Assembly (NCBI RefSeq): GCF_022394535.1
Contig: NZ_CP089414.1
Span: 1,798,001-1,862,000, forward strand
DNA length: 64,000 nucleotides
Direction of reading: 5' to 3'
Source of the DNA: Dyella terrae
GTDB taxonomy: Bacteria; Pseudomonadota; Gammaproteobacteria; Xanthomonadales; Rhodanobacteraceae
Numbering within the stretch: the stretch's first letter is position 1; each line of letters begins with the position of its first letter. Below the pieces are notes generated by a model, which did no database searches, was not told the origin of the DNA, and saw only the letters and a list, made by a program, of their open reading frames with translations. Made by a program: the position numbers and the translations under genes. Positions 1-64,000 of the stretch are shown one piece after another.

Positions 1-1532
1 ACGACAACGACCCGAATTATTCCAAAGCCCGCCTGATGCACAAGCAGGGCCAGATCAAGGATTTCTCCACCTTCGGCCTGAACCGCGCGCAGCAGTGGGA
101 ATTGATCCGGTTGATGCTGAAGCCCAAGGAAGAACTCGACGACATCACCATCGAGGACTATTTCAGCGAAGGTTTCCTGCAAAGCAACTTCTGGTTCTTC
201 TGGCGTTCGATGTTCGCCTTCGAGAACTGGCAGAGCCTGCTGGAGATGAAGCTGTACATGCACCGCTTCCTGGATGCGATCGACGGCCTGAACGACATGT
301 CTGCCCTGGTGTTTCCCAAGTACAACCAGTTCGACAGTTTCGTGCGCCCCCTCATCACCATGCTGCGCAAGCAGGGGGTGCAGGTGCAGTTCAATACACG
401 CGTGCATGATCTCGACATGGCGGTCGATGACGAGCGTCGCACGGTCACCGGCATCCGCTGCACCATCGACGGCAAGGACACCACGCTTCCCGTCGCCGAT
501 GGTGACCTGGTGTTTGCGCTGACCGGCTCCATGACCGAAGGCACGGCCTACGGCGACATGAATACCGTGCCTGTGCTCGAACGCGGCCTCCACGATCCCG
601 GCGCGGACAGCGACTGGGGCCTCTGGCTCAACCTCGCCAAGAAATCACCGGTATTCGGTAAGCCACTCAAGTTCTGCGGTGACGTCGAGCGCTCGATGTG
701 GGAGTCGGCAACGCTGACGCTCAAGCCCTCGCCCCTGGCCGACAAGATCAGGGAGCTTTCCGTCAACGATCCCTACTCGGGCAAGACCCCCACGGGTGGC
801 GTCATCACATTCACGGATTCGAACTGGGTACTCAGCTTTACCGTCAATCGTCAGCCGCACTTCCCCGATCAGCCCAAGGACGTACTGGTGGTCTGGGTCT
901 ATGCCCTGCTGATGGACAAGGAAGGCAACTACGTGAAAAAGCCCATGCCGGCGTGCACGGGACGCGAAGTGCTGGCCGAGCTTTGCTATCACCTGGGCAT
1001 CATCGATCAGCTCGATGCGGTGGCCGCCAACTCCAAAGTGCGACTTGCGCTGATGCCTTACATCACCGCGCAGTTCATGCCGCGCGCAGCGGGCGACAGG
1101 CCTCACGTGGTGCCAGCGGGCTGCACCAATCTCGGCCTGCTGGGGCAGTTTGTCGAAACCCACAACGATGTGATCTTCACTATGGAGAGTTCGGTAAGAA
1201 CGGCCCGAGTCGCCGTCTACACCCTGCTGAATCTGCGCAAGCAGGTGCCTGACCTCAGCCCCACGCAGTACGACATACGCAACCTGATCAAAGCGGCGCG
1301 CACGCTTAACAACAACGAGCCATTCATCGGCGAGCGACTGCTGCACCGGGTGCTCGGCAAGTCGTACTTCGCGCACGTGCTGCCGCCCTTGCCCAAGTCG
1401 GAAAAATCCAAGCAACGCGAATTGCTGGAAGACGAACTCGGCAACCTGTTCGGCAAGGGCAGTCAGGTGTTGCGCAACGCATCGGACTGGCTGGAACGCT
1501 TCGGCGACAACCTGCGCAAGAAGTCGGGCTAA
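1..1532 (+). CDS. ohyA: Oleate hydratase, 5' end outside window
   Basis: Adds water to the cis-9 double bond of oleic acid to give 10-hydroxystearate; an FAD-binding family linked to fatty-acid detoxification. The frame is open from base 3 without a start, so the N-terminus with the dinucleotide-binding GxGxxG lies outside. The 509 residues visible match the family in sequence style: the KARLM...KDFSTFGLN segment, the [18 protein letters not shown] block around the active site, and the conserved C-terminal half with [10 protein letters not shown] and [14 protein letters not shown]. Full-length members are about 550-650 aa, so roughly 50-140 residues are missing. The upstream neighbour is unseen; the next gene is convergent. 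Identification is from remembered family motifs and is firm. Confidence 0.93.
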
Positions 1533-1557
1533 GGCTCTGAGGGAAAACGCGGTCATG

Positions 1558-1589
1558 GTAGTGCGCTGACGTTATCGCCAGCGCACTAC
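1558..1589. terminator. Hairpin between convergent genes
   Basis: Perfect stem of GTAGTGCGCTG with CAGCGCACTAC around a 10-nt loop, 25 bases after the oleate hydratase stop and just before the stop of the convergent gene. There is no clear U-run on either strand, so it may be a bidirectional attenuating hairpin rather than a classical terminator. Confidence 0.5.
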
Positions 1590-1600
1590 AGTCGTCGCAT

Positions 1601-2011
1601 TCACTCTTTCGAAAGCAGAAACCTGCTGATGCGCCGCCGCAGTTCCCGATCATCGATCGCCCTGGCTTCATCGTCGGCCGACACCGCATACTCGCGTGCC
1701 TGCGCATCATCGCCAAGACGCTTGTGACGTTCGGCCAGCGAGAATTGGATGGATGCGCGATAGGCCCGTGCCTCGTCTCCCACCGCCAGCTTTAACGCCC
1801 GTTGATACAGGGAAACCGCCGCACCATCGTCCATGGTGAAATCAGCCAGCGTTTCCCACAGAAACGGATGTTCATACCCGCCAAGGCTCTGCTCCTCGCA
1901 ATAGTCGTGGAGATCCTTGTAGGTGGTGGCATATCGGTCCGGTTCGCTTTCGTTCGCGAGCTCCGTCGCGAAGCCCATGACGTGATCCCAGACTTCCGGC
2001 TTGATGTCCAT
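1601..2011 (-). CDS. Hypothetical protein with TPR-like helices
   Basis: 136 aa, mostly helical, no signal peptide or membrane segment. Residues 50-125 resemble tetratricopeptide pairs (a LYQRALKLAVGDEARAY segment followed by SLAERHKRLGDDAQAREY), suggesting a small cytosolic interaction protein. I chose the ATG at 2011 because GGGAG lies 9 bases before it; a longer in-frame version to 2077 has no supporting site and an un-proteinlike N-terminus. It faces the oleate hydratase gene and has its own upstream region. No specific function can be assigned. Confidence 0.7.
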   Translation of the reverse strand: MDIKPEVWDHVMGFATELANESEPDRYATTYKDLHDYCEEQSLGGYEHPFLWETLADFTMDDGAAVSLYQRALKLAVGDEARAYRASIQFSLAERHKRLGDDAQAREYAVSADDEARAIDDRELRRRISRFLLSKE

Positions 2012-2213
2012 CGCTTTCGCTCCCTGCCTATCGTAAGTGCCTCGGCTCCAGGTGCAACGACCCAGGTCGAGCTGCACATCATCTCAGGAAACGAACACAG
2101 CCCCATAGCAGGACACCAGAAAACGGTGGGCTTTAAACCTTCTGTCCGCGAGCCACATCAGACGCCCAGGGTTGGCCCATCCACACGGATAGGGCCCTAC
2201 GGGAGGAAAGACT

Positions 2214-4193
2214 ATGGCGCGTTGCCGAGGGGTGATTCTCTTTGCGTGGCTGAGCGCGGCATCTGCCGTATTGCACGCCCAGCCACCACTTCACGTGGTG
2301 CAACCATCCGATATCGTGGCACTCGCGCAGGTGAGCAAAGCGCAGCCATCGCCGGATGGAAGCCAGATCGCTTACGAAGTGGACACCGATGCCGGTTCCA
2401 CCATCTGGCTAGTGGGAAGCGATGGCGCGCACGCCGCCCGAGCGTTGGTATCCGGCGAAGGCTCGCCGAACTCGCCGGCATGGTCACCGGACGGCGCATC
2501 ACTGGCTTTCCTTTCTCAAGCACCCGTGGCTGCCGATTCTCACCAAGCCGGTTCGAACGGTTCTGCCGCAGCAACATCGGGGCAGCAGCTCTGGCTGGCA
2601 TCGCCTGGCAGCGGAAAGTCGGAACCGCTCACTCGCCTGCCTCTGCGCATCAGCGGCTTTCGATGGTCGCACGACGGACGACGCATTGCGTTCCTGAGCA
2701 AAGGCGGCGACGTGCCGCAACAGTCACCAGAACACGACGAACACGTGCTTGACCGGCCGCAGCCCAACAGCCGCCTGTGGATCTATGACGTCGACACTCG
2801 GCAAGCGCATCCACTCACTCAACCAGACATGCATATCGTGGCTTTCGACTGGTCGCCGGATGATGCGCACCTCGTCGCATCCAGCTCGCCCACGTCACGT
2901 ACCAACGATGTGGAAAACGTGTTGTCCGTCGTTACCATCGATGCATCATCGGGCGCCGTCGAACGGCGGATTCCTGGCGGTTTAAGCAGACGCAAGGTGC
3001 TGTGGTCTCCCGACGGCCATCGACTTGCCTACTTTCGATTGGCACCGACGACAGATGTCGGCTTTCTCGTGATGTACGACCTGCGCACCGCAACGGAGCA
3101 AGTCGTCGCCGACACCCGGCAGGCGACCTTTGAAGACATGGAATGGGGCAACGACGGCGACGCGTTGTTCGGTCTTTCCCTGCAGGGGACGCGTTATTCG
3201 ATCGCGCGTATCAATGCAGCGTCTGGCCAGACGGTGAGCTCGCAGCCCCTGCAGGGCGCTGTCGAAAAAATCGCGATCAGCCACGACGGTCGCACATTCG
3301 CCTATGTCCAAGAAACATCGTCACATCCCGGCGAAATTTATGTGGCTCGCCATGGTCGTGAGCGCCAGCTCACCGTCACCAACCCCCAAGTGAAAACGTG
3401 GTTGCTGGGAACGCAGCGTGAGATCCGGTGGACCGCGCGCAGTGATGGCCGAACAGTAACCGCCGTGCTGCTCTTGCCGCCCCACTACGACCCGCGCAAG
3501 CGCTATAAAACCGTCGTGCATTTGCACGGTGGTCCGACCAGTGGCTGGGATCAAGGGTTTCACGGTTCGTGGTACGACTGGGGTGTCATCCTGGCATCGC
3601 ATGGATACGTGGTGCTGCTACCGAACCCCCGAGGCTCCGATGGTGCCGGTACCGCGTTCGGCATGGCTAACGACCGCGATTGGGGCCACGCCGAATTCCA
3701 GGACATCATGGATGGCGTCGATCAGGTCGTCGCTGACGGCATCGCCGATCCGGAACGGATGGGCGTTGGCGGCTGGAGCTATGGCGGATATCTGACCGCA
3801 TGGGTGGCTACCCACACGAACCGATTCAAGGCAGCCGTTGCCGGAGCGGCGATGACAGATCTGTTCGGCATGGCGACCACCACGGATATCGCCCCGGATT
3901 TTCTCAACCGCTACTTCGGACCGCTCGCAGCCAACGCGGCCAACTACGACGCGCATTCTCCCGCCCGCTATCTGCGTGATTGCCAAACGCCCGTACTGGT
4001 CGTGGGTGGCGAAGACGACGCGCGCGTGCCGTTTTCCCAAGGGATGGCGATGTATCGCGGGCTGCGCTTTCTAGGAAAGGAAACCCAGATGGTGCTGTAT
4101 CCGCGAGAACCGCATTTCTTCGGCGAACCCGCGCATCAACGCGATTCGCTGGAGCGCATGCTCGCCTGGTACGACGCTCATCTCGGGCCCTGA
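2214..4193 (+). CDS. S9 family peptidase (acylaminoacyl/dipeptidyl peptidase type)
   Basis: 659 aa, secreted. A signal peptide (residues 1-22, ending AVLHA) is followed by a seven-bladed beta-propeller of TolB/DPP-like repeats (about 30-400; SPDGSQIAYE, SPDGASLAFL, SPDGHRLAYF) and a C-terminal alpha/beta hydrolase domain. The nucleophile is Ser522 in GGWSYGGY, the acid is in GGEDDARVP (Asp601/602) and the base is His634 in EPHFFG. The family cleaves short peptides from N-termini, in the periplasm here. GGAGG stands 8 bases before the ATG. It is monocistronic, with a hairpin just downstream. Substrate specificity is not evident. Confidence 0.92.
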   Translation: MARCRGVILFAWLSAASAVLHAQPPLHVVQPSDIVALAQVSKAQPSPDGSQIAYEVDTDAGSTIWLVGSDGAHAARALVSGEGSPNSPAWSPDGASLAFLSQAPVAADSHQAGSNGSAAATSGQQLWLASPGSGKSEPLTRLPLRISGFRWSHDGRRIAFLSKGGDVPQQSPEHDEHVLDRPQPNSRLWIYDVDTRQAHPLTQPDMHIVAFDWSPDDAHLVASSSPTSRTNDVENVLSVVTIDASSGAVERRIPGGLSRRKVLWSPDGHRLAYFRLAPTTDVGFLVMYDLRTATEQVVADTRQATFEDMEWGNDGDALFGLSLQGTRYSIARINAASGQTVSSQPLQGAVEKIAISHDGRTFAYVQETSSHPGEIYVARHGRERQLTVTNPQVKTWLLGTQREIRWTARSDGRTVTAVLLLPPHYDPRKRYKTVVHLHGGPTSGWDQGFHGSWYDWGVILASHGYVVLLPNPRGSDGAGTAFGMANDRDWGHAEFQDIMDGVDQVVADGIADPERMGVGGWSYGGYLTAWVATHTNRFKAAVAGAAMTDLFGMATTTDIAPDFLNRYFGPLAANAANYDAHSPARYLRDCQTPVLVVGGEDDARVPFSQGMAMYRGLRFLGKETQMVLYPREPHFFGEPAHQRDSLERMLAWYDAHLGP

Positions 4194-4225
4194 ACCTTCT
4201 TGGCGTCGGCTCACATGGGAGAAGC

Positions 4226-4253
4226 GCCGTCCACCTATGTATAGGTGGACGGC
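4226..4253. terminator. Hairpin at convergent gene ends
   Basis: Perfect 12-bp stem GCCGTCCACCTA / TAGGTGGACGGC with a 4-base loop. It lies 33 bases after the S9 peptidase stop and overlaps the last codons and stop of the minus-strand gene. No long U-run follows, so bidirectional termination is inferred. Confidence 0.55.
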
Positions 4254-4822
4254 AGGCCCTCGCGTCGACAAATTTCCCGAACAAGAACATCGGACAGGTC
4301 AGCGCCATCGCGCTCATGCGATTCGATGATCGGAATGGCCCACTCGCCGCCAGCCAACTGGAAGTTGCGCGTCCACTCTGGCCACGCCAACAGCTCGTCG
4401 ACCGTGTAGCGCTTCGATCCGCCCATCTCGGCGTGCCCGCCGGCGATGGACTCGCCAACGTCAAATAGCGCGTGGCGGAACGGAAACAGGTAAACGCAAT
4501 AAACGTGGTGGGTCGGATGCACGTCGGTGGGCGCCTGGTTTTTGTAGCTCAGGCGGAGCACCTGTCCCTCGAGCTTCTCCCGCGCCAGCGGTTGCGAGTG
4601 ACGGTAAAGATAGTCCGCGGAAAGTTCACCCATGTCGGGCCAAATGACGGCGTGCTCTGTATGAGTGAAGTTCTTGAACTTGTTTGGATACGCCAGCTGC
4701 GGCCAGTTCATCTCTTCTCGCGCGATACGTGACTCGAACAGCCGGTACTCCTCTGGATCGAACTGGATGACCAGTCGCCAGTTTTCATTGGGTACGACTC
4801 GTTTGATTCGCGGTGCGTCCAT
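4235..4822 (-). CDS. DUF2442-domain protein with extra C-terminal domain
   Basis: 195 aa, cytosolic. Residues 2-75 fit DUF2442 (PRIKRVVPNENWRLVIQF..., then WPQLAYPNKFKNFTHTEHA and IWPDMGELSADYLY), a small domain often paired with toxin-antitoxin or DUF4160 genes. Here it is followed by about 110 residues of unfamiliar sequence containing YCVYLFPFRHALFDVGES. The start at 4822 is preceded by AAGG at 11 bases; a longer frame to 4909 is possible but looks non-coding. There is no DUF4160 partner nearby. The function of the fusion is unknown. Confidence 0.75.
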   Translation of the reverse strand: MDAPRIKRVVPNENWRLVIQFDPEEYRLFESRIAREEMNWPQLAYPNKFKNFTHTEHAVIWPDMGELSADYLYRHSQPLAREKLEGQVLRLSYKNQAPTDVHPTHHVYCVYLFPFRHALFDVGESIAGGHAEMGGSKRYTVDELLAWPEWTRNFQLAGGEWAIPIIESHERDGADLSDVLVREICRREGLPSTYT

Positions 4823-4921
4823 GCGGAATGAGCCTTGGATGTATCCGCGTATTTGAACAGTCCCGCTGCTGGAGCGAAAGCATGGCTCGCTTCCGCGCGC
4901 AGCCTGCACACGGGCCGCCCC

Positions 4922-7111
4922 TTATGGGGTGCTGGTTCCCGGCGTATCGGGGTGAAAGTCGTCGCCGGGAGGAAACGGTGCGCCACGCGACATCCATGTC
5001 TCGAACTGTTCGACCGTCATGGGCGGGCCGATATACCAGCCTTGCGCGCAATCGCAGCCTGCGTCACGCAGAAAATCCCATTGCGCCACGTTCTCCACGC
5101 CTTCCGCGAGCACCCGCATATTCATGTTGCGGGCCATGGCGACAATGGTGGACGTGAGGGTGATGGCCCTGGCGTCATCCGGCAATCCGATCAGGAAGCT
5201 GCGGTCGATCTTCAGGATTTGAATCGGGAAGCGGTTGAGATACGCCAGCGACGAATAGCCGGTGCCGAAGTCGTCGATGGCGAAGCTGAGCCCTAGCGCG
5301 CGCAGCCGCGAAAGCACATCCGACACGGCAGGCCCATGCTGAAGCAGACTGCCCTCGGTGATCTCCAGTTCGAGCAGTTGCGGAGGAAGGCCGGACGCGC
5401 CCAACGCGTCGGAAACCTGTTCATAGAGATTGACGCTGCCGAACTGTCGCGGTGAAAGGTTCACCGCCATATGCAAACCCGACCAGCCGCGCCGGACCCA
5501 TCCGGCCGCCCGATGACAGGCTTCCTGCAACACCCAATCCCCAATCGCCCCGATCAGTCCCGCTTCTTCGGCATAGGGGATGAAACGGTCCGGTGAAACC
5601 AGGCCAAAGGTATCGCTCCGCCAACGCAACAGCGCTTCGACGCCCACCACCCTACCCGTACGCAATTCAACCTGCGGCTGATAGAGCAGCGTGAACTCGT
5701 CGCGCTGGAGCGCACGGCGCAATCCCTCGCCAAGGTCGAGCAAGCCCTGTGCCTCGCTGGTCAGCGACGCACTGTAGAAGCGAAAGCGCGCCCGCCCCTC
5801 GCGTTTGGCCAACCCCAACGCCGCATCGGCGTGCTTGAGCAGCGTGGCGCCGTCGTCGCCATCGTGCGGCCAGGTGCTAATGCCGATGCTGGCACTGACG
5901 AAGATGTTCCTGCCCTGCCATGCAAAACCTTTGGCGATGACTCGCTGCATGCGTTCAGCAGCAGCCGTGATGGCGGTGGTATCCAGTGTCCCAAGCAAGG
6001 TAACAGCAAGGATGTCGCCATCGAGCCGCGCCACGGTGTGCGTCTGCTCGATACCGGAAAGACGATCCGCCATGTCTTTGATCAACTGATCGCCCACCTC
6101 ATGTCCCACGCTTTCATTGACGCGCTTGAAATGGTCCAGGCCGATCAGGAACAGCGCCAGGCGCGCCCCCTCTCTCTGCCTGATCGCATGATCGATGCGG
6201 TCAACGAGCAGCGCACGGTTGGGCAATCGCGTGAGCGGATCGTGGTAGGCGAGAAAACCCAGGTCCTTGGTGCGGCGCTCCACCGCTCGGCGCAGGGCGA
6301 GCACCCAGATGGCAAGCGCAATACCCGCCGCGCCTGCAACAGCTAGCGCATAGGCGAAGATCTGCGTGTACGGTGTGAAGTTGACGGGATTCCCCATCCA
6401 TTTGCGCCGAAGCGCGTCGCGCTCTTCGCTGGTGATGAGCCGCATGCCGTTGTCGACCAGCGCAAGGGTGGCAAGATTGCCCTTGCGTACGCCCCGATGG
6501 AACTCGCTCGAATAGAACTCGAATGCGTGGCTGAAATCCGCACCCGCGCTATTTTTGTAGAGGTAGTAGTTGGCGGGATAGTCATCCATGCACAGGATAC
6601 GGACGTCGCGCTGGTGCACGGCGTCGATCATCGCGTTGTAATCGCGATACAGCTTTAGTGCGGTGATCCCATGCTGCTTCAGGTGCTCAATACAGGCGTC
6701 GCCACGCTCCACGCCGACCTCGAAGCCGCGTAGTGCATCCACGTCGTCAATACCGGAGATGGACGTATCGACATAGATGCCCACGGTCACCTTCGCGTAG
6801 GGCGCGGAGAAGTCATAGAGCGGCTCCCGTTCCGGCGTCCGGAACAGCATATCGATCACGTCGGCCTGCCCGTCCAACAGCATGTGCTGGGCATTGGCCC
6901 AATCCGTTGGAACAAGTTCCACGTGGATGCCGGTCTTCTGCTCCCACAGCTTCCATTCGTCCACCAGGTAACCGCGGGGCTGATGGTCGGGCCCGATGAA
7001 CAGATAGGGCGGGTAGTTGTTGTCGCTGACGACACGAAGCGTTGCCGGCGCTGCGTGCAAGGCAGCGACCGCCACGACTGCCAACAGAAGTGCCAGCCAC
7101 GCTCTAAGCAC
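4922..7111 (-). CDS. Membrane c-di-GMP phosphodiesterase: periplasmic SBP sensor, degenerate GGDEF, EAL
   Basis: 729 aa. Signal peptide 1-21; periplasmic solute-binding (SBP_bac_3) sensor 24-245; one membrane helix about 251-273; GGDEF-like domain 285-450; EAL domain 465-715. In the GGDEF domain the signature reads D-G-D-I-L at 364-368, so cyclase activity is not expected and the domain may only bind GTP. The EAL domain keeps E492-A-L, NLSPRQF, EITEG, DDFGTGYS (613-620), KIDRSF and the late glutamate in LAEGVEN, so hydrolysis of c-di-GMP is likely. The sensor probably reads an amino acid or similar ligand. Monocistronic. Identification is strong; the ligand is unknown. Confidence 0.92.
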   Translation of the reverse strand: MLRAWLALLLAVVAVAALHAAPATLRVVSDNNYPPYLFIGPDHQPRGYLVDEWKLWEQKTGIHVELVPTDWANAQHMLLDGQADVIDMLFRTPEREPLYDFSAPYAKVTVGIYVDTSISGIDDVDALRGFEVGVERGDACIEHLKQHGITALKLYRDYNAMIDAVHQRDVRILCMDDYPANYYLYKNSAGADFSHAFEFYSSEFHRGVRKGNLATLALVDNGMRLITSEERDALRRKWMGNPVNFTPYTQIFAYALAVAGAAGIALAIWVLALRRAVERRTKDLGFLAYHDPLTRLPNRALLVDRIDHAIRQREGARLALFLIGLDHFKRVNESVGHEVGDQLIKDMADRLSGIEQTHTVARLDGDILAVTLLGTLDTTAITAAAERMQRVIAKGFAWQGRNIFVSASIGISTWPHDGDDGATLLKHADAALGLAKREGRARFRFYSASLTSEAQGLLDLGEGLRRALQRDEFTLLYQPQVELRTGRVVGVEALLRWRSDTFGLVSPDRFIPYAEEAGLIGAIGDWVLQEACHRAAGWVRRGWSGLHMAVNLSPRQFGSVNLYEQVSDALGASGLPPQLLELEITEGSLLQHGPAVSDVLSRLRALGLSFAIDDFGTGYSSLAYLNRFPIQILKIDRSFLIGLPDDARAITLTSTIVAMARNMNMRVLAEGVENVAQWDFLRDAGCDCAQGWYIGPPMTVEQFETWMSRGAPFPPGDDFHPDTPGTSTP

Positions 7112-7404
7112 TCATTCGCCCTCTTGTCGCAAGCTGACACCCGCTTGCTCCCTGCGGCTGCCAGGCCATGCCTGATTTGGTCCGGGCCTGTCCTAGTGGC
7201 ATGTGCGACAGGTCACGGAGGCTATCGACGAGTACCGCCGCGTCGAGGCTAATCCTTTGACCCGTGAATGCCGCATGTATGAAGCGGGGCCACCATGGTC
7301 GGCCCTGCTCGCCCCCTGACGCCTGTCTTTGCGTATCGGCGGTTCCTGTCGATTATTGAGTGTCCGCCTCGATCACACGGCGGGGCGGCGGCGTCACTTG
7401 CATA
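7112..7404. other. Intergenic region upstream of the EAL gene
   Basis: About 290 bases between the start of the phosphodiesterase gene and the katG terminator. No ORF with a ribosome binding site or family resemblance is visible. It must hold the phosphodiesterase promoter, but I cannot point to a convincing -35/-10 pair. Confidence 0.4.
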
Positions 7405-7446
7405 GGGAAAAAGAAAACCGCCCCATCCAAACGGATGGGGCGGTTT
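7405..7446 (-). terminator. Rho-independent terminator of katG
   Basis: Perfect 14-bp stem AAACCGCCCCATCC / GGATGGGGCGGTTT with a 4-base loop, followed on the minus strand by a T-rich run (TTTTCTTTTTCCC). It lies about 50 bases after the katG stop. One of the clearest terminators in the window. Confidence 0.92.
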
Positions 7447-7498
7447 CAGTACGGCTTGCGAAGCGTGGCTCTTCCTGGGGGAAGGCCCACGCTATACA

Positions 7499-10176
<2,678 letters not shown>

Positions 10177-10563
10177 TCAGGCCGATAACCAATGCGCAGG
10201 CGCCCCGCCCGGCCGTAGCTCTGTCGCCATGCGCTTGAGCCTGCGGCGCAACCCGGGCGAGCCGCACAGCAGGTAATGGGAGTCGTCTGTCAGGTTGCAC
10301 AGGGCCTGGACCTGGAACTTGCCCTGCTCACGGTTACCGATCGCAAGGATGCGGTCACCGTTTTGGAGGAACAGCCGATCAGGCCAGCGGGCAGACAAGT
10401 ACAAGGTGATCGCCGGCTCACTCAGGTCGATCTCGATGTCGTTGAAGTAGCGGGTGCCCCGATAGGGCACGCCATCCACCAGGCCCATCTCGCGATCGAC
10501 GCCGATGGTGTGGTCGCGCACTTTCGTGATCACGCCGATAACGCTGTCCAGTTCAGCCGCCAT
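10177..10563 (-). CDS. Hypothetical cytosolic protein
   Basis: 128 aa, no signal or membrane segment, beta-rich (alternating hydrophobic pattern in FNDIEIDLSEPAITLYLSA and DRLFLQNGDRILAIGN), compatible with a small barrel or OB-like fold. Its start overlaps the end of the upstream gene by 11 bases, so the two are translationally coupled and probably act together. Upstream proteins with a membrane anchor plus a similar beta region are typical of envelope accessory pairs, but that is inference. No known family recognised. Confidence 0.65.
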   Translation of the reverse strand: MAAELDSVIGVITKVRDHTIGVDREMGLVDGVPYRGTRYFNDIEIDLSEPAITLYLSARWPDRLFLQNGDRILAIGNREQGKFQVQALCNLTDDSHYLLCGSPGLRRRLKRMATELRPGGAPAHWLSA

Positions 10564-11119
10564 GCGCACGTGCCCCAACTATAGACTGGTAATCCCGATG
10601 GGCACGGAAACGGGCCGGGCGAAGCATCCGCACGACCTCCGCCAGGCCAAACAGCGCCATGGCCACACAAAGAAGCGTGATGACCATCACCACGAGGATC
10701 ACGGGCAGTGACATGACAAACGCGCTCGTCGGCCATTGATTGACCCACGACCAACCGAAATACATCGCCGTCACCAGCGCGGCCGCCAGCAGGGCAATGA
10801 GCATGAATATGCCTATCCGCTTCAGTGGCTCGATGGGCTCCAGTGCCTCGCCGGAATCGTGCAGACGAAGCCAGAACAGGCGATGGCGCCCGTTGGCGAC
10901 AAAGGGGGCCGCGGTTACCCGCACGGGTAACTGCGCATGGCGCAACACTGCGCCCGCGCGCTTGCTGTCATTGAAATCACTGGCTTGGCAGAAATACCAA
11001 CGTCCATCGATGCGCAGGCGATACAACCTTTCCTGCTCACCCGAACGTCCCCGCACGAGATTGCCTTCGAGGCGTTCGAGCTGCCCTTCCATGATGCGCT
11101 GTGTGCCGTCCTTGTTCAT
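10553..11119 (-). CDS. Hypothetical membrane protein
   Basis: 188 aa. N-terminal soluble beta-rich part (residues 1-95) followed by two membrane helices, about 103-127 (IGIFMLIALLAAALVTAMYF) and 135-163. The C-terminal tail is basic. First gene of a two-gene unit with the 10177 gene. The start is uncertain: the ATG at 11119 has only a weak GGTGG before it, and a TTG about 26 bases earlier or the ATG of MEGQL are alternatives. An inverted repeat pair lies upstream. Function unknown. Confidence 0.6.
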   Translation of the reverse strand: MNKDGTQRIMEGQLERLEGNLVRGRSGEQERLYRLRIDGRWYFCQASDFNDSKRAGAVLRHAQLPVRVTAAPFVANGRHRLFWLRLHDSGEALEPIEPLKRIGIFMLIALLAAALVTAMYFGWSWVNQWPTSAFVMSLPVILVVMVITLLCVAMALFGLAEVVRMLRPARFRAHRDYQSIVGARAHGG

Positions 11120-11228
11120 CCACCACTCGTCCCTGACCTGCCTCAACCGGGATCATGCTAATGGGATCCAGCTGAATCCGCTCAGTGTGTTGGAGCTCGT
11201 TTACGATCGTGCTTGAGCGCCGTTTTTC

Positions 11229-11370
11229 CTCAGCGTCATTCCGGCGCAGGCCGGAATCCAGTGGCCTCCACGTCCGGTCTTCGCGAAGGGTTTCACGGCA
11301 TATGGCCGACTGTGGCGACCATCCAGCGTAATCGCTACTGGATTCCGGCCTGCGCCGGAATGACGCTGAG
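11229..11370. repeat. REPIN-like inverted repeat pair (copy 1)
   Basis: Two 34-bp arms, 11229-11262 and 11337-11370, are perfect inverted complements (core CATTCCGGCGCAGGCCGGAA). Each arm is itself palindromic (TTCCGG...CCGGAA). The 74-bp spacer is not coding. A near copy with the same geometry occurs at 52153-52287, which marks these as dispersed elements of REP type rather than a local terminator. No RAYT transposase is in the window. Confidence 0.85.
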
Positions 11371-11414
11371 GGGATCGAGCCACACGGAGATTGTAAACAG
11401 GCCCTTGGTCAACA

Positions 11415-12875
11415 TCAGCGATCACTCATCATCACACCGGCCGTCTGCAAACCCGAATACAGGGCCGCAGGCACGCCAAAGCCGGGGAACGTGGTCTGGC
11501 CGGCGAGATACAAACCCGACAGCGGCGTGCGATGCGCAAAGTAAGCATTCGGGTTGGCGCCGGGTGCCACGCCATAGAGGGCGCCTTCGTAAAGATGCCG
11601 CTCGTGTTCGAATGTCTGCGGATCGAGCGTGCGCACCGTATCGACCTCCAGCGTCGGTAGGAACCCACGCAACGCCGCCAGATGTTTTTCCAGCGCATCC
11701 TCCGTCATGGACGGCGTCCATTCGCTGGCGTGCTGGATACCGGACACCGGCGCATACAGTTCGAGCACGCCCTTCCCCTCCGGAGCCAGGCCGGTCAACA
11801 CCTGGCTGGGCGACGTCCAGGAGAGCCAACGCGGCACTTGCTCCGCGACCTGATGCATCACGCCCTGTTGCCTCATATCCGGCACGTGGTTGACGATGAA
11901 GGCGCTGGAGGCCGGCGCGCAGCGGCCACCCAATTGCACGGCGATGGCTCGATGCGACAGCGGCGCACGGCGCGCTGTCCGTTGCATGGCGCGTGGAACA
12001 GCGTCCGGCGACAGCAACCGATTGACCACGCTAAATCCCGCGCAGGTCGCGACGACCTCCTGCGCGGGAAGATGTTCGCCATTCGCCAACACCACGCCAC
12101 TCACGCGCCCGCCCGACACGTCGATGCGCGTGACCTCGCAACCACAACGCACCGGTACACCCGCCGTTTGCAGCGCGCGATGCAACGCATCGGTGATGGC
12201 CCCCATACCGCCTCGCGGCAGATGAAACCCTTCTTCCAGCAAGGCCAGCAGACCGATCAACTGGGACGCCGGCAATCGATCCGGCGGCGTGCCGGTGTAG
12301 AGCAGGATGGAGGCTACCGCCGCCTGCAATGCAGGATCAGGAAAATAACCAGCGATGGCACGGTCCACCCGGCCGCCAAGCCGCGGAAGATAGCGCCAAA
12401 GCTGGCCAAGCGTTCGCGGCAACGAAGGCTCGAACGGCAGGACACCATCGAGCAGACGGCGATAGATGGGACGCCAGTCGAGCTGCAGCTTGCGCAGGCC
12501 TTCACGCAGTAGCGCAGTGCGAGCTGCCGCATCATCACCCTCGACACGCGCCGTCTCGATGCTGCCCAGATGTACGATGGTGCCATCGTCCAGATGCGTT
12601 TCGTGCGGATGATCAATGGCGACGAGCGGCACCTCCACATCGAAGTTCAGCCCAAGCTCCCCGAACGCCCGTCGTAGCAGCGAAGGCACCGCCACATAGA
12701 CCGCACCATTGTTGAACGTGTAGCCATCCATCCGGGTGGTTGAGCAACAGCCACCAGGCTGATCCGAAGCTTCCAGCACCATCACTTCCCGGCCCGCGCG
12801 GGCCAACGCTAGAGCGGCAGAAAGGCCGGATAGGCCCGCGCCAATCACGATGATGGGAGCGTTGCTACGTGGCAT
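11415..12875 (-). CDS. CrtI/phytoene desaturase-like FAD oxidoreductase
   Basis: 486 aa. N-terminal Rossmann motif VIGAGLSGLSAALALARAG with the downstream E of VLEASDQPGG, a middle region with GGMGAITDALHRAL, and the C-terminal FAD motif LYLAGQTTFPGFGVPAALYSG. This is the architecture of phytoene desaturases, carotenoid isomerases and related all-trans-retinol saturases. No crtB or crtE lies nearby, so it may act on another polyunsaturated or isoprenoid substrate. I chose the ATG at 12875; the longer frame to 12977 would run through the divergent promoter. It is divergent from a TetR gene and probably controlled by it. Confidence 0.85.
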   Translation of the reverse strand: MPRSNAPIIVIGAGLSGLSAALALARAGREVMVLEASDQPGGCCSTTRMDGYTFNNGAVYVAVPSLLRRAFGELGLNFDVEVPLVAIDHPHETHLDDGTIVHLGSIETARVEGDDAAARTALLREGLRKLQLDWRPIYRRLLDGVLPFEPSLPRTLGQLWRYLPRLGGRVDRAIAGYFPDPALQAAVASILLYTGTPPDRLPASQLIGLLALLEEGFHLPRGGMGAITDALHRALQTAGVPVRCGCEVTRIDVSGGRVSGVVLANGEHLPAQEVVATCAGFSVVNRLLSPDAVPRAMQRTARRAPLSHRAIAVQLGGRCAPASSAFIVNHVPDMRQQGVMHQVAEQVPRWLSWTSPSQVLTGLAPEGKGVLELYAPVSGIQHASEWTPSMTEDALEKHLAALRGFLPTLEVDTVRTLDPQTFEHERHLYEGALYGVAPGANPNAYFAHRTPLSGLYLAGQTTFPGFGVPAALYSGLQTAGVMMSDR

Positions 12876-12962
12876 AGCGGAATCTCGCAAATGTAGGGTC
12901 AAGGGACAGCCTGCGGGATCGGCCGGCCGCCGTGCCCGCGGCACCGTGATATCCTGTCGCCA

Positions 12963-13004
12963 ATCAAAATTGAACAATGATCAATTTTGAACATTGTTCA
13001 ATAT
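12963..13004. promoter_or_regulatory. Double palindromic operator between the FAD oxidoreductase and tetR genes
   Basis: Two related palindromes sit side by side: TTGAACAATGATCAA (12970-12984) and TTGAACATTGTTCAA (12987-13001), centres 17 bp apart. The second is a perfect 15-bp palindrome; the first is embedded in AAAATTGA-7-TCAATTTT. The segment is much AT-richer than its surroundings and lies in the divergent gap. TetR repressors commonly bind such 15-bp sites, so this is likely the operator for both genes. Confidence 0.75.
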
Positions 13005-13014
13005 CAAGGCCAAC

Positions 13015-13617
13015 ATGTCCACACCCAGCCACCCGCCACGCAAACGTGAACGCACCCGCGATCATCTCGGTACGGTGGCATGGGCGCTGTTCGAGCAGTT
13101 CGGTTACGAAGCCGTCACCATGGAACAGATCGCTGCCGAGGCGGGCGTGGCGCGTGGCACGCTGTATAACCACTTCCCCGTGAAGGAGGCCGCGCTCGCA
13201 CTCGCCCTGCACGAGCAACTGGCAAGTGATCTCAGTCCCTTGATGCACAAGGTCATGGCGCGGCGGAGCCTGCAGACGCGACTCGCTGGGATACTGGATG
13301 CCTCGGCACAATGGTGGGAGGCGCATCGCGACTATGCCGCACCGTACATCCGCTATCGATTCCAGGCGCTCGGCGACGGGCAGCAGGGGCAAAGCGACTC
13401 CGACATGTTGGCGGTGTACGCATCGTTGATCGAACAAGCACAAGCAAAGGGCGAGATTCGCGACGATATCGCCCCGCCCTTGCTAGCCAGTCATCTGCAT
13501 TTTCTCTATCTGGGCGCCGTGTTGCGCTGGCTGGAAAACAACCGCCTCAGCCTGCGTCATGAGCTGGCACAGGTGTTGGCGTTCTTCATGGCGGCGGCCA
13601 TGGCATCGGGGCGCTGA
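13015..13617 (+). CDS. TetR/AcrR family regulator
   Basis: 200 aa. N-terminal helix-turn-helix (about 10-55: VTMEQIAAEAGVARGTLYNHF) typical of TetR proteins, then a helical ligand-binding domain. I prefer the ATG at 13015 (AAGG 8 bases upstream) over one at 12994, because the latter lies inside the palindromic operator. It is divergent from the CrtI-like oxidoreductase gene, so it likely represses itself and that gene until an inducer, perhaps a lipid or hydrophobic compound, is bound. Effector unknown. Confidence 0.9.
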   Translation: MSTPSHPPRKRERTRDHLGTVAWALFEQFGYEAVTMEQIAAEAGVARGTLYNHFPVKEAALALALHEQLASDLSPLMHKVMARRSLQTRLAGILDASAQWWEAHRDYAAPYIRYRFQALGDGQQGQSDSDMLAVYASLIEQAQAKGEIRDDIAPPLLASHLHFLYLGAVLRWLENNRLSLRHELAQVLAFFMAAAMASGR

Positions 13618-13653
13618 GTTTCGCTTGAGTGCTTTCGCCGCGCAGGCGTTCAC

Positions 13654-14805
13654 TCAGTCATCGACAGCCTTCCACTGCCAAGTCCGCGACGCCATGTCGA
13701 ACTCGCCGTTACGCATCGATGTATGGTCGGTGCCGGAGTCCTTGGTGATGAAGGCACTGATCGATGTTGCGTAGACCGACAAGGTGACGGAATCGCCCTC
13801 CAGCACCGTACCGGCTACGTCCAACCGGGCACCCTTGGGCAATTCGAAACGCACATACTCGTTGTCGTCCATGTCGTGGGCGCGCAAGCGTGCGGCACTG
13901 ATCCCATGGCCGTTGTAGATAGCATCGATAGTCGAACCCGCGGGTATGTGTACGCCGGCCACCTCGACATCTTCTGCCAGCATGCCGTCGCCCACGCTCA
14001 CGTCGCCGTCGTGCTCGCGATACACCGAAAGGTCGCGCCCTACTCCCAACGGATAACCGGCCACGCGCTGCGCCACCGCGGGCGTACAGCTGAGGTCCCC
14101 GTGATAGCTGAACACCCCTTTGGCGCATCGCACGCCGAGCGCCAACCAGTCATGCGGCGCATCGCCAATGATGTCCACATCACCGATGCGGTAGGTGCTG
14201 AACTCGAATGTTGCATCCGTCCCCGCCGGCAAGGCGAGTTCGCCGACCACGTGATCGGCAGCCAAGGTGCAGTCCACCGTTTCCTTCTCAGACGAAGTAT
14301 CGAACCCTTGCTTGAACTTGGCTGCCGCGCACGGCAGGCCGTGAATGGCCGTGGGCCGCGTCAGTACACCCTCGGACACATAGCGGGTCGGGTTGTCTCC
14401 ACCAGTGACCGCGATCGAGAAATCACCGCGGATGGGCAACCCCAACAGCATGGTTTCCACTGGAAGCGTTCCGCCGCTCACATCATGTGGCTCCCAAGTG
14501 GACTGCACGACCGTTGATCCCGCCGGGAAATGCAGGTCGTCGTAGACCTTGGGCGACGACAGGTGATGCGTGTAATGCTGGACCACAGCCTCGCTGTAGG
14601 CCTGCTCGATGTCGCGGTGGTTGAACAGCAGCAACAGTTGGAGCGCCACAAAGAGGACGCAACATGGCAGGCCGTAACGCCAGAAACGACCATGCCGAAT
14701 GGAACGCTTGATGCCCAGCAAGGCCAGAATGATCGTCGCGGGAATGGTTACCAGCAGGGCTAACAACGCGAAGACGACGAGGTTCGACAACGACAGTGGG
14801 ACCAC
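13654..14805 (-). CDS. Hypothetical membrane-anchored protein
   Basis: 383 aa. Two membrane helices near the N-terminus (about 6-32, LVVFALLALLVTIPATIILA, and 44-62, LPCCVLFVALQLLLLF), then about 315 residues of polar, beta-rich sequence with recurring PAGST/PAGTD turns (FPAGSTVVQS, LPAGTDATFE, IPAGSTIDAI), suggesting an internal repeat of a beta-helix or jelly-roll kind. I chose GTG at 14805 (AAGGA 7 bases upstream); the longer frame to 15021 would overlap the DUF2894 gene and has a non-proteinlike start. It follows the four-gene motor operon after a 150-base gap. Function unknown. Confidence 0.7.
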   Translation of the reverse strand: MVPLSLSNLVVFALLALLVTIPATIILALLGIKRSIRHGRFWRYGLPCCVLFVALQLLLLFNHRDIEQAYSEAVVQHYTHHLSSPKVYDDLHFPAGSTVVQSTWEPHDVSGGTLPVETMLLGLPIRGDFSIAVTGGDNPTRYVSEGVLTRPTAIHGLPCAAAKFKQGFDTSSEKETVDCTLAADHVVGELALPAGTDATFEFSTYRIGDVDIIGDAPHDWLALGVRCAKGVFSYHGDLSCTPAVAQRVAGYPLGVGRDLSVYREHDGDVSVGDGMLAEDVEVAGVHIPAGSTIDAIYNGHGISAARLRAHDMDDNEYVRFELPKGARLDVAGTVLEGDSVTLSVYATSISAFITKDSGTDHTSMRNGEFDMASRTWQWKAVDD

Positions 14806-14956
14806 GGCAATTCCTTGGCAAATGTCGGTATGCCAGCGAAACAGCCTGCTGGCGAAGCCATGCCATCCGGCACCGGCCCAGCATATCAAGCTGCCCCGGT
14901 TAAGCGGCAGCGCCGTTGGCCGGGCTGGAGGGGAAAGCGCCGAGCGTGCGGCGACC

Positions 14957-15604
14957 TTACTCCTTGCGCGTGCGTGCCTTAGCCCGTGTGCGCTTGCCCG
15001 GGGACGCCGCCTGCGGCGCATCCTTCGCGACGAACGATGCGTTGCCGTTCATCTGCTCGATCCACGACAGGTCGTCGATATAAGCCAGAAAGTGCTGCAG
15101 GTAGCCGGGTGACAGCTCGCGCATCAAAGCGATGGTGCGATGGACGAGCGCACGCGAATTGAGTGGACCGGCGTTCTCCGGCGCATCTTCCATCGATTGG
15201 CGAAGCTGGCTCTCCGTGCGCACCGACGACCAGATCTTGCGGAACTCACCCAGCAGTTCCATCTCAGGCATGGCGGATGTCGCTGGCTCGGTAGCAGGCT
15301 TCTCGTTGCGTGACGCCGCCATGCGGGCGAGCTGATCGATCAGTTCACCGAAAGGACCTCGCTCCGCGATGTCGGATACCGCATCGTTGCTGGCACTCAC
15401 CGCCGAAGGAATGAGATCGGCGGCATACGCGTCGATCAAGACGGCCAAGCGTGCGTCCAGCAGTCCGCGTGCTTCACCATCGATCCGGGCGGCACGCTTC
15501 TCCAGCGCATCCATGAAATGGAACCGGATGGGATCGAGACGATCTGCCTGTCGCGCGCGCCAAGCATCGAGCGTCGCGCGTGCGCTGGGCGTTCCGTCAG
15601 TCAT
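14957..15604 (-). CDS. DUF2894-type protein, last gene of the motor-like operon
   Basis: 215 aa, cytosolic, helical, ending in a strongly basic tail (KRTRAKARTRKE). Resembles DUF2894 proteins, which I recall from Xanthomonadales and Burkholderiales operons beside DUF802 and OmpA-like genes. It overlaps the OmpA-like gene by 8 bases, so translation is coupled and the stoichiometry is probably tied to the membrane complex. There is an LSPGYLQHFLAYIDDLSW segment near residue 165. The biochemical role is unknown; an adaptor on the cytosolic face is a guess. Confidence 0.8.
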   Translation of the reverse strand: MTDGTPSARATLDAWRARQADRLDPIRFHFMDALEKRAARIDGEARGLLDARLAVLIDAYAADLIPSAVSASNDAVSDIAERGPFGELIDQLARMAASRNEKPATEPATSAMPEMELLGEFRKIWSSVRTESQLRQSMEDAPENAGPLNSRALVHRTIALMRELSPGYLQHFLAYIDDLSWIEQMNGNASFVAKDAPQAASPGKRTRAKARTRKE

Positions 15605-16244
15605 GAGACGCTACGGCCGTATTCGACGGCCGCGGCACAGGCGCGATCTCCACGCGACGGTTCTTTGCGCGCCCATCCTCGTTTTCGTTTGAACTCACTG
15701 GCTGCTCCGCGCCGAAGGCGGCAGCGAAGACGGAAGAAGCAGGCACGCCTTCAGTAATCAGCGTACGGGTAACCGTGAGCGCGCGCTCGGCGGACAACTC
15801 CAGGTTGTCGGCGAAGTGACGATTGCCGTCACGCACTTGCTGGTCGTCGGTGAAGCCGCTCACCATCAGAATTTCATCGCGGGACTTGAGGTAATCCGTC
15901 AGCGGCCCAGCCAGGCTTTTCAGCAGCTCGCGCCCTTCCGGTTGCAACTGGTCGGAATTGAGCGCGAACAGCACGTTGCCGCGAATACCGATGCGCCCAT
16001 CGACCAGCGTCACGCGGCCGGCCGCCAGCGGCGCGGCCAGCGCCTGCTCCAGCGTCTTGCGGCGCTGTGCTTCAGCCTGGTGTTGCTTCACCTCTTCGTC
16101 GAGCCGGTTGGACAACTGCAGTTGCACGCCGATCACGCCGACCAGAATCAGCACGAACGCGCCCAGCAGTACCGACATCAAGTCGCCGAACGCGGCCCAG
16201 ATCGGCGCGGTCGATTCCGCTTCGACCTCGAACTCGTCACTCAT
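15597..16244 (-). CDS. MotB/ZorB-like OmpA-family protein
   Basis: 215 aa. Short cytosolic N-terminus, one membrane helix (about 16-42) that carries Asp21 in WAAFGDLMSVLLGAF, the position of the ion-binding aspartate of MotB and ZorB, a short linker, and a C-terminal OmpA peptidoglycan-binding domain (about 85-200) with VSGFTDDQ, LELSAERAL and GRAKNRRVEI. This is the stator-subunit layout. It starts in a 4-base ATGA overlap with the end of the MotA-like gene and overlaps the DUF2894 gene, so all three are coupled. Likely partner of the upstream channel protein. The family call is firm; the ion and output are not known. Confidence 0.9.
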   Translation of the reverse strand: MSDEFEVEAESTAPIWAAFGDLMSVLLGAFVLILVGVIGVQLQLSNRLDEEVKQHQAEAQRRKTLEQALAAPLAAGRVTLVDGRIGIRGNVLFALNSDQLQPEGRELLKSLAGPLTDYLKSRDEILMVSGFTDDQQVRDGNRHFADNLELSAERALTVTRTLITEGVPASSVFAAAFGAEQPVSSNENEDGRAKNRRVEIAPVPRPSNTAVASHD

Positions 16245-18646
16245 GCGTTTTCAGCCCCGGCCGTTGCGCGCTGATCGGCAATCTGCCGCAGGTCTTCGAT
16301 CACCTGCTTCTGCGAAAGCATGCTGAGGTCGACCACTTCACGCGCCTGGGCCACGTAGTACGCCAGTTGCTCGTCGCTACGCGCCAACGTCTTGTCCAAC
16401 GCGTCGGCGATGTGCTGCAGGCGTTCCATCAGCGCTTCGTTCGACTGGCCGTACAACTGCACCGACACCCCAAAAGCTTCGCCAAGGCTGGCCACTTCCA
16501 CCGCGCTGCCCGTGACCTGCGCCGCCACCGTACCGAGCTTGCCGGTTTCGGCTTGGATATGGTCGGTGAAGCGGGTGCTCACGCGATCGAGCAGGTCGGC
16601 CGAGGTGGCGACCAGCGCATCGACCGCTTCACGCTGTTCCGTCGACGCGTGGTTCACAGCGTCAAGCAGGGTTTCCAGTGTGGCGAGCAGACGGCTGCGC
16701 TCTTCCAGCATCGCCGTGTCGCGCACCATGCTGTCGGAAAGCTTCTGGCGCAGCTCGGCGACGACGTCGGCGGCCGCCTTCGGCGCTTCCGACGCAGCCT
16801 GCACGAGGCGGGAGATCTCTGCGATGGTTTCGCTGGCGTGCGTCTGTGCCTGTGCGGAGATGTCGCCGGCGGTCTTGGCCAACGTGTCGCAGATGTCCTG
16901 CTGACGGCGGGTGGCGTGTTCGCCCACCTGCTCCCATTGCTGGCCCAGGGTGGCGGTCATCGATTCGAACGATGTCGTCCACGTCGCCAATCGCTGCTCG
17001 TCGCGCGACTCCAGCGCTGTCTGCAACTCCGCATGCGAGGCCTGCACGACGCGCACCAGCGACGACGCCTGCGCTTCGAAGGATGCCGTAGCCGTGGCCA
17101 ATGCTTTTTCGTTGCGGGCCGCCAAGCCGTCGTTCGCTGCAGCCTGCTGCGACAGTGCGTTGTTCCATGCCGTTGCCGCGTGGCCGGCCGAGGCATCCAG
17201 GCGTGCAGCGACACTGTCCAACAGGCCGGTCGAACGCTGCTCGAAGGTTTCGCCGAAGCGCTCCAGCGACTGGCGCAGATCGCCGGCCATGGATTCGTTG
17301 GAGCGGCGATGTTCGTCCAGCGCCTTGCTCCAGAGTTCCGCCACCGTTGCGGTACTGGTCTCGAAGCCGGTGGACAGGCCATCCAATTGCTCGCGTACGG
17401 CCTGCGTGACGGATGCATGCAACGTGGCCGCTTCGCGCGCGAGCCCAGCCATCGTCGCCTCTACCACCGGTTGCAACAAGGCGCCGGAAGCGCGCGCGCT
17501 TTCGGTGACGCTGTCCTTCAACGACTGCTCCACCGACGTAGCGAGATGCGTATAGGTCGCCTCGGCCCGCGCATGGAAGGCTTCGTGACTGGCGAGCTGC
17601 TGCTCGGTCGCGGTCAGGTTCTGCTGCCACAGGGCGCCGGACACGCGTGCACTTTCGGCCACGCTGTCCTTCAACGACTGCTCCACTGAGGAGGCGAGCT
17701 GCGTGTACGCGGCCTCGGTGCGGGTGTGGAACGCGCCATGGCTGGCGAGCTGGTGCTCGTTGGCGGCCAAGCCTTGCTGCAGCATGGAGGTGGCAGCGCG
17801 CGCGCTTTCGGCCACGCTCTCCTTCAAGGATTGCTGCACGGAGGCGGCAAGATGCGTATAGGCCGCTTCGGTGCGCGCGTGGAACGCTTCCTGACCCGCG
17901 AGCTGGCGCTCGTTCGTCACGGTGCCATGTTGTTCGAGGGCGATCATCAGCGCCTGCAGGCGATCGACCAGGGTCGGCATCAGCGCCGTCTGCTGTTGCA
18001 GGAGCTTGAATGCTTCGTCGCGCTGGTGCGCCTGCGAATGCACGCGCAAGCTGGTGGCAATCCTGGCGTCCAGTTGCTGCACGGCGTGCAGGCGCTCGCG
18101 CCGGCACAGTGCGGAAAGCAGGCCGAGCATGGCCGATGTCGCCACGCCCGCAATCGAAGTGCCGAACGCAAAGCCCAGGCCCTTGACCGGCGCGGCGAGC
18201 GAACCGCGAATAGCTTGCAGGTCAGTCGCGCTTTCCAGCGCGAGGCCGGTGCCGCGCAAGGTCGCCATCATGCCGAGCAGCGTGCCCAGCATGCCCAGCA
18301 GCACGAGCAGGCCGACCAGATACGGCGTCAAGGCTGGCGCGGGCATGGCCACGCGCTCGCCTTCCACGCGCAGGCGCACGGCGTGACGCAGGCTGGGATG
18401 CAAGCGGGCAAGCCAATCGCCCAGGCCTTCCGGCGCCACAGGGGCATCCACCAGGGCATGCGTCAGCGTGGCGGTTGCCTGCCGGTAGCGGTGCAGCTCC
18501 AGCGCGCCGGCCACGTAACAGGCACCGATCACCGCCGCGATCGCCGCACCCAGCGGGTTCGAACCGATGTAGCCCACGCCGATCCAGCACACGGCCACCA
18601 GGCCCACAGCGAACACAGCAAGATTAAGCAGATTCTTCAACGTCAC
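16241..18646 (-). CDS. MotA/ZorA-like channel protein with long coiled-coil tail (DUF802)
   Basis: 801 aa. Four membrane helices at about 5-28, 31-51, 108-130 and 157-180. The third and fourth have the MotA/TolQ/ExbB pattern (LLGMLGTLLGMMATL; FGTSIAGVATSAMLGLLS). Residues 181-801 are an extended helical coiled coil rich in Ala, Gln, Glu and Ser, including three tandem 51-residue repeats (248-400). This is the design of ZorA, in which a long tail hangs from a five-fold motor into the cytosol. GTG at 18646 follows the upstream stop by 7 bases; a TTG at 18640 is an alternative. Matches DUF802 as I remember it. Function unproven. Confidence 0.88.
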   Translation of the reverse strand: MTLKNLLNLAVFAVGLVAVCWIGVGYIGSNPLGAAIAAVIGACYVAGALELHRYRQATATLTHALVDAPVAPEGLGDWLARLHPSLRHAVRLRVEGERVAMPAPALTPYLVGLLVLLGMLGTLLGMMATLRGTGLALESATDLQAIRGSLAAPVKGLGFAFGTSIAGVATSAMLGLLSALCRRERLHAVQQLDARIATSLRVHSQAHQRDEAFKLLQQQTALMPTLVDRLQALMIALEQHGTVTNERQLAGQEAFHARTEAAYTHLAASVQQSLKESVAESARAATSMLQQGLAANEHQLASHGAFHTRTEAAYTQLASSVEQSLKDSVAESARVSGALWQQNLTATEQQLASHEAFHARAEATYTHLATSVEQSLKDSVTESARASGALLQPVVEATMAGLAREAATLHASVTQAVREQLDGLSTGFETSTATVAELWSKALDEHRRSNESMAGDLRQSLERFGETFEQRSTGLLDSVAARLDASAGHAATAWNNALSQQAAANDGLAARNEKALATATASFEAQASSLVRVVQASHAELQTALESRDEQRLATWTTSFESMTATLGQQWEQVGEHATRRQQDICDTLAKTAGDISAQAQTHASETIAEISRLVQAASEAPKAAADVVAELRQKLSDSMVRDTAMLEERSRLLATLETLLDAVNHASTEQREAVDALVATSADLLDRVSTRFTDHIQAETGKLGTVAAQVTGSAVEVASLGEAFGVSVQLYGQSNEALMERLQHIADALDKTLARSDEQLAYYVAQAREVVDLSMLSQKQVIEDLRQIADQRATAGAENA
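17447..17905 (-). repeat. Three 153-bp tandem repeats coding for the coiled-coil tail
   Basis: Three in-frame units of 51 codons, each starting QLA and containing EA(A/T)YT(H/Q)LA and SLK(E/D)SV(A/T)ESAR. Protein identity between neighbouring units is high, so recent duplication or gene conversion is likely. Expansion would change tail length in steps of one unit. Confidence 0.85.
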
Positions 18647-18653
18647 TTCTCGG

Positions 18654-19361
18654 TTAGCGGGTGCGAAGGGCTGCCAGCAGGCCTTCGACCGGTTGAAAAC
18701 GAACATCCAGTTCAGCGAGCAAAACGCTCTGCACGTCCTTGCGAAAACCATCGAGCCAGGGAGCAGGCGTTGCGGATGCCGCCTCCCCTTCCGCCGCTTC
18801 GGACGGCGCGCTCTGGCGCAACCGCTCGAAGTGCTCGCCCAGCAACGCCGGCACAGCCGCCAGCAACATCTGCTCGCGCGGACTCAGTGCGAGCTCCATG
18901 ACGGCATCTACGCTGGCAAGCCCCGCCAGCTCGTTCGACTGCCGGGCCAACATGTCGCGTAGCCGCCCGCGCAAATGGCCGGTGGCCGCCTGCATGCGCC
19001 GCTGCAGGGTGAGGTAGCGCTGGCGGAACACCGCGTAGTCGTCCCCCACGTTGTCGCTGCCCGCCCCATCCGCACCGATGGCCAGGACCGGATCACCGGT
19101 AATGGCCTGCACCAACGAGGCGCGCAGGCGAGTGCACTCCGCCTCTTCCTCGCTGCTGAAGGCCGGGCCGCCCGCGTCGTCCACGGATGGCCGGCCGTCC
19201 AGCGCCGTAGACAGTGCAATGGCATGCGTCCAGTCGAGCCAGTGGCTCAACCGGTCCGGCAGCGATTGCCTGGAGGCGGGTACGTCGCGATCCGTCAGGC
19301 GAGCGAGCAAGCGGATGAACGTCGGGCCACGAACCGCCGTCCGCTGAAGGGCTTGCACCAT
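18654..19361 (-). CDS. DUF3348-type protein, first gene of the motor-like operon
   Basis: 235 aa, cytosolic, helical, no signal peptide. Pattern FIRLLARLTD near the N-terminus and a QRYLTLQRRMQAATGHLRGRLRDML segment (quoted here in part as QRYLTLQRRMQ) in the middle match DUF3348 as I recall it. It opens a four-gene unit; its stop is 7 bases before the channel-protein start. The last 50 residues contain FRKDVQSVLLAELDVRFQPV, possibly a docking helix. Conservation beside DUF802 suggests a dedicated partner of the coiled-coil tail, but no activity is known. Confidence 0.8.
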   Translation of the reverse strand: MVQALQRTAVRGPTFIRLLARLTDRDVPASRQSLPDRLSHWLDWTHAIALSTALDGRPSVDDAGGPAFSSEEEAECTRLRASLVQAITGDPVLAIGADGAGSDNVGDDYAVFRQRYLTLQRRMQAATGHLRGRLRDMLARQSNELAGLASVDAVMELALSPREQMLLAAVPALLGEHFERLRQSAPSEAAEGEAASATPAPWLDGFRKDVQSVLLAELDVRFQPVEGLLAALRTR

Positions 19362-19437
19362 ACGTCTGGCTTAGAAAAAAGGAGTGATTTTACACGTTGG
19401 GCATGTAAGCCGCTGAACGCTGGGAAGACCGGTGCGT

Positions 19438-20313
19438 TCAGGGCGTGAGATGTGCCCGCGCCTGATCCATCACGGCCTGCCGCAGCTGCGCCAGCGCGGG
19501 CGTGGCCTCGCTGCCGCTGGCGTGCAGGCAGACGTCGACGCCAGGCAACGGGGGTAATCCATGGCGCCCGTCCAGCCGCATCAGCTGGGGTGGCACACCA
19601 GCCGTGGTCCGCAGGGTGATGCCCAGCCCCGCGGCCACCCCTGCCCACAGGCTCTGCAGGCTGCCGGTCACGTAGGCCACCCGCCACGACAGATGCGCCT
19701 TGTCCAGCGCATCCACGCCCGCCCGGCGGAAGAAGCACGGCGAGTGGTAAAGGGCGAGATCGAGCGGTGCGTCAGCCCGCAGCACCTCGTCCACACCGGC
19801 CGGCCCCAGCCATGTCATGGGCAGGGTCACCACATGCTCCGCATCCGCGCGCTGTGCATAGCCCATCACCAGGACCAGATCGAGCTCGCCGCGGTCCAGC
19901 CTTTCGAGCAGGGCCCCGTTGCGATCGACCGAAATATCGACCTGTACCGCCGGGTGGGCCTTCTTGAATTGGCCTAGCGCGGCGGGCAGCCAGGATTCGG
20001 CGAAATCGCCGGGCAAGCCAAAGCGCACCGTGCCTGCCAACGAGGCGCCCCGCACCGCGTGCACGGCTTCGTCGTTCAGTTCCAGCAGGCGGCGGGCATA
20101 GGAGTGCACCGTGTCGCCGGCCTCGGTGAGCACGATGCGGCGCCCTTGCTTGCGGAACAGCGGCTGGCCCAACTGCGCCTCCAACTTGCGCATCTGCTGG
20201 CTGACCGCGGATTGCGACCGCCCCACCCGCTCCGCCGCGCGGTTCAGGCTGCCCAGTTGCAGGATCGCAAGCAGGGATCGCAGCGCATCCATATCCAGAT
20301 TGGGTAAGGTCAT
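19438..20313 (-). CDS. LysR family regulator
   Basis: 291 aa. N-terminal winged HTH (5-65: LGSLNRAAERVGRSQSAVSQQMRKLE) and a periplasmic-binding-protein-like effector domain (90-285). It ends 76 bases before the motor operon and is transcribed in the same direction, but the spacing suggests separate control. The region upstream, where a divergent target would be expected, holds only a decayed reading frame, so the original target may have been lost. Effector unknown. Confidence 0.92.
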   Translation of the reverse strand: MTLPNLDMDALRSLLAILQLGSLNRAAERVGRSQSAVSQQMRKLEAQLGQPLFRKQGRRIVLTEAGDTVHSYARRLLELNDEAVHAVRGASLAGTVRFGLPGDFAESWLPAALGQFKKAHPAVQVDISVDRNGALLERLDRGELDLVLVMGYAQRADAEHVVTLPMTWLGPAGVDEVLRADAPLDLALYHSPCFFRRAGVDALDKAHLSWRVAYVTGSLQSLWAGVAAGLGITLRTTAGVPPQLMRLDGRHGLPPLPGVDVCLHASGSEATPALAQLRQAVMDQARAHLTP

Positions 20314-20422
20314 TATGCAGTTTTTCTAATAGGTATGTCTCGAATTATCACATTTTATCAAGTGTTTGAGCTCCCTAACATCGATCAGCTCGACGCCCGG
20401 CCTATCTAAGGAACCTCAGCGC

Positions 20423-20720
20423 ATGCACGTCTCTCGTCTTCGCCAGGCCATCGCAGCGTGGTTTCTCGTCTAAGGGCGTGCTGGTGTTCCGGATCGAAGG
20501 AGCCTCTTACCCGAATGGGGAGGGACAGGCGCAGAGCCGGCAATACGAACTCAAGGGTGACGAGTTGAGCTACCGCGTGCCGGCGCGGCCCGATGGCAAC
20601 GTGCCGCTGTCGGTGTGGGTCGCATCGGCCCGCCGTGAGTTGCGTGCGCTGATCGATTCTCTCGTCGAGAAACGCAACGCGTGGACAGCCGCCGCAAAGC
20701 AACGACGCAATCCAGTTAGC
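20423..20720 (+). pseudogene. Possible remnant of a small lipocalin-like protein gene
   Basis: A short frame from the ATG at 20423 stops after 16 codons. In another frame a GTG at 20478 opens a stretch whose residues 20-50 (RQYELKGDELSYRVPA) look like the C-terminal strand pattern of lipocalin-like domain proteins, then runs antisense into the neighbouring regulator gene. The combination of a divergent LysR gene and a broken frame suggests a deleted target gene. Weak evidence; it could be random open sequence. Confidence 0.3.
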
Positions 20721-21537
20721 CAACGGCGGCTTGCCTTCCCACGCCCTGTTTCGCCAGTTCCATGCACACCGCCGCCGTAGGGTCATCCGCAGGGAAGGCG
20801 CATTCAATGCGCACTTCATCCAGCGTCACATTGCGCGGCGTCGCGAACGTGGTAATGGTCTCGAAGAAACTCAGCTCGCCTCGCGGGCTGCGGAACGTCA
20901 TGGTGAGGATGGATGACGGCGCAACGGTGACATCGCGATGCCGCCATGCGTGCGGTACCTCCGGATAGCGCAACACCTCATCCAGCAGTGCCTGTGCCTT
21001 TTCGTCCCTGGGCGAGGCAGCGATTTCCTGGTGCAAGTGGTGGAGGAACTTCACCGCCACCTCCTCCCAGTTCACGATGGCCGAGCGAATGTCCTCCGGG
21101 TCGAACACTTGACGCAGGATGTTGTCGTGCCGCGGTGGACGCCCGCCCATGACGAGCTGATTGATGCGTACGGCGGCGTCGTTGATCCTCAAGACGTCCC
21201 AGTGACGGTTCACCACGAACGCGGGATATGGCTCCTGCTGAGCGACGATCAGGTCGATCGCGCGCTGCATCATCTGTAGCGAAGGCGTATCGAGCGGCGT
21301 CTCCGGGTACTGCGGCGCATAGCCTGCAGCGACCATCAGCGCATTGCGTTCGCGCAGCGGCATACCCAGCACGTCGGCCAGCCGCACCAGCACGCCGCGG
21401 CTGGCCTGTGCCTTGCCCGTCTCAATGCAGCTCAGGTGTCGCGCGGAGATATCCGCCTGCAACGCCAGCTCGAACTGGCTGAAGCGCAACGACGCACGCC
21501 ACTCACGCAAAAGCTTTCCGATCGGTGGATGAGACAT
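20716..21537 (-). CDS. XRE-family regulator with MmyB-like ligand domain
   Basis: 273 aa. N-terminal HTH (1-68: LLREWRASLRFSQFELALQADISARHLSCIETGKA, shown here by its ends LLREWRASLR and HLSCIETGKA) followed by the MmyB-like domain (about 95-260) with RNALMVAAGYAP and WDVLRIN. Such proteins bind a small ligand, possibly a fatty acid, and often control a neighbouring dehydrogenase. The start at 21537 gives a canonical N-terminus; an upstream in-frame stretch to 21795 is not proteinlike. Neighbours give no clear target. Confidence 0.88.
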   Translation of the reverse strand: MSHPPIGKLLREWRASLRFSQFELALQADISARHLSCIETGKAQASRGVLVRLADVLGMPLRERNALMVAAGYAPQYPETPLDTPSLQMMQRAIDLIVAQQEPYPAFVVNRHWDVLRINDAAVRINQLVMGGRPPRHDNILRQVFDPEDIRSAIVNWEEVAVKFLHHLHQEIAASPRDEKAQALLDEVLRYPEVPHAWRHRDVTVAPSSILTMTFRSPRGELSFFETITTFATPRNVTLDEVRIECAFPADDPTAAVCMELAKQGVGRQAAVG

Positions 21538-21935
21538 GGCAACCCGCTGGCAGAGATGGGAAACACGGCGCACACAACGTGGGCACCATGCACCCGAAAC
21601 CGCCGCCGCGCCCGTGCCGTCAGTCGGGGGCCCTGCCCTTACCCGGCTGCGGACTCCGGGCAGGCTCAACATGCATCCTGGCGAGCCGTGAAAAGCCCAA
21701 GCAATACGCGAGCCGCAATGCCGGAGGGCGTGCAGAGGGCGGCGGATCAGGTCCGCGCATTTTTCTGCGACAATTCCTGCGCAATAGCATCGCACTGCTG
21801 CGATGTTTCATTGGCCAGGGATTGGCACGTCTTCTCCATGCAGTCAGGGAGACATGCGCGCTGATCATCATGCACGCCGGATATAGGGGCGTGTTTCGTT
21901 TCTCGATGTCCGTACTCATGACTAGATGGAGAGCA

Positions 21936-22319
21936 ATGATGTTACTTCGCAATACGTCGCCGACCTTGTCCGGCGCCACGCTCGGCTTGGCGCTTGGCTT
22001 CCTCATCAACGCGGTGACACCGTCGATTGCACATGCTGACGCTCCGCTGTCGTCAGCCACCAACCAATACGTCGACATGTGCATGAATCAGGCGACCAGT
22101 ATCCCCGCGCCCTATGGTGAAGCCGATTTGAAAGGAAACCCCGGACTGGGTGACTACTGCAAGTGTTTCGGCGCCAAGTTTGCGGAGCGTGCGGTGGCGT
22201 CGGTGCAGAGCGGCGGCAAGTCCACCTCATCGCTGGATGACACCGTGAAGGAAGAGCAAGCCATGCGTAACAGCTGCCGCAAACAAGTTGGCTTGCCGTT
22301 GCTCAAGTTCAAACCCTGA
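21936..22319 (+). CDS. Small secreted cysteine-containing protein
   Basis: 127 aa. Signal peptide about 1-35 (LSGATLGLALGFLINAV, cleavage after AHA), then a mature part with five cysteines (two in VDMCMNQ/CKCF, one in NSCRKQ), compatible with periplasmic disulfides or metal binding. GGAGAG lies just before the ATG. No family recognised. Base composition is lower in GC than the flanking regulators. A separate periplasmic function is inferred only from the signal. Confidence 0.7.
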   Translation: MMLLRNTSPTLSGATLGLALGFLINAVTPSIAHADAPLSSATNQYVDMCMNQATSIPAPYGEADLKGNPGLGDYCKCFGAKFAERAVASVQSGGKSTSSLDDTVKEEQAMRNSCRKQVGLPLLKFKP

Positions 22320-22563
22320 TGGTTGAAAAGAGACGCCTGTTGATGTGCCTGCAGAACGGACCTCGCTGAGTGGTCCTGTTATGGGCTTGCATCAACCGAA
22401 AGCATTCGCTTCTCGCGTCATGACTATCTGATCAAACTTGCTGGAATGTCGACAACGTCCGGCTGCAACAGCACGACGTTGATCGATCGCACAAGCGGCA
22501 ACCATTGGCTTGCCTTCCCAAATCAAACCATGCCGCCCTGTTTCTTCATAAGGAAGATGATTC

Positions 22564-23412
22564 ATGCCATTGAATGGTTTTGTTGTAACGCGACATGTGC
22601 AGGTTCTTCCGATCGTAGCCGCCTGCTGCCTGACGCTGGCGGCATGCAGTAGCTCGGGCTCGTCAACAGATGGCCAGGCCGCCGCCACATCTGCAACCAC
22701 AAGCAACAGTGCAACCGGTACTAGCTATGAAGTGGTCTTGATCGACCGCCCGACTCCCGCCGATGGCATGCTCCATGTGATGGGGGATATGGCCTACAAG
22801 CTCTGTGTGGTCGCTGCCGAGTCACTGCATGTACCGCTCAAGCCCTACCCACACATGCCTGACGATTACATCACTCAGCGCACCACCTATATTTCCGACG
22901 GCCACTCCTGGATGAAAAAGACGGAGTCGGTCTACAAGGTCGACCTTGACAATCTAGCTGCTGAAAAGGGCTGCGAGATCAAGGTCGTGCCGGACAAATC
23001 CTTTGACGTCGTCATCGAGCACGACGGTAAGCAGATCAACGTGAGTGGGCATGAGGACGGCACGACATCCGTGGACTCGTCAGACGACGATCTAAGCGCA
23101 TTCAATGCCAAGAATCCGATCGAGATCAATGATCGCTATACAGACAAGCGCACCGTGGCTGGTGTCAATCTGCGATGCCTGCCCAAGTCCAGTCCGGTGA
23201 TCAGCTCGAAGGTCGCCATCGATATGTGCGTCTATGAGAAAGATGGCATCGTGACGACTTCGGACAAGAAGTCGATCGTGCTGTATCAAAACGTTGATCC
23301 CCTCAACGCTAATCTGATAGCTCCCTATACGATGATTACCGAGGTGAGGTCATTGAAGCTTGGCGCGGCTATCGACCCTAGCGTGTTCAAGACGGAAACC
23401 TATACCAAGTAA
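22564..23412 (+). CDS. Hypothetical lipoprotein
   Basis: 282 aa. Lipoprotein signal with lipobox LAAC (Cys near residue 28) followed by a Ser/Thr/Ala linker. The mature part has paired Lys-Asp rich strands (KVVPDKSFDVVIEHDGKQIN) and four further cysteines. AAGGAAG is 10 bases before the ATG. A hairpin terminator follows the stop. Monocistronic; codon use includes more AT-ending codons than the core genes, suggesting a lineage-specific gene. No known family. Confidence 0.8.
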   Translation: MPLNGFVVTRHVQVLPIVAACCLTLAACSSSGSSTDGQAAATSATTSNSATGTSYEVVLIDRPTPADGMLHVMGDMAYKLCVVAAESLHVPLKPYPHMPDDYITQRTTYISDGHSWMKKTESVYKVDLDNLAAEKGCEIKVVPDKSFDVVIEHDGKQINVSGHEDGTTSVDSSDDDLSAFNAKNPIEINDRYTDKRTVAGVNLRCLPKSSPVISSKVAIDMCVYEKDGIVTTSDKKSIVLYQNVDPLNANLIAPYTMITEVRSLKLGAAIDPSVFKTETYTK

Positions 23413-23479
23413 TCGCCCTGAATAGTTTTTGGGGGCGAGCAGAAAAGCTGCACATCATTTGATTGAAGCGAGATGGATT

Positions 23480-23515
23480 GGAAAGAGGCCGGTAGTTCCC
23501 TATCGGCCTCTTTCC
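23480..23515 (+). terminator. Hairpin after the lipoprotein gene
   Basis: Perfect 12-bp stem GGAAAGAGGCCG / CGGCCTCTTTCC with a 12-base loop, 70 bases after the stop of the lipoprotein gene. The stem ends in TTTCC rather than a long U-run. Confidence 0.7.
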
Positions 23516-23778
23516 ATGTCAGATCGCCCATTGAACGGCATGTTGCACGTTCGCACTGCCATCCGTTCATAGCTACATCCCGCGCCGCATCACCATCACG
23601 TAACAACTACAAGCGCATCCTGCCAGAGCGCCAGGATAGAAAGTCTCCTCCTTGGCAGGCGTCTCAGCCACGCGGTCCTTTTCCTAACGCCATCTGAGTA
23701 CTTCTCCGATCTGCATCGGAGTTGCGGATTCGTCCGCTCTGGATCCGTGTCGCGGATCCTCACTGAAGGCAAATACTC
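23516..23778. other. Leader region of the FAS1 gene
   Basis: About 260 bases with no supported ORF. Contains direct repetition of GGAT/CGGATCC-type words near 23735-23760 just upstream of the FAS1 gene, possibly regulatory. No recognisable riboswitch. Confidence 0.35.
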
Positions 23779-24231
23779 ATGTCCAACAACGATTCCAACG
23801 TTTCTAACGCTGGTAACAAGAACCTTGTCGATACAGCGGCAGCCAATGGCCGCTTTCATACGCTTGGCAAAGCGCTTGCCGCGGCAGACCTTACCAACGT
23901 TCTGAAGGGTGCCGGCCCATACACCGTCTTTGCTCCGACGGATGAAGCTTTCGAGAAGCTGCCCAAAGACACACTAAACAACTGGCTTAAGCCGGAGAAC
24001 AAAGCTGAGTTGATCTCCGTGCTGAAATATCACGTTATGCCAGGTCGCGCGTCAGGCGCAGATGTCGAGAAGCTCACTGAGCCCAAGATGATGCAAGGTC
24101 AGACGGCGGCAGTCACCAAGGATGGCGACAAGCTCCGCATTGGCGGAGCCACCATCACGCAGAAGGACATTACGTCCAGCAATGGCGTCATCCATGCGAT
24201 CGACACGGTGAACGTGCCGACCAAGCAGTAA
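23779..24231 (+). CDS. Fasciclin (FAS1) domain protein
   Basis: 150 aa. A single FAS1 domain (about 15-148) with the H1 box YTVFAPTDEAFEKLP, the central YHVMPG and the H2-like GVIHAIDTVNVP. FAS1 domains mediate adhesion and are usually secreted; this copy starts MSNNDSNVSNAGN with no signal peptide, so it is either cytosolic or exported by another route. GAAGG is 10 bases before the ATG. Monocistronic, followed by a hairpin. The domain call is firm; the location is open. Confidence 0.93.
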   Translation: MSNNDSNVSNAGNKNLVDTAAANGRFHTLGKALAAADLTNVLKGAGPYTVFAPTDEAFEKLPKDTLNNWLKPENKAELISVLKYHVMPGRASGADVEKLTEPKMMQGQTAAVTKDGDKLRIGGATITQKDITSSNGVIHAIDTVNVPTKQ

Positions 24232-24243
24232 CTGGAAAAGGTT

Positions 24244-24267
24244 TGTGGTGGGGTAAACCCCACCACA
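24244..24267 (+). terminator. Hairpin after the FAS1 gene
   Basis: Perfect 10-bp stem TGTGGTGGGG / CCCCACCACA with loop TAAA, 12 bases after the stop. No U-run follows, so efficiency as a terminator is uncertain. Confidence 0.55.
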
Positions 24268-24434
24268 GAACTTGCCAAAGCATCTGCAGGAATTGATTAC
24301 CGCGCAGTTGCCCACGCCGAATGCGGTGGTTAGCTCGATCACGGTGCAGGTAGATCAGTGGGACATCCGGCTGGCCGATCTGGCCTGAAAACAGGCGCAC
24401 ATATCAGTAAGGCACCAAACCTAAGGTGATACTT

Positions 24435-24623
24435 ATGGCTGACCATTTCAGATCTCTATTCCGAGCCCCGTGGCTAACTGCGCTCATGCTGTACCTCGGC
24501 GATTTGTTCGATCACATGTTCAGCGAACCGTACACTCGGACCAGTTTGATCATGTCCCAAAGGCATCAACTTTCTGTGGCCATGGAATCCGCACGAAAGC
24601 TCAGGCGAGGCGGCGGCCGATGA
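24435..24623 (+). CDS. Small orphan protein
   Basis: 62 aa: an N-terminal hydrophobic stretch (residues 9-30, APWLTALMLYLGDLF) and a basic C-terminus. A good ribosome binding site, TAAGGTGAT, lies 5-8 bases before the ATG, which is the main reason to call it. No family recognised. It sits in a gene-poor stretch with other orphan ORFs. Confidence 0.5.
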   Translation: MADHFRSLFRAPWLTALMLYLGDLFDHMFSEPYTRTSLIMSQRHQLSVAMESARKLRRGGGR

Positions 24624-24801
24624 TCATCGGTGCTTCTGCAAGGCTCAGGTGCTTCTTCAGGTCGATCCGCAGGAGCGGGTATCAACCTGCGCCGTCCATT
24701 GAAGAGCTATACGTCTTGCGACATGACCAGCCGACACAGTCAACTTGGTTATGGCGAAGATTTGTTCGCGCTCTTACGAAAGCCGTACGGCGGTAGAACA
24801 C

Positions 24802-25044
24802 ATGGCCCTGACAAGATCACAGCTTGTCGACGCGTTGCTAGCCCTGGATGCAGAGCTACTGGGGCTCGAGGCCGGTGGCGTGCAGGAGGAGGCTGTTCAA
24901 ATGGTGCTTGAGCAGGCGGTGCATTTATCGACGCGGAGCGTTGATAAACGAGATCGTCTCTGGTGGTGGGGTCAGCTTTACGCCGTTATGGATCATCGTG
25001 CCGCGCGACTCATGTCGTCATCGGCCGCGTTAGCGTCGACCTGA
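24802..25044 (+). CDS. Small orphan protein
   Basis: 80 aa, helical, acidic in the middle (SQLVDALLALDAELLGLE) with a WWWGQLYAV motif near residue 55. The ATG at 24802 has only a weak site; a TTG at 24745 is an alternative. No family recognised. Called on amphipathic protein-like composition only. Confidence 0.45.
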   Translation: MALTRSQLVDALLALDAELLGLEAGGVQEEAVQMVLEQAVHLSTRSVDKRDRLWWWGQLYAVMDHRAARLMSSSAALAST

Positions 25045-25283
25045 GAAGAGGCTCAGCGTCAGGGGCATGCCCTTTCGCGACGTTGGTCTCGGTCACCATG
25101 GATGTGTTTTAGACATCGATACCCATGAGCGCCGCCGCAATCATCGTCTCGCTCGTCCACGATGCAGGGCGTGCGGCATTGGCCATCGCTCAGGCCGGTT
25201 CACACGGCGGATATCAAGACCATCACGGCCCTGTTCCTCTTGTTGGCGTACAGTAAAGCAAGTCAGTGAATCTGGAGCTCGCT

Positions 25284-25541
25284 ATGCCTATCCGTGTCGG
25301 GCTGCAGCAGGACGACGTCAACTACCTGTTCTCGCTCAGCTACGGCGAGCTACTGAACATACCGTTGGTCAGCGCCGATAGGCTGCTGGCCGAGCATTTG
25401 ATAGAGGCCGTTGGAATGCTCGATGGCGCGGCAGTGACCGGCCGGAAGCTCTACAACGTGGACATTACCCGCAGGGGGCGCCTTATGGTGACGGCCGTTC
25501 TTCGTGGGCACAACAGCCGGTTCATCGCACCACCTTCGTAG
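25284..25541 (+). CDS. Small orphan protein
   Basis: 85 aa with alternating hydrophobic pattern (DDVNYLFSLSYGELLNIPLV) and a basic C-terminal half. GGAG stands 7 bases before the ATG at 25284. No family recognised. Neighbouring small ORFs in the same direction could form a loose cluster. Confidence 0.5.
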   Translation: MPIRVGLQQDDVNYLFSLSYGELLNIPLVSADRLLAEHLIEAVGMLDGAAVTGRKLYNVDITRRGRLMVTAVLRGHNSRFIAPPS

Positions 25542-25647
25542 TTGGCGGTAGCAACATGTCACGCCCTATATAACGTTGGCATACCCTCTCTTCGCTGGTC
25601 ATCCGATCCACAACTCGACGTTCCACGCCGCCATCAGTAACGCACTC

Positions 25648-25869
25648 ATGTCTAAGTTCCATCGCCGCAACCATGAACAGATCCAGCTCAATCGCCTGGT
25701 GGTCCAACTTCCGCGCTTGCAACAAGAGTTCCCCGATCCGGCGGATTTCTGGTCTGCCTTCGCTGGACTGGCTGACTTGATCGTCGATGCGGCTGGACCT
25801 GACGACCACGACTGGGTTGCCTGCCAGATCAACGCCATGCTGGAAGCTCGCGGGTTGCTGGTCCACTAA
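25648..25869 (+). CDS. Small orphan protein
   Basis: 73 aa, helical (NRLVVQLPRLQQEF, SAFAGLADLIVDAA). The start is uncertain because no clear ribosome binding site precedes the ATG at 25648; the frame is open from 25576. No family recognised. Confidence 0.4.
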   Translation: MSKFHRRNHEQIQLNRLVVQLPRLQQEFPDPADFWSAFAGLADLIVDAAGPDDHDWVACQINAMLEARGLLVH

Positions 25870-25943
25870 CCTTTCGACTGGATCCTCTCAGGAATCAAGC
25901 CCCATCAGCGCGGCTTGGCTGGAGTCGCTTGAGAAGTTTGTTC

Positions 25944-26110
25944 TCATGAAGGCGGCCGGATCACATAGTTCTCCGGTGGAGTGGCACGCAGCAGGTAGGT
26001 GACGAAGTAATCCCACATGCGCCGGGTGTAATAGGCGTCGGTGCGGGTGGGCGTGGTTACACATGTGCCGCCGCGCCAGAACTTTACCAAACACGCACGG
26101 TCCCATCTCC
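25944..26110 (-). pseudogene. C-terminal remnant of a secreted peptidase/hydrolase
   Basis: On the minus strand, translation from about 26078 to a TGA at 25944-25946 gives TPTRTDAYYTRRMWDYF and VTYLLRATPPENYVIRPP, an ending typical in my memory of S9-type secreted peptidases. There is no start codon, and just upstream another frame reads VHYDGDGTVRVW then stop, as if two pieces are out of register. Most likely a decayed 3' fragment. The exact family is uncertain. Confidence 0.45.
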
Positions 26111-26195
26111 GTCGTAGTGCACCTGAAGGGCGCCCGATCTATCTCGTCTGCGCACAGTGCATGAAGGACTCTGCCAAAGGGAGTTCGATGATGGG

Positions 26196-26882
26196 ATGGA
26201 GGGCGTGAAGTCCAGGGACCTTACCGTGTCGGCGCGCCGGATCGCCGCCATAGTCGTGGCCATCGGCTTTCATCTCATCCTGCTGATCGGACTACTGAGA
26301 CCGATAGCCCCTCGCATGGATACGACCCCGGAGATGGAGAGTAGTGAGGCGGTACTCAAAGTACGATTCGTTTCGTTGACGCGACTGACGCCCACGCCAC
26401 CGGCATCGCCTACGTCTCAGAAGACATCGGTGAAAGAGAAGATCCCGCCACCCGTCCAGCGCGCAACGCATGTTGCGGTACGGCCTCCTGCAACAGGCTC
26501 TACTGGCGTGCCATCTCCGCCCGTAGCCGATACGCCTGCCACACCTGATCAGTACACCAACGGTCAAACCACCTCGGGAGATGGCGGATTCCGCGACCGG
26601 ATACTCAACGCCCGACACTCCCAAGGCATTCATGGCGTACCTGGATCCGATAGGCGAGTCGCGCCTGGCATTGAGTTGACCGATCCCATGAACCAAGGCA
26701 TTGGCTCAGTCATGCGCAACGCGCAACGTCTGTTTGGCGTTACGAATCACCACTGTATCGACGTCGACGTGTGGCAACACCTCACCCCGGACGAATTGAA
26801 AGAGCGACACCTCACGGCGGCTGACGTAGAAAAGGAATCGCAAAAGTACAACTGCAACAGACCGCTAGGGCTCAACTTCTAG
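26196..26882 (+). CDS. Membrane-anchored proline-rich protein (TonB-like N-terminus)
   Basis: 228 aa. Short basic N-terminus, one membrane helix (about 12-35: IAAIVVAIGFHLILLIGLL), then a Pro/Thr-rich periplasmic linker (70-130: TPTPPASPTSQ, IPPPVQR) and a C-terminal part with DVDVWQHLTPDELKERHL. The layout recalls TonB but the C-terminal TonB fold is not evident and no exbBD genes are near. The start is one of several in frame (26157 GTG, 26196 ATG); GGGAG stands upstream. Two cysteines (HHCID, YNCNRP) may pair. Function unknown. Confidence 0.7.
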   Translation: MEGVKSRDLTVSARRIAAIVVAIGFHLILLIGLLRPIAPRMDTTPEMESSEAVLKVRFVSLTRLTPTPPASPTSQKTSVKEKIPPPVQRATHVAVRPPATGSTGVPSPPVADTPATPDQYTNGQTTSGDGGFRDRILNARHSQGIHGVPGSDRRVAPGIELTDPMNQGIGSVMRNAQRLFGVTNHHCIDVDVWQHLTPDELKERHLTAADVEKESQKYNCNRPLGLNF

Positions 26883-27004
26883 AGCTATTCTGACCGACAA
26901 GGTCCGGTCGCCGGTCACGCCCGCTGCACGTTAGCGACTACCACCAGTTGCCGCTCAAGCTGCTCCGGCTGATGTTCGATCTCGCTGCATCCATACGACT
27001 CGTT

Positions 27005-27991
27005 CTACCGGTCTGCGACTGAACAAGGCGAGCTGCCCGGCTGGCTTGCATGGAATTCGATGGACAAGCCGAGGTCGTCCTGTGTGGGGGCGAGGAAGGA
27101 TTCGCCAGACACGCCTTCATAGGTCGGCAGTTTGTGCTCGTAGCCGCGCTCGACCCATCGTTGGGCGCGGCCGAGATCAATCACTCCCAGGCTCACACCC
27201 AGAATCCGCGGGCCGCCGCTCGCCATGGTCTGTGCCGCGATACCCGCACCATCGGGCTGGAGCGCCAACAGCGCCGTTGGGCCGACCGGCACGCAGAATC
27301 CCTTCGCGCCGATCGAGGGCACCTTTACCGGCACCGCATGGGCGTAGCCCATTTTCTCCAGTTGCTTGCGATCAGCATCGGCATCGCCCGATACCAACCA
27401 GATCGACGACAGCTCGCGGGCTCCGTTCGGGTGCTCACGTGTTACTCGATAGTCATCGGCGTTGCCAGGGTCGAACTGGTCGGGCGCGTAGTCGGCAGCG
27501 TAATCAATGAAGAAGGTATTGCTCGACAACGGCGCGCGGTCGAATGCGAACAGGCGCCAACCGGGTTTCGCGCTGTCAGGGCCAGAAAAGAATGGCGTGA
27601 CTGCGTAATGCAGCGCCTGCAGCGATTGATGAATCACATCGAGCGACGAGGAGCGAAAACCAAAACTTCGCGAACCCGGCCCACCTTTCAGCGCTTGCTG
27701 ATCTTCCTTCATGCCTGGATCAAACGTGGGATCAGGCCGGGTGACGCCGAGCAGTTCGATAAAACTGCTGTCCGAAAACCGGATATATCGATTGGCCACA
27801 CCGCTGGGATCGTGCCCGGGCCGCACCTGGAAGCCGAGCTTGACCGACATGATCGATGTGACTTGGTCGATCCCACGCCCCCATAGCAGGATGTGGTCGA
27901 GTCGTGTGGTTGAGGCTGCGGGCGCAGATGTCGAAGCCTGCGCAGCGCCCAGGCACAACAGCCAAGCCGAAACGAACAGAGTCAGGCGCAT
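27005..27991 (-). CDS. Secreted VOC/glyoxalase-like domain protein
   Basis: 328 aa. Signal peptide about 1-20 (LTLFVSAWLLCLGAAQA), then a glyoxalase-like domain beginning TRLDHILLWGRGIDQV and a second half-module with IDLGRAQRWVERGYEHKLPT (quoted in part), matching the glyoxalase_3 type. Metal-dependent lyase or isomerase chemistry on a small substrate is typical of the superfamily, but export is unusual. I chose the ATG at 27991 (GAGAAG just upstream); 28012 is also possible. It is divergent from the M61 peptidase gene. Confidence 0.82.
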   Translation of the reverse strand: MRLTLFVSAWLLCLGAAQASTSAPAASTTRLDHILLWGRGIDQVTSIMSVKLGFQVRPGHDPSGVANRYIRFSDSSFIELLGVTRPDPTFDPGMKEDQQALKGGPGSRSFGFRSSSLDVIHQSLQALHYAVTPFFSGPDSAKPGWRLFAFDRAPLSSNTFFIDYAADYAPDQFDPGNADDYRVTREHPNGARELSSIWLVSGDADADRKQLEKMGYAHAVPVKVPSIGAKGFCVPVGPTALLALQPDGAGIAAQTMASGGPRILGVSLGVIDLGRAQRWVERGYEHKLPTYEGVSGESFLAPTQDDLGLSIEFHASQPGSSPCSVADR

Positions 27992-28179
27992 CGTCTTCTC
28001 GCGTAGGGACATAGGCGGAGCATGCGCATGCCGCCAGAGGCGATCAATGACCTCGGAGGTCATGACGCCTAGGTGGCGGCACCAGCTCGATTCGGGCGGC
28101 AATACCGCACCCGCCCTAGCGTTGCGGGCCACCGGTGGTGTTAAGTAGCGCCCCTGTCCCCTTGCTCGCCGGAGCGCCC

Positions 28180-30138
28180 ATGTCCCGTGTCACCACCACC
28201 GTTTCCGCAGCGTTCCTGCGTCGCAAATTTTCGCGCCTGGCGATTGCCGTTGCCATGACGCTCGCGGCCGGCGCGGCCGTTGCACAGCAGGCGTACACGG
28301 ACAATGTGCCGCCGCCGCAGGACACGAAGTACCCCGGCACAGTGACGCTGCACGTCGATGCCAGCGACACGGTGCAGGGCATCTTCCGCGTCCGCGAAAT
28401 CATTCCGGTCAAGCCCGGCGCGTTGACGTTGCTCTATCCCCAATGGATTCCCGGCGACCACTCGCCCACCGGCCCCATCAATATGCTGGCCGGCCTCAAG
28501 CTCACGGCCAATGGCAAGGCGCTGGCGTGGAAGCGTGATAAGTACAACGTGTACGCCTTCCACCTCGACGTGCCCGACGGTGTGTCGTCCATCGATGCGG
28601 AGTTCCAGTACCTGTCCGGCCGCACGGATGCTGATGGCTTCGAGATCACCGATCGCATGATGGACATGGAGTGGAGCAAGGTATCGCTCTACCCCGCCGG
28701 CTACTACACGCGTGGTATCACCTACGCACCCAGCATGACGCTGCCGCACGGCTGGCAGCTCGGCACCGCACTGGAAACCGCGTCGCAATCGGGCGATACC
28801 GTCACCTTCAAGCCGGTGACGTTCAACAACCTGGTCGATTCGCCGGTCTACGCGGGCCAATATTTCAAACGTGTGGATTTGAACCCGGGTGGCGCTGCGC
28901 CGGTGTATCTGGATGTCGTTGCGGATGCGCCGAAATATCTGGAGATCACGCCCGACCAACTGAAGGCGCACCGCGCCCTGGTGACCCAGGCGACGAAGCT
29001 GTTCGGCTCGCACCACTACGATCACTACGACTTTTTGTTCTCGCTGTCCGACCAATTGGCCGGCAACGGCACCGAGCACCATCAATCCAGCGAGAACGGC
29101 CTGGACGCCGACTACTTCACCAGTTGGAAGGAAGCCGCGCCCGGCCGCGACTTGCTCGCACACGAATACACGCACTCGTGGAACGGCAAGTTCCGCCGTC
29201 CCGCTGATCTGTGGACGCCCAACTTCAATGTGCCGATGGGCGACTCGCTGCTGTGGGTCTATGAAGGGCAGACGGAGTACTGGGGCTTCGTGCTGACCGC
29301 ACGCTCGGGCATGTGGTCGGCGCAGGAATTCCGCGACGCGCTGGCCATGACGGCCGCCAACTACGACCGCAACCGTCCTGGCTTCCAGTGGCGCACGCTG
29401 GAAGACACCACCAATGACCCGACCGCCGCCCACCGCTCCGGCCTGCCCTACCGCAGCTGGCAGATGAGCGAGGAGTATTACAGCGGTGGCCAGATGATGT
29501 GGCTGGAAGTGGACGCGAAGTTGCGCGCGCTGACGCACGACAAGCGGTCGCTCGATGATTTCGCGCAGGCGTTCTTCGGCGTCGACAACGGCAGCTACGT
29601 CACCAAAACCTATACCTTCGACGATGTGGTGACCGCGCTCAACGGCGTCGCCCCCTACGATTGGGCGGGCTTCCTGCACGATCATGTCGACGTGCTGAAT
29701 CCTCCGCTGCAGGACGGCCTGGCCGCGACCGGCTGGAAGCTGGTCTACACCGACAAGCCCAGCGACTACGAGGAGCAGTACAACGGCCGCTCGCAGCCGT
29801 CTCGCCACCTATACAACTTCACCTGGTCGATCGGCCTGACCATGAACGACAAGGGTCAGATCAACGACGTGCGCTGGGGTGGACCCGCCTTCAAGGCCGG
29901 CGTGAGCACCGGTGCGACGGTGATGGCGGTGAACGGTCAGGATTACTCCAAGGACGTGCTGACGGATGCGATTGCCGCCGCCAAGAACAACAAGGCGCCC
30001 ATCCAACTGCTGCTGAAGTACCAAGGCGGTGTGCGCACGATATCGGTCGACTACCACGAGGGCCTGCAGTATCCGCATCTGGTGCGCGTGGAAGGCACGC
30101 CGGATTACCTCAGCGAGATCATCGCACCGCGCAAGTAA
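28180..30138 (+). CDS. M61 family metallopeptidase with PDZ domain
   Basis: 652 aa, secreted. Signal peptide about 1-35 (LAIAVAMTLAAGAAVAQ), N-terminal beta domain of M61 enzymes, zinc site H328-E-Y-T-H332 with the third ligand E362 in VYEGQTEYWG, and a C-terminal PDZ domain (about 555-625: GGPAFKAGVSTGATVMAVNG). Known members are glycyl aminopeptidases acting on N-terminal Gly or Ala. GGAG is 6 bases before the chosen ATG; an in-frame start at 28135 is less likely. Monocistronic. Assignment is firm. Confidence 0.94.
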   Translation: MSRVTTTVSAAFLRRKFSRLAIAVAMTLAAGAAVAQQAYTDNVPPPQDTKYPGTVTLHVDASDTVQGIFRVREIIPVKPGALTLLYPQWIPGDHSPTGPINMLAGLKLTANGKALAWKRDKYNVYAFHLDVPDGVSSIDAEFQYLSGRTDADGFEITDRMMDMEWSKVSLYPAGYYTRGITYAPSMTLPHGWQLGTALETASQSGDTVTFKPVTFNNLVDSPVYAGQYFKRVDLNPGGAAPVYLDVVADAPKYLEITPDQLKAHRALVTQATKLFGSHHYDHYDFLFSLSDQLAGNGTEHHQSSENGLDADYFTSWKEAAPGRDLLAHEYTHSWNGKFRRPADLWTPNFNVPMGDSLLWVYEGQTEYWGFVLTARSGMWSAQEFRDALAMTAANYDRNRPGFQWRTLEDTTNDPTAAHRSGLPYRSWQMSEEYYSGGQMMWLEVDAKLRALTHDKRSLDDFAQAFFGVDNGSYVTKTYTFDDVVTALNGVAPYDWAGFLHDHVDVLNPPLQDGLAATGWKLVYTDKPSDYEEQYNGRSQPSRHLYNFTWSIGLTMNDKGQINDVRWGGPAFKAGVSTGATVMAVNGQDYSKDVLTDAIAAAKNNKAPIQLLLKYQGGVRTISVDYHEGLQYPHLVRVEGTPDYLSEIIAPRK

Positions 30139-30293
30139 GCCTCGCGATAGCTTGCGTCGTGCCCAACGAGCCTGACATCCGTTGGGCGCGACGCCGGATC
30201 GGTGGGGCGGCGATCCTTTGTGACGGACATGTGCCCCGGACCCGCCGGGTTGACGCATACTGGCCACATCGCGAGTGCCGGGGAGACACCGCC

Positions 30294-31181
30294 ATGCCCT
30301 TATCTGACCCGTCCACACGCTATGGCTGGCCACCTGCCGTCGCGGGGTTTGACATGCCCTCCCCGACCCATGCGGGTGGCGATGACGCCGAGCCGACCAT
30401 GCTCGCCCTGCTGAATGGGCGGCCCGACCATTTCTGGATGGAGGCCTTCGCCTCTGAAGTGGACGATTTCAAATCGCAGCACCGGCTGAGAGACATGCGC
30501 CTGGATACGCGCGGCGTCGTGGTGTGCGGAACGGTGTCGCAGTTGCGCAGCCTCACCACCGAACTGCGCAATTTCGTCCATCGCGTGTCCCGCATCAGTC
30601 TGCAACGGCGAGTCATGGAGCGGCTCACCTTGGGTGGCGTTTCTGGCGCGACCGCCGCCGAGAACACCGCCGCCAGACACGATGTCGACCTCGTCGCGCA
30701 TATGCCAGCCATCGCCGCGATCCTCGAGGAAGTGTCTCGCTCGACCGGCATGCGCTTTGCCACGCTCGCCCGCGTATCTGATACACGCTGGACGGCTTGC
30801 GCCGTGTACGACACCATCGATTTCGGCCTCCGCGCAGGAGAAGACCTGGCGTTGGAAACCACTATCTGCAACGAAATCCGCGAGCATGGACACACGGTGG
30901 TGTTCAACCACGCAAGCACGCACCCCCGTTTCGCCAATCACCCGACGCCGGCGCTGTACGGCTTCGAGGCGTACATCTCCGTTCCCATCTACATGGCGGA
31001 TGGACGCTTCTTCGGCACGCTGTGCGCGGTGGATCCGCAGCCCCGCGAACTGGATCAGGCCACCGTGCAGATCCTCGAGCGATTCGCGCGTGCCATCGGC
31101 TTGGAGCTGGACCGGGCGGAGTTACTTTCCGTGCAGGACGACGACGACCTGGACGACGCGTCTTCTGTAACGGCGGTCTAG
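30294..31181 (+). CDS. GAF domain protein
   Basis: 295 aa, cytosolic. N-terminal 110 residues with a hydrophilic helix-rich segment (MLALLNGRPDHFW, RGVVVCGTVSQLRSL), then a GAF domain (about 130-280) with GFEAYISVPIYMADGRFFGTLCAVD typical of the fold (quoted in part as GTLCAVD and YISVPIY). No kinase, GGDEF or HTH domain follows, so it would act by binding a ligand or partner. GGGGAG precedes the ATG. Its TAG stop is shared with the TAG of the convergent LysR gene within a CTAG palindrome. Confidence 0.85.
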   Translation: MPLSDPSTRYGWPPAVAGFDMPSPTHAGGDDAEPTMLALLNGRPDHFWMEAFASEVDDFKSQHRLRDMRLDTRGVVVCGTVSQLRSLTTELRNFVHRVSRISLQRRVMERLTLGGVSGATAAENTAARHDVDLVAHMPAIAAILEEVSRSTGMRFATLARVSDTRWTACAVYDTIDFGLRAGEDLALETTICNEIREHGHTVVFNHASTHPRFANHPTPALYGFEAYISVPIYMADGRFFGTLCAVDPQPRELDQATVQILERFARAIGLELDRAELLSVQDDDDLDDASSVTAV

Positions 31182-32116
31182 GTCTTCGCCACGCTGATAG
31201 GCGTCAGCTCGGCACTGTCCAAGTGGGGTTGTATCAGCGCCTCGAACCATTCGCTGAAGGCGCTGACGCGCGGCGATCGCTGACGGCGGTGCGGATAGAG
31301 CAGCGAGATGGGCATGGGCGGTGCGCGGAAATCCGGCATCACTTCCACCAGCTCACCGCTATCGAGCAGGTCTTTCACGTCGTAACGCGGAATCTGGATC
31401 AAGCCGATCCCGGCGAGGCAGCAGGCGATGTAGCTCTCGGCGTTCTGCACCACCACGGGGCTTGGCACGCGCAGATGGTGCAACTTGCCCATCTGCAGGT
31501 ATTCCCAAGGCTGCTCCCTGCCCGCTACGCCTGCTGCATAGCCCACCAGCGCGTGGCCGCGCACCAGGTCGTCGGGCTGCTGCGGAACACCCTGCCTGCG
31601 CAGGTACTGCGGGCTGGCGCAATTCACCAAAGCGACATGGCCAAGTGGTCGCACGACGAGGCTGCTGTTGTGCAGATCACCCACCCGCACCGCGCAATCC
31701 ACGCCTTCCTGCACCAGATCGACGGTGCGATCGGTCGAGCCGAGCCCCAGTTGCAACTGCGGGTGCTTGCGAAGCAGGCCGGGTAGCGCGGGAATGATCA
31801 GCCGACGCGCAATGCGGCTGGGCACGTCCACGTTGAGCCGCCCCACTACCGCCTGCTGACGGGTGAGAAACAGTGAGTCGATATCGTCCACGTCGCCCAG
31901 CAAGGTACGCACGCGTTCCAGCAATTGTTCGCCGTCCACGGTGAGCTGGACGCGCCGCGTCGTGCGATGCAGGAGGCGCGCACCCAGCTTCGCCTCCAGA
32001 TCCTGGATGGCCGCCGATACCGTGGTGCGCGGGAGATCCAACGCCTGGGATGCCTTGATAAAGCTTCCCAAGTCGGCGACTCGGGTGAATATGCGGAACT
32101 GTTGGAGTTTGTCCAT
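31178..32116 (-). CDS. LysR family regulator
   Basis: 312 aa. HTH at 5-62 (GSFIKASQALDLPRTTVSAAIQDLE, quoted by its parts SFIKASQALDLPR and TTVSAAIQDLE) and an effector domain 90-300 of the CrgA/DmlR subgroup (LGSTDRTVDLVQEGVDCAVRVG in part: VQEGVDCAVRVG). It lies downstream of the SDR gene on the same strand with a 119-base gap and probably controls it, which is common for this subgroup. I chose ATG 32116; GTG 32128 is an alternative. Convergent with the GAF gene. Confidence 0.92.
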   Translation of the reverse strand: MDKLQQFRIFTRVADLGSFIKASQALDLPRTTVSAAIQDLEAKLGARLLHRTTRRVQLTVDGEQLLERVRTLLGDVDDIDSLFLTRQQAVVGRLNVDVPSRIARRLIIPALPGLLRKHPQLQLGLGSTDRTVDLVQEGVDCAVRVGDLHNSSLVVRPLGHVALVNCASPQYLRRQGVPQQPDDLVRGHALVGYAAGVAGREQPWEYLQMGKLHHLRVPSPVVVQNAESYIACCLAGIGLIQIPRYDVKDLLDSGELVEVMPDFRAPPMPISLLYPHRRQRSPRVSAFSEWFEALIQPHLDSAELTPISVAKT

Positions 32117-32234
32117 CGCGGAACCCACCGGCCTGTAACGTTCCTGCGGCCATCTTCCATGCTTGCGGCCCTAAGGAACAACCGGGCCAGCCGGCGATGC
32201 GCTGGCTGGCTTTCGGCCGCGTCCCGATGAAGCC

Positions 32235-33008
32235 TCACTTGGTCGTATAGCCACCATTGATGAGGATGGTCTGTCCGGTCATCCACCATCCATCACTCAC
32301 CAGATGGCGGATGAAAGGCACCACGTCTTGGATGTCGGTCAGGCCCGTCTTGGAGAAACCCGACAACGCTGCTGCCGTCTTGTGATAAGCCACCGCATCT
32401 GTCCCTTCGGCGGGATAGAAGAACGGTGTATCCATGGGCCCGGGGCCCACGGCGTTTACCGAAATGCCACGCGCACCGAACTCCTTGGACGCTGCACGGG
32501 TGAAATGCTCCACCGGAGCCTTCGTACCCGCATAGGCGGCATAGAACGGTGTAAACGCCCCGAGCAACGACGTCACCAACGTGACGATCTTGCCGTTGTC
32601 GTTGACGTGCCTGCCCGCCTCCTTCAGGAAGAAGAACGCGGACTTCGCGTTGACCGCCGTCATCTCGTCGTACTCCGCCTCGGTGATCTCCACCAGGGGC
32701 TTCTTGAGCACCTTGCCCACGGTATTGATGGCGATGTCGGGCCGCCCCACGGCGGCAACGGTATCCGCAAACAGTTTTTCCACTGCCCCTGCCGTCGTCA
32801 GGTTCGCCTGGAATGCGGCGGCCTTCGCACCAGCCGCCTGGATGGCCGCCACCGTTTCCTGCGCGGCCGCCTCGGTGGCCGCGCTGTTGTAATGGATGAC
32901 TACGGCCTTCGCACCTTGTCGCGCGAGGTCGCGGGCGATGAGCCCGCCGAGATTCTTCGCGCCACCCGCAATCAGCGCGACTTTGCCTTTAATCGAATGA
33001 TCCGCCAT
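32235..33008 (-). CDS. Short-chain dehydrogenase/reductase
   Basis: 257 aa, cytosolic. NAD(P)-binding Gly motif near residue 15 (GGAKNLGGLIA), the structural NTVG instead of NNAG, and active-site Y-A-G-T-K with an upstream serine in VTSLLG. Ends with the usual GQTILINGGYTTK. GGAGGAC is 7 bases before the ATG. Classical SDR length. Beside a LysR gene that may regulate it. Substrate not predictable; 3-oxoacyl reduction or alcohol oxidation would be normal guesses. Confidence 0.92.
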   Translation of the reverse strand: MADHSIKGKVALIAGGAKNLGGLIARDLARQGAKAVVIHYNSAATEAAAQETVAAIQAAGAKAAAFQANLTTAGAVEKLFADTVAAVGRPDIAINTVGKVLKKPLVEITEAEYDEMTAVNAKSAFFFLKEAGRHVNDNGKIVTLVTSLLGAFTPFYAAYAGTKAPVEHFTRAASKEFGARGISVNAVGPGPMDTPFFYPAEGTDAVAYHKTAAALSGFSKTGLTDIQDVVPFIRHLVSDGWWMTGQTILINGGYTTK

Positions 33009-33137
33009 GAACGTGTCCTCCTATCCGTCAGGAGAACCAGTCTCAGGCGCGCGACAGCGGGCGATCAGCCGGCACAATCGGGATGATTCGTCCCGAAATC
33101 CGGTCTAATCAGTCGCGCAAACGGTCTTATCCATGAT

Positions 33138-33160
33138 GGGAGCGCGCAGCGTGCGCTCCC
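33138..33160. repeat. REP-like hairpin GGGAGCGC...GCGCTCCC
   Basis: Perfect 8-bp inverted repeat around a 7-base centre, between the SDR and msrA genes. The GGAGCGC/GCGCTCC words recur in the hairpins at 46.4 and 63.2 kb, so it likely belongs to the same dispersed family. It could also terminate transcription. Confidence 0.6.
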
Positions 33161-33188
33161 ACAGGAAAGAGCTAGCCTGCGGCTAATA

Positions 33189-33707
33189 TCACGCCACGTG
33201 GCTGCTGCGCCTCGGCAACGTCCAGTCCGGCCGCGGGAAGTGGCAGGTGTAGCCGTTGGGGAAGCGCTCCAGGTAGTCCTGATGCTCCGGCTCCGCCTCC
33301 CAGAATGGGCCGGCAGGCGCCACTTCCGTCACCACCTTGCCGGGCCACAAGCCCGATGCGTCCACGTCGGCAATGGTGTCTTCAGCGACGCGCTTCTGTT
33401 CGTCGTCGAAATAGAAAATCGCCGAGCGATAGCTCATGCCGATGTCATTGCCCTGGCGATTCTTGGTGCTCGGGTCATGGATCTGGAAAAAGAACTCCAG
33501 GATCTGCCGATAACTGATCACGGCGGGATCGAACACGATCTCGATCGCCTCCGAATGCGTGCCATGGTTGCGATACGTCGCGTTGGGCACATCGCCGCCC
33601 GAGTAACCCACCCGCGTGGCCAGCACGCCGGGATAGCGTCGCAGTAGATCCTGCATACCCCAGAAGCAGCCGCCAGCCAGGATCGCCGTTTCGGTTTTCG
33701 TGCTCAT
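33189..33707 (-). CDS. msrA: Peptide methionine sulfoxide reductase A
   Basis: 172 aa, cytosolic. Reduces the S-epimer of methionine sulfoxide in proteins, repairing oxidative damage. Catalytic Cys14 in GGCFWG, then [14 protein letters not shown], the E of [11 protein letters not shown] and [14 protein letters not shown]. The start at 33707 has GAAGGATC upstream; a longer frame to 34064 is not coding. No recycling cysteines are obvious at the C-terminus, so it may rely on thioredoxin through a non-typical route. Fits with katG as an oxidative-stress gene. Confidence 0.97.
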
Positions 33708-34127
33708 GTGTTGATCCTTCCCATCGGTGAGAGTCGTGTGGCAGGGCGCGGAATCGGGTGGGCAGCAGTCGCCGGTTTCGGCATCGCACTGCACGGAAGC
33801 ATCCCCTGCTGACCCGTTGAATGTGGTGCTGTCCCGCCGGCTTCTCAAGACGCTAGGCCGCAAGGAATGGCGCCCCTTGGCGGGTTGGCGCCCTGCGCCT
33901 GCGGGCGACACACCACCGAAACGTCCATCTTGCGCAAAGACAGCACGGGCGCGACCTAAGGGGCGCCCAGGCCACGCTAAGCCTGCACTAAGCGCTGGAT
34001 TACGAAATTTTTCCCTGAAGCCAAACGGCCGGCAACGGCCGCATGGACATGGGACGAATCGCAAAAAATTTCAGGGGGCATTAAGCCCCGCGGCCCGAGC
34101 ATCAGCACCAACCCAAGGAGGTAAGTG
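33708..34127. other. Intergenic region upstream of msrA and the His/Gly-rich protein gene
   Basis: About 420 bases between divergent genes. One ORF spans it but is rich in Arg/Pro with no ribosome binding site, so I treat it as non-coding. It should hold two promoters. Short inverted GGCGCCC words occur around 33870-33970. Confidence 0.4.
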
Positions 34128-34589
34128 ATGAACAGTTTCGCGATCGGCAAACGCATGTTGCTCGGCCTGGCGCTGGCGGCATCCGTCGGCGCGCCGATGG
34201 TGGCCTCCGCACATGATGGCTGGCATGACGATGGACGCCATGGCGGCTGGGATCGCGGCGGTTGGCATGGCGGCGACCGCGGTGGCTGGCGCGGCGACCG
34301 TGGCGACTGGCACGGTGGCTATCGCGACGGTGGCTATCGCGACCGTGGCCACTGGAGTGGCGGCAGGTGGATCGCCGGCGCCATCGTCGTCGGCGCGGTC
34401 GCCGGCATCGTTTCACAGGCCATGGCACCGCCCCCGCCGCCGACCTACTACTACCCGCAGCAACCGACGGTGGTGTACCGCCAGCCAACGACGGTGATCT
34501 ATCAAGACGCGCCGGTGGTGGTGCAGCAACCGGGCACGGTGATCTACCAGCAGGCGCCTGCCGGCTACCAGAACGACGACGGTTACTGA
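34128..34589 (+). CDS. Secreted Gly/His/Trp/Arg-repeat protein with Pro/Tyr-rich tail
   Basis: 153 aa. Signal peptide about 1-28 (LLGLALAASVGAPMVASA), then a repeat-like segment 30-80 built from D/R-G-G-W/Y and H-G-G units, a hydrophobic helix 83-100 (IAGAIVVGAVAGIVSQAM) and a Pro/Tyr/Gln-rich tail (PPPPPTYYYPQQ). The histidines could bind metal. A textbook AAGGAGG precedes the ATG. Typical of small envelope proteins in this group; function unknown. Followed by a clear terminator. Confidence 0.8.
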   Translation: MNSFAIGKRMLLGLALAASVGAPMVASAHDGWHDDGRHGGWDRGGWHGGDRGGWRGDRGDWHGGYRDGGYRDRGHWSGGRWIAGAIVVGAVAGIVSQAMAPPPPPTYYYPQQPTVVYRQPTTVIYQDAPVVVQQPGTVIYQQAPAGYQNDDGY

Positions 34590-34614
34590 GGCTGCCACTT
34601 CACCCATGCAACAG

Positions 34615-34645
34615 AAGCCCGGCAACCGCCGGGCTTTTGCTTTTC
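34615..34645 (+). terminator. Rho-independent terminator
   Basis: Perfect 9-bp stem AAGCCCGGC / GCCGGGCTT with loop AACC, followed by TTGCTTTT, 25 bases after the stop of the His/Gly-rich protein gene. Confidence 0.88.
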
Positions 34646-34752
34646 TGTCGACCCGTCCACGTGCCAAACAGCAAGGAATAACGCCGCACGTTCCTCCGCC
34701 GCGGATAAGGTGCGCGCACTCATCTATGCCTTATGGGTGACGCAACAATGCA

Positions 34753-35670
34753 TCAGTCTGCCACTGCGTACGCGCTTTTCTGGCGCAACGACGGGCAAGC
34801 CGGTGGATGCGCACCTGGCCCACGGCACACCACAATGGCCGACGCAGCGGCAAATGCCGCCTGGTCGAAGACACGGCTCTTGCCGTAGTCCGGCGGCGTC
34901 ATGCCCAGTTTGTAGAGCATTTCGCGCATCACATGCACGCGCGCGTTCCGGCGCGTGGCATCGGTGTTGTAGGTGAAGCTGATCGTCGTCGACGACTCCT
35001 TGCTTGTCTCCACCATGTGCGGGCTGGTCAGCGGCATATACACGCCCATGCCCGGGCCAAGCTCGAACACGTGGGCCCGCGCGCGAAATTCCTCGCTCCA
35101 CAAAGTACGGCTCAGGTCGTGGCGGAAGTGGAAACAGTCCCGCGCACGGTCGCTGCACACCTGTGTGTCTTCCGCATCCCACACGTAGACGGTTTTGGTG
35201 CCGCGCACTTGCAGCAGAAAGACGTGGCTGCGATCGATGTGGAACGGCGTGGCCGTGTTGGGCGATGCCGAGAAGATCCAGCCCGCCCGGTAATAAACCC
35301 CCGGGTCCTTGCGCTCAATCATCGGCTGCATGGAGTTGATCACCGCGCCGACCAGTTCGCGGTACGTCGGATCGGCCTGAATATGACGAAGCAGCACCCA
35401 TGCCTTTGCACTGCTGATGTCCTTCAGCGAATCCACGGCAGACTTGGATGTAGGAAAGAGATTGGACGCATCATCAAAATCCGTCCCGGCCGTCGCGTCG
35501 CTGCTGAACGCGTACCAGAGTTTGGTGCCGCGGCAACGCTTGCCCAACTCCACCAGCTGCTCCGTCTGCAACAGCGGATGCTCGGTCAATCGATGCCTGA
35601 ACGGCTGGATCCGCCATGGATCAAAGGCGTCCCAATCCAAGTCGATTACCGACGTGGTCTTATCGCTCAT
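34753..35670 (-). CDS. JmjC/cupin-like hydroxylase-type protein
   Basis: 305 aa, cytosolic. A cupin-like (JmjC-type) domain in the middle with metal ligands H-x-D in TPFHIDRSH and a distal His in SPHMVE, as in 2-oxoglutarate/Fe(II) dioxygenases. Members of this group hydroxylate amino acid side chains or act on small molecules. I chose the ATG at 35670 with GAGGGA upstream. The last 15 residues are basic and look disordered. Monocistronic. The substrate is unknown. Confidence 0.8.
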   Translation of the reverse strand: MSDKTTSVIDLDWDAFDPWRIQPFRHRLTEHPLLQTEQLVELGKRCRGTKLWYAFSSDATAGTDFDDASNLFPTSKSAVDSLKDISSAKAWVLLRHIQADPTYRELVGAVINSMQPMIERKDPGVYYRAGWIFSASPNTATPFHIDRSHVFLLQVRGTKTVYVWDAEDTQVCSDRARDCFHFRHDLSRTLWSEEFRARAHVFELGPGMGVYMPLTSPHMVETSKESSTTISFTYNTDATRRNARVHVMREMLYKLGMTPPDYGKSRVFDQAAFAAASAIVVCRGPGAHPPACPSLRQKSAYAVAD

Positions 35671-35814
35671 ACAATCCCTCAAGGTGGCGAACCAGCGCGT
35701 CCTGCGCGCCCCAACAAACCCTGTTGACCAAACTTATACGCCGCGTTTTTCACCTGAAGCAGACGTCTGGAAGGCATACGCCGTGAAAGAAAATACGGCG
35801 CTTTTTCCCTGCGT

Positions 35815-36228
35815 GTGAACGACGAAAAAGCTTGCTCCTGGCGAATGTTTTCGCGCCGCATCGATGGATGCCCGGCGAAGAGAGAAAGCCACCGCCACAC
35901 CGCGAGATTCCAGCCCCAGGAGCGTCCGCGAATCACGGCATTTATCGCCATCGCCGCCTGTCTCACCACCGAACGCGCTGCGCAGGACGGACGACTCAAT
36001 ACCACCTACAAGGCCCTGCTCGGCAAACTGCAGGGTGAGGCGAAGGACGATCTGGTTACCGCCGAACGGGCGTGGCTGGATTTCCACAACAAGAGCGACA
36101 GTTTCGAAAGTGCTCTCTACAGCGACGGAAGGGTCGCTGATCTCGAAGTCACGCAGAACGAAGTCTTTCGCCTTTGCGAACGCGCGAACACGCTGGAAAG
36201 ATACCTATCCATCGCTAACGATCTGTAA
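35815..36228 (+). pseudogene. LprI/DUF1311-type lysozyme-inhibitor-like gene, 5' end lost
   Basis: The C-terminal 85 residues match the LprI domain pattern (CLTTERAAQDGRLNTTYKAL, AERAWLDFHNK, FRLCERANTLERYL). Members need an N-terminal signal peptide; here the upstream 50 residues are Arg-rich and not signal-like, and no start with a ribosome binding site is seen. Either the 5' part is lost or the true start lies in an altered frame. It could still be expressed as a cytosolic fragment. Confidence 0.5.
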
Positions 36229-36405
36229 AAGTGACGACGCGAAAGACACGATACAAAAAGTCCATCACCAGCTCTCTACGCGCTGTAGTGGAGAGTGCGC
36301 GGACATTCGAATCGCATACGACGATCCAGGCAATGCGGGGCTAGCCTGCCATTCATGGGATGACCATCTGTCGATTTTCAGCGGCGCTGACATCAGGAGT
36401 ACATC

Positions 36406-37098
36406 ATGAGCAACAAGCCTGCGATCGTATTGGTACACGGTTTCTGGGGCGGTGCGGCCCATTGGGCAAAAGTCATCGTCGAACTCAAGCGCCTGGGTTA
36501 CGACAAGCTCCATGCCGTCGAAGTGCCTCTAACCTCCCTGGCGGAGGACGCGGAGCGCACACGTAAGATGGTTGCGCAGATCCAAGGGCCCGTCGTACTG
36601 GTCGGGCACTCGTATGGCGGCGCGGTCCTCAGCGAAGCCGGAAACCTGCCCAACGTCAGCGCGCTCGTCTTCATTGCAGCCTTCGCCCCTGACGCAGGCG
36701 AAAGCCCAGGCGGCATCACCCAGGAGAAGCTACCTGAGGCCGCGCCCAACCTGGCCCCCGATAGCGACGGATATCTATGGCTGAAGGCGGACAAGTTCCA
36801 TGACAGTTTCTGTCAGGACCTCACCGCCGATGAAGGCCTGGTGATGGCAGTGACACAGAAGGCGCCGCTGGCCAGCACATTCGGCGACGCCATCTCCGAT
36901 CCGGCATGGAGACACAAACCGTCCTGGTATCAGATCTCCAATCATGACCGGATGATCCATCCTGATAACCAAAGGCGCATGTCCAGCCGCATGGGCGCTC
37001 GCAAGGTGATTGCCCTCGACGCAAGCCACGCATCACTGGCCTCCAAACCCGTCGAAGTGGCAGCGTTTATCAGCGAGGCAGCATCAACGGCGAGCTGA
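36406..37098 (+). CDS. Alpha/beta hydrolase
   Basis: 230 aa, cytosolic. Oxyanion region VLVHGFWGG, nucleophile elbow GHSYGG and a late His in DASHASLASKP. This is the subgroup often found as stand-alone esterases, related to salicylate-esterase or methylesterase-like proteins of plants. AGGAG is 6 bases before the ATG. Monocistronic. Substrate unknown. Confidence 0.92.
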   Translation: MSNKPAIVLVHGFWGGAAHWAKVIVELKRLGYDKLHAVEVPLTSLAEDAERTRKMVAQIQGPVVLVGHSYGGAVLSEAGNLPNVSALVFIAAFAPDAGESPGGITQEKLPEAAPNLAPDSDGYLWLKADKFHDSFCQDLTADEGLVMAVTQKAPLASTFGDAISDPAWRHKPSWYQISNHDRMIHPDNQRRMSSRMGARKVIALDASHASLASKPVEVAAFISEAASTAS

Positions 37099-37461
37099 CG
37101 CCTGGTTGCTAGTCATACACATGCCCATCGTGCGGTAGGCCGCGTATCGCGAACGAGGATGGGCACGCAGCTTGAGATCCTGCCTCGGCGCGGCCTCCGG
37201 GGCAGGATGCTTGAACCGGCGCTCAGGCACTTTCGCAAGCCCCTTCCCGATACGGAAGACCGTCGATCTCCCTGCATGGCTCGCCAGTCATGCGTCAAAG
37301 CTTCATCCCGTCGAAGCCAATCCAACCGCTGCTAGACTCCCTGCTTCATAGCGCGGTGGGGCCTGCATCGCCTGCAGCACGGGATGCCGCTGCCGCAAGG
37401 TCGGGTGCTCGAGCCAGCACAGTCACAAGGACGCGCTTCTTCAACACGCCAAGGATGTCGA
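37099..37461. other. Intergenic region without a supported gene
   Basis: About 360 bases. ORFs here are Arg-rich and unsupported. A weak inverted repeat (ATCCTGCC ... GGCAGGAT near 37170-37210) may terminate the hydrolase gene. Confidence 0.4.
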
Positions 37462-38469
37462 GTGGCCTACTCCCTACGCCGCTTTTTGCAAACCGTCGCC
37501 GTTGCCTCAGCGTTGCTGCTCGCTGGCTGCATTCCTCCGTTCGTCTATCCGCATGTCAACACATCCAGCTTCGACACGGCGTTTATCCTCCCCGCGCCGA
37601 ACGAAGGGCCCTGGCTGCGCCTGGATAATGGCCTCGACCTTTACGCCTGGCAGAACTGCTATGTCTATGTGCTGCGCCGCGATCCCTGCGATGGCGTGAG
37701 CCTGGTCGCCGTGCCCAGCGGCGCGACGATGGACTGGATGCGCCTGCTCAAGTCGCAACACCCGGACGCCATCGTTTCAGACCAACGCGTAGACGTCGTC
37801 CGCCCACTTTCCGCACATAGCAGCACGCCTGATCGACTGATCGGCTTGTTCCGGCGTTACGAGGGCTCACCTGCCAAGGACGACGACATCCTGCTCGGAC
37901 GCCAGGACAGCGTGGACAAGTACGGCCTCGCCGCCAGCGGCGCTGTATCGGTGGCCCTGCGGCACAGCGATATCTGGCACGACATGACCGCATCCGGCGC
38001 TCAAACCGGCGATATCCAACTGGTGGTGTACGACGACCAGCGCACCTGGATCTTCGCCCAACCGATCGGGGCACAGGACACTGCCAACCTCTACACACCG
38101 GCGAAGCTGTTTCATTTCGACGGGAACGCTGACGAACTGCTGCAACGCCCGATGATGCTGTACTTCGATGATGGCGCATCCCGAGACCAAGCCCGCCGTG
38201 TTGTCGCCGACGATGAGGCTGCAGCCATCGGCTATCGCATCGCCTTCGCGAATATGCCGTTGCCGCAGGCCATCTTTACGCTCGATACCAATACCTTCCA
38301 GCGTCCGGTAGTACGCCAACGCCAGCCCACCCTGCTTTGCCACTACAGCGAAAGCGAATTCCACGCATCCATGTTCGACGACTACCAGCGTCGGCTGCCC
38401 GAGTTGAAGAAGTGCGCACCGTTTACCGATGAGGCGTTACGCGAGATCGAACGGAAACAGAAGCACTGA
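37462..38469 (+). CDS. Hypothetical lipoprotein
   Basis: 335 aa. Starts with GTG at 37462 (AAGGA 7 bases upstream), giving a short basic N-terminus, a hydrophobic signal (FLQTVAVASALLLAGC) and a lipobox Cys at about 23. An in-frame start at 37384 is longer and less proteinlike. The mature part has beta-rich stretches (GDIQLVVYDDQRTWIFAQ) and several cysteines. No known family. Likely anchored in the outer membrane because the residue after Cys is Ile, not Asp. Confidence 0.78.
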   Translation: MAYSLRRFLQTVAVASALLLAGCIPPFVYPHVNTSSFDTAFILPAPNEGPWLRLDNGLDLYAWQNCYVYVLRRDPCDGVSLVAVPSGATMDWMRLLKSQHPDAIVSDQRVDVVRPLSAHSSTPDRLIGLFRRYEGSPAKDDDILLGRQDSVDKYGLAASGAVSVALRHSDIWHDMTASGAQTGDIQLVVYDDQRTWIFAQPIGAQDTANLYTPAKLFHFDGNADELLQRPMMLYFDDGASRDQARRVVADDEAAAIGYRIAFANMPLPQAIFTLDTNTFQRPVVRQRQPTLLCHYSESEFHASMFDDYQRRLPELKKCAPFTDEALREIERKQKH

Positions 38470-38724
38470 CCGCTCGTCATGGGCGTAGCCTGGCCCGGAT
38501 AGACATTCGCGAATCGACTACCCCGTGACGGCAAACCCCCCTATGCCGGCCCGGTGCAGACATTGCCGTACGGCGTCGCTGCCTGCCCTTCCGCGTAAGG
38601 CGAAGTCCCCCGCCCCACGCCCGGGGTTCGCCTAGTAACCGGCGATAGGCCTCAGTTCGAGGCTGATGGCATCCATCTTGCTGCTCATGCGGTGTCAGAT
38701 CGATTTCCGCGCCTTGAGACACGC

Positions 38725-39819
38725 ATGCATCACCCGTTCGCCAAGCAGCAGCGCGCCGACGATCCGAACCATCGGCACGAGTACATGCACTATCTGGCTC
38801 AACGCATGGCTCCGGCGATCCATGCGCTAACGTTGTTGGCCGTGGTCGCCTATCCGCTGGCGGCGGGCGGGCGCGCGCTTGTCAGCGCTTCACCCGTACC
38901 CCTGCCGCTACGCCTTGCGCCTACCATCCCATTGGCCGTGTTGGCCCTGGTCACTCGCCGGGAACGGCGACCGATACCGCTCAGCCTTCTCGCGCTGGCG
39001 TGCGTGCTGATCTTGGAAATCGGCATCAATCTGAACGGCATCGGGCAAGTGCCGGGACAGCGCCTGGTGCTGCCGGGCTTGCTCTTGCCCGTGGCGTCAT
39101 CGGTCATTTGGATTGGTCGCTGGGATTTCATCGCCGCGATGCTGCTGTGTGCGCTCGGCCCGCTGCCGATGCTGCTGATGGGATCCGTCAACGGGATACC
39201 GGTGTTCCAGTACGCCGTCTACATGACGATCGCCATTTCTGTAGCGGCGGTGCTACGTGCCTTTATCACCCGTACCCTGTTCGAACAGTTCCGACTGGAA
39301 AAGCAACTGAGGGAACAAGCCCATACCGATGGGCTGACCGGACTACTGCAACGCAACCGCTTTCTTGAGCTGGCCCGCTTTGCGTTGGAAGACATCTATC
39401 TACGGCGGATTCCGGGCGCGGTGCTCTACCTGGATGCCGACCACTTCAAGCAACTCAACGATGCGTTCGGTCATGCTGCCGGTGATGAAGTGCTGATCAA
39501 GCTGGCTGACGGCCTGCGCTCACAGATGCGCGATTCGGATCTGGCTGGAAGAGTTGGCGGTGAGGAATTTGTCATGCTTCTTCCCGGCGCCACGCTTCAG
39601 CACGCCTATGCGCGGGCTGAGCAACTGCGCGAGACCATGCGCTCCGTGCACCGGCCTGATCGACAACTCACGATTAGTATCGGCATCGCGCAGTGCAACC
39701 GGGCCGGCGAAAGTATCGAGAGCCTGATCTCTCGCGCCGATAAGGCGATGCGCCAGGCCAAGGACAACGGCCGCAATCAGGTGGTCATCGACCATTTTGC
39801 AGCGAAGCAGCATGGGTGA
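38725..39819 (+). CDS. Membrane diguanylate cyclase
   Basis: 364 aa. About six membrane helices in residues 25-195, then a GGDEF domain (205-360) that makes c-di-GMP. The signature G-G-E-E-F (278-282) is intact. An inhibitory RxxD site (R269-D272) sits exactly five residues before it, so product inhibition is expected. The membrane part has no recognised sensor. The start is uncertain: ATG 38725 or GTG 38692. Opposes the phosphodiesterase at 4.9-7.1 kb in function. Confidence 0.92.
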   Translation: MHHPFAKQQRADDPNHRHEYMHYLAQRMAPAIHALTLLAVVAYPLAAGGRALVSASPVPLPLRLAPTIPLAVLALVTRRERRPIPLSLLALACVLILEIGINLNGIGQVPGQRLVLPGLLLPVASSVIWIGRWDFIAAMLLCALGPLPMLLMGSVNGIPVFQYAVYMTIAISVAAVLRAFITRTLFEQFRLEKQLREQAHTDGLTGLLQRNRFLELARFALEDIYLRRIPGAVLYLDADHFKQLNDAFGHAAGDEVLIKLADGLRSQMRDSDLAGRVGGEEFVMLLPGATLQHAYARAEQLRETMRSVHRPDRQLTISIGIAQCNRAGESIESLISRADKAMRQAKDNGRNQVVIDHFAAKQHG

Positions 39820-39936
39820 GCCGCCCGCTAGGCATGCGCTGCGTTTACTTTGTTTGATAGTTGAGTGCGCTCCTGGCACCCCAATTCCTTAAGGTGCACC
39901 GTCAATCCTTCGGGACGGCCACCTTACAGCCCGACG

Positions 39937-40191
39937 CTACGGCACCACCGCCAGCGGCTGCCCCGTGGCTTCGAGGTGACGAATGTCCTTGCTGCCCCGC
40001 GCGCGCGCGGCGAGGCCGGCATCTTCGGGAAAGTAGCTCGCTGATGGATCGACGGCCGCCGCGGCGTGCACAACGTATAGCGGCTCCTCCAGCGCGTGGG
40101 AACCGACCCATGCCAGCGGAGCGGCCATAACGAGCGCGGCCATCAACCAGTTCAACCCCGAACGGTTTTTTCCATCGTCGGAACGCAGCAT
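39937..40191 (-). CDS. Small membrane protein
   Basis: 84 aa. One hydrophobic helix near the N-terminus (residues 13-30, LNWLMAALVMAAPLAWVG) and a polar C-terminus. GGAGG is 8 bases before the chosen ATG. Could be exported or an inner-membrane single-pass protein. No family recognised. Confidence 0.6.
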   Translation of the reverse strand: MLRSDDGKNRSGLNWLMAALVMAAPLAWVGSHALEEPLYVVHAAAAVDPSASYFPEDAGLAARARGSKDIRHLEATGQPLAVVP

Positions 40192-40716
40192 ATCGGTCGC
40201 CTCCATAGGATGTCAGCGCGATTACACGATTTCTTTCCACCGTTGAAGCCCGCACCGATAGATACACCATCGATGCGTGGAACCGCCCGGCCCGTTCCGG
40301 CACGGATGTATGGACAACACAGATACTCCGGCAACGCTACGCACAGATGACGGGCGACAACCGCGAAGCGAATCGTTCGCACAGGAATGCGAGACACCCT
40401 GAGAACAGACGTCTATTCGTGAAGCAATACCGTCCTCACAACCCTAAAAGCTTCTCTGCGGCCTCAAAGGGGGAGAGTCTCCCGGCCGGCTCCGCGTTAC
40501 CGCTCTTTTCTGCTCCTGCGCCCAGGCGGCGGGGCAAAGGTGAGGCCGGTCACGCCTTCGCGCCCCAAAACACGTCGCGGACCTATCTGGGACGCCATGG
40601 GGCCCGCCTGGGCCATGATTCTCACGGTTCGGAACGTCGGCGCCCCAACGCTCCAGGCATGGCGGCCCAAGACCTGAGATAATGGCCGATTGCTCCTTCG
40701 CGCGTGGCCTTTTTTT
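40192..40716. other. Intergenic region upstream of the Hsp70-like gene
   Basis: About 525 bases. ORFs on both strands lack ribosome binding sites and look random. Contains several GC-rich inverted words (GGGCC...) near 40590-40620 and presumably two divergent promoters. I see no RNA gene in it. Confidence 0.4.
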
Positions 40717-42096
40717 ATGCATATCGGCATCGACTTCGGCACCAGCTATTCCGCAGCGGCCGCCATCATCGACGGCGAACTCACCCTGGTCCGCTTCGGC
40801 GAAGCAGAGCAATTCCGCACGGCCGTGTACTTTCCCGAGCTGGTGCCTGACCCCAGCGACTTCGAACTGACGCCCGAACTGGAAGCGCAGTTGGAAACCC
40901 ATATCCGCTCCGCCCGCACTGAGCTGCGCCGACAGCAGGCCGCAGGCATGACGGTGTCGCGCACAGACGAAGAGCTGCGGCGCGACGCCCTGCGTGTGGT
41001 GCGCCGGCAGTGGATGGAGGAACAGGCGCGCGCGGCCACAACCACCGTCGCCAGCTTCCAGCACGCGCTGTTCGGCGAGGAAGCCGTGGAAGGCTACCTG
41101 GAGAGCGGCGGCGGCAACCTGATCGAATCGCCCAAGTCGATGTTCGGTTTTCGGCTGGACCCGCAGGTGCGCAAGGTGATCGTGCATATCGCCACGCACA
41201 TCCTTGAGCACATCCGCCTCACTGCCAGTCGCCAGTTTGGCGAGCCGGTGCGCGGAGCAGTCATCGGCCGCCCGGTGGAATTCCGCAGTTCCATGGGCGC
41301 GGCCGGCTCGGACCAAGCGATCGAGATTCTGCGCGAGGCGGCAACCACCGCGGGCTTCGACGAAGTGAGTTTCCTCGAAGAACCCGCTGCGGCGGCGATG
41401 CATTATCACAAGAGCCTCGACGAACGGCAGCACGCACTGATCGTGGACATTGGCGGCGGCACCACCGACGTGACGCATGCAGAACTGGGCGGCAACACCA
41501 TGCCGCTGGTTGCGCGCAACTGGGGCCTGCCCAAGGGTGGTACGGATCTGGACGTGGGCGTAAGCCTGCACAGTTTCATGCCACTAATGGGCAAGGACAT
41601 CGTGCGTGTGCCGCAGCACCAATTCGTAGAAGCGGCCAGCGTGTACAACCTGCCCAAGCAACGCGAATTCCGCAAACAAAACTATCGCCTTGTCGCTGCA
41701 CCCTACGGCCCGCGTTTGCGCGCACTGCAGGAACTGGGTGCCACCACACGCCTCAACCAGGCCGCCGAGCGCACCAAGATCATGCTGAGTGGCGCAACGG
41801 AACATCGCGCGCGGCTGGACTTCATCGAGCCCGGCCTTGGCGTGGATGCCACGCACGACGACCTGAATTCGGCCATCGAGCCGTTTCTCACCCTGCTGGA
41901 ACGCACGCTCACCACGGTGCGTGGTGACCTTACCGCCCTGCCCGCCAGCGTATTCCTCACCGGCGGCACCTCACGCTCGCCGCAAGTGAAGGCCCGCGTG
42001 CAGGCATGCTTCCCTGAGATCCCGCTGGTGCACGGTGACCCCTCGCTGGGCGTGGTGTCCGGGCTGGCGGTAGCGGCGAACGAGGTTGTGCCGTAA
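40717..42096 (+). CDS. yegD: Hsp70-like chaperone (YegD family)
   Basis: 459 aa, cytosolic. Actin-like ATPase fold of Hsp70: phosphate loop GIDFGTSYSAAA at the N-terminus, GRPVEF, EEPAAAAMHY, the second phosphate loop DIGGGTTDVTH and the adenosine motif FLTGGTSRSPQV. It lacks the substrate-binding domain, as YegD does, so it is an atypical Hsp70 of unknown client. The chosen ATG at 40717 lies just after a T-run; an upstream start at 40690 is less likely. Monocistronic. Confidence 0.93.
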   Translation: MHIGIDFGTSYSAAAAIIDGELTLVRFGEAEQFRTAVYFPELVPDPSDFELTPELEAQLETHIRSARTELRRQQAAGMTVSRTDEELRRDALRVVRRQWMEEQARAATTTVASFQHALFGEEAVEGYLESGGGNLIESPKSMFGFRLDPQVRKVIVHIATHILEHIRLTASRQFGEPVRGAVIGRPVEFRSSMGAAGSDQAIEILREAATTAGFDEVSFLEEPAAAAMHYHKSLDERQHALIVDIGGGTTDVTHAELGGNTMPLVARNWGLPKGGTDLDVGVSLHSFMPLMGKDIVRVPQHQFVEAASVYNLPKQREFRKQNYRLVAAPYGPRLRALQELGATTRLNQAAERTKIMLSGATEHRARLDFIEPGLGVDATHDDLNSAIEPFLTLLERTLTTVRGDLTALPASVFLTGGTSRSPQVKARVQACFPEIPLVHGDPSLGVVSGLAVAANEVVP

Positions 42097-42181
42097 CGCA
42101 TTTCAGCGCGTCGCGGGCCACGACTGAGGCGTAGCAGGAACGGGCAACGCCACGGCGTGCGTTGCCCGCTCCATCTCCACG

Positions 42182-43318
42182 TCAGGCTGCGCTCGCCTTG
42201 CGCAGTGGCGTGACGTTAGACGCATCGCCCTTGCCTTCGAAATCCGGCTCGGCCGACATGAAGCTGGGCCGCGCCTGCATCACCGCCTGTGCGCGTTGCA
42301 CGTTGGGATACTTGGCGAGCAGGGCCTGGCCTCCCGGCATTTTCGACAACGAATAGAGCAACGGTGCGGCGAAGTAATCCGCAATGCACGGCGTATTGCC
42401 TACCAAGTAGTCGCGCGGGCCATAACCCTCATCGAGCGTTGCCAGCAGGCGATCGATATCAGGCATGGCAGCATCGATGATTGCGCGATTCGGCTGTCCG
42501 CCTTCGCCCGAAGGGAACATGTACTGCAGTACGCCACGCTTGACGATGGCGTCGTAACCGTAATCGTTCAGCACGCTATACCACTGCTCCGCGCGCGCGC
42601 GGGAGGTGACGCCACCCGCGGGAAACACGGCCGGGCCTTGAAAGGCTTCGTCGATGTAGCGCAGGATGGCTCGCGTTTCGTAGAACTCCAGCGGGCCGTC
42701 GTACAGCGCAGGGATACGGCCAAACGGATGGATGGCATCGGCTTCAGGCTTGTGTGGTGCTACCGACTTAAGCACGTACGCCACACCCTTCTCCGCCAGC
42801 GCAATGCGCACAGCGCGCGTATACGGGCTGATGGGGCTGCCCACCACCACGACGTTGCCGGCTGTGCCTTCCGGATCCAGGTAGTCGACCAGGCGATTGA
42901 ACACGGATGTCCAACCCTGATGGTGATCGTCGCGCACGGCGGCATCGGGGAAGCCGGTATGGCGCATGTGGAGTTGCGTGCCGCCGTCTTTTTCGGTGAG
43001 CGTGACTTCGATGAGCGTGGTGCGTGCAGCCGCGTCACCTTCGCCATCCCATGCCCAGGTATAGGCGAGAAACGACGGGCGCTCGATGACCTGATAAACA
43101 CCGCCCGAGCCATGCACCACGCCATCCTTGGTCACCATGGTGATGCGATAGCGCCCACCTACGCGTGCGTCGGCGCTCACTTCGCCCACGCTCAGCCCTC
43201 GTGGGCAGTGCCAGGCGGCCATGGCGGCCTCATCGGTGAAGGCTTCAAACACCTTTTCGCGCGGCGCGCGGATGTGGCGGGTCATTTCCAGTTCGAACGT
43301 TGCGGCTTGGGTGGTCAT
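42182..43318 (-). CDS. Fusion of AHSA1-type SRPBCC domain and glutathione S-transferase
   Basis: 378 aa. Residues 10-148 are an AHSA1/SRPBCC domain (TRHIRAPREKVFEAFTD, WTSVFNRLVDYL); residues 155-365 a GST, with a thioredoxin-like N-terminal part (VVGSPISPYTRAVRI, GRIPALYDGPLEFYET) and a helical C-terminal part. AHSA1 domains usually bind hydrophobic ligands and often pair with ArsR regulators. The gene starts in a 4-base overlap with the ArsR gene and is in one frame throughout, so the fusion is real in this sequence. Possibly detoxifies a hydrophobic compound. Confidence 0.88.
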   Translation of the reverse strand: MTTQAATFELEMTRHIRAPREKVFEAFTDEAAMAAWHCPRGLSVGEVSADARVGGRYRITMVTKDGVVHGSGGVYQVIERPSFLAYTWAWDGEGDAAARTTLIEVTLTEKDGGTQLHMRHTGFPDAAVRDDHHQGWTSVFNRLVDYLDPEGTAGNVVVVGSPISPYTRAVRIALAEKGVAYVLKSVAPHKPEADAIHPFGRIPALYDGPLEFYETRAILRYIDEAFQGPAVFPAGGVTSRARAEQWYSVLNDYGYDAIVKRGVLQYMFPSGEGGQPNRAIIDAAMPDIDRLLATLDEGYGPRDYLVGNTPCIADYFAAPLLYSLSKMPGGQALLAKYPNVQRAQAVMQARPSFMSAEPDFEGKGDASNVTPLRKASAA

Positions 43319-43698
43319 GGCTTTTTCCTCGGTGCACGTGGTGCGCCGCTTGCAGGTTGCTTTGCCTCGGCGCGATGGGTTCGCTCAACAAACTCGACCA
43401 GTCGATCCAGGTTGCCTTCCCAATGACGGCGATACGCTTCTAGCCAATCGTGCGCATCGTGCATGGGCTCGGCACGTAGACGGCAAATACGCCAGCGGGC
43501 GTCCACTTCACGCGCGATCAGCCCTGCGCTTTCCAGCACCCGCAGGTGCTTGGAGATGGCCGGCGCGGACATCTCGAACGGCTCGCCCAGTTCACCTACG
43601 GTCGCCTCGCCTCTGGCCAGGCGAGTCAGGATGGCGCGCCGCGTGGGGTCCGCCAGCGCGGCAAAGGTGATGGACAGCGGGTCGTCGGTATTTGCCAT
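43315..43698 (-). CDS. ArsR family regulator
   Basis: 127 aa. Winged HTH typical of ArsR/SmtB proteins (LADPTRRAILTRLARGEATV, then MSAPAISKHLRVLESAGLI). No metal-site cysteines, as in the AHSA1-associated subgroup. First gene of a two-gene operon with the AHSA1-GST fusion (ATGA overlap). An AT-rich stretch with TTAACCACTTGGTTAA at about 43706-43724, a near-perfect palindrome just upstream, is the probable operator. Confidence 0.93.
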   Translation of the reverse strand: MANTDDPLSITFAALADPTRRAILTRLARGEATVGELGEPFEMSAPAISKHLRVLESAGLIAREVDARWRICRLRAEPMHDAHDWLEAYRRHWEGNLDRLVEFVERTHRAEAKQPASGAPRAPRKKP

Positions 43699-43705
43699 GC
43701 GATCA

Positions 43706-43724
43706 ATTAACCACTTGGTTAATC
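43706..43724. promoter_or_regulatory. Palindrome upstream of arsR-type gene
   Basis: ATTAACCACTTGGTTAAT lies 8-26 bases before the ArsR start: arms ATTAACCA and TGGTTAAT around CT. This fits the location and shape of an autoregulatory ArsR operator. Confidence 0.7.
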
Positions 43725-43785
43725 GAAAGTCAAGTGCTTTCGCGTCGCGACTTTGTGAAGGCGCGGCAACGGTGCCGTAGGTCGC

Positions 43786-44898
43786 TTAGGTAATGGCGTG
43801 ATGCAGGTGATGCACGGGCTCGCTGCCGAAGCGCAGCAATCGTTCGAAATCCCGCGCCACGGCCGCGTTGCTGAAATGCTCCATCACGTGGACGCGAGCA
43901 GCCATGCCCATGCGCCGGTATACGCCGGGCTTGCACATGGCGAGAATGGCGCCGCGCCACTCGGCGATATTGCCCGGCTCAAGCAAACACCCTGTCATGC
44001 CGTCTTCCATGGTTTCCGGCACGCCGCCGATGCGACTACCCAGCACGGGAACACCGCACGCCTGCGCCTCGATCGCCACGCGGCCGAAGGTTTCGAGCTC
44101 TACCGAAGGAAACGCCAGGAACGAGAACGCGCAGTAGTAGCGCGACGTATCATTCACCCAACCCGTGAAGTGGTGACGACCCGCTGCGCCACCCTGCTCC
44201 GCCATCGCGTGCACCACGTGTTCCTCGGCTCCGCGGCCTACCCAGAGCATGTGCAAACGAGGCTCCTCGGCCATAGCGGCGTTGGCGGCCTGCATCAACT
44301 GGGTGACGCCCTTGCCACCGTGCATGCGGCCCGCATAGCCCATGACGATAGCGTCCTCGGGTATATCGAACTGGCGACGCACTTGCATGCGCCGTGTCAG
44401 ATCGGGCCGGAACTCATGAATGTCCACCGGGTTGTAGGAGATGTGCACGCGGTCGGGTGGCACGCCCTGATCCAAGTAGGCATTCCGCGCAAATTCGGAC
44501 ACCGCGATGAAGCGCTGCGCCAGCCTCGGGATACCGTATTCGGACAACCGGCTCATGCGCGGATTGCGATGACGGAACAACGCCACGGGTGTCCCTGTCA
44601 GGCGGCCACAGGCAATCAGCGGCCAGTACTCCTTGCCGAAATTACCCACCAACCAATCCGGTGCGAACCGCTCAATGCGCCGCAGCACCGCTGTGTAGCC
44701 ACGCAGGTCGAGCACATTGCGGAACTTGCCAGGAAACACGGGCACACGCGCCGCCGTCATGCCATCGCCGATCAGGCCTTGGCGGGAAACGATGCTTTCC
44801 ACGGGGTGCCCGGCCTGCAACAAAGCACGTGCAAGCGCCACGAAGTGTGTGGCTGCGCCGGTGTTCTCGGGATTGGTGCCAACGAAGAGCAGCTTCAT
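43786..44898 (-). CDS. Glycosyltransferase family 4
   Basis: 370 aa, cytosolic. N-terminal LLFVGTNPENTGAATHF acceptor domain, C-terminal donor domain with GYAGRMHGGKGV, then the E-x7-E motif region SVELETFGRVAIEAQACGVPV. Uses a nucleotide sugar to extend a polysaccharide or glycolipid. It starts in the stop of the deacetylase gene (ATGA overlap). The pair probably belongs to surface polysaccharide synthesis, although no other such genes are near. Confidence 0.92.
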   Translation of the reverse strand: MKLLFVGTNPENTGAATHFVALARALLQAGHPVESIVSRQGLIGDGMTAARVPVFPGKFRNVLDLRGYTAVLRRIERFAPDWLVGNFGKEYWPLIACGRLTGTPVALFRHRNPRMSRLSEYGIPRLAQRFIAVSEFARNAYLDQGVPPDRVHISYNPVDIHEFRPDLTRRMQVRRQFDIPEDAIVMGYAGRMHGGKGVTQLMQAANAAMAEEPRLHMLWVGRGAEEHVVHAMAEQGGAAGRHHFTGWVNDTSRYYCAFSFLAFPSVELETFGRVAIEAQACGVPVLGSRIGGVPETMEDGMTGCLLEPGNIAEWRGAILAMCKPGVYRRMGMAARVHVMEHFSNAAVARDFERLLRFGSEPVHHLHHAIT

Positions 44899-45620
44899 GT
44901 GCGCTTGTCCTCGTAACGGGTGAGCACCTTTGCCGCCACCTGCGGCAACAGGTGATGGCGCGCAACCTGGATGCGCGGCAGGCGCCATAGGTCGGTGGAT
45001 ACACCACCGGTCGCGCGTCCGCGATCGGTGGTGGTGGCTGCGACGTAGCCCGCTTCGCGCGTCGCGTGGACAGCGCGTTCGTCGTAATCGCCGTACGGGT
45101 AGCAGAACTGCGTAATGCCGAGGCCGAGGCGATCTTCCAGCTCGGCCTTGCAGCCGTGGATCTCTTCGCGCTGTTGCTGATCGCTGCACTGACTGAGCCG
45201 CACATGCGTGCGCGAGTGCGCGCCTACTTCCATGCCGCCCGCGTGCCAGGCGCGAAGTTCTTCCGCCGACATCAGCGGCTTGCGCACGCCGACCTTCTCA
45301 TCATCCCAGGCGTTGTACTGGCCGAGATATCCACTCACCGCATAGCAGGTAGCGGTGAAGCCGTAGCGACGCAACGTCGCCATCGCCCATTCGAGGTTGT
45401 CGACATAGCCGTCGTCAAGCGTGATGACGACGATCTTTCCTTCCTTGCCGCCCTGCAGATAGGGCATGGCGTCGGACATGGATACACCGCGATAGCCAAG
45501 CATGCGCAGCAACACCATCTGTCGAGCAAATGCACCCGGCGAGACATACAGGCTGCGATACACGTTGATGCCTTCAGGCACCTCCGCGATGTTGTGATAC
45601 ATGAGGATGGGGATCTTCAC
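44895..45620 (-). CDS. Polysaccharide deacetylase
   Basis: 241 aa. NodB-type fold: ILMYHNIA at the N-terminus, the metal Asp pair in ITLDDGYVDN, HxxxH in GAHSRTH and the FCYPYGDYDE motif. Removes acetyl groups from sugars such as N-acetylglucosamine. No signal peptide, so it may act on lipid-linked intermediates in the cytosol. GTG at 45620 chosen (canonical domain start); an upstream ATG in frame at 45662 adds 14 residues. Coupled to the glycosyltransferase gene. Confidence 0.9.
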   Translation of the reverse strand: MKIPILMYHNIAEVPEGINVYRSLYVSPGAFARQMVLLRMLGYRGVSMSDAMPYLQGGKEGKIVVITLDDGYVDNLEWAMATLRRYGFTATCYAVSGYLGQYNAWDDEKVGVRKPLMSAEELRAWHAGGMEVGAHSRTHVRLSQCSDQQQREEIHGCKAELEDRLGLGITQFCYPYGDYDERAVHATREAGYVAATTTDRGRATGGVSTDLWRLPRIQVARHHLLPQVAAKVLTRYEDKRT

Positions 45621-45796
45621 GAGGCTCTCTGCCGCTCCATGGAAACAACGGATCGAACGCATCCGTATGTGTTACTCCCCGAGAGCTGCGATAACCTTTC
45701 GCTTGCTTGCATGAACTTGTCGCTTCACGCAGCGTTCAAGAAAAAACTCTTCCCGATGGAAACCCTTCTTGAACTTGAAGTTTTCCTGATACGCCA

Positions 45797-46195
45797 GTGG
45801 CTGTCGCAACAGTGAATGGACACCTAACCGCAAGGCCTGCCATACCTGCATTCCCACGCACTGACGCAAGAGCCGAGTTAGCCAGGGCTTCTTTACGTGA
45901 TCTATACGGTGCCTTAAGTGAAGCGATATCGCTTCTTTACGAAGAGCGCGCCGACAATGCTCGTATGAAGACTCACACGCATCAACACCGCAGCATAGGG
46001 TGGCGCGCCGTCGGCATGATTTTGTCGACACTGCTGTTCGCACTTTCCATCGTCGAACTGCTGCTGCGACCGGGCCAGGATGCAGCCCTATGGCGAGGCC
46101 TTGCGCTCTCGTCGCTTTATCTTGTGATGTGCTTGAGCCAGCGACGCCTGTTTGCACCGGCGCGCACCTATCAGCACCGACGCAACCACTGGTAA
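45797..46195 (+). CDS. Small membrane protein
   Basis: 132 aa from GTG 45797, or 76 aa from ATG 45965. Two membrane helices near the C-terminus (GMILSTLLFALSIVELLL and GLALSSLYLVMCL) with basic ends. The N-terminal 55 residues are helical (LRDLYGALSEAISLLYEE). Neither start has a strong ribosome binding site. Third-position GC is low compared with neighbours, hinting at a lineage-specific or acquired gene. Function unknown. Confidence 0.55.
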   Translation: MAVATVNGHLTARPAIPAFPRTDARAELARASLRDLYGALSEAISLLYEERADNARMKTHTHQHRSIGWRAVGMILSTLLFALSIVELLLRPGQDAALWRGLALSSLYLVMCLSQRRLFAPARTYQHRRNHW

Positions 46196-46283
46196 GAACT
46201 CGCGCCGTCATCGCATCGTGCCTCTCGACGTTCTTCCTTCGGGAACCACGGCACGCATCCATAGTCATAGATAGTCGCGTGAG

Positions 46284-46371
46284 ATCAGGAAGGCTTGCAG
46301 CCGGGTAGCCGCAGGTCGGGTGTGCGGGCAGCAACTATGCACCTGCGGCACCGGTTGCAAACCTTCCTGAT
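46284..46371. repeat. Long imperfect inverted repeat
   Basis: Arms 46284-46316 (ATCAGGAAGGCTTGCAGCCG...) and 46341-46371 are inverted complements over about 31 bases with few mismatches and a 24-base loop. It follows the small membrane protein gene by 90 bases. It may terminate transcription or be a small mobile repeat. Confidence 0.7.
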
Positions 46372-46398
46372 TTCATGGTGTCGCACGTAGCGACGCCA

Positions 46399-46509
46399 TT
46401 GCGCAGAGGATGCGCTCCTGTAGACAACGCCGTGCGAATCGACGGGTCCAGCCAATCCCCGGAGAGACGCAAACCCCCGGCGGAGAACAGGAGCGCACCC
46501 TGTGCGCAA
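46399..46509. repeat. REP-like inverted pair (GGAGCGCA family)
   Basis: Two 23-base arms, 46399-46421 and 46487-46509, are inverted copies (TTGCGCAGAGGATGCGCTCC against GGAGCGCACCCTGTGCGCAA) with about three differences, separated by 65 bases. The same words form the hairpin at 63.2 kb. The whole gap 46196-46524 holds only this pair and the inverted repeat before it. Confidence 0.75.
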
Positions 46510-46524
46510 CCTCCCCAGCATCTC

Positions 46525-47193
46525 TTAACCCAATGCGTAAGGGCCGCCACGCTCCAGCGCGCGTTTGTATGCTGGCCGCTGCTGAATACGCTTCACGAAC
46601 GCAGCGATGTTCGGCAACTTGTCGGCGATGCCACTGCGTGCCATCGCCGCTTCCATAGGAAAGCTCATCTGGATATCCGCTGCACTGAATTCACTGCCAA
46701 CGAACCAGCCCGTGGTTGCAAGTTCCTTGTCGACATAGTGCAAATGCAACGCCAGCTGCGGATCAACGAAGGTGCTCTGCAGCTTGCTCGCAATCTTCCG
46801 CGCAATGGGCTTGGCGAAGAACGGCATCGGTGCGCTGGCAATGCGTGACGCCACCAGCTTGAGCAGCAACGGCGGCATAGCGGAGCCTTCCGCATAGTGC
46901 AGCCAATAAGTGAAGCGCAGCCGGTCGGGCATCCCCGGCAATGGCGCTAGGCGCCCCGTGTCGTAATGGTCGACGAGGTACTCCACGATAGCCCCCGACT
47001 CCGCCACCACCCGCCCCTCATCCTCGATCACTGGCGACTTGCCCAACGGATGAATGGCACGCAACTCCGGCGGCGCCAGCATAGTGTTGGGATCACGCTG
47101 ATATTTGCGAATCTCGTAAGGGACTTCCAGCTCTTCCAGCAGCCAGAGCACACGCTGGGAACGGGAGTTGTTGAGGTGGTGGACGGTGAGCAT
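46525..47193 (-). CDS. Glutathione S-transferase
   Basis: 222 aa, cytosolic. Thioredoxin-like N-terminal domain (TVHHLNNSRSQRVLWLLEE; active serine in NSRSQR; GKSPVIEDEG; ESGAIVEYL) and all-helical C-terminal domain. Resembles the bacterial class related to fungal GTT1. Conjugates glutathione to electrophiles or reduces peroxides. Full length, starts MLTVHHL. Monocistronic, next to the repeat island. Confidence 0.94.
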   Translation of the reverse strand: MLTVHHLNNSRSQRVLWLLEELEVPYEIRKYQRDPNTMLAPPELRAIHPLGKSPVIEDEGRVVAESGAIVEYLVDHYDTGRLAPLPGMPDRLRFTYWLHYAEGSAMPPLLLKLVASRIASAPMPFFAKPIARKIASKLQSTFVDPQLALHLHYVDKELATTGWFVGSEFSAADIQMSFPMEAAMARSGIADKLPNIAAFVKRIQQRPAYKRALERGGPYALG

Positions 47194-47426
47194 GGGAGGC
47201 GCCGGCGAAGTGGATGGCGGAGGCTAGCATGGGTGGCCAGGGGTTGGTGTGCGGCGGTTCTTTCTGTGCTTCGCACAGGGCTTGACCTGGTTTTCTGAAG
47301 CTTTCGGGCGGCGTATTTCAGATTTATTGCCGTGGAATTCGCGTTGCTGTTTCGCGGATGCGATGGACATGGCGCACGCTCAAAGGATGCGTGACTGTAG
47401 GAACCCACAGAACGCCTCAGTTCCAC
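47194..47426. other. Left flank of the repeat island
   Basis: About 230 bases upstream of the GST gene with no supported ORF. Holds the GST promoter region. Contains the short inverted word TGTGC...GCACA near 47265-47276. Confidence 0.35.
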
Positions 47427-48498
47427 TCCCTCGCCCCTTTGGGGAGAGGGTTGGGGTGAGGGGCGGGTGCTCGCCTCGTGGTTTCATCCGCGCCGTCATC
47501 CTGGTGAGAATCGGGATCCTGTTTCGTCTGCGTTTGACCAGAGCCTCGTGCGTTAGCGCGATCGGGCCGCTTACGCAGCGGGCGTTTCGATCGTCTGCCG
47601 AAGACGCGAAGCTAGTCCCGTGGGACGCTCGAGTCACTTTTCTTTGTTGGCCCACGCACGCGCAGGACCGCGTGCGAACGGCGAAGCCGGCCCGAAGGGC
47701 GGAGGGCAGGATGCCCGGAGTAAAGAAAAGTAACCCGAAGAAATGGCCTGACAAGCCAACGCCCGCAGCATGTCGATGGGATAAGCCCGAACGGGTGAGG
47801 AAGCTTGTTGCTTGGCCATCTTCGCCGCTACATAGCGGGTACGTCGGAGCGCTTCGCAACGCGCCCTGGCGGAGAGGACTTAAAGCAGGCTTCGCTACGC
47901 TTCCCGATCTGTGAGGCTAGGGAAAGCAGACGCTACGCTTTCCTACCGCTGGGGCGAGGTAAAGGGGACGCTACGCTTCCCGACCGGTGTGGAGAACCCG
48001 CCACGTTACAGCATCGTCTTTCTCTTCTGCCTTGGCTTTGCGCCCTAGAGAAGGAGCAACGCGACCTGCCGCGATGCGATGTGCAGCGCAGCTGCACGAG
48101 CCTACGGCTCGGCGCTTATGACCTTCGGGCCCCCTGTGCGGCGGTGAGGGGTGGACGAGAAGACCCGCAGGGGGGATCGGCAGGACGCCGATCCCTTTTC
48201 GCCGGGGCAGGAGCCCCGTCGAAAAGCCCGGCCACCACTCACGAACTGACCGGCTTCACCGGCCAGCGCCAAGTGGGGGTGCCTTTCTTTGGGTTACTTT
48301 TCTTCGGGCAAGCAAAGAAAAGTGACTCGGCCTCCGGTAGGAGGGCGAAAGCCCGCCGCAGGCGAGCCAGATCACGACTGCGCGACAACCAAGCGAAAAG
48401 TCACTGGATCCCTGCCTTCGCAGGGATGACGGTTTCATCGAAACGGTAAGGCGAGCACCCACCTCTCACCCCAACCCTCTCCCCGAAAGGGAGAGGGA
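47427..48498. repeat. Composite non-coding repeat island with inverted mosaic ends
   Basis: The outermost 49 bases, 47427-47475 and 48450-48498, are inverted copies with about four differences (a G-rich box, GGGGAGAGGGTTGGGGTGAG). Inside each follow, in the same order, a REP-like word (GTCATCC...GGATCC) and a GAGTCACTTTTCTTTG ... AAGAAAAGTAACCC pair. The left module ends about 47745, the right one starts about 48250. ORFs across it are low-complexity and unsupported. I recall similar ACTTTTCTTTG/CAAAGAAAAGT sequences repeated in Xanthomonadales genomes. No transposase is present. Confidence 0.75.
47893..48006. repeat. Three direct repeats with exact 38-bp period
   Basis: CGCTACGCTT(C/T)CC starts at 47893, 47931 and 47969. 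The 12-16 base core is conserved and the remainder of each unit varies. It sits in the core of the repeat island. Too short and too few for a CRISPR array. Confidence 0.75.
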
Positions 48499-48525
48499 GA
48501 AAGCGAGCGCATCAAAACCCAGGCC

Positions 48526-51500
48526 TCACATATTGCGCCGATACTCACCACCCACGTCATACAACGCGTGACTGATCTGCCCCAGCGAGTTGTACTTCAC
48601 CGCTTCCATCAACTGCTCAAACACATTCTGTCGATCACGCGCCGTGTTCTGCAGCGTCTTCAGGCTATCGGGCGCCAACTCATTGCGCGCCTTACCGAAG
48701 GCCAACACGTTCTCGATCTGCTGGCCCTTCTCGCCTTCCGTCGAACGGATGAGTTCGATCTCGGTGGCGATCTCGCCGCCGTGGTCCTTCGGCAAGAAGG
48801 TGTTCACGCCGATCAGCGGGAGGCTGCCGTCGTGCTTCTTCTGCTCGTAGTACATCGACTCTTCCTGGATCTTGCCCCGCTGGTACATGGTGTCCATCGC
48901 GCCGAGTACGCCACCGCGCTCGCTGATCGCCTCAAACTCCTTGTACACAGCTTCTTCGACGATGTCGGTGAGCGCATCGACGATGTAGCTGCCCTGCCAG
49001 GGGTTCTCGTTGAAGTTGAGTCCCAGTTCCTTGTTGATGATCATCTGGATCGCCACCGCGCGGCGCACGCTTTCTTCCGTCGGCGTGGTGATGGCTTCGT
49101 CGTAGGCGTTGGTGTGCAGGCTGTTGCAGTTGTCGAACAGCGCGTACAGCGCTTGTAGCGTGGTGCGGATGTCGTTGAACTGGATTTCTTGCGCGTGCAG
49201 CGAGCGGCCGGACGTCTGGATGTGGTACTTCATCATCTGGCTGCGCGCGCTGGCACCATAGCGCTCGCGCATGGCGCGAGCCCAGATGCGGCGGGCCACG
49301 CGGCCGATCACGGTGTACTCCGGGTCCATGCCGTTGGAGAAGAAGAACGACAGATTCGGCGCGAAATCGTCGATCTGCATGCCACGCGCGAGGTAGTACT
49401 CCACGATGGTGAAGCCGTTGCTCAGCGTGAAGGCCAGCTGGCTGATCGGGTTCGCGCCCGCTTCGGCAATGTGGTAACCGGAGATGGACACCGAGTAGAA
49501 ATTGCGCACCTTGTGATCGACGAAGTACTGCTGGATGTCGCCCATCATGCGCAGCGCGAACTCAGTGGAGAAGATACAGGTGTTCTGTGCCTGGTCTTCT
49601 TTCAGGATGTCCGCCTGCACGGTGCCGCGCACCGTCTGCAGCGTTTCTTCCTTGATGCGCGCGTAGGTGTCCGCATCCACCAGTTGGTCACCGGTAATGC
49701 CGAGCAGGCCAAGACCGAGGCCTTCGTTGCCCTTGGGCAGGTCACCGGAATATTGCGGACGGCCATTCGGGAATTGCGCAGCGATCTTCTTTTCGGCCGC
49801 CGACCAGCGCGCCGAGTCTTCCTTCAAATACTTCTCGATGTTCTGATCGATCGCGGTGTTCATGAACATCGCGAGGATGATCGGCGCGGGACCGTTGATG
49901 GTCATCGACACGGAACTGCTCGGCGCGCTGAGGTCGAAGCCGGAATACAGCTTCTTCATATCGTCCAGCGTGGCGATATTGACGCCGGAATTGCCGATCT
50001 TGCCGTAGATGTCCGGACGCGGCGCGGGATCTTCACCGTACAGCGTCACCGAGTCGAACGCGGTGGACAGGCGCGTGGCCGCACCACCCTGACTCAGGTA
50101 ATGGAAGCGGCGGTTGGTGCGCTCCGGCGTACCCTCGCCCGCGAACATGCGAGTGGGGTCCTCACCGGTACGGCGGTACGGATACACGCCACCGGTGTAC
50201 GGATAGTGGCCCGGCAGGTTTTCGCGCTGCAGGAAGCGCAGCAGGTCGCCCCAATCTTCGGTCTTGGGCGGCGCCACCTTCGGGATCTTCTGGTGGCTCA
50301 GCGATTCGCGGTAGTTATCCACGCGGATCACCTTGTCGCGCACCTTGTACTCGTTGAACTCGTCGGTCACCGACTTATAGCGTGCGGGCCACTCGTGCAG
50401 CAGGTGGATGGCGTGGTGGCTGAGTTCCTTGATGGCCGCGTTATAGCGCTGACGCAGGGTCAGCAACGTGCGGTCGGCACCCTCTTCGTGCAGCGCTTCG
50501 GGCTCGTAGCGCGCCAGCTGACGCGGCAGGTGCGCGTCACCCAGTTCTTTCAGCGATTCGTAGTAGTGCTGCGCCTTGCTGGCGAACTCGGCTTCGCGCT
50601 CGATTTCCTTGTTGATGCCACGACCTTGCTCGGCGATCTCCGCGAGGTAACGCACGCGCGCACCGGGAATGAGCACCGTAGCGCGCGGCTCCTTCAGCGT
50701 GGTGTCGAGGTTGGGCGTCCATTTCTCCGCCGGCAAGCCGAGTTTCTCGCGCAGCAGGCGGCACAGGTTGCTGAACATCCAGGTCACGCCCGGATCGTTG
50801 AACTGACTGGCGATGCTGGGATACACCGGCACCTGCTCGTCGGTGAGCGTGAAGGCGGTGCGGTTGCGCTTCCACTGCTTGCGCACGTCACGCAATGCGT
50901 CTTCCGCGCCGCGCTTATCGAACTTGTTGAGCACGATCAGTTCGGCGAAGTCCAGCATGTCGATCTTTTCGAGCTGGCTGGCCGCACCGTAGTCGCTGGT
51001 CATGACGTAGGTGGGGAAATCCACCAGATCGACGATTTCCGAATCGCTCTGACCGATACCGGCGGTTTCAACGATGATGAGGTCGTACGGCTGCGCCTTG
51101 AGGAAATCGATGCAGTCACGCAGCACCGCGCTGGTCGCGGCGTGCTGGCGGCGCGTGGCCATGGAACGCATGTAGACACGATGGCTGCGCAGCGAATTCA
51201 TGCGGATGCGGTCGCCCAACAACGCGCCGCCACTGCGGCGACGCGTGGGGTCCACCGCCAGCACGGCGATGCGCATGTGCGGGAATGCATGCAGGAAGCG
51301 CAGCAGCAATTCGTCCACCACCGACGACTTGCCCGCGCCGCCGGTACCGGTGACACCGAGCACCGGCGTCTGCTTGCCTGCCATCTTCCACTGCTTGCGT
51401 AGATGGTCCAGCTCGGCTTCCGGCAGCTCACCTTCCTCGATGGCGGACAGCACGTGACCCACAGCGATCTCGTTGCTGATGTCGACCATGGGCGTGATGG

Positions 51501-51993
51501 CCGACGACTGTTCTTCCGTCGCACGCTTCACCGCCGCGGCACGCGTGCGGTGCATGACGTCTTCGATCATCTCGGTCAGGCCGAGCCTCATGCCGTCATT
51601 GGGGTGATAAATGCGTTCGACGCCGTACGCTTGCAGCTCGCGGATTTCCTCCGGCGTGATGGTGCCGCCACCGCCGCCGAACACGCGGATGTGCGCAGCG
51701 TTGTGCTGCTTGAGCATGTCCACCATGTACTTGAAGTACTCGACGTGACCACCCTGGTAGGACGACAGCGCGATGGCGTCGGCGTCTTCCTGCAGCGCCG
51801 CGCGCACCACGTCTTCCACCGAGCGGTTGTGGCCGAGGTGAATCACCTCCGCGCCTTGCGACTGGATGATGCGGCGCATGATGTTGATGGCGGCATCGTG
51901 GCCATCGAACAGACTAGCGGCGGTAACGAAACGCAAGGGGCGGCTTTCCGCCTGGGCGGCGCTGGCGGAAACGTGCTGGGCGGGGGAACTCAT
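48526..51993 (-). CDS. icmF: Fused isobutyryl-CoA mutase with G-protein chaperone
   Basis: 1155 aa. Adenosylcobalamin enzyme interconverting isobutyryl-CoA and n-butyryl-CoA (and related isovaleryl/pivalyl pairs). N-terminal B12-binding domain with the cobalt-ligand His32 in FDGHDAAIN, central MeaI-type GTPase with P-loop G213-S223 (GVTGTGGAGKSS), VDPTRRRSGGALLGDR, VETAGIGQSD and NKFD, and a C-terminal TIM-barrel mutase domain. The order and length are those of IcmF. I chose ATG 51993 with GGAG upstream; longer frames are not coding. Monocistronic, between repeats. I see no cobalamin riboswitch. Confidence 0.97.
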   Translation of the reverse strand: MSSPAQHVSASAAQAESRPLRFVTAASLFDGHDAAINIMRRIIQSQGAEVIHLGHNRSVEDVVRAALQEDADAIALSSYQGGHVEYFKYMVDMLKQHNAAHIRVFGGGGGTITPEEIRELQAYGVERIYHPNDGMRLGLTEMIEDVMHRTRAAAVKRATEEQSSAITPMVDISNEIAVGHVLSAIEEGELPEAELDHLRKQWKMAGKQTPVLGVTGTGGAGKSSVVDELLLRFLHAFPHMRIAVLAVDPTRRRSGGALLGDRIRMNSLRSHRVYMRSMATRRQHAATSAVLRDCIDFLKAQPYDLIIVETAGIGQSDSEIVDLVDFPTYVMTSDYGAASQLEKIDMLDFAELIVLNKFDKRGAEDALRDVRKQWKRNRTAFTLTDEQVPVYPSIASQFNDPGVTWMFSNLCRLLREKLGLPAEKWTPNLDTTLKEPRATVLIPGARVRYLAEIAEQGRGINKEIEREAEFASKAQHYYESLKELGDAHLPRQLARYEPEALHEEGADRTLLTLRQRYNAAIKELSHHAIHLLHEWPARYKSVTDEFNEYKVRDKVIRVDNYRESLSHQKIPKVAPPKTEDWGDLLRFLQRENLPGHYPYTGGVYPYRRTGEDPTRMFAGEGTPERTNRRFHYLSQGGAATRLSTAFDSVTLYGEDPAPRPDIYGKIGNSGVNIATLDDMKKLYSGFDLSAPSSSVSMTINGPAPIILAMFMNTAIDQNIEKYLKEDSARWSAAEKKIAAQFPNGRPQYSGDLPKGNEGLGLGLLGITGDQLVDADTYARIKEETLQTVRGTVQADILKEDQAQNTCIFSTEFALRMMGDIQQYFVDHKVRNFYSVSISGYHIAEAGANPISQLAFTLSNGFTIVEYYLARGMQIDDFAPNLSFFFSNGMDPEYTVIGRVARRIWARAMRERYGASARSQMMKYHIQTSGRSLHAQEIQFNDIRTTLQALYALFDNCNSLHTNAYDEAITTPTEESVRRAVAIQMIINKELGLNFNENPWQGSYIVDALTDIVEEAVYKEFEAISERGGVLGAMDTMYQRGKIQEESMYYEQKKHDGSLPLIGVNTFLPKDHGGEIATEIELIRSTEGEKGQQIENVLAFGKARNELAPDSLKTLQNTARDRQNVFEQLMEAVKYNSLGQISHALYDVGGEYRRNM

Positions 51994-52152
51994 GGGGACT
52001 CCGGGACTGCGGTGCGTCGGATTCCCGATTTTAGAGGATGGTTGCGTTTGGAACATGTTGCGGCGCGGAGTAAGCCTGATTCGCAACGATTTTTTGCGCT
52101 CCGCCGACCTTGCCGTGCTGGGCGGTATCGTCAGGCGAGCGACAGACTCCGC

Positions 52153-52287
52153 GGCCGTCATTCCGGCGCAGGCCGGAATCCAGTAGCGGAGTCGCCCGGT
52201 CGTCGCGAGGGCGTTGGCGGATGTTGCGTTATCCCTAAAACCGAGTACTCAGGCCACTGGATTCCGGCCTTCGCCGGAATGACGGCC
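52153..52287. repeat. REPIN-like inverted repeat pair (copy 2)
   Basis: Arms 52153-52184 and 52256-52287 are inverted copies over 32 bases with one mismatch; core CATTCCGGCGCAGGCCGGAA as at 11.2 kb. The spacer is 71 bases. It fills most of the gap between icmF and the hydrolase gene. Confidence 0.85.
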
Positions 52288-52321
52288 ATGGAGGTTACGT
52301 GCTCCGCCTCGCTAGGGTCCT

Positions 52322-53260
52322 TCAGCCATCACCAAACGGCAAGTTGGGCGACGACACGACACGTTCGCCGACGTTCTCGCCACGCAGGAACGCCAGGGAC
52401 ACGTCGATCACTTCCGGCGCATCGAGCACGTGGTGATGCCCCAGCCCTTGCGTGGTGTGCAGGCGCGCACCACGCCAGTGGCGGGCATAGCGCTCCCCTT
52501 CGGCCCATGGCACGTCGTGATCGTCCATGTCGTGCACGATCAGCGCCGGCTGCCCCAGTGACGGCAAATGGCGGTGCACCTGCAGGTCGTGAATATTGAT
52601 CCCGGTCATCGCCTGCAGGCTGTCATGCAGGCGGCCACGCAGGTGTTCTCCCAGGCGCACGAAATGCGTGAAGCGCTGGGTGGCGGCCACCGGATCGGCG
52701 GCAGGTGCGATAAGGATGAGCTTGTGCGAATGCCACGCCTCGTCCTGTGCCAGGGCAGCGGCCGCGCCACCCAGCGAGTGCGCGATAGTCACTGCAGCGT
52801 CGCCGTAATGGCGCCCGACTTCGCGCACGGTCTCGATGAAATCGGGCAGCGTGCAGTGCCGTCCGTCGCTCAAGCCATGGCCGGGCTGGTCGAACGCCAC
52901 CAGGGCATAGCCCATCTCGCGCAAAGGCTTCACCCACGGCAGATAGCGCAGACCAAAGCTGGACCAGCCGTGCACCAGCAGTACATAGGGCTGACGCGAT
53001 GGATCGCCCCACGTGTAAGTGGCAATGCGCTGGCCACGGACCTGCAACTCACCGCGCTGCATCTCCGGCCCCGGCTTGGCCGCCCGTGCACGCGCCCGGC
53101 TGCTGGCGAACGGGGTGATGAAGATCCGCAACGCCCGCTGCACCGCGCGTTTCGGCGCAATGCGGCTGCCCAGTGCGAAGCCCGCGCGTACGGCGCCGAT
53201 CGTGATGGGCCCGGGGCCGCGACGACGGGGTTTGACGGTGGTGGTGGTTTGGCGAGTCAT
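52322..53260 (-). CDS. Alpha/beta hydrolase
   Basis: 312 aa. N-terminal basic segment, then the fold with VLLVHGWSSFG, the nucleophile in AHSLGG, the acid in HDMDDHDVP and the base in GLGHHHVLD. The N-terminus (RRRGPGPITIGAVRAGFALGS, quoted as RRRGPGP and VRAGFALGS) may associate with membranes. It starts in the stop of the TetR gene (ATGA overlap), so regulator and enzyme are co-transcribed. Probably an esterase or lipase induced by its substrate. Confidence 0.93.
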   Translation of the reverse strand: MTRQTTTTVKPRRRGPGPITIGAVRAGFALGSRIAPKRAVQRALRIFITPFASSRARARAAKPGPEMQRGELQVRGQRIATYTWGDPSRQPYVLLVHGWSSFGLRYLPWVKPLREMGYALVAFDQPGHGLSDGRHCTLPDFIETVREVGRHYGDAAVTIAHSLGGAAAALAQDEAWHSHKLILIAPAADPVAATQRFTHFVRLGEHLRGRLHDSLQAMTGINIHDLQVHRHLPSLGQPALIVHDMDDHDVPWAEGERYARHWRGARLHTTQGLGHHHVLDAPEVIDVSLAFLRGENVGERVVSSPNLPFGDG

Positions 53261-53880
53261 GGCGCAGTCCTCCGCTCCGATAGCGGGTTATAGCTGGCGA
53301 GCAGGCGCTCGAAGCCTGCCAGCGCGTGGCGGCAGGCTTCGTCGAATCCAAACAGGCCCGCATCGTGGTGCAGACCCAGCATGAGGGCGTAGATTTCAAA
53401 GGCGAGCTGCGAGGGATCGGTATCCGCGCCCAGCTCTCCGTTCTCGATCGCGTGACCGATGGCGCGGCACATCTCCTGTCGCCAGCCGGCTTGGCTCTTC
53501 GTCACGCTGTCACGCAACGGGCCTTCGCGGCCGTCGTACTCGCTGGCGGCGGTGAGCAGCACGCAACCGCTCTGGTACTCGCGCCCCCAGTCCACCCAGT
53601 TGGCAACGATGGCGCGTATGCGGGGCAGACCACGAGGCAATTTCAGCGCGGGCCACTTCACCCGCTGCAGGAAACGCTGCTGACCCAGTTCCAGCACGGC
53701 TAACTGCAGGTCTTCGCGGGAACCGAAATGCGCGAAGACACCGCTCTTGGACATGCCCACGTCTTGCGCCAGCGAGCCAATGGATAGCCCTTCCAGGCCG
53801 TCCCGGCGCGCCATGTCGTAGGCGTGATCAAGGATGAGTTCGCGTGTGGTGGCGCGTTTGCTGAGGGCGACGGAGTTCAT
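53257..53880 (-). CDS. TetR family regulator
   Basis: 207 aa. HTH at about 25-60 (LSIGSLAQDVGMSKSGVFAHF) and a helical effector domain of the TetR_C type. I chose ATG 53880; the frame extends upstream to 53955 without support. First gene of an operon with the hydrolase. The segment GCACGACCGTTCGTTC at 53894-53909, within 30 bases of the start, resembles TetR-type operators and likely mediates autoregulation. Confidence 0.92.
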   Translation of the reverse strand: MNSVALSKRATTRELILDHAYDMARRDGLEGLSIGSLAQDVGMSKSGVFAHFGSREDLQLAVLELGQQRFLQRVKWPALKLPRGLPRIRAIVANWVDWGREYQSGCVLLTAASEYDGREGPLRDSVTKSQAGWRQEMCRAIGHAIENGELGADTDPSQLAFEIYALMLGLHHDAGLFGFDEACRHALAGFERLLASYNPLSERRTAP

Positions 53881-53893
53881 GCCCCATAAAATA

Positions 53894-53909
53894 GCACGAC
53901 CGTTCGTTC
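53894..53909. promoter_or_regulatory. Candidate TetR operator
   Basis: GCACGACCGTTCGTTC just upstream of the TetR gene contains the partial palindrome ACGA-CCGT-TCGT, a form shared by several self-regulated TetR genes. Inferred from position and symmetry. Confidence 0.45.
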
Positions 53910-54057
53910 TTTTATCGTCAAGAAAACTGAACGAAATATCGCTACAAGCCCACACAAACCTGAACGAGCCCGGCTCGAGTCGTCAACACGGCAGGGAAAT
54001 GCGCCGTTCCCCGCCCTGAAGCCGCACGTTGCGGCCGACATCAAGGGAGACAACATC

Positions 54058-54384
54058 ATGCTGAGCATCACCCGCAAACTCGCCCTGCTCGCGGCCCTAG
54101 GCGTTGCGGGCGCCGGCGCCGTGACCTATGCACCGGACGCCTCCGCCCAGGTATCGGTGTCGGTCGGCATTGGCGTCGCCCCGCCGCCGCCGCGCTATGA
54201 AGTCGTGCCTCCGCCGCGCGTGGGTTACGCGTGGGCACCGGGCTACTGGCGCTGGGATGGCCATCGCCACGTCTGGATGGGTGGCTATTGGGTCCGCGCC
54301 CGCCCGGGCTACGTCTATCACCAGTCCCGCTGGGAACACGCACGCGATGGTTGGCGCTGGCATGACGGCTATTGGGGCCGCTGA
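54058..54384 (+). CDS. YXWGXW-repeat secreted protein
   Basis: 108 aa. Signal peptide about 1-31 (LALLAALGVAGAGAVTYA, cleavage near ASA), Pro-rich linker (APPPPRYEVVPPPR), then repeats of the YXWGXW kind (YAWAPGYWRWDGHRHVW, GGYW, RWHDGYWGR). Family function unknown; thought to be envelope proteins. GGGAGA precedes the ATG. A paralogue follows 240 bases downstream. Confidence 0.88.
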   Translation: MLSITRKLALLAALGVAGAGAVTYAPDASAQVSVSVGIGVAPPPPRYEVVPPPRVGYAWAPGYWRWDGHRHVWMGGYWVRARPGYVYHQSRWEHARDGWRWHDGYWGR

Positions 54385-54623
54385 TGCCGCACATCTTTGC
54401 GGCGAAGCGTCAACGCCGCGCGGGCTTCCCGGACAGGAATGGCATTGCGTCAGGCACATAGGGCAAAACGGTCGGGACGCCATCCGCGGCCGACCCACAA
54501 AACCATCGTAAATACTTGCAGTAAAAGAAAAAAACGATCATCCGCAAGAAAGGTAAGCCTCAGCCTTACGCGTCATTGTCCGACCACCACACTCACTTAC
54601 TCTTCACAGAGGCAACGTCACCT

Positions 54624-54977
54624 ATGCAGATTCGTCTCGTCGCACTTACCGCCCTGACCCTGATGGCCAGCGGCTGCGTCGTGGAACAGCCCGTGCACCA
54701 TCCCCGCCCCGTCGTGGTCGAGGAACAACCGGTGCAGCGCGAATACGTGGAAGTGATCGCTCCGCAGCCGCCGCCGACCGTGTTGATCGAGGAAGAGCCC
54801 CCGCACCGTCCCGGCTATATCTGGGCTCGCGGCTACTGGCATTGGAACGGCCATCAGTACATCGCGGTCCACGGTCACTGGGAAGGTGAGCGCCAGGGCT
54901 ACCACTACGTGCATCCGCACTACGTGCAGCGCAACGATGGCTGGCACCTCAATGTCGGCGTATGGGTCCAGGGCTAA
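54624..54977 (+). CDS. YXWGXW-repeat lipoprotein
   Basis: 117 aa. Lipoprotein signal with lipobox ASGC (Cys18), a Pro/Glu/Val linker (VVVEEQPVQREYVEV) and the aromatic repeats YIWARGYWHWNGHQYIA and GHWEGERQGYHYV. Paralogue of the gene just upstream but anchored as a lipoprotein. The ATG at 54624 has GAGG about 12 bases before it. Followed by a strong bidirectional terminator. Confidence 0.85.
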   Translation: MQIRLVALTALTLMASGCVVEQPVHHPRPVVVEEQPVQREYVEVIAPQPPPTVLIEEEPPHRPGYIWARGYWHWNGHQYIAVHGHWEGERQGYHYVHPHYVQRNDGWHLNVGVWVQG

Positions 54978-54998
54978 TTCCCTTCCTCATACGGCTCC

Positions 54999-55032
54999 AA
55001 AAAAAGCCCCGCCTCGTGCGGGGCTTTTTTTG
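54999..55032. terminator. Bidirectional Rho-independent terminator
   Basis: AAAAAGCCCCGC / GCGGGGCTTTTTT perfect stem with a 5-base loop, with A-run before and T-run after. Serves the YXWGXW gene and the convergent AraC-type regulator gene. Confidence 0.93.
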
Positions 55033-55036
55033 GGCC

Positions 55037-55777
55037 TCAGACCACCAGGTCGGGTTCCGGCAGACGCCGGCTTCCGCCAACCGCCGTCACCAGGGCGCGG
55101 TAATCACGCGGTGTCATGCCTACGGTGGATTTGAACTGGCGAGCAAACGCGCTCTGGTCCGCAAAACCGCAGGCGAGTCCGATAGATGCCACGCTCTCGC
55201 TGCCGTGCAAAAGGCGCATGGCTTCCTCGATGCGCAATTTGGTCTGTAGCTGTTGCGGCGTCAGCTGAAACACTTTGCGGAAGTGCCGCTCTAGTTGCGC
55301 CACGGATAGGTCCGCCAATTCCGCCAGGTGCGCCACGCGCACGCCTTCGGCGTAGTGCTCTTGCAAATAAGCCAGTACCCGGCGCAAACGCGCATACGTG
55401 GGATGACGCCCATCCGGCCGGCCCAGGTCACGCGAGATGCCAACAATGCCGCGCACCTCGCCACGCTGTCGCAAGGGGCGCTTGCAGGTCAGGCACCAAC
55501 CCGTGGCGCGATTGGAGAACATGTGCACTTCAAGCTGGTTCTCGATCACCTCGCCATCAAGCACGCGCTGGTCCTGCGTGGCATAGGAACCACCCAATGC
55601 GGTGGGAAACAACTCAGTCACGTTGCGACCGATCACATCGCTGCGATGCTTGAGCCCCAGGCGTCGCACCAGGGTGAGGTTGGCATGCGTGTAGCGCCCT
55701 TCGCTGTCCTTCACGAAGAACACGACATCAGGCACGGCGTCAAATAGCGCTTCCAGTTCGTCGGCGGAAATCTTCAT
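55037..55777 (-). CDS. PAS-AraC regulator of the hydroxyproline cluster
   Basis: 246 aa, cytosolic. N-terminal PAS domain (about 8-115: [27 protein letters not shown]) and C-terminal AraC-type double HTH (145-235: [32 protein letters not shown]). It is divergent from the hydroxyproline genes with a 147-base gap and is the natural candidate for their activator. A PAS domain in place of the usual cupin-like domain suggests a small-molecule or redox input. Target assignment is inference from position. Confidence 0.9.
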
Positions 55778-55924
55778 CTCGGTGAAAGCCCTCTACCCCG
55801 CGCCAAGCCTTGCTGCGACTGCAGCATAGGCCGAACACGTGAATGTGCATTGTGCCGATTTCCGCATCGCAGGACGCCAAGCTTTTCTAGACGGTCCAGC
55901 CGATACAGCGCGAGCATAAGCGCC
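55778..55924. promoter_or_regulatory. Divergent promoter region of the hydroxyproline cluster
   Basis: 147 bases between the AraC-type gene and the epimerase. Contains GCTGCGACTGCAGC and CACGTG words that could be half-sites. No firm -35/-10 can be picked out. Confidence 0.45.
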
Positions 55925-56865
55925 ATGCATACCATAGACGTGATCGACTCACATACCGGCGGCGAACCGACCCGTGTCGTGATTGCCGGCTTTCCCGACC
56001 TGGGCAACGGCACGCTGATGGAGCAACGCGAGCGCTTCCGTCGCGACTTCGACAAGTGGCGCAGCGCCATTGCGTGCGAACCGCGCGGCTCCAGCACCGT
56101 TGTCGGCGCGTTGCTGTTGCCGCCGAAGACGGAAGGCGCATGCGCCAGCGTCATCTACTTCAACAACGTGTCGTATCTCGGCATGTGTGGCCACGGCACT
56201 ATCGGCCTGGTGCGCACGTTGCAGCACATGGGCCGTATCGGCCCGGGCAAGCACCGCATCGATACGCCGGTGGGCACGGTGGGCGCCGAACTGCATGAGG
56301 ACGGCCGCGTCACCATCGACAACGTGGAGAGCTATCGTCACGCCGCCGACGTCAGCGTCGACTTGCCGGGTTATGGCCGTGTCACTGGCGATATCGCCTG
56401 GGGCGGCAACTGGTTCTACATCACCCACGACACACCGCTGCCGGTGGAAATTCAGCACCAGCGCGCGCTCACCACCTACACCGAGGCCGTGCGCCACGCA
56501 CTGGAAGCCAACGGCATCACCGGCGCGGAAGGCGGCGAAATCGATCACATCGAGGTCAACACGAAGTCTCCGGTCGCCGGACTGGACGGCCGGAACTTCG
56601 TGTCGTGCCCCGGTCTGCCTACGACCGCTCGCCCTGTGGCACCGGCACCAGCGCCAAGCTGGCCTGCCTCGCCGCAGACCGCAAACTTGCGCCGGGCGAA
56701 CCCTGGATGCAGGAAAGCATCCTCGGCAGCGTCTTTGAAGGCCGCTACACGCACAGTGAGCGCGGCGTGCTTCCGCAGATCACCGGCACCGCCTTCGTAG
56801 TGGCGCAAAGCACCTTGTTGTTCGACGAGGCTGATGCCTTTACCTGGGGTAGCGGCGCGGAATGA
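55925..56865 (+). pseudogene. 4-hydroxyproline 2-epimerase gene with a frameshift
   Basis: Epimerises trans-4-hydroxy-L-proline to cis-4-hydroxy-D-proline, the first catabolic step. The first frame encodes about 225 family residues, including catalytic Cys88 in GMCGHGTIG, to [10 protein letters not shown]. The matching continuation [17 protein letters not shown], with the second catalytic Cys, lies in the next frame from about 56605 to the stop at 56865. Restoring one base near 56612 gives 313 aa, the normal length. The last codon overlaps the next start, as in an intact operon. A real mutation, a sequencing error or frameshifting could explain it; I favour a one-base deletion. Confidence 0.88.
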
Positions 56866-57974
56866 ATGGCACCGCCGCCACGTTCGACCTGATCGTCATC
56901 GGCGCAGGCATCGTCGGCGCTGCATGCGCTGACGCGGCGAGCGCGGAAGGTATGCGCGTGGCCATCATCGAGCCCGGCCCGATCGGCGGCGGCGCGACGG
57001 CGGCGGCGATGGGTCATCTGGTAGCCATGGATGACGACCCGGCCGAACTCGCCTTGGCGCGTTACTCCCTGCGTCTGTGGGAAGCATTCGCCGATCTGAA
57101 AGAGGCTGAATTCAGCCGCTGTGGCACGTTGTGGGTGGCGCGCAACGACAACGAACTGGCCGTCGCTAGCCAACGCATAGCGCGCCTGAGTGCCGCCGAC
57201 ATCGACGCGCGCCTGCTCGACGCCGCAACGCTCTATGAACTGGAACCCGCCCTGGTGCCGGGCCTTGCCGGTGGCATGTTGGTGCCTCGCGAAGCCGTGG
57301 TGTATCCGCCGCGCGTCGCCAGCCATCTGGTGCAACGCGCGCAATCGCGCGGTGCACGACTGTACGCAGGCCGCCGCGCGCAAACACTGCAGCGCGGTGG
57401 CGTACTGCTCGATGACGACACGCGTCTGTCCGGCCCTGTACTGGTCGCTACTGGCTGCGCGCTGCCCGCACTGCTGCCCATGCTTCCCATGCGGGCACGC
57501 AAAGGCCATCTCGTCATTACCGATCGTTATCCCGGCTTCATCCGTCATCAGTTGCTTGAACTGGGCTATGCCGACAGCGCCCATGGCGATGCCGATAGCA
57601 GCGTGGCATTCAACGTGCAGCCTCGTCCGACCGGTCAGATCCTGATCGGCTCGTCGCGCGAATTCCGCGCGAACGATGCCGCCGTATCGCCATCCATGGT
57701 GAAACGCATGCTGGAACGCAGCTTCGCCTTCGTGCCGGGTTTGCAAAACTTGCAGGCGCTGCGCATCTGGACCGGCTTTCGCCCCACCACGCCGGATGGA
57801 CGTCCGTATCTCGGCGCGGTACCTGATGCCGTCGACCAATGGGTGGCCGCGGGACATGAAGGCCTTGGTGTTACCACCGCGCTGGGTAGCGCGAAGTTGT
57901 TGATTGACCTGATTCACGGTCGGCAGCCTGCTATTGATCCCGCGCCGTATGCGCCCTCGAGGATGGTCGCATGA
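56862..57974 (+). CDS. D-hydroxyproline dehydrogenase, FAD (DAO-type) subunit
   Basis: 370 aa. FAD-binding DAO fold: VIGAGIVGAACADAASAEG at the N-terminus, GGATAAAMGHLV, and C-terminal RIWTGFRPTTPDGRPYLG and GHEGLGVTTALGSAKLL. In the hydroxyproline pathway it oxidises cis-4-hydroxy-D-proline to pyrroline-4-hydroxy-2-carboxylate together with the next two gene products. Starts in the epimerase stop (ATGA overlap). Assignment combines family and cluster. Confidence 0.9.
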   Translation: MNGTAATFDLIVIGAGIVGAACADAASAEGMRVAIIEPGPIGGGATAAAMGHLVAMDDDPAELALARYSLRLWEAFADLKEAEFSRCGTLWVARNDNELAVASQRIARLSAADIDARLLDAATLYELEPALVPGLAGGMLVPREAVVYPPRVASHLVQRAQSRGARLYAGRRAQTLQRGGVLLDDDTRLSGPVLVATGCALPALLPMLPMRARKGHLVITDRYPGFIRHQLLELGYADSAHGDADSSVAFNVQPRPTGQILIGSSREFRANDAAVSPSMVKRMLERSFAFVPGLQNLQALRIWTGFRPTTPDGRPYLGAVPDAVDQWVAAGHEGLGVTTALGSAKLLIDLIHGRQPAIDPAPYAPSRMVA

Positions 57975-58216
57975 CTGCTCGGGTGCGACTCACCGTGAAT
58001 GGTCATCCAGTGGATGTGCCGGTTGGCGCCAGCGTTGCCGCGGCCGTAGCTCACGTGACGATGCGTTTCCGCCGCTCGGTGAACGACGCGCCTCGTGCAC
58101 CGCTGTGCGGCATGGGCGTGTGCTTCGAATGCCGTGTGCAGGTGGATGGCATCGCGCATGTTCGCGCCTGCATGACGCCGGCCAGCGAAGGCATGCAGGT
58201 GGTCACCGATGCGTGA
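57971..58216 (+). CDS. D-hydroxyproline dehydrogenase, [2Fe-2S] ferredoxin-like subunit
   Basis: 81 aa, cytosolic. A 2Fe-2S fold with Cys46, Cys51, Cys54 (LCGMGVCFEC) and Cys67 (RACM), the plant-ferredoxin spacing. Homologues pair with the FAD subunits of hydroxyproline, opine and sarcosine dehydrogenases as an electron relay. Overlaps both neighbours (4 and 8 bases), so the three subunits are coupled. Confidence 0.92.
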   Translation: MTARVRLTVNGHPVDVPVGASVAAAVAHVTMRFRRSVNDAPRAPLCGMGVCFECRVQVDGIAHVRACMTPASEGMQVVTDA

Positions 58217-59495
58217 TCACTACGACGTCCTCGTGATCGGCGCCGGACCTGCGGGAATGTCCGCAGCGAAGACGGCTGCTGCGTATGGAGCACGGGTGGG
58301 TTTGCTCGACGCGCAGCCACGCCCCGGCGGGCAAGTGTGGCGACACGATGTGCAACATTCCTTGCCACGTGCTGCACGCCAGGTTGTCGACGGCTTGCAA
58401 GGTGTGGAATGGCTGGCGCAGCACAGCGTAGTCGCGACGGAGTCACCGGCACTGCGTGTGGAGACACCGCAAGGCACACGGCTTCTTTCCTACGGTTCGC
58501 TGGTGCTCGCCACCGGTGCGCGCGAACTGCTACTGCCCTTCCCTGGCTGGACGCTTCCCGGCGTCACCGGTGCCGGCGGCTTGCAGGCACTGGCCAAGCA
58601 AGGCTGGCCCGTAGCCGGCAAACGGGTGGTGATCGGTGGAAGCGGCCCCCTTTTGCTGGCCGCTGCGGATACGTTGCGCAAGCATGGCGCGCGAGTGATC
58701 AGTATCTACGAACAGGCCTCCGCCGCCGCCGTTCGATCCTTCGCCACTCAACTTCGGCACTGGCCCGCACGTGCGTGGCAAGCGGCCGGACTTCGGCTGC
58801 GTCTCGCGGGCATCCCCTATCGTTTCGGCTCGTTCGTGCGCAAAGCCCACGGCGATGGCGGCGTGCAGCGTGTGGACATCGACACCCCGCATGGCGTGCG
58901 AACCGTGGAGTGCGATCTGCTCGCCGTGGGTTATGGGCTCGTACCCAATACCGAGCTCGCCTCCCTGCTCGGCTGCGTGCTGGACCACTCGGATATCCAT
59001 CCGCGTGTACGGGTCGACACACTGTTTCGCACCAGCGTGGCGAACGTGTATGCCGCAGGCGAGTCCTGCGGTATCGGCGGCCTGTCCGTGGCACGCGTCG
59101 AAGGGGCCATTGCGGGCCACATGGCCATCAACCATACCGATGCCGCAGGCGCGCTACTGATGCAACGCGACAGCGAACGGTGCTTCGGCGCGCTGCTCGC
59201 CAAGCATTTCGCACTCGATCCGCGCCTGCACAAGCTCGCCGACGACCTCACCCTGGTCTGTCGCTGCGAGGACGTACGCATGGGTGAGCTCGCCGGTTTC
59301 ACCGATGCACGGGCCGCAAAACTCATTACACGCTGCGGCATGGGTGCCTGCCAAGGGCGCATCTGCGGCACAGCGCTGGCTGAGTTGGGCCGCTTTCCCC
59401 GCAGCGGCGCACGGCCGCCTATTTTCCCCGCCCGACTGGCCACGCTGGCCGGGCTTGCCAACCTTCCTTCTGACGACGCACAACGAGGTAGCTGA
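58209..59495 (+). CDS. D-hydroxyproline dehydrogenase, NAD(P)/FAD subunit with BFD-like [2Fe-2S] domain
   Basis: 428 aa. Two Rossmann motifs (VIGAGPAGMSAAKTAAAYG and VVIGGSGPLLLAAADTL), then a C-terminal BFD-like cluster site with CRCEDV and CGMGACQGRICG. This is the layout of the large subunit of opine/hydroxyproline dehydrogenases, which passes electrons from the D-amino acid to an acceptor. Completes the three-part enzyme with the two upstream genes. Confidence 0.9.
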   Translation: MRDHYDVLVIGAGPAGMSAAKTAAAYGARVGLLDAQPRPGGQVWRHDVQHSLPRAARQVVDGLQGVEWLAQHSVVATESPALRVETPQGTRLLSYGSLVLATGARELLLPFPGWTLPGVTGAGGLQALAKQGWPVAGKRVVIGGSGPLLLAAADTLRKHGARVISIYEQASAAAVRSFATQLRHWPARAWQAAGLRLRLAGIPYRFGSFVRKAHGDGGVQRVDIDTPHGVRTVECDLLAVGYGLVPNTELASLLGCVLDHSDIHPRVRVDTLFRTSVANVYAAGESCGIGGLSVARVEGAIAGHMAINHTDAAGALLMQRDSERCFGALLAKHFALDPRLHKLADDLTLVCRCEDVRMGELAGFTDARAAKLITRCGMGACQGRICGTALAELGRFPRSGARPPIFPARLATLAGLANLPSDDAQRGS

Positions 59496-59497
59496 TC

Positions 59498-60403
59498 ATG
59501 AGCAACGCATCCATCTGGCACGGCGTGATTCCCGCCATCACCACGCCGTTCACCGCCGACGGCCAGGTCGATCACGACTTCCTCGCCAAGCACGCACGCA
59601 CGCTGATCGACAGTGGCTGCAAGGGCATCGTCCCGCTCGGCTCGCTAGGCGAAGCAGCCACGCTTTCCTTCGACGAAAAGCTGGACATCATCCGCACGCT
59701 GGTGAAGGCGCTCGACGGTCGCGCGCCGGTTATCCCGGGCATCGCCGCACTGTCCACCGATGAAGCCGTGCGCCTCGCGCGCCAAGCCAAGGCACTGGGC
59801 GCTTCCGGCCTGATGGTGCTGCCGCCGTATGTCTACTCCACCGATTGGCGCGAGATGGGCGCACACCTGCGTGCCGTGATCGCCGCGACCGACCTGCCCT
59901 GCATGCTCTACAACAACCCCATTGCCTACAAGACGGATTTCTCGCCGGAACAGATCGCTGAACTCGCGCATGAATTCCCGAATGTGCAGGCGGTGAAGGA
60001 GTCCTCTGGCGATGTGCGCCGCTTCGCCGCGCTGCGCTCGCTGCTGGGCAACCGTCTGGAGCTGCTCGTGGGCATGGACGACGCCATCGTGGAAGGCGTG
60101 GCGATGGGCGCGCGCGGCTGGATCGCGGGCTTGGTCAATGCGTACCCGAAGGAGTCCGTGAAGCTGTTCGAACTGGCGCGTGACGGTGGCGCCGATGCGG
60201 CGGCCGAATTGTATGCCTGGTTCCTGCCGCTGCTGCGCCTGGATACGGTGCCCAAGTTCGTGCAGCTGATCAAACTGGTGCAGGAAAAGGTCGACATGGG
60301 CAGCGAACGCGTGCGCGCGCCGCGTCTCGCCATGCACGGTGCCGAACGCGACGCTGCGATGCGCGTGATTGATCACGCCATCGCCCACACACCGGTGCTC
60401 TGA
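59498..60403 (+). CDS. Pyrroline-4-hydroxy-2-carboxylate deaminase (DapA family)
   Basis: 301 aa, cytosolic TIM barrel. Schiff-base Lys167 in VQAVKESSGD, Tyr138 in LYNNP and the GSLGEAATL motif mark the DHDPS/NAL superfamily. In hydroxyproline catabolism this member deaminates pyrroline-4-hydroxy-2-carboxylate to 2,5-dioxopentanoate (alpha-ketoglutarate semialdehyde). It follows the dehydrogenase stop by 2 bases. The specific substrate is inferred from the cluster. Confidence 0.9.
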   Translation: MSNASIWHGVIPAITTPFTADGQVDHDFLAKHARTLIDSGCKGIVPLGSLGEAATLSFDEKLDIIRTLVKALDGRAPVIPGIAALSTDEAVRLARQAKALGASGLMVLPPYVYSTDWREMGAHLRAVIAATDLPCMLYNNPIAYKTDFSPEQIAELAHEFPNVQAVKESSGDVRRFAALRSLLGNRLELLVGMDDAIVEGVAMGARGWIAGLVNAYPKESVKLFELARDGGADAAAELYAWFLPLLRLDTVPKFVQLIKLVQEKVDMGSERVRAPRLAMHGAERDAAMRVIDHAIAHTPVL

Positions 60404-60404
60404 C

Positions 60405-61997
60405 ATGAATGCACAGCCTCTGCTGATCGGCGGCGAATGGCGCCAGGCGCGCGAGCTGCTCGGTGCCTTCCGAGCGGAAGACCCGACCACGGGCGACCCG
60501 ATCGGGCCCGCGTTCCCCCTTTGTGGTGCGGCAGATCTGGAGGCGGCGATCAGCGCCGCCTCCACCGTGGCCAACGAACTCGCTGCTGCGCCGCCCGAGC
60601 GCATCGCGGCGTTTCTTGAAGCCTACGCGACAGGCATCGAGGCGAACGCCGAGGCGCTGGTCGATCTCGCCCACGCGGAAACGGCACTGCCCAAGCAACC
60701 GCGACTCGCCACCGTGGAGTTGCCGCGCACCACCAACCAGTTGCGCCTTGCCGCGAAGGCCGTGCGCAGCTACGCATGGACCCAGCCGGTGATCGACACC
60801 GCCACCGGCCTGCGTGCACATCGTGCACCGCTATCCAAGCCGGTGCTGGTGTTCGGCCCCAACAACTTCCCGTTCGCGTTCAACGCCGTGGCGGGCAGCG
60901 ACTTCGCTTCGGCCATCGCCGCTCGCAATCCCGTGATCGCCAAGGCGCACCCCTCGCACCCGGCGACCAGCGAACGCCTCGCGCGCATCGCCTTGGTCGC
61001 GCTTCAACAGGCCGGCCTGCCATCGGCTTCCGTGCAACTGCTCTATCACTTCGACTACGCCGCAGGCTCCCGCCTTGCCGGTGATGCGCGCCTGGGAGCG
61101 GTGGGTTTCACCGGTAGTCGCGCGGGCGGACTGGCGCTGAAAGCTGCGGCCGACAAGGCAGGCATTCCCGCCTATGTCGAACTATCCAGTGTGAATCCCG
61201 TGTTCCTGCTGCCGGGTGCATTGGCCGAACGCGGCACGGCGCTTGCGCAGGAGTTCTTCGCGTCTTGCACGATGGGTAGCGGCCAGTTCTGCACTAATCC
61301 CGGCGTGGTAATCGTGCCGCAAGGCACGGACGGCGATGCCTTTGTTGCCACCGCAACGTCGCACTTCGCGGCGGCCGCACCCAGCGTGCTGTTCTCTCGT
61401 GGCGTGCTGGATCACCTGCAACACGGTGTGGCGACTTTGTGCGAGGCCGGTGCTGAGGTGCTTGCCGGCGGCACGGTGGGCGAGCCCGGCTTCCGCTATG
61501 CGCCCACGCTGCTGAGCGTGGATGCCGATACCTTCCTGCGCGCACCCAAGGCCTTGCAGACCGAGGCCTTCGGCCCCGTCAGCCTGCTGGTCCGCGTGCG
61601 CGATGTCGCGCAGATGGCGCAGGTGGCGCAAGCGTTCGAAGGCAATCTCACCGGTACGATCTACAGTGCCATCGATGGCGGCGACGATACGGCATGGCCG
61701 ACCGTTGCCCATGCGCTGCGCCCGCGCGTGGGACGCCTGATCGGCAACCGCATGCCCACCGGCGTCGCGGTGAGCCCAGCCATGAACCACGGCGGCCCCT
61801 ACCCCAGCACCGGACACCCGGGTTTCACAGCAGTAGGTATGCCAGCGGCCATTACGCGCTTCACCGCGCTGCATAGCTACGACAACGTGCCCGAGACGCA
61901 GTTGCCGCACGAGTTGCGTGACGGCAACCCCGACGGTATCGCACGTCTGGTGGATGGCGTGTGGCGCACGAACGATCTCGCTCACGGAGCATCGTGA
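60405..61997 (+). CDS. Alpha-ketoglutarate semialdehyde dehydrogenase
   Basis: 530 aa, cytosolic aldehyde dehydrogenase. Catalytic Cys296 in GQFCTNPGVV and Glu in YVELSSVNP; cofactor region FGPNNFPFAF and FTGSRAGG. Oxidises 2,5-dioxopentanoate to 2-oxoglutarate, linking hydroxyproline to the TCA cycle. Length and the GQFC motif fit the KGSA-dehydrogenase subgroup that prefers NADP. It follows the deaminase stop by 1 base. Confidence 0.92.
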   Translation: MNAQPLLIGGEWRQARELLGAFRAEDPTTGDPIGPAFPLCGAADLEAAISAASTVANELAAAPPERIAAFLEAYATGIEANAEALVDLAHAETALPKQPRLATVELPRTTNQLRLAAKAVRSYAWTQPVIDTATGLRAHRAPLSKPVLVFGPNNFPFAFNAVAGSDFASAIAARNPVIAKAHPSHPATSERLARIALVALQQAGLPSASVQLLYHFDYAAGSRLAGDARLGAVGFTGSRAGGLALKAAADKAGIPAYVELSSVNPVFLLPGALAERGTALAQEFFASCTMGSGQFCTNPGVVIVPQGTDGDAFVATATSHFAAAAPSVLFSRGVLDHLQHGVATLCEAGAEVLAGGTVGEPGFRYAPTLLSVDADTFLRAPKALQTEAFGPVSLLVRVRDVAQMAQVAQAFEGNLTGTIYSAIDGGDDTAWPTVAHALRPRVGRLIGNRMPTGVAVSPAMNHGGPYPSTGHPGFTAVGMPAAITRFTALHSYDNVPETQLPHELRDGNPDGIARLVDGVWRTNDLAHGAS

Positions 61998-63205
61998 TGG
62001 GTACGCACGCACAGATCGGTGGACTCGACCCTGCACAAGCACGCGCCTCGCTCGCGCACTGGCAGGACACCGCGCCACCGATCGACGCCAACGAGTACCA
62101 ACAACGCATCGAGCGCGCCCGCGCCCTGCTGCGCGAGCAAGGCGTCGATGCCCTGCTGATCACCGCAGGCACCTCGCTACGCTATTTCACCGGCGTACCG
62201 TGGGGCGCCAGCGAACGCCTCGTGGGCATGTTGCTCACCGCGCGTGGTGAGCCCATCGTCATCTGCCCCGGTTTCGAAGCCGGCTCGCTGAAACCCGTGC
62301 TGCGCATTCCGGCCGACATTCGCCTATGGGAAGAGCACGAGGATCCCCAGCAGCTCGTCGCCGCTGCGCTGCGCGAGCGGGGGGCCGGCAGCCTGGCGCT
62401 TGATCCCGCTGCGCCTTACGTCGTCGCCTCGCGTCTGCGCGCCGTGCTCGGTGGCAAGCCGCTGAGCGACGCCAGTGTCATCGTCGATAGCTGCCGCATG
62501 TGTAAATCATCGGCGGAACTGGCCCTGATGAAACAGGCCACGGCGATGACGTTACACGTGCATCGTCTCGCTGCAGGGCTGATCCGTGAAGGCATCAGTC
62601 GCACCGAACTCGTACGCTTCATCGACGACGCGCATCGCGCATTGGGTGCGGATAACGGCTCCACCTTTTGCATCGTGCAGTTCGGTCAGGCTACCGCCTA
62701 CCCGCACGGCGTTCCCGGCGAGCAGTACCTGCAACCGAGCGAACTGGTGTTGATCGACACCGGCTGCACCGTGCAGGGCTACCACTCGGACATCACTCGC
62801 ACTTATATCTTCGGACAGCCAAGTACGGAGCAGGCGCGCATCTGGGAACTGGAGCAGGCGGCTCAGCGCGCTGCGTTCGAGGCCATACGGCCCGGGGTTG
62901 CCTGCGAAGCCGTGGATGCCGCAGCACGCCGCGTAGTCGAAAAGGCTGGCTTGGGGCCGGACTACCGCTTGCCAGGCATTCCGCATCGCACCGGCCACGG
63001 CTGCGGCCTGAGCATTCACGAAACTCCGTACCTGGTGCGTGGCGATCACACGCTGTTGCAACCGGGCATGTGCGCCAGCAACGAACCGATGATCGTGGTG
63101 CCCGACCGTTTCGGTGTGCGCCTGGAAGATCATTTCTACGTCACCGAGGATGGCGCTGCCTGGTTTACGCCGCCCTCGCCCGCCATCGATCAGCCCTTCG
63201 CATGA
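61997..63205 (+). CDS. M24 family Xaa-Pro peptidase
   Basis: 402 aa. N-terminal creatinase-like domain (ALLITAGTSLRYFTGVPWG) and C-terminal pita-bread domain with metal ligands: Asp pair in DTGCTVQGYHSDITRTY, His in GHGCGLSIHETP, Glu in SNEPMIVV and Glu in RLEDHFYV. Likely a prolidase or aminopeptidase P releasing hydroxyproline from collagen-type peptides for the pathway beside it. TGATG overlap with the ALDH gene. Confidence 0.92.
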   Translation: MGTHAQIGGLDPAQARASLAHWQDTAPPIDANEYQQRIERARALLREQGVDALLITAGTSLRYFTGVPWGASERLVGMLLTARGEPIVICPGFEAGSLKPVLRIPADIRLWEEHEDPQQLVAAALRERGAGSLALDPAAPYVVASRLRAVLGGKPLSDASVIVDSCRMCKSSAELALMKQATAMTLHVHRLAAGLIREGISRTELVRFIDDAHRALGADNGSTFCIVQFGQATAYPHGVPGEQYLQPSELVLIDTGCTVQGYHSDITRTYIFGQPSTEQARIWELEQAAQRAAFEAIRPGVACEAVDAAARRVVEKAGLGPDYRLPGIPHRTGHGCGLSIHETPYLVRGDHTLLQPGMCASNEPMIVVPDRFGVRLEDHFYVTEDGAAWFTPPSPAIDQPFA

Positions 63206-63221
63206 TCTCGACACCACCATG

Positions 63222-63283
63222 TAGGAGCGCACCTTGTGCACGACCGTCGCCCGGCGACGGCTCACGCACAAGGTGCGCTCCTG
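63222..63283. repeat. REP-like long hairpin (GGAGCGCACC family)
   Basis: 17-bp perfect stem AGGAGCGCACCTTGTGC / GCACAAGGTGCGCTCCT with an inner hairpin CCGTCGC / GCGACGG. It lies between the M24 gene and the DUF885 gene and shares words with the elements at 33.1 and 46.4 kb. It could terminate the hydroxyproline operon. Confidence 0.8.
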
Positions 63284-63309
63284 CAGGTGCATACACCTAG
63301 GACAGCGAC

Positions 63310-64000
63310 ATGAAGCCCCTCATCCTTGCCCTTGCCTGCACACTCTGCTTCGCCGCCATGCTGCCGGCACACGCAGACGACGACACCACCACCCGCTTCC
63401 ATACGATCTACACCCGGGAGTGGGCCTGGCGACAAGCGCAGTTCAAGGGGGAGGATGACGAAGACAGCCACGACAGCGCGCTGGCCGATCACCTGCCCAA
63501 GGTCGACGCCGCCACGCAGGCCGAGCGCGAACGCTACTGGGCCGACGTGCTGAAACAGCTCGACGCGATGTCGCCCACCCAATTGCATGGCGATGATCCG
63601 GTCAACTACGCCGTCTACCGCAACCAGATCCAGACCTTGCTGGCCGACCAGCAATTCCACACCTGGGAAATGCCGTTCAATAGCGACTCGGCGTTCTGGA
63701 CCAACCTGGGCTTCACCGCGCGCCGCACGCTGCGCACAGCGGACGATTACCGCCACTACATCGACCAACTGAGGGACATCCCGCGCTATTTCGATGAGCA
63801 GACCGCCAACATGCGCGCGGGCCTTGCCCGTGGCTTCAGCGTGCCCCGCGTGACGCTGACTGGGCGCGATCAGTCCATCGCCGACGTGGCTAACGCCAAG
63901 GGCGACGACAACCTGTTCTACACGCCGTTCCGCAAGATGCCATCCATTATCCCGGCAAGCGAACAAGCGCAGTTGCGCGCGCAGGGCCGTGAAGCCATCC
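63310..64000 (+). CDS. DUF885 family protein, 3' end outside window
   Basis: 230 codons visible, no stop. Signal peptide about 1-20 (LILALACTLCFAAMLPAHA), then FHTIYTREWAWRQAQF, YAVYRNQIQTLLADQQF and DDYRHYIDQLRDIPRYFDEQ, typical of secreted DUF885 proteins (M3-like fold, some members hydrolyse peptides or catechins). AGGA is about 8 bases before the ATG. Full members are about 590 aa. Not coupled to the hydroxyproline genes because a hairpin separates them. Confidence 0.88.
   Translation, partial: MKPLILALACTLCFAAMLPAHADDDTTTRFHTIYTREWAWRQAQFKGEDDEDSHDSALADHLPKVDAATQAERERYWADVLKQLDAMSPTQLHGDDPVNYAVYRNQIQTLLADQQFHTWEMPFNSDSAFWTNLGFTARRTLRTADDYRHYIDQLRDIPRYFDEQTANMRAGLARGFSVPRVTLTGRDQSIADVANAKGDDNLFYTPFRKMPSIIPASEQAQLRAQGREAI

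Follow-up and report, generated by a model that had tools for sequence, protein, structure and literature searches.

The four-gene operon

The window examined here is a stretch of 64,000 nucleotides from Dyella terrae (contig NZ_CP089414.1, positions 1,798,001 to 1,862,000), and the positions below are counted from its first letter. In the open reading frame list, four minus-strand genes fill positions 14957-19361, running from a DUF3348 gene through a ZorA-like gene and a MotB/OmpA-type gene to a DUF2894 gene (Table 1). The distances between consecutive genes are +7, -4 and -8 bases, and the positions, strand, order and spacing given in a preliminary description of this DNA agree with both the list and the computed distances. 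The longest open frame at zorA starts at 18751 and encodes 836 amino acids, as opposed to 801 from the GTG start; the start may be either this GTG or the TTG two codons downstream.

Table 1. Genes and features of the operon in window coordinates.
Feature	Position	Strand	Basis
DUF3348 protein, 235 aa	18654..19361	-	Pfam PF11828 E 1.4e-84; PADLOC ZorG3 E 1.3e-89
zorA (type III), 801 aa from GTG or 799 aa from TTG	16241..18646	-	PADLOC ZorA3 1275 bits
ZorA membrane part, four predicted helices	18104..18646	-	hydropathy and alignment
Three 51-residue ZorA tail units, residues 252-404, limits approximate	17435..17893	-	repeat identity
Conserved ZorA tail tip, about residues 613-672, limits approximate	16631..16810	-	conservation
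zorB (type III), 215 aa	15597..16244	-	PADLOC ZorB3 E 6.5e-117, 386 bits
Asp21 codon of zorB, presumed ion-site aspartate	16182..16184	-	F[G/A]DLM motif
OmpA-type domain of ZorB, presumed peptidoglycan-binding	15657..15971	-	PF00691 E 1.8e-17, residues 92-196
DUF2894 protein, 215 aa	14957..15604	-	PF11445 E 3.8e-58; PADLOC ZorF3 E 3.9e-77
Basic C-terminal tail of DUF2894 protein	14960..14995	-	net charge

Pfam places the four products, in gene order, in DUF3348, DUF802 (E = 2.6e-28), OmpA and DUF2894. DUF802 is the only Pfam match of the channel protein, with none to the MotA/ExbB domain at E 1e-3, although a weaker kinship is possible. The PADLOC profiles for Zorya type III match all four products (E = 3.9e-77 to 0). 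The ZorA-like protein also matches ZorA1 (1.8e-11) and ZorA2 (1.8e-4), more weakly than ZorA3, and the MotB/OmpA protein also matches ZorB1 (7.5e-21) and ZorB2 (1e-7), cross matches that indicate kinship with Zorya types I and II. The stretch best shared with ZorA1 is short (residues 147-231), and the NCBIfam ZorA model scores the channel protein at 33.5 bits, below its 100-bit cut-off. The zorB product matches NCBIfam NF006547, a hypothetical-protein model, above cut-off.

Assignment to Zorya type III

Zorya type III was defined in 2021 by ZorA, ZorB, DUF3348 and DUF2894 (PMC8565338), a definition repeated in PMC11890865, whose work concerns types I and II. The window locus holds the identical four genes, with zorA and zorB enclosed by the two soluble genes as the type requires, and nothing sets it apart from type III; we are practically certain that the operon belongs there. 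The preliminary description had called the complex uncharacterised and suggested that it would be a new type of energy-transducing machine resembling ZorAB. The resemblance has become actual membership, given the ZorA3 and ZorB3 scores in Table 1, and the claim of novelty fails because the gene set already carries a name (PMC8565338).

The defining paper counted 6,401 gene pairs flanked by DUF3348 (there ZorF) and DUF2894 (there ZorG), and it prints the type III gene pairs as 'zorBC', probably a slip for zorAB (PMC8565338). The naming clashes with PADLOC-DB (PDLC00652-PDLC00658), where DUF3348 is ZorG and DUF2894 is ZorF. According to the same paper, the type III system of Stenotrophomonas nitritireducens makes at least one phage plate less well on E. 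coli, and the new Zorya types are distributed patchily at genus level, over several phyla and in diverse contexts; its authors take the wider distribution of type III to be patchy and mobile. They propose that ZorF and ZorG regulate ZorAB and also report an older proton-channel idea (PMC8565338). In Burkholderia cenocepacia, the first one or two Zorya III genes are reported to shift transcription upon infection, and, with a single phage, no effect was seen upon knock-down of predicted defence genes, Zorya III among them (PMC12584637). A Variovorax strain has Zorya III merely listed (PMC11953036), and the accessible parts of the literature returned by our search offered no mechanism for the type.

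With Zorya types I and II, the window operon has in common the ZorAB core with its aspartate, the OmpA-type domain and the long ZorA tail. In those types, 5:2 structures of ZorAB are reported, along with a need for the aspartate of ZorB, for peptidoglycan binding and for the tail of ZorA, and both the type II nickase ZorE and the type I ZorCD pair are reported as recruited to ZorAB (PMC11890865). Whereas types I and II carry ZorC and ZorD, or ZorE, the window operon instead has two proteins in which neither Pfam nor PADLOC recognises an enzyme domain. ZorC, ZorD and ZorE are absent from the operon, and the nearest neighbours (13654-15021 and 19438-20313) match no PADLOC model. The preliminary description is right that no recognisable helicase or nuclease gene is present, which agrees with the published composition of the type. 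A search for EH_Signature (ZorC) gave 0 of 20 genus genomes, but it also gave no signal in any control.

Membrane core

As in MotAB and ExbBD/TolQR, a four-helix channel protein is paired with a single-helix partner carrying an aspartate, and ZorB has a MotB-like OmpA domain and matches solved MotB chains. Residues 10-65 match chain 8vvn_B, named as a MotB-related protein, weakly (E = 4.9e-4). Unlike these stator systems, the window channel has a tail of about 620 residues and two extra soluble partners. By hydropathy, the membrane stretches of ZorA lie at about residues 1-29, 31-52, 99-132 and 159-181, and ZorB has a single hydrophobic region at about 13-48 that contains Asp21; hydropathy gave no membrane stretch in the DUF3348 and DUF2894 proteins. 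The four helices and long tail of the channel, and the aspartate and OmpA domain of its partner, had been proposed from the sequence beforehand and are upheld by hydropathy, by the helical periodicity of the tail and by PF00691. In the alignment, T122, T163 and S164 of ZorA are invariant in 106 of 106 sequences, and Asp21 lies within F[G/A]DLM in all 108 distinct ZorB sequences. By kinship with types I and II (PMC11890865), ZorAB should be a 5:2 ion-driven motor that senses disturbed peptidoglycan, and these conserved residues fit such a motor.

A modular shaft and a conserved tip in the ZorA tail

Tail length was taken as the distance between two fixed motifs in 107 ZorA sequences, two of which were dropped (one in the wrong frame, one with a variant motif). 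This distance is identical, at 485 residues, in 53 of the 105 distinct sequences. The other tails show 23 distinct length differences, from -73 to +261, with +87 occurring in 14 sequences, +102 in six (the window ZorA and five others), +51 in three, +174 in two and +261 in one. The 23 differences share a period of 3.64 residues with a mean cosine of 0.776, which was equalled by none of 20,000 sets in which each amount was shifted by up to five residues; since the sequences are related by descent, only distinct amounts entered this test. Measured independently of the length differences, the hydrophobic pattern of the tail peaks at the identical period of 3.64, as would be the case for a near-straight helical bundle.

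Length changes of at least four residues fall at about positions 284-500 in 11 sequences aligned to the ZorA of locus L022, and the shaft varies in modules of 51, 87, 174 and 261 residues. Compared with L022, the window tail has 102 extra residues, amounting to two 51-residue units beyond the commonest length. Its units are identical to one another at 31-34 of 51 positions, and their limits are approximate because the repeats can be framed several ways. In three Burkholderiales loci (L160, L186 and L183), ZorA has 785, 872 and 959 amino acids, equal to a 698-amino-acid form plus one, two and three times 87 residues, with all the insertions at one place.

Beyond the shaft, L022 blocks 510-569 and 650-669 reach roughly the conservation of the membrane core. 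In the 51 sequences of the commonest tail length, mean conservation of the tip is 0.82-0.85 (L022 blocks 510, 530 and 550) as opposed to 0.52-0.69 for the shaft. Judging from its sequence, the tail resembles an uninterrupted helical bundle in which the shaft may vary by whole turns with the tip sequence held constant. Any coiled coil would be expected to keep its phase, and the informative part of the pattern is the conserved tip together with the repeat-wise shaft. We found no prior description of this rod pattern or of the distribution reported below in the accessible parts of the type III literature, where the tail repeats themselves were searched for only narrowly.

All four tabulated tails that are shorter by at least 40 residues accompany an N-terminally short DUF2894 protein, a form seen in seven of the 102 DUF2894 proteins in the table, all from Luteibacter or genus g11. 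The same form also goes with two long tails and one of normal length, and the whole group comes from a single lineage. A fifth short tail (L063) lacks the motif used and was left uncounted. These data hint that short tails co-vary with N-terminally short DUF2894.

The soluble partners

The model of the DUF3348 protein, built from 60 sequences, is all helices with no strand (mean pLDDT 80, pTM 0.77). That of the DUF2894 protein is weak (pLDDT 61, pTM 0.36), with helices and a low-confidence end. The most conserved part of DUF2894 is a C-terminal core (GPLNS, SPxYL), which is kept in the Luteibacter proteins that have no N-terminal part, and its last 16 residues have a net charge of at least +4 in 104 of 108 distinct sequences. 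No clear solved relative was found by sequence for either protein.

Linkage and distribution

Of 398 genomes of the phylum, 19 have DUF3348 above its cut-off, and these 19 also give strong DUF2894 matches, each time with both genes on a single contig. The DUF3348 search left one weaker row (E = 4e-4) below the cut-off; the DUF2894 search gave one extra row at the cut-off (E = 7e-5, with an internal stop) and two below it. Among the 20 genus genomes, DUF3348 is present in 18, in exactly one copy each, and DUF2894 in 19, the extra one lying at a contig edge in an 86%-complete genome. At family level the operon occurs in 54 of 147 genomes and 14 of 26 genera. In the control set, the genome of Corynebacterium glutamicum gave a DUF2894 match above cut-off, an actinobacterium far outside the remaining range.

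The four genes stand in order at 57 of 58 genus and family loci, and the 58th ends at a contig edge; this set includes 40 of 42 family hits from outside the genus, with G152 and G154 left out. In a second collection, comprising the best 80 of 311 loci and overlapping the first in species, all four are intact at 76 of 80 and the other four loci run off contig ends. Both sets were found through DUF3348, except for one locus of the first found through DUF2894. This recurrence of one gene order places the arrangement far beyond chance. The preliminary description had taken homologues lacking the OmpA partner as evidence against itself, and none occur among the loci uncut by contig ends.

Named hosts among the best 80 of 311 loci are Xanthomonadales, Burkholderiales and one metagenome bin labelled Acidobacteriaceae, to which plasmid records with operon genes add Cupriavidus, Variovorax, Azoarcus and Aquabacterium. 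Out of 72,556 plasmids, 26 match DUF3348 and 27 match ZorB, all of at least 366 kb. There was no match in 50,697 phage records, and a two-pattern scan of viral contigs gave none that was confirmed. For comparison, the type I restriction gene hsdR, a classical defence gene, is found in four of the 20 genus genomes above cut-off and in eight at E 1e-3. One of them, G006, has two hsdR matches with identical scores far apart on one chromosome, as if duplicated. The operon is near-core and single-copy in the genus, and the family-level counts agree with a patchy distribution.

Neighbourhood, descent and selection

The catalase-peroxidase gene katG (7499-9811, minus strand) served as a single-copy neighbour for flank control. 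In the window genome, G007 and G015 it is close to the operon, in G005 and G019 some 70-85 kb distant, and in G009, G016 and G017 the katG match is interrupted by a single stop. G010, the sole complete genus genome without DUF3348 and DUF2894, also gave no katG match at E 1e-100. The flanks of the operon mostly differ from one species of the genus to another: among 120 genome pairs, a flanking frame is shared in 21 for the operon (6 on both sides) and in 34 for katG (23 on both sides).

Horizontal spread within the genus was considered as the cause of these shifting flanks and was dropped, since the gyrB and rpoB trees conflict with each other at least as much as the Zorya and rpoB trees do: each pair shares 4 of 15 splits, and in each pair either topology is rejected by the other's data. 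The Zorya and gyrB trees share 7 of 15 splits, and the Zorya data reject the gyrB tree. We read the history of the operon in the genus, as far as trees and flanks indicate, as probably mostly vertical descent with relocation, with exchange possible. The operon genes are under purifying selection there (median dN/dS 0.11-0.36), with a median of 0.112 for ZorB and 0.119 for gyrB. For the closest pairs, the operon genes have synonymous distances close to those of gyrB, and for wider pairs distances up to about 3.5 times as large, as with DUF2894 between G005 and G019 (1.07, against 0.30 for gyrB).

A defence island around the operon was also considered. From 37 chosen loci, 147 flanking frames were picked by length, without a gene caller, and 133 were scanned with PADLOC at 1e-10, leaving out two frames of L052 and 12 from three loci whose flanks are the same as in a listed relative. 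Five families were matched (mad3, C3a186, C3a206, a homing endonuclease and a CARF fusion) with one member each, hence at most five frames. In the control, 48 of 64 katG-flanking frames were scanned, with four loci omitted as near repeats, and the sole match came from a katG region that extends into the operon and was DUF2894 itself. At most 5 of 133 against otherwise 0 of 48 is too small a difference, and the island was dropped.

A LysR-type regulator gene (19438-20313, minus strand) lies 76 bases upstream of the operon in the same direction. A close copy (71%) adjoins the operon only in L034 among the 58 loci, so the gene is probably outside the system. The N-terminal part of a GGDEF-EAL protein, also encoded in the window (4922-7111, minus strand), is similar to a periplasmic substrate-binding protein, with a match to a cystine-binding model at E = 3.1e-12.

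Proposed mechanism and alternatives

We consider it highly probable that the operon is an anti-phage Zorya type III system comprising an ion-driven ZorAB motor, a rod and two soluble partners. The gene identities, their linkage, the conserved ion site, the helical tail with its conserved tip and the basic DUF2894 tail are the observations behind this view, and the working steps follow types I and II. Five ZorA and two ZorB would form a rotary motor in the inner membrane; an infecting phage would disturb the envelope, upon which ZorB would grip the peptidoglycan, and ion flow past Asp21 would turn ZorA with its long cytosolic rod. The rod may be where both soluble proteins act, with DUF3348 serving as a helical adaptor and DUF2894 as an output arm, and either might be the one that touches it. 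The basic tail of DUF2894, probably disordered, could bind nucleic acid near the entry site, and phage DNA might then be held or a host nuclease brought in. Since Pfam and PADLOC recognise no nuclease, the type III output itself is probably something else. That DUF2894 engages nucleic acid as the output step is a tentative suggestion, which we rate as possible rather than probable; given the poor DUF2894 model, the tail could instead serve an RNA, membrane or protein partner. Against an anti-phage role as a whole stand the near-core status of the operon in the genus, which is untypical of defence genes, and the lack of a knock-down effect in B. cenocepacia with one phage (PMC12584637).

A further reading, which we offer as speculation with a small chance of being right, is that type III is a lineage-resident, nuclease-free mechanical machine for immunity or envelope guarding that would stop entry by force instead of cutting. 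The tip of the rod would stay constant, shaft modules of whole helical turns would set the distance or torsion between membrane and tip, and the basic tail of DUF2894 would take hold of the entering DNA where the turning rod ends.

The channel itself could instead be the effector, with DUF3348 and DUF2894 holding it shut until a phage arrives, so that infected cells lose their membrane potential. The absence of both a Pfam- or PADLOC-recognised enzyme domain and a clear solved relative in the two soluble proteins is consistent with such a gated leak, as are the invariant ion site and the published proposal that ZorF and ZorG regulate ZorAB, which comes with mention of a proton channel (PMC8565338). 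However, recruitment of ZorE in type II and of ZorCD in type I to ZorAB argues against it by kinship (PMC11890865), and the conserved tip and basic tail would have no evident role, leaving this explanation rather unlikely.

It is also possible, but in our judgement unlikely, that the operon mainly serves an envelope or stress function kept by nearly every species of the lineage, and that overexpression produces the phage protection in E. coli as a by-product. One copy in 18 of 20 genus genomes, as opposed to 4 (or 8 at E 1e-3) for hsdR, is what such a function would give. The few flanking frames that match PADLOC (at most 5 of 133), the lack of a match in phage records or a confirmed one on viral contigs, the large size of all matching plasmids, a ZorB as constrained as gyrB, and the closer agreement of the gyrB tree with the Zorya tree (7 of 15 splits in common) than with the rpoB tree (4 of 15) point the same way. 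On the other hand, the operon is dispensable on a wider scale, carried by no more than 54 of 147 genomes in the family and 19 of 398 in the phylum, and its flanks shift more than those of katG (21 against 34 of 120 pairs; 6 against 23 on both sides). A patchy distribution, diverse contexts and measured phage protection have also been reported (PMC8565338). A new and unrelated stator-like machine that merely resembles ZorAB was dropped as extremely improbable, because the short ZorA1 match and the low NCBIfam ZorA score are set against type III profile matches for all four genes, ZorB1 and ZorB2 matches for ZorB, and a gene set already in print (PMC8565338).

Significance

The observation on this locus is correct, and as first described it holds little surprise because the system was already known. 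What is added here is the linkage, the near-core distribution in the genus, the modular tail, the all-helical model of DUF3348 and the basic tail of DUF2894. For types I and II, the reported mode of action relies on recruited nucleases (PMC11890865), and type III, in which Pfam and PADLOC recognise no such enzyme, is the odd case that could reveal what the ZorAB motor contributes alone. The natural tail lengths, modular and phase-keeping, are ready-made test pieces for telling rod length from rod twist as the signal, and near-core status in one genus gives reason to consider a role beyond phage.
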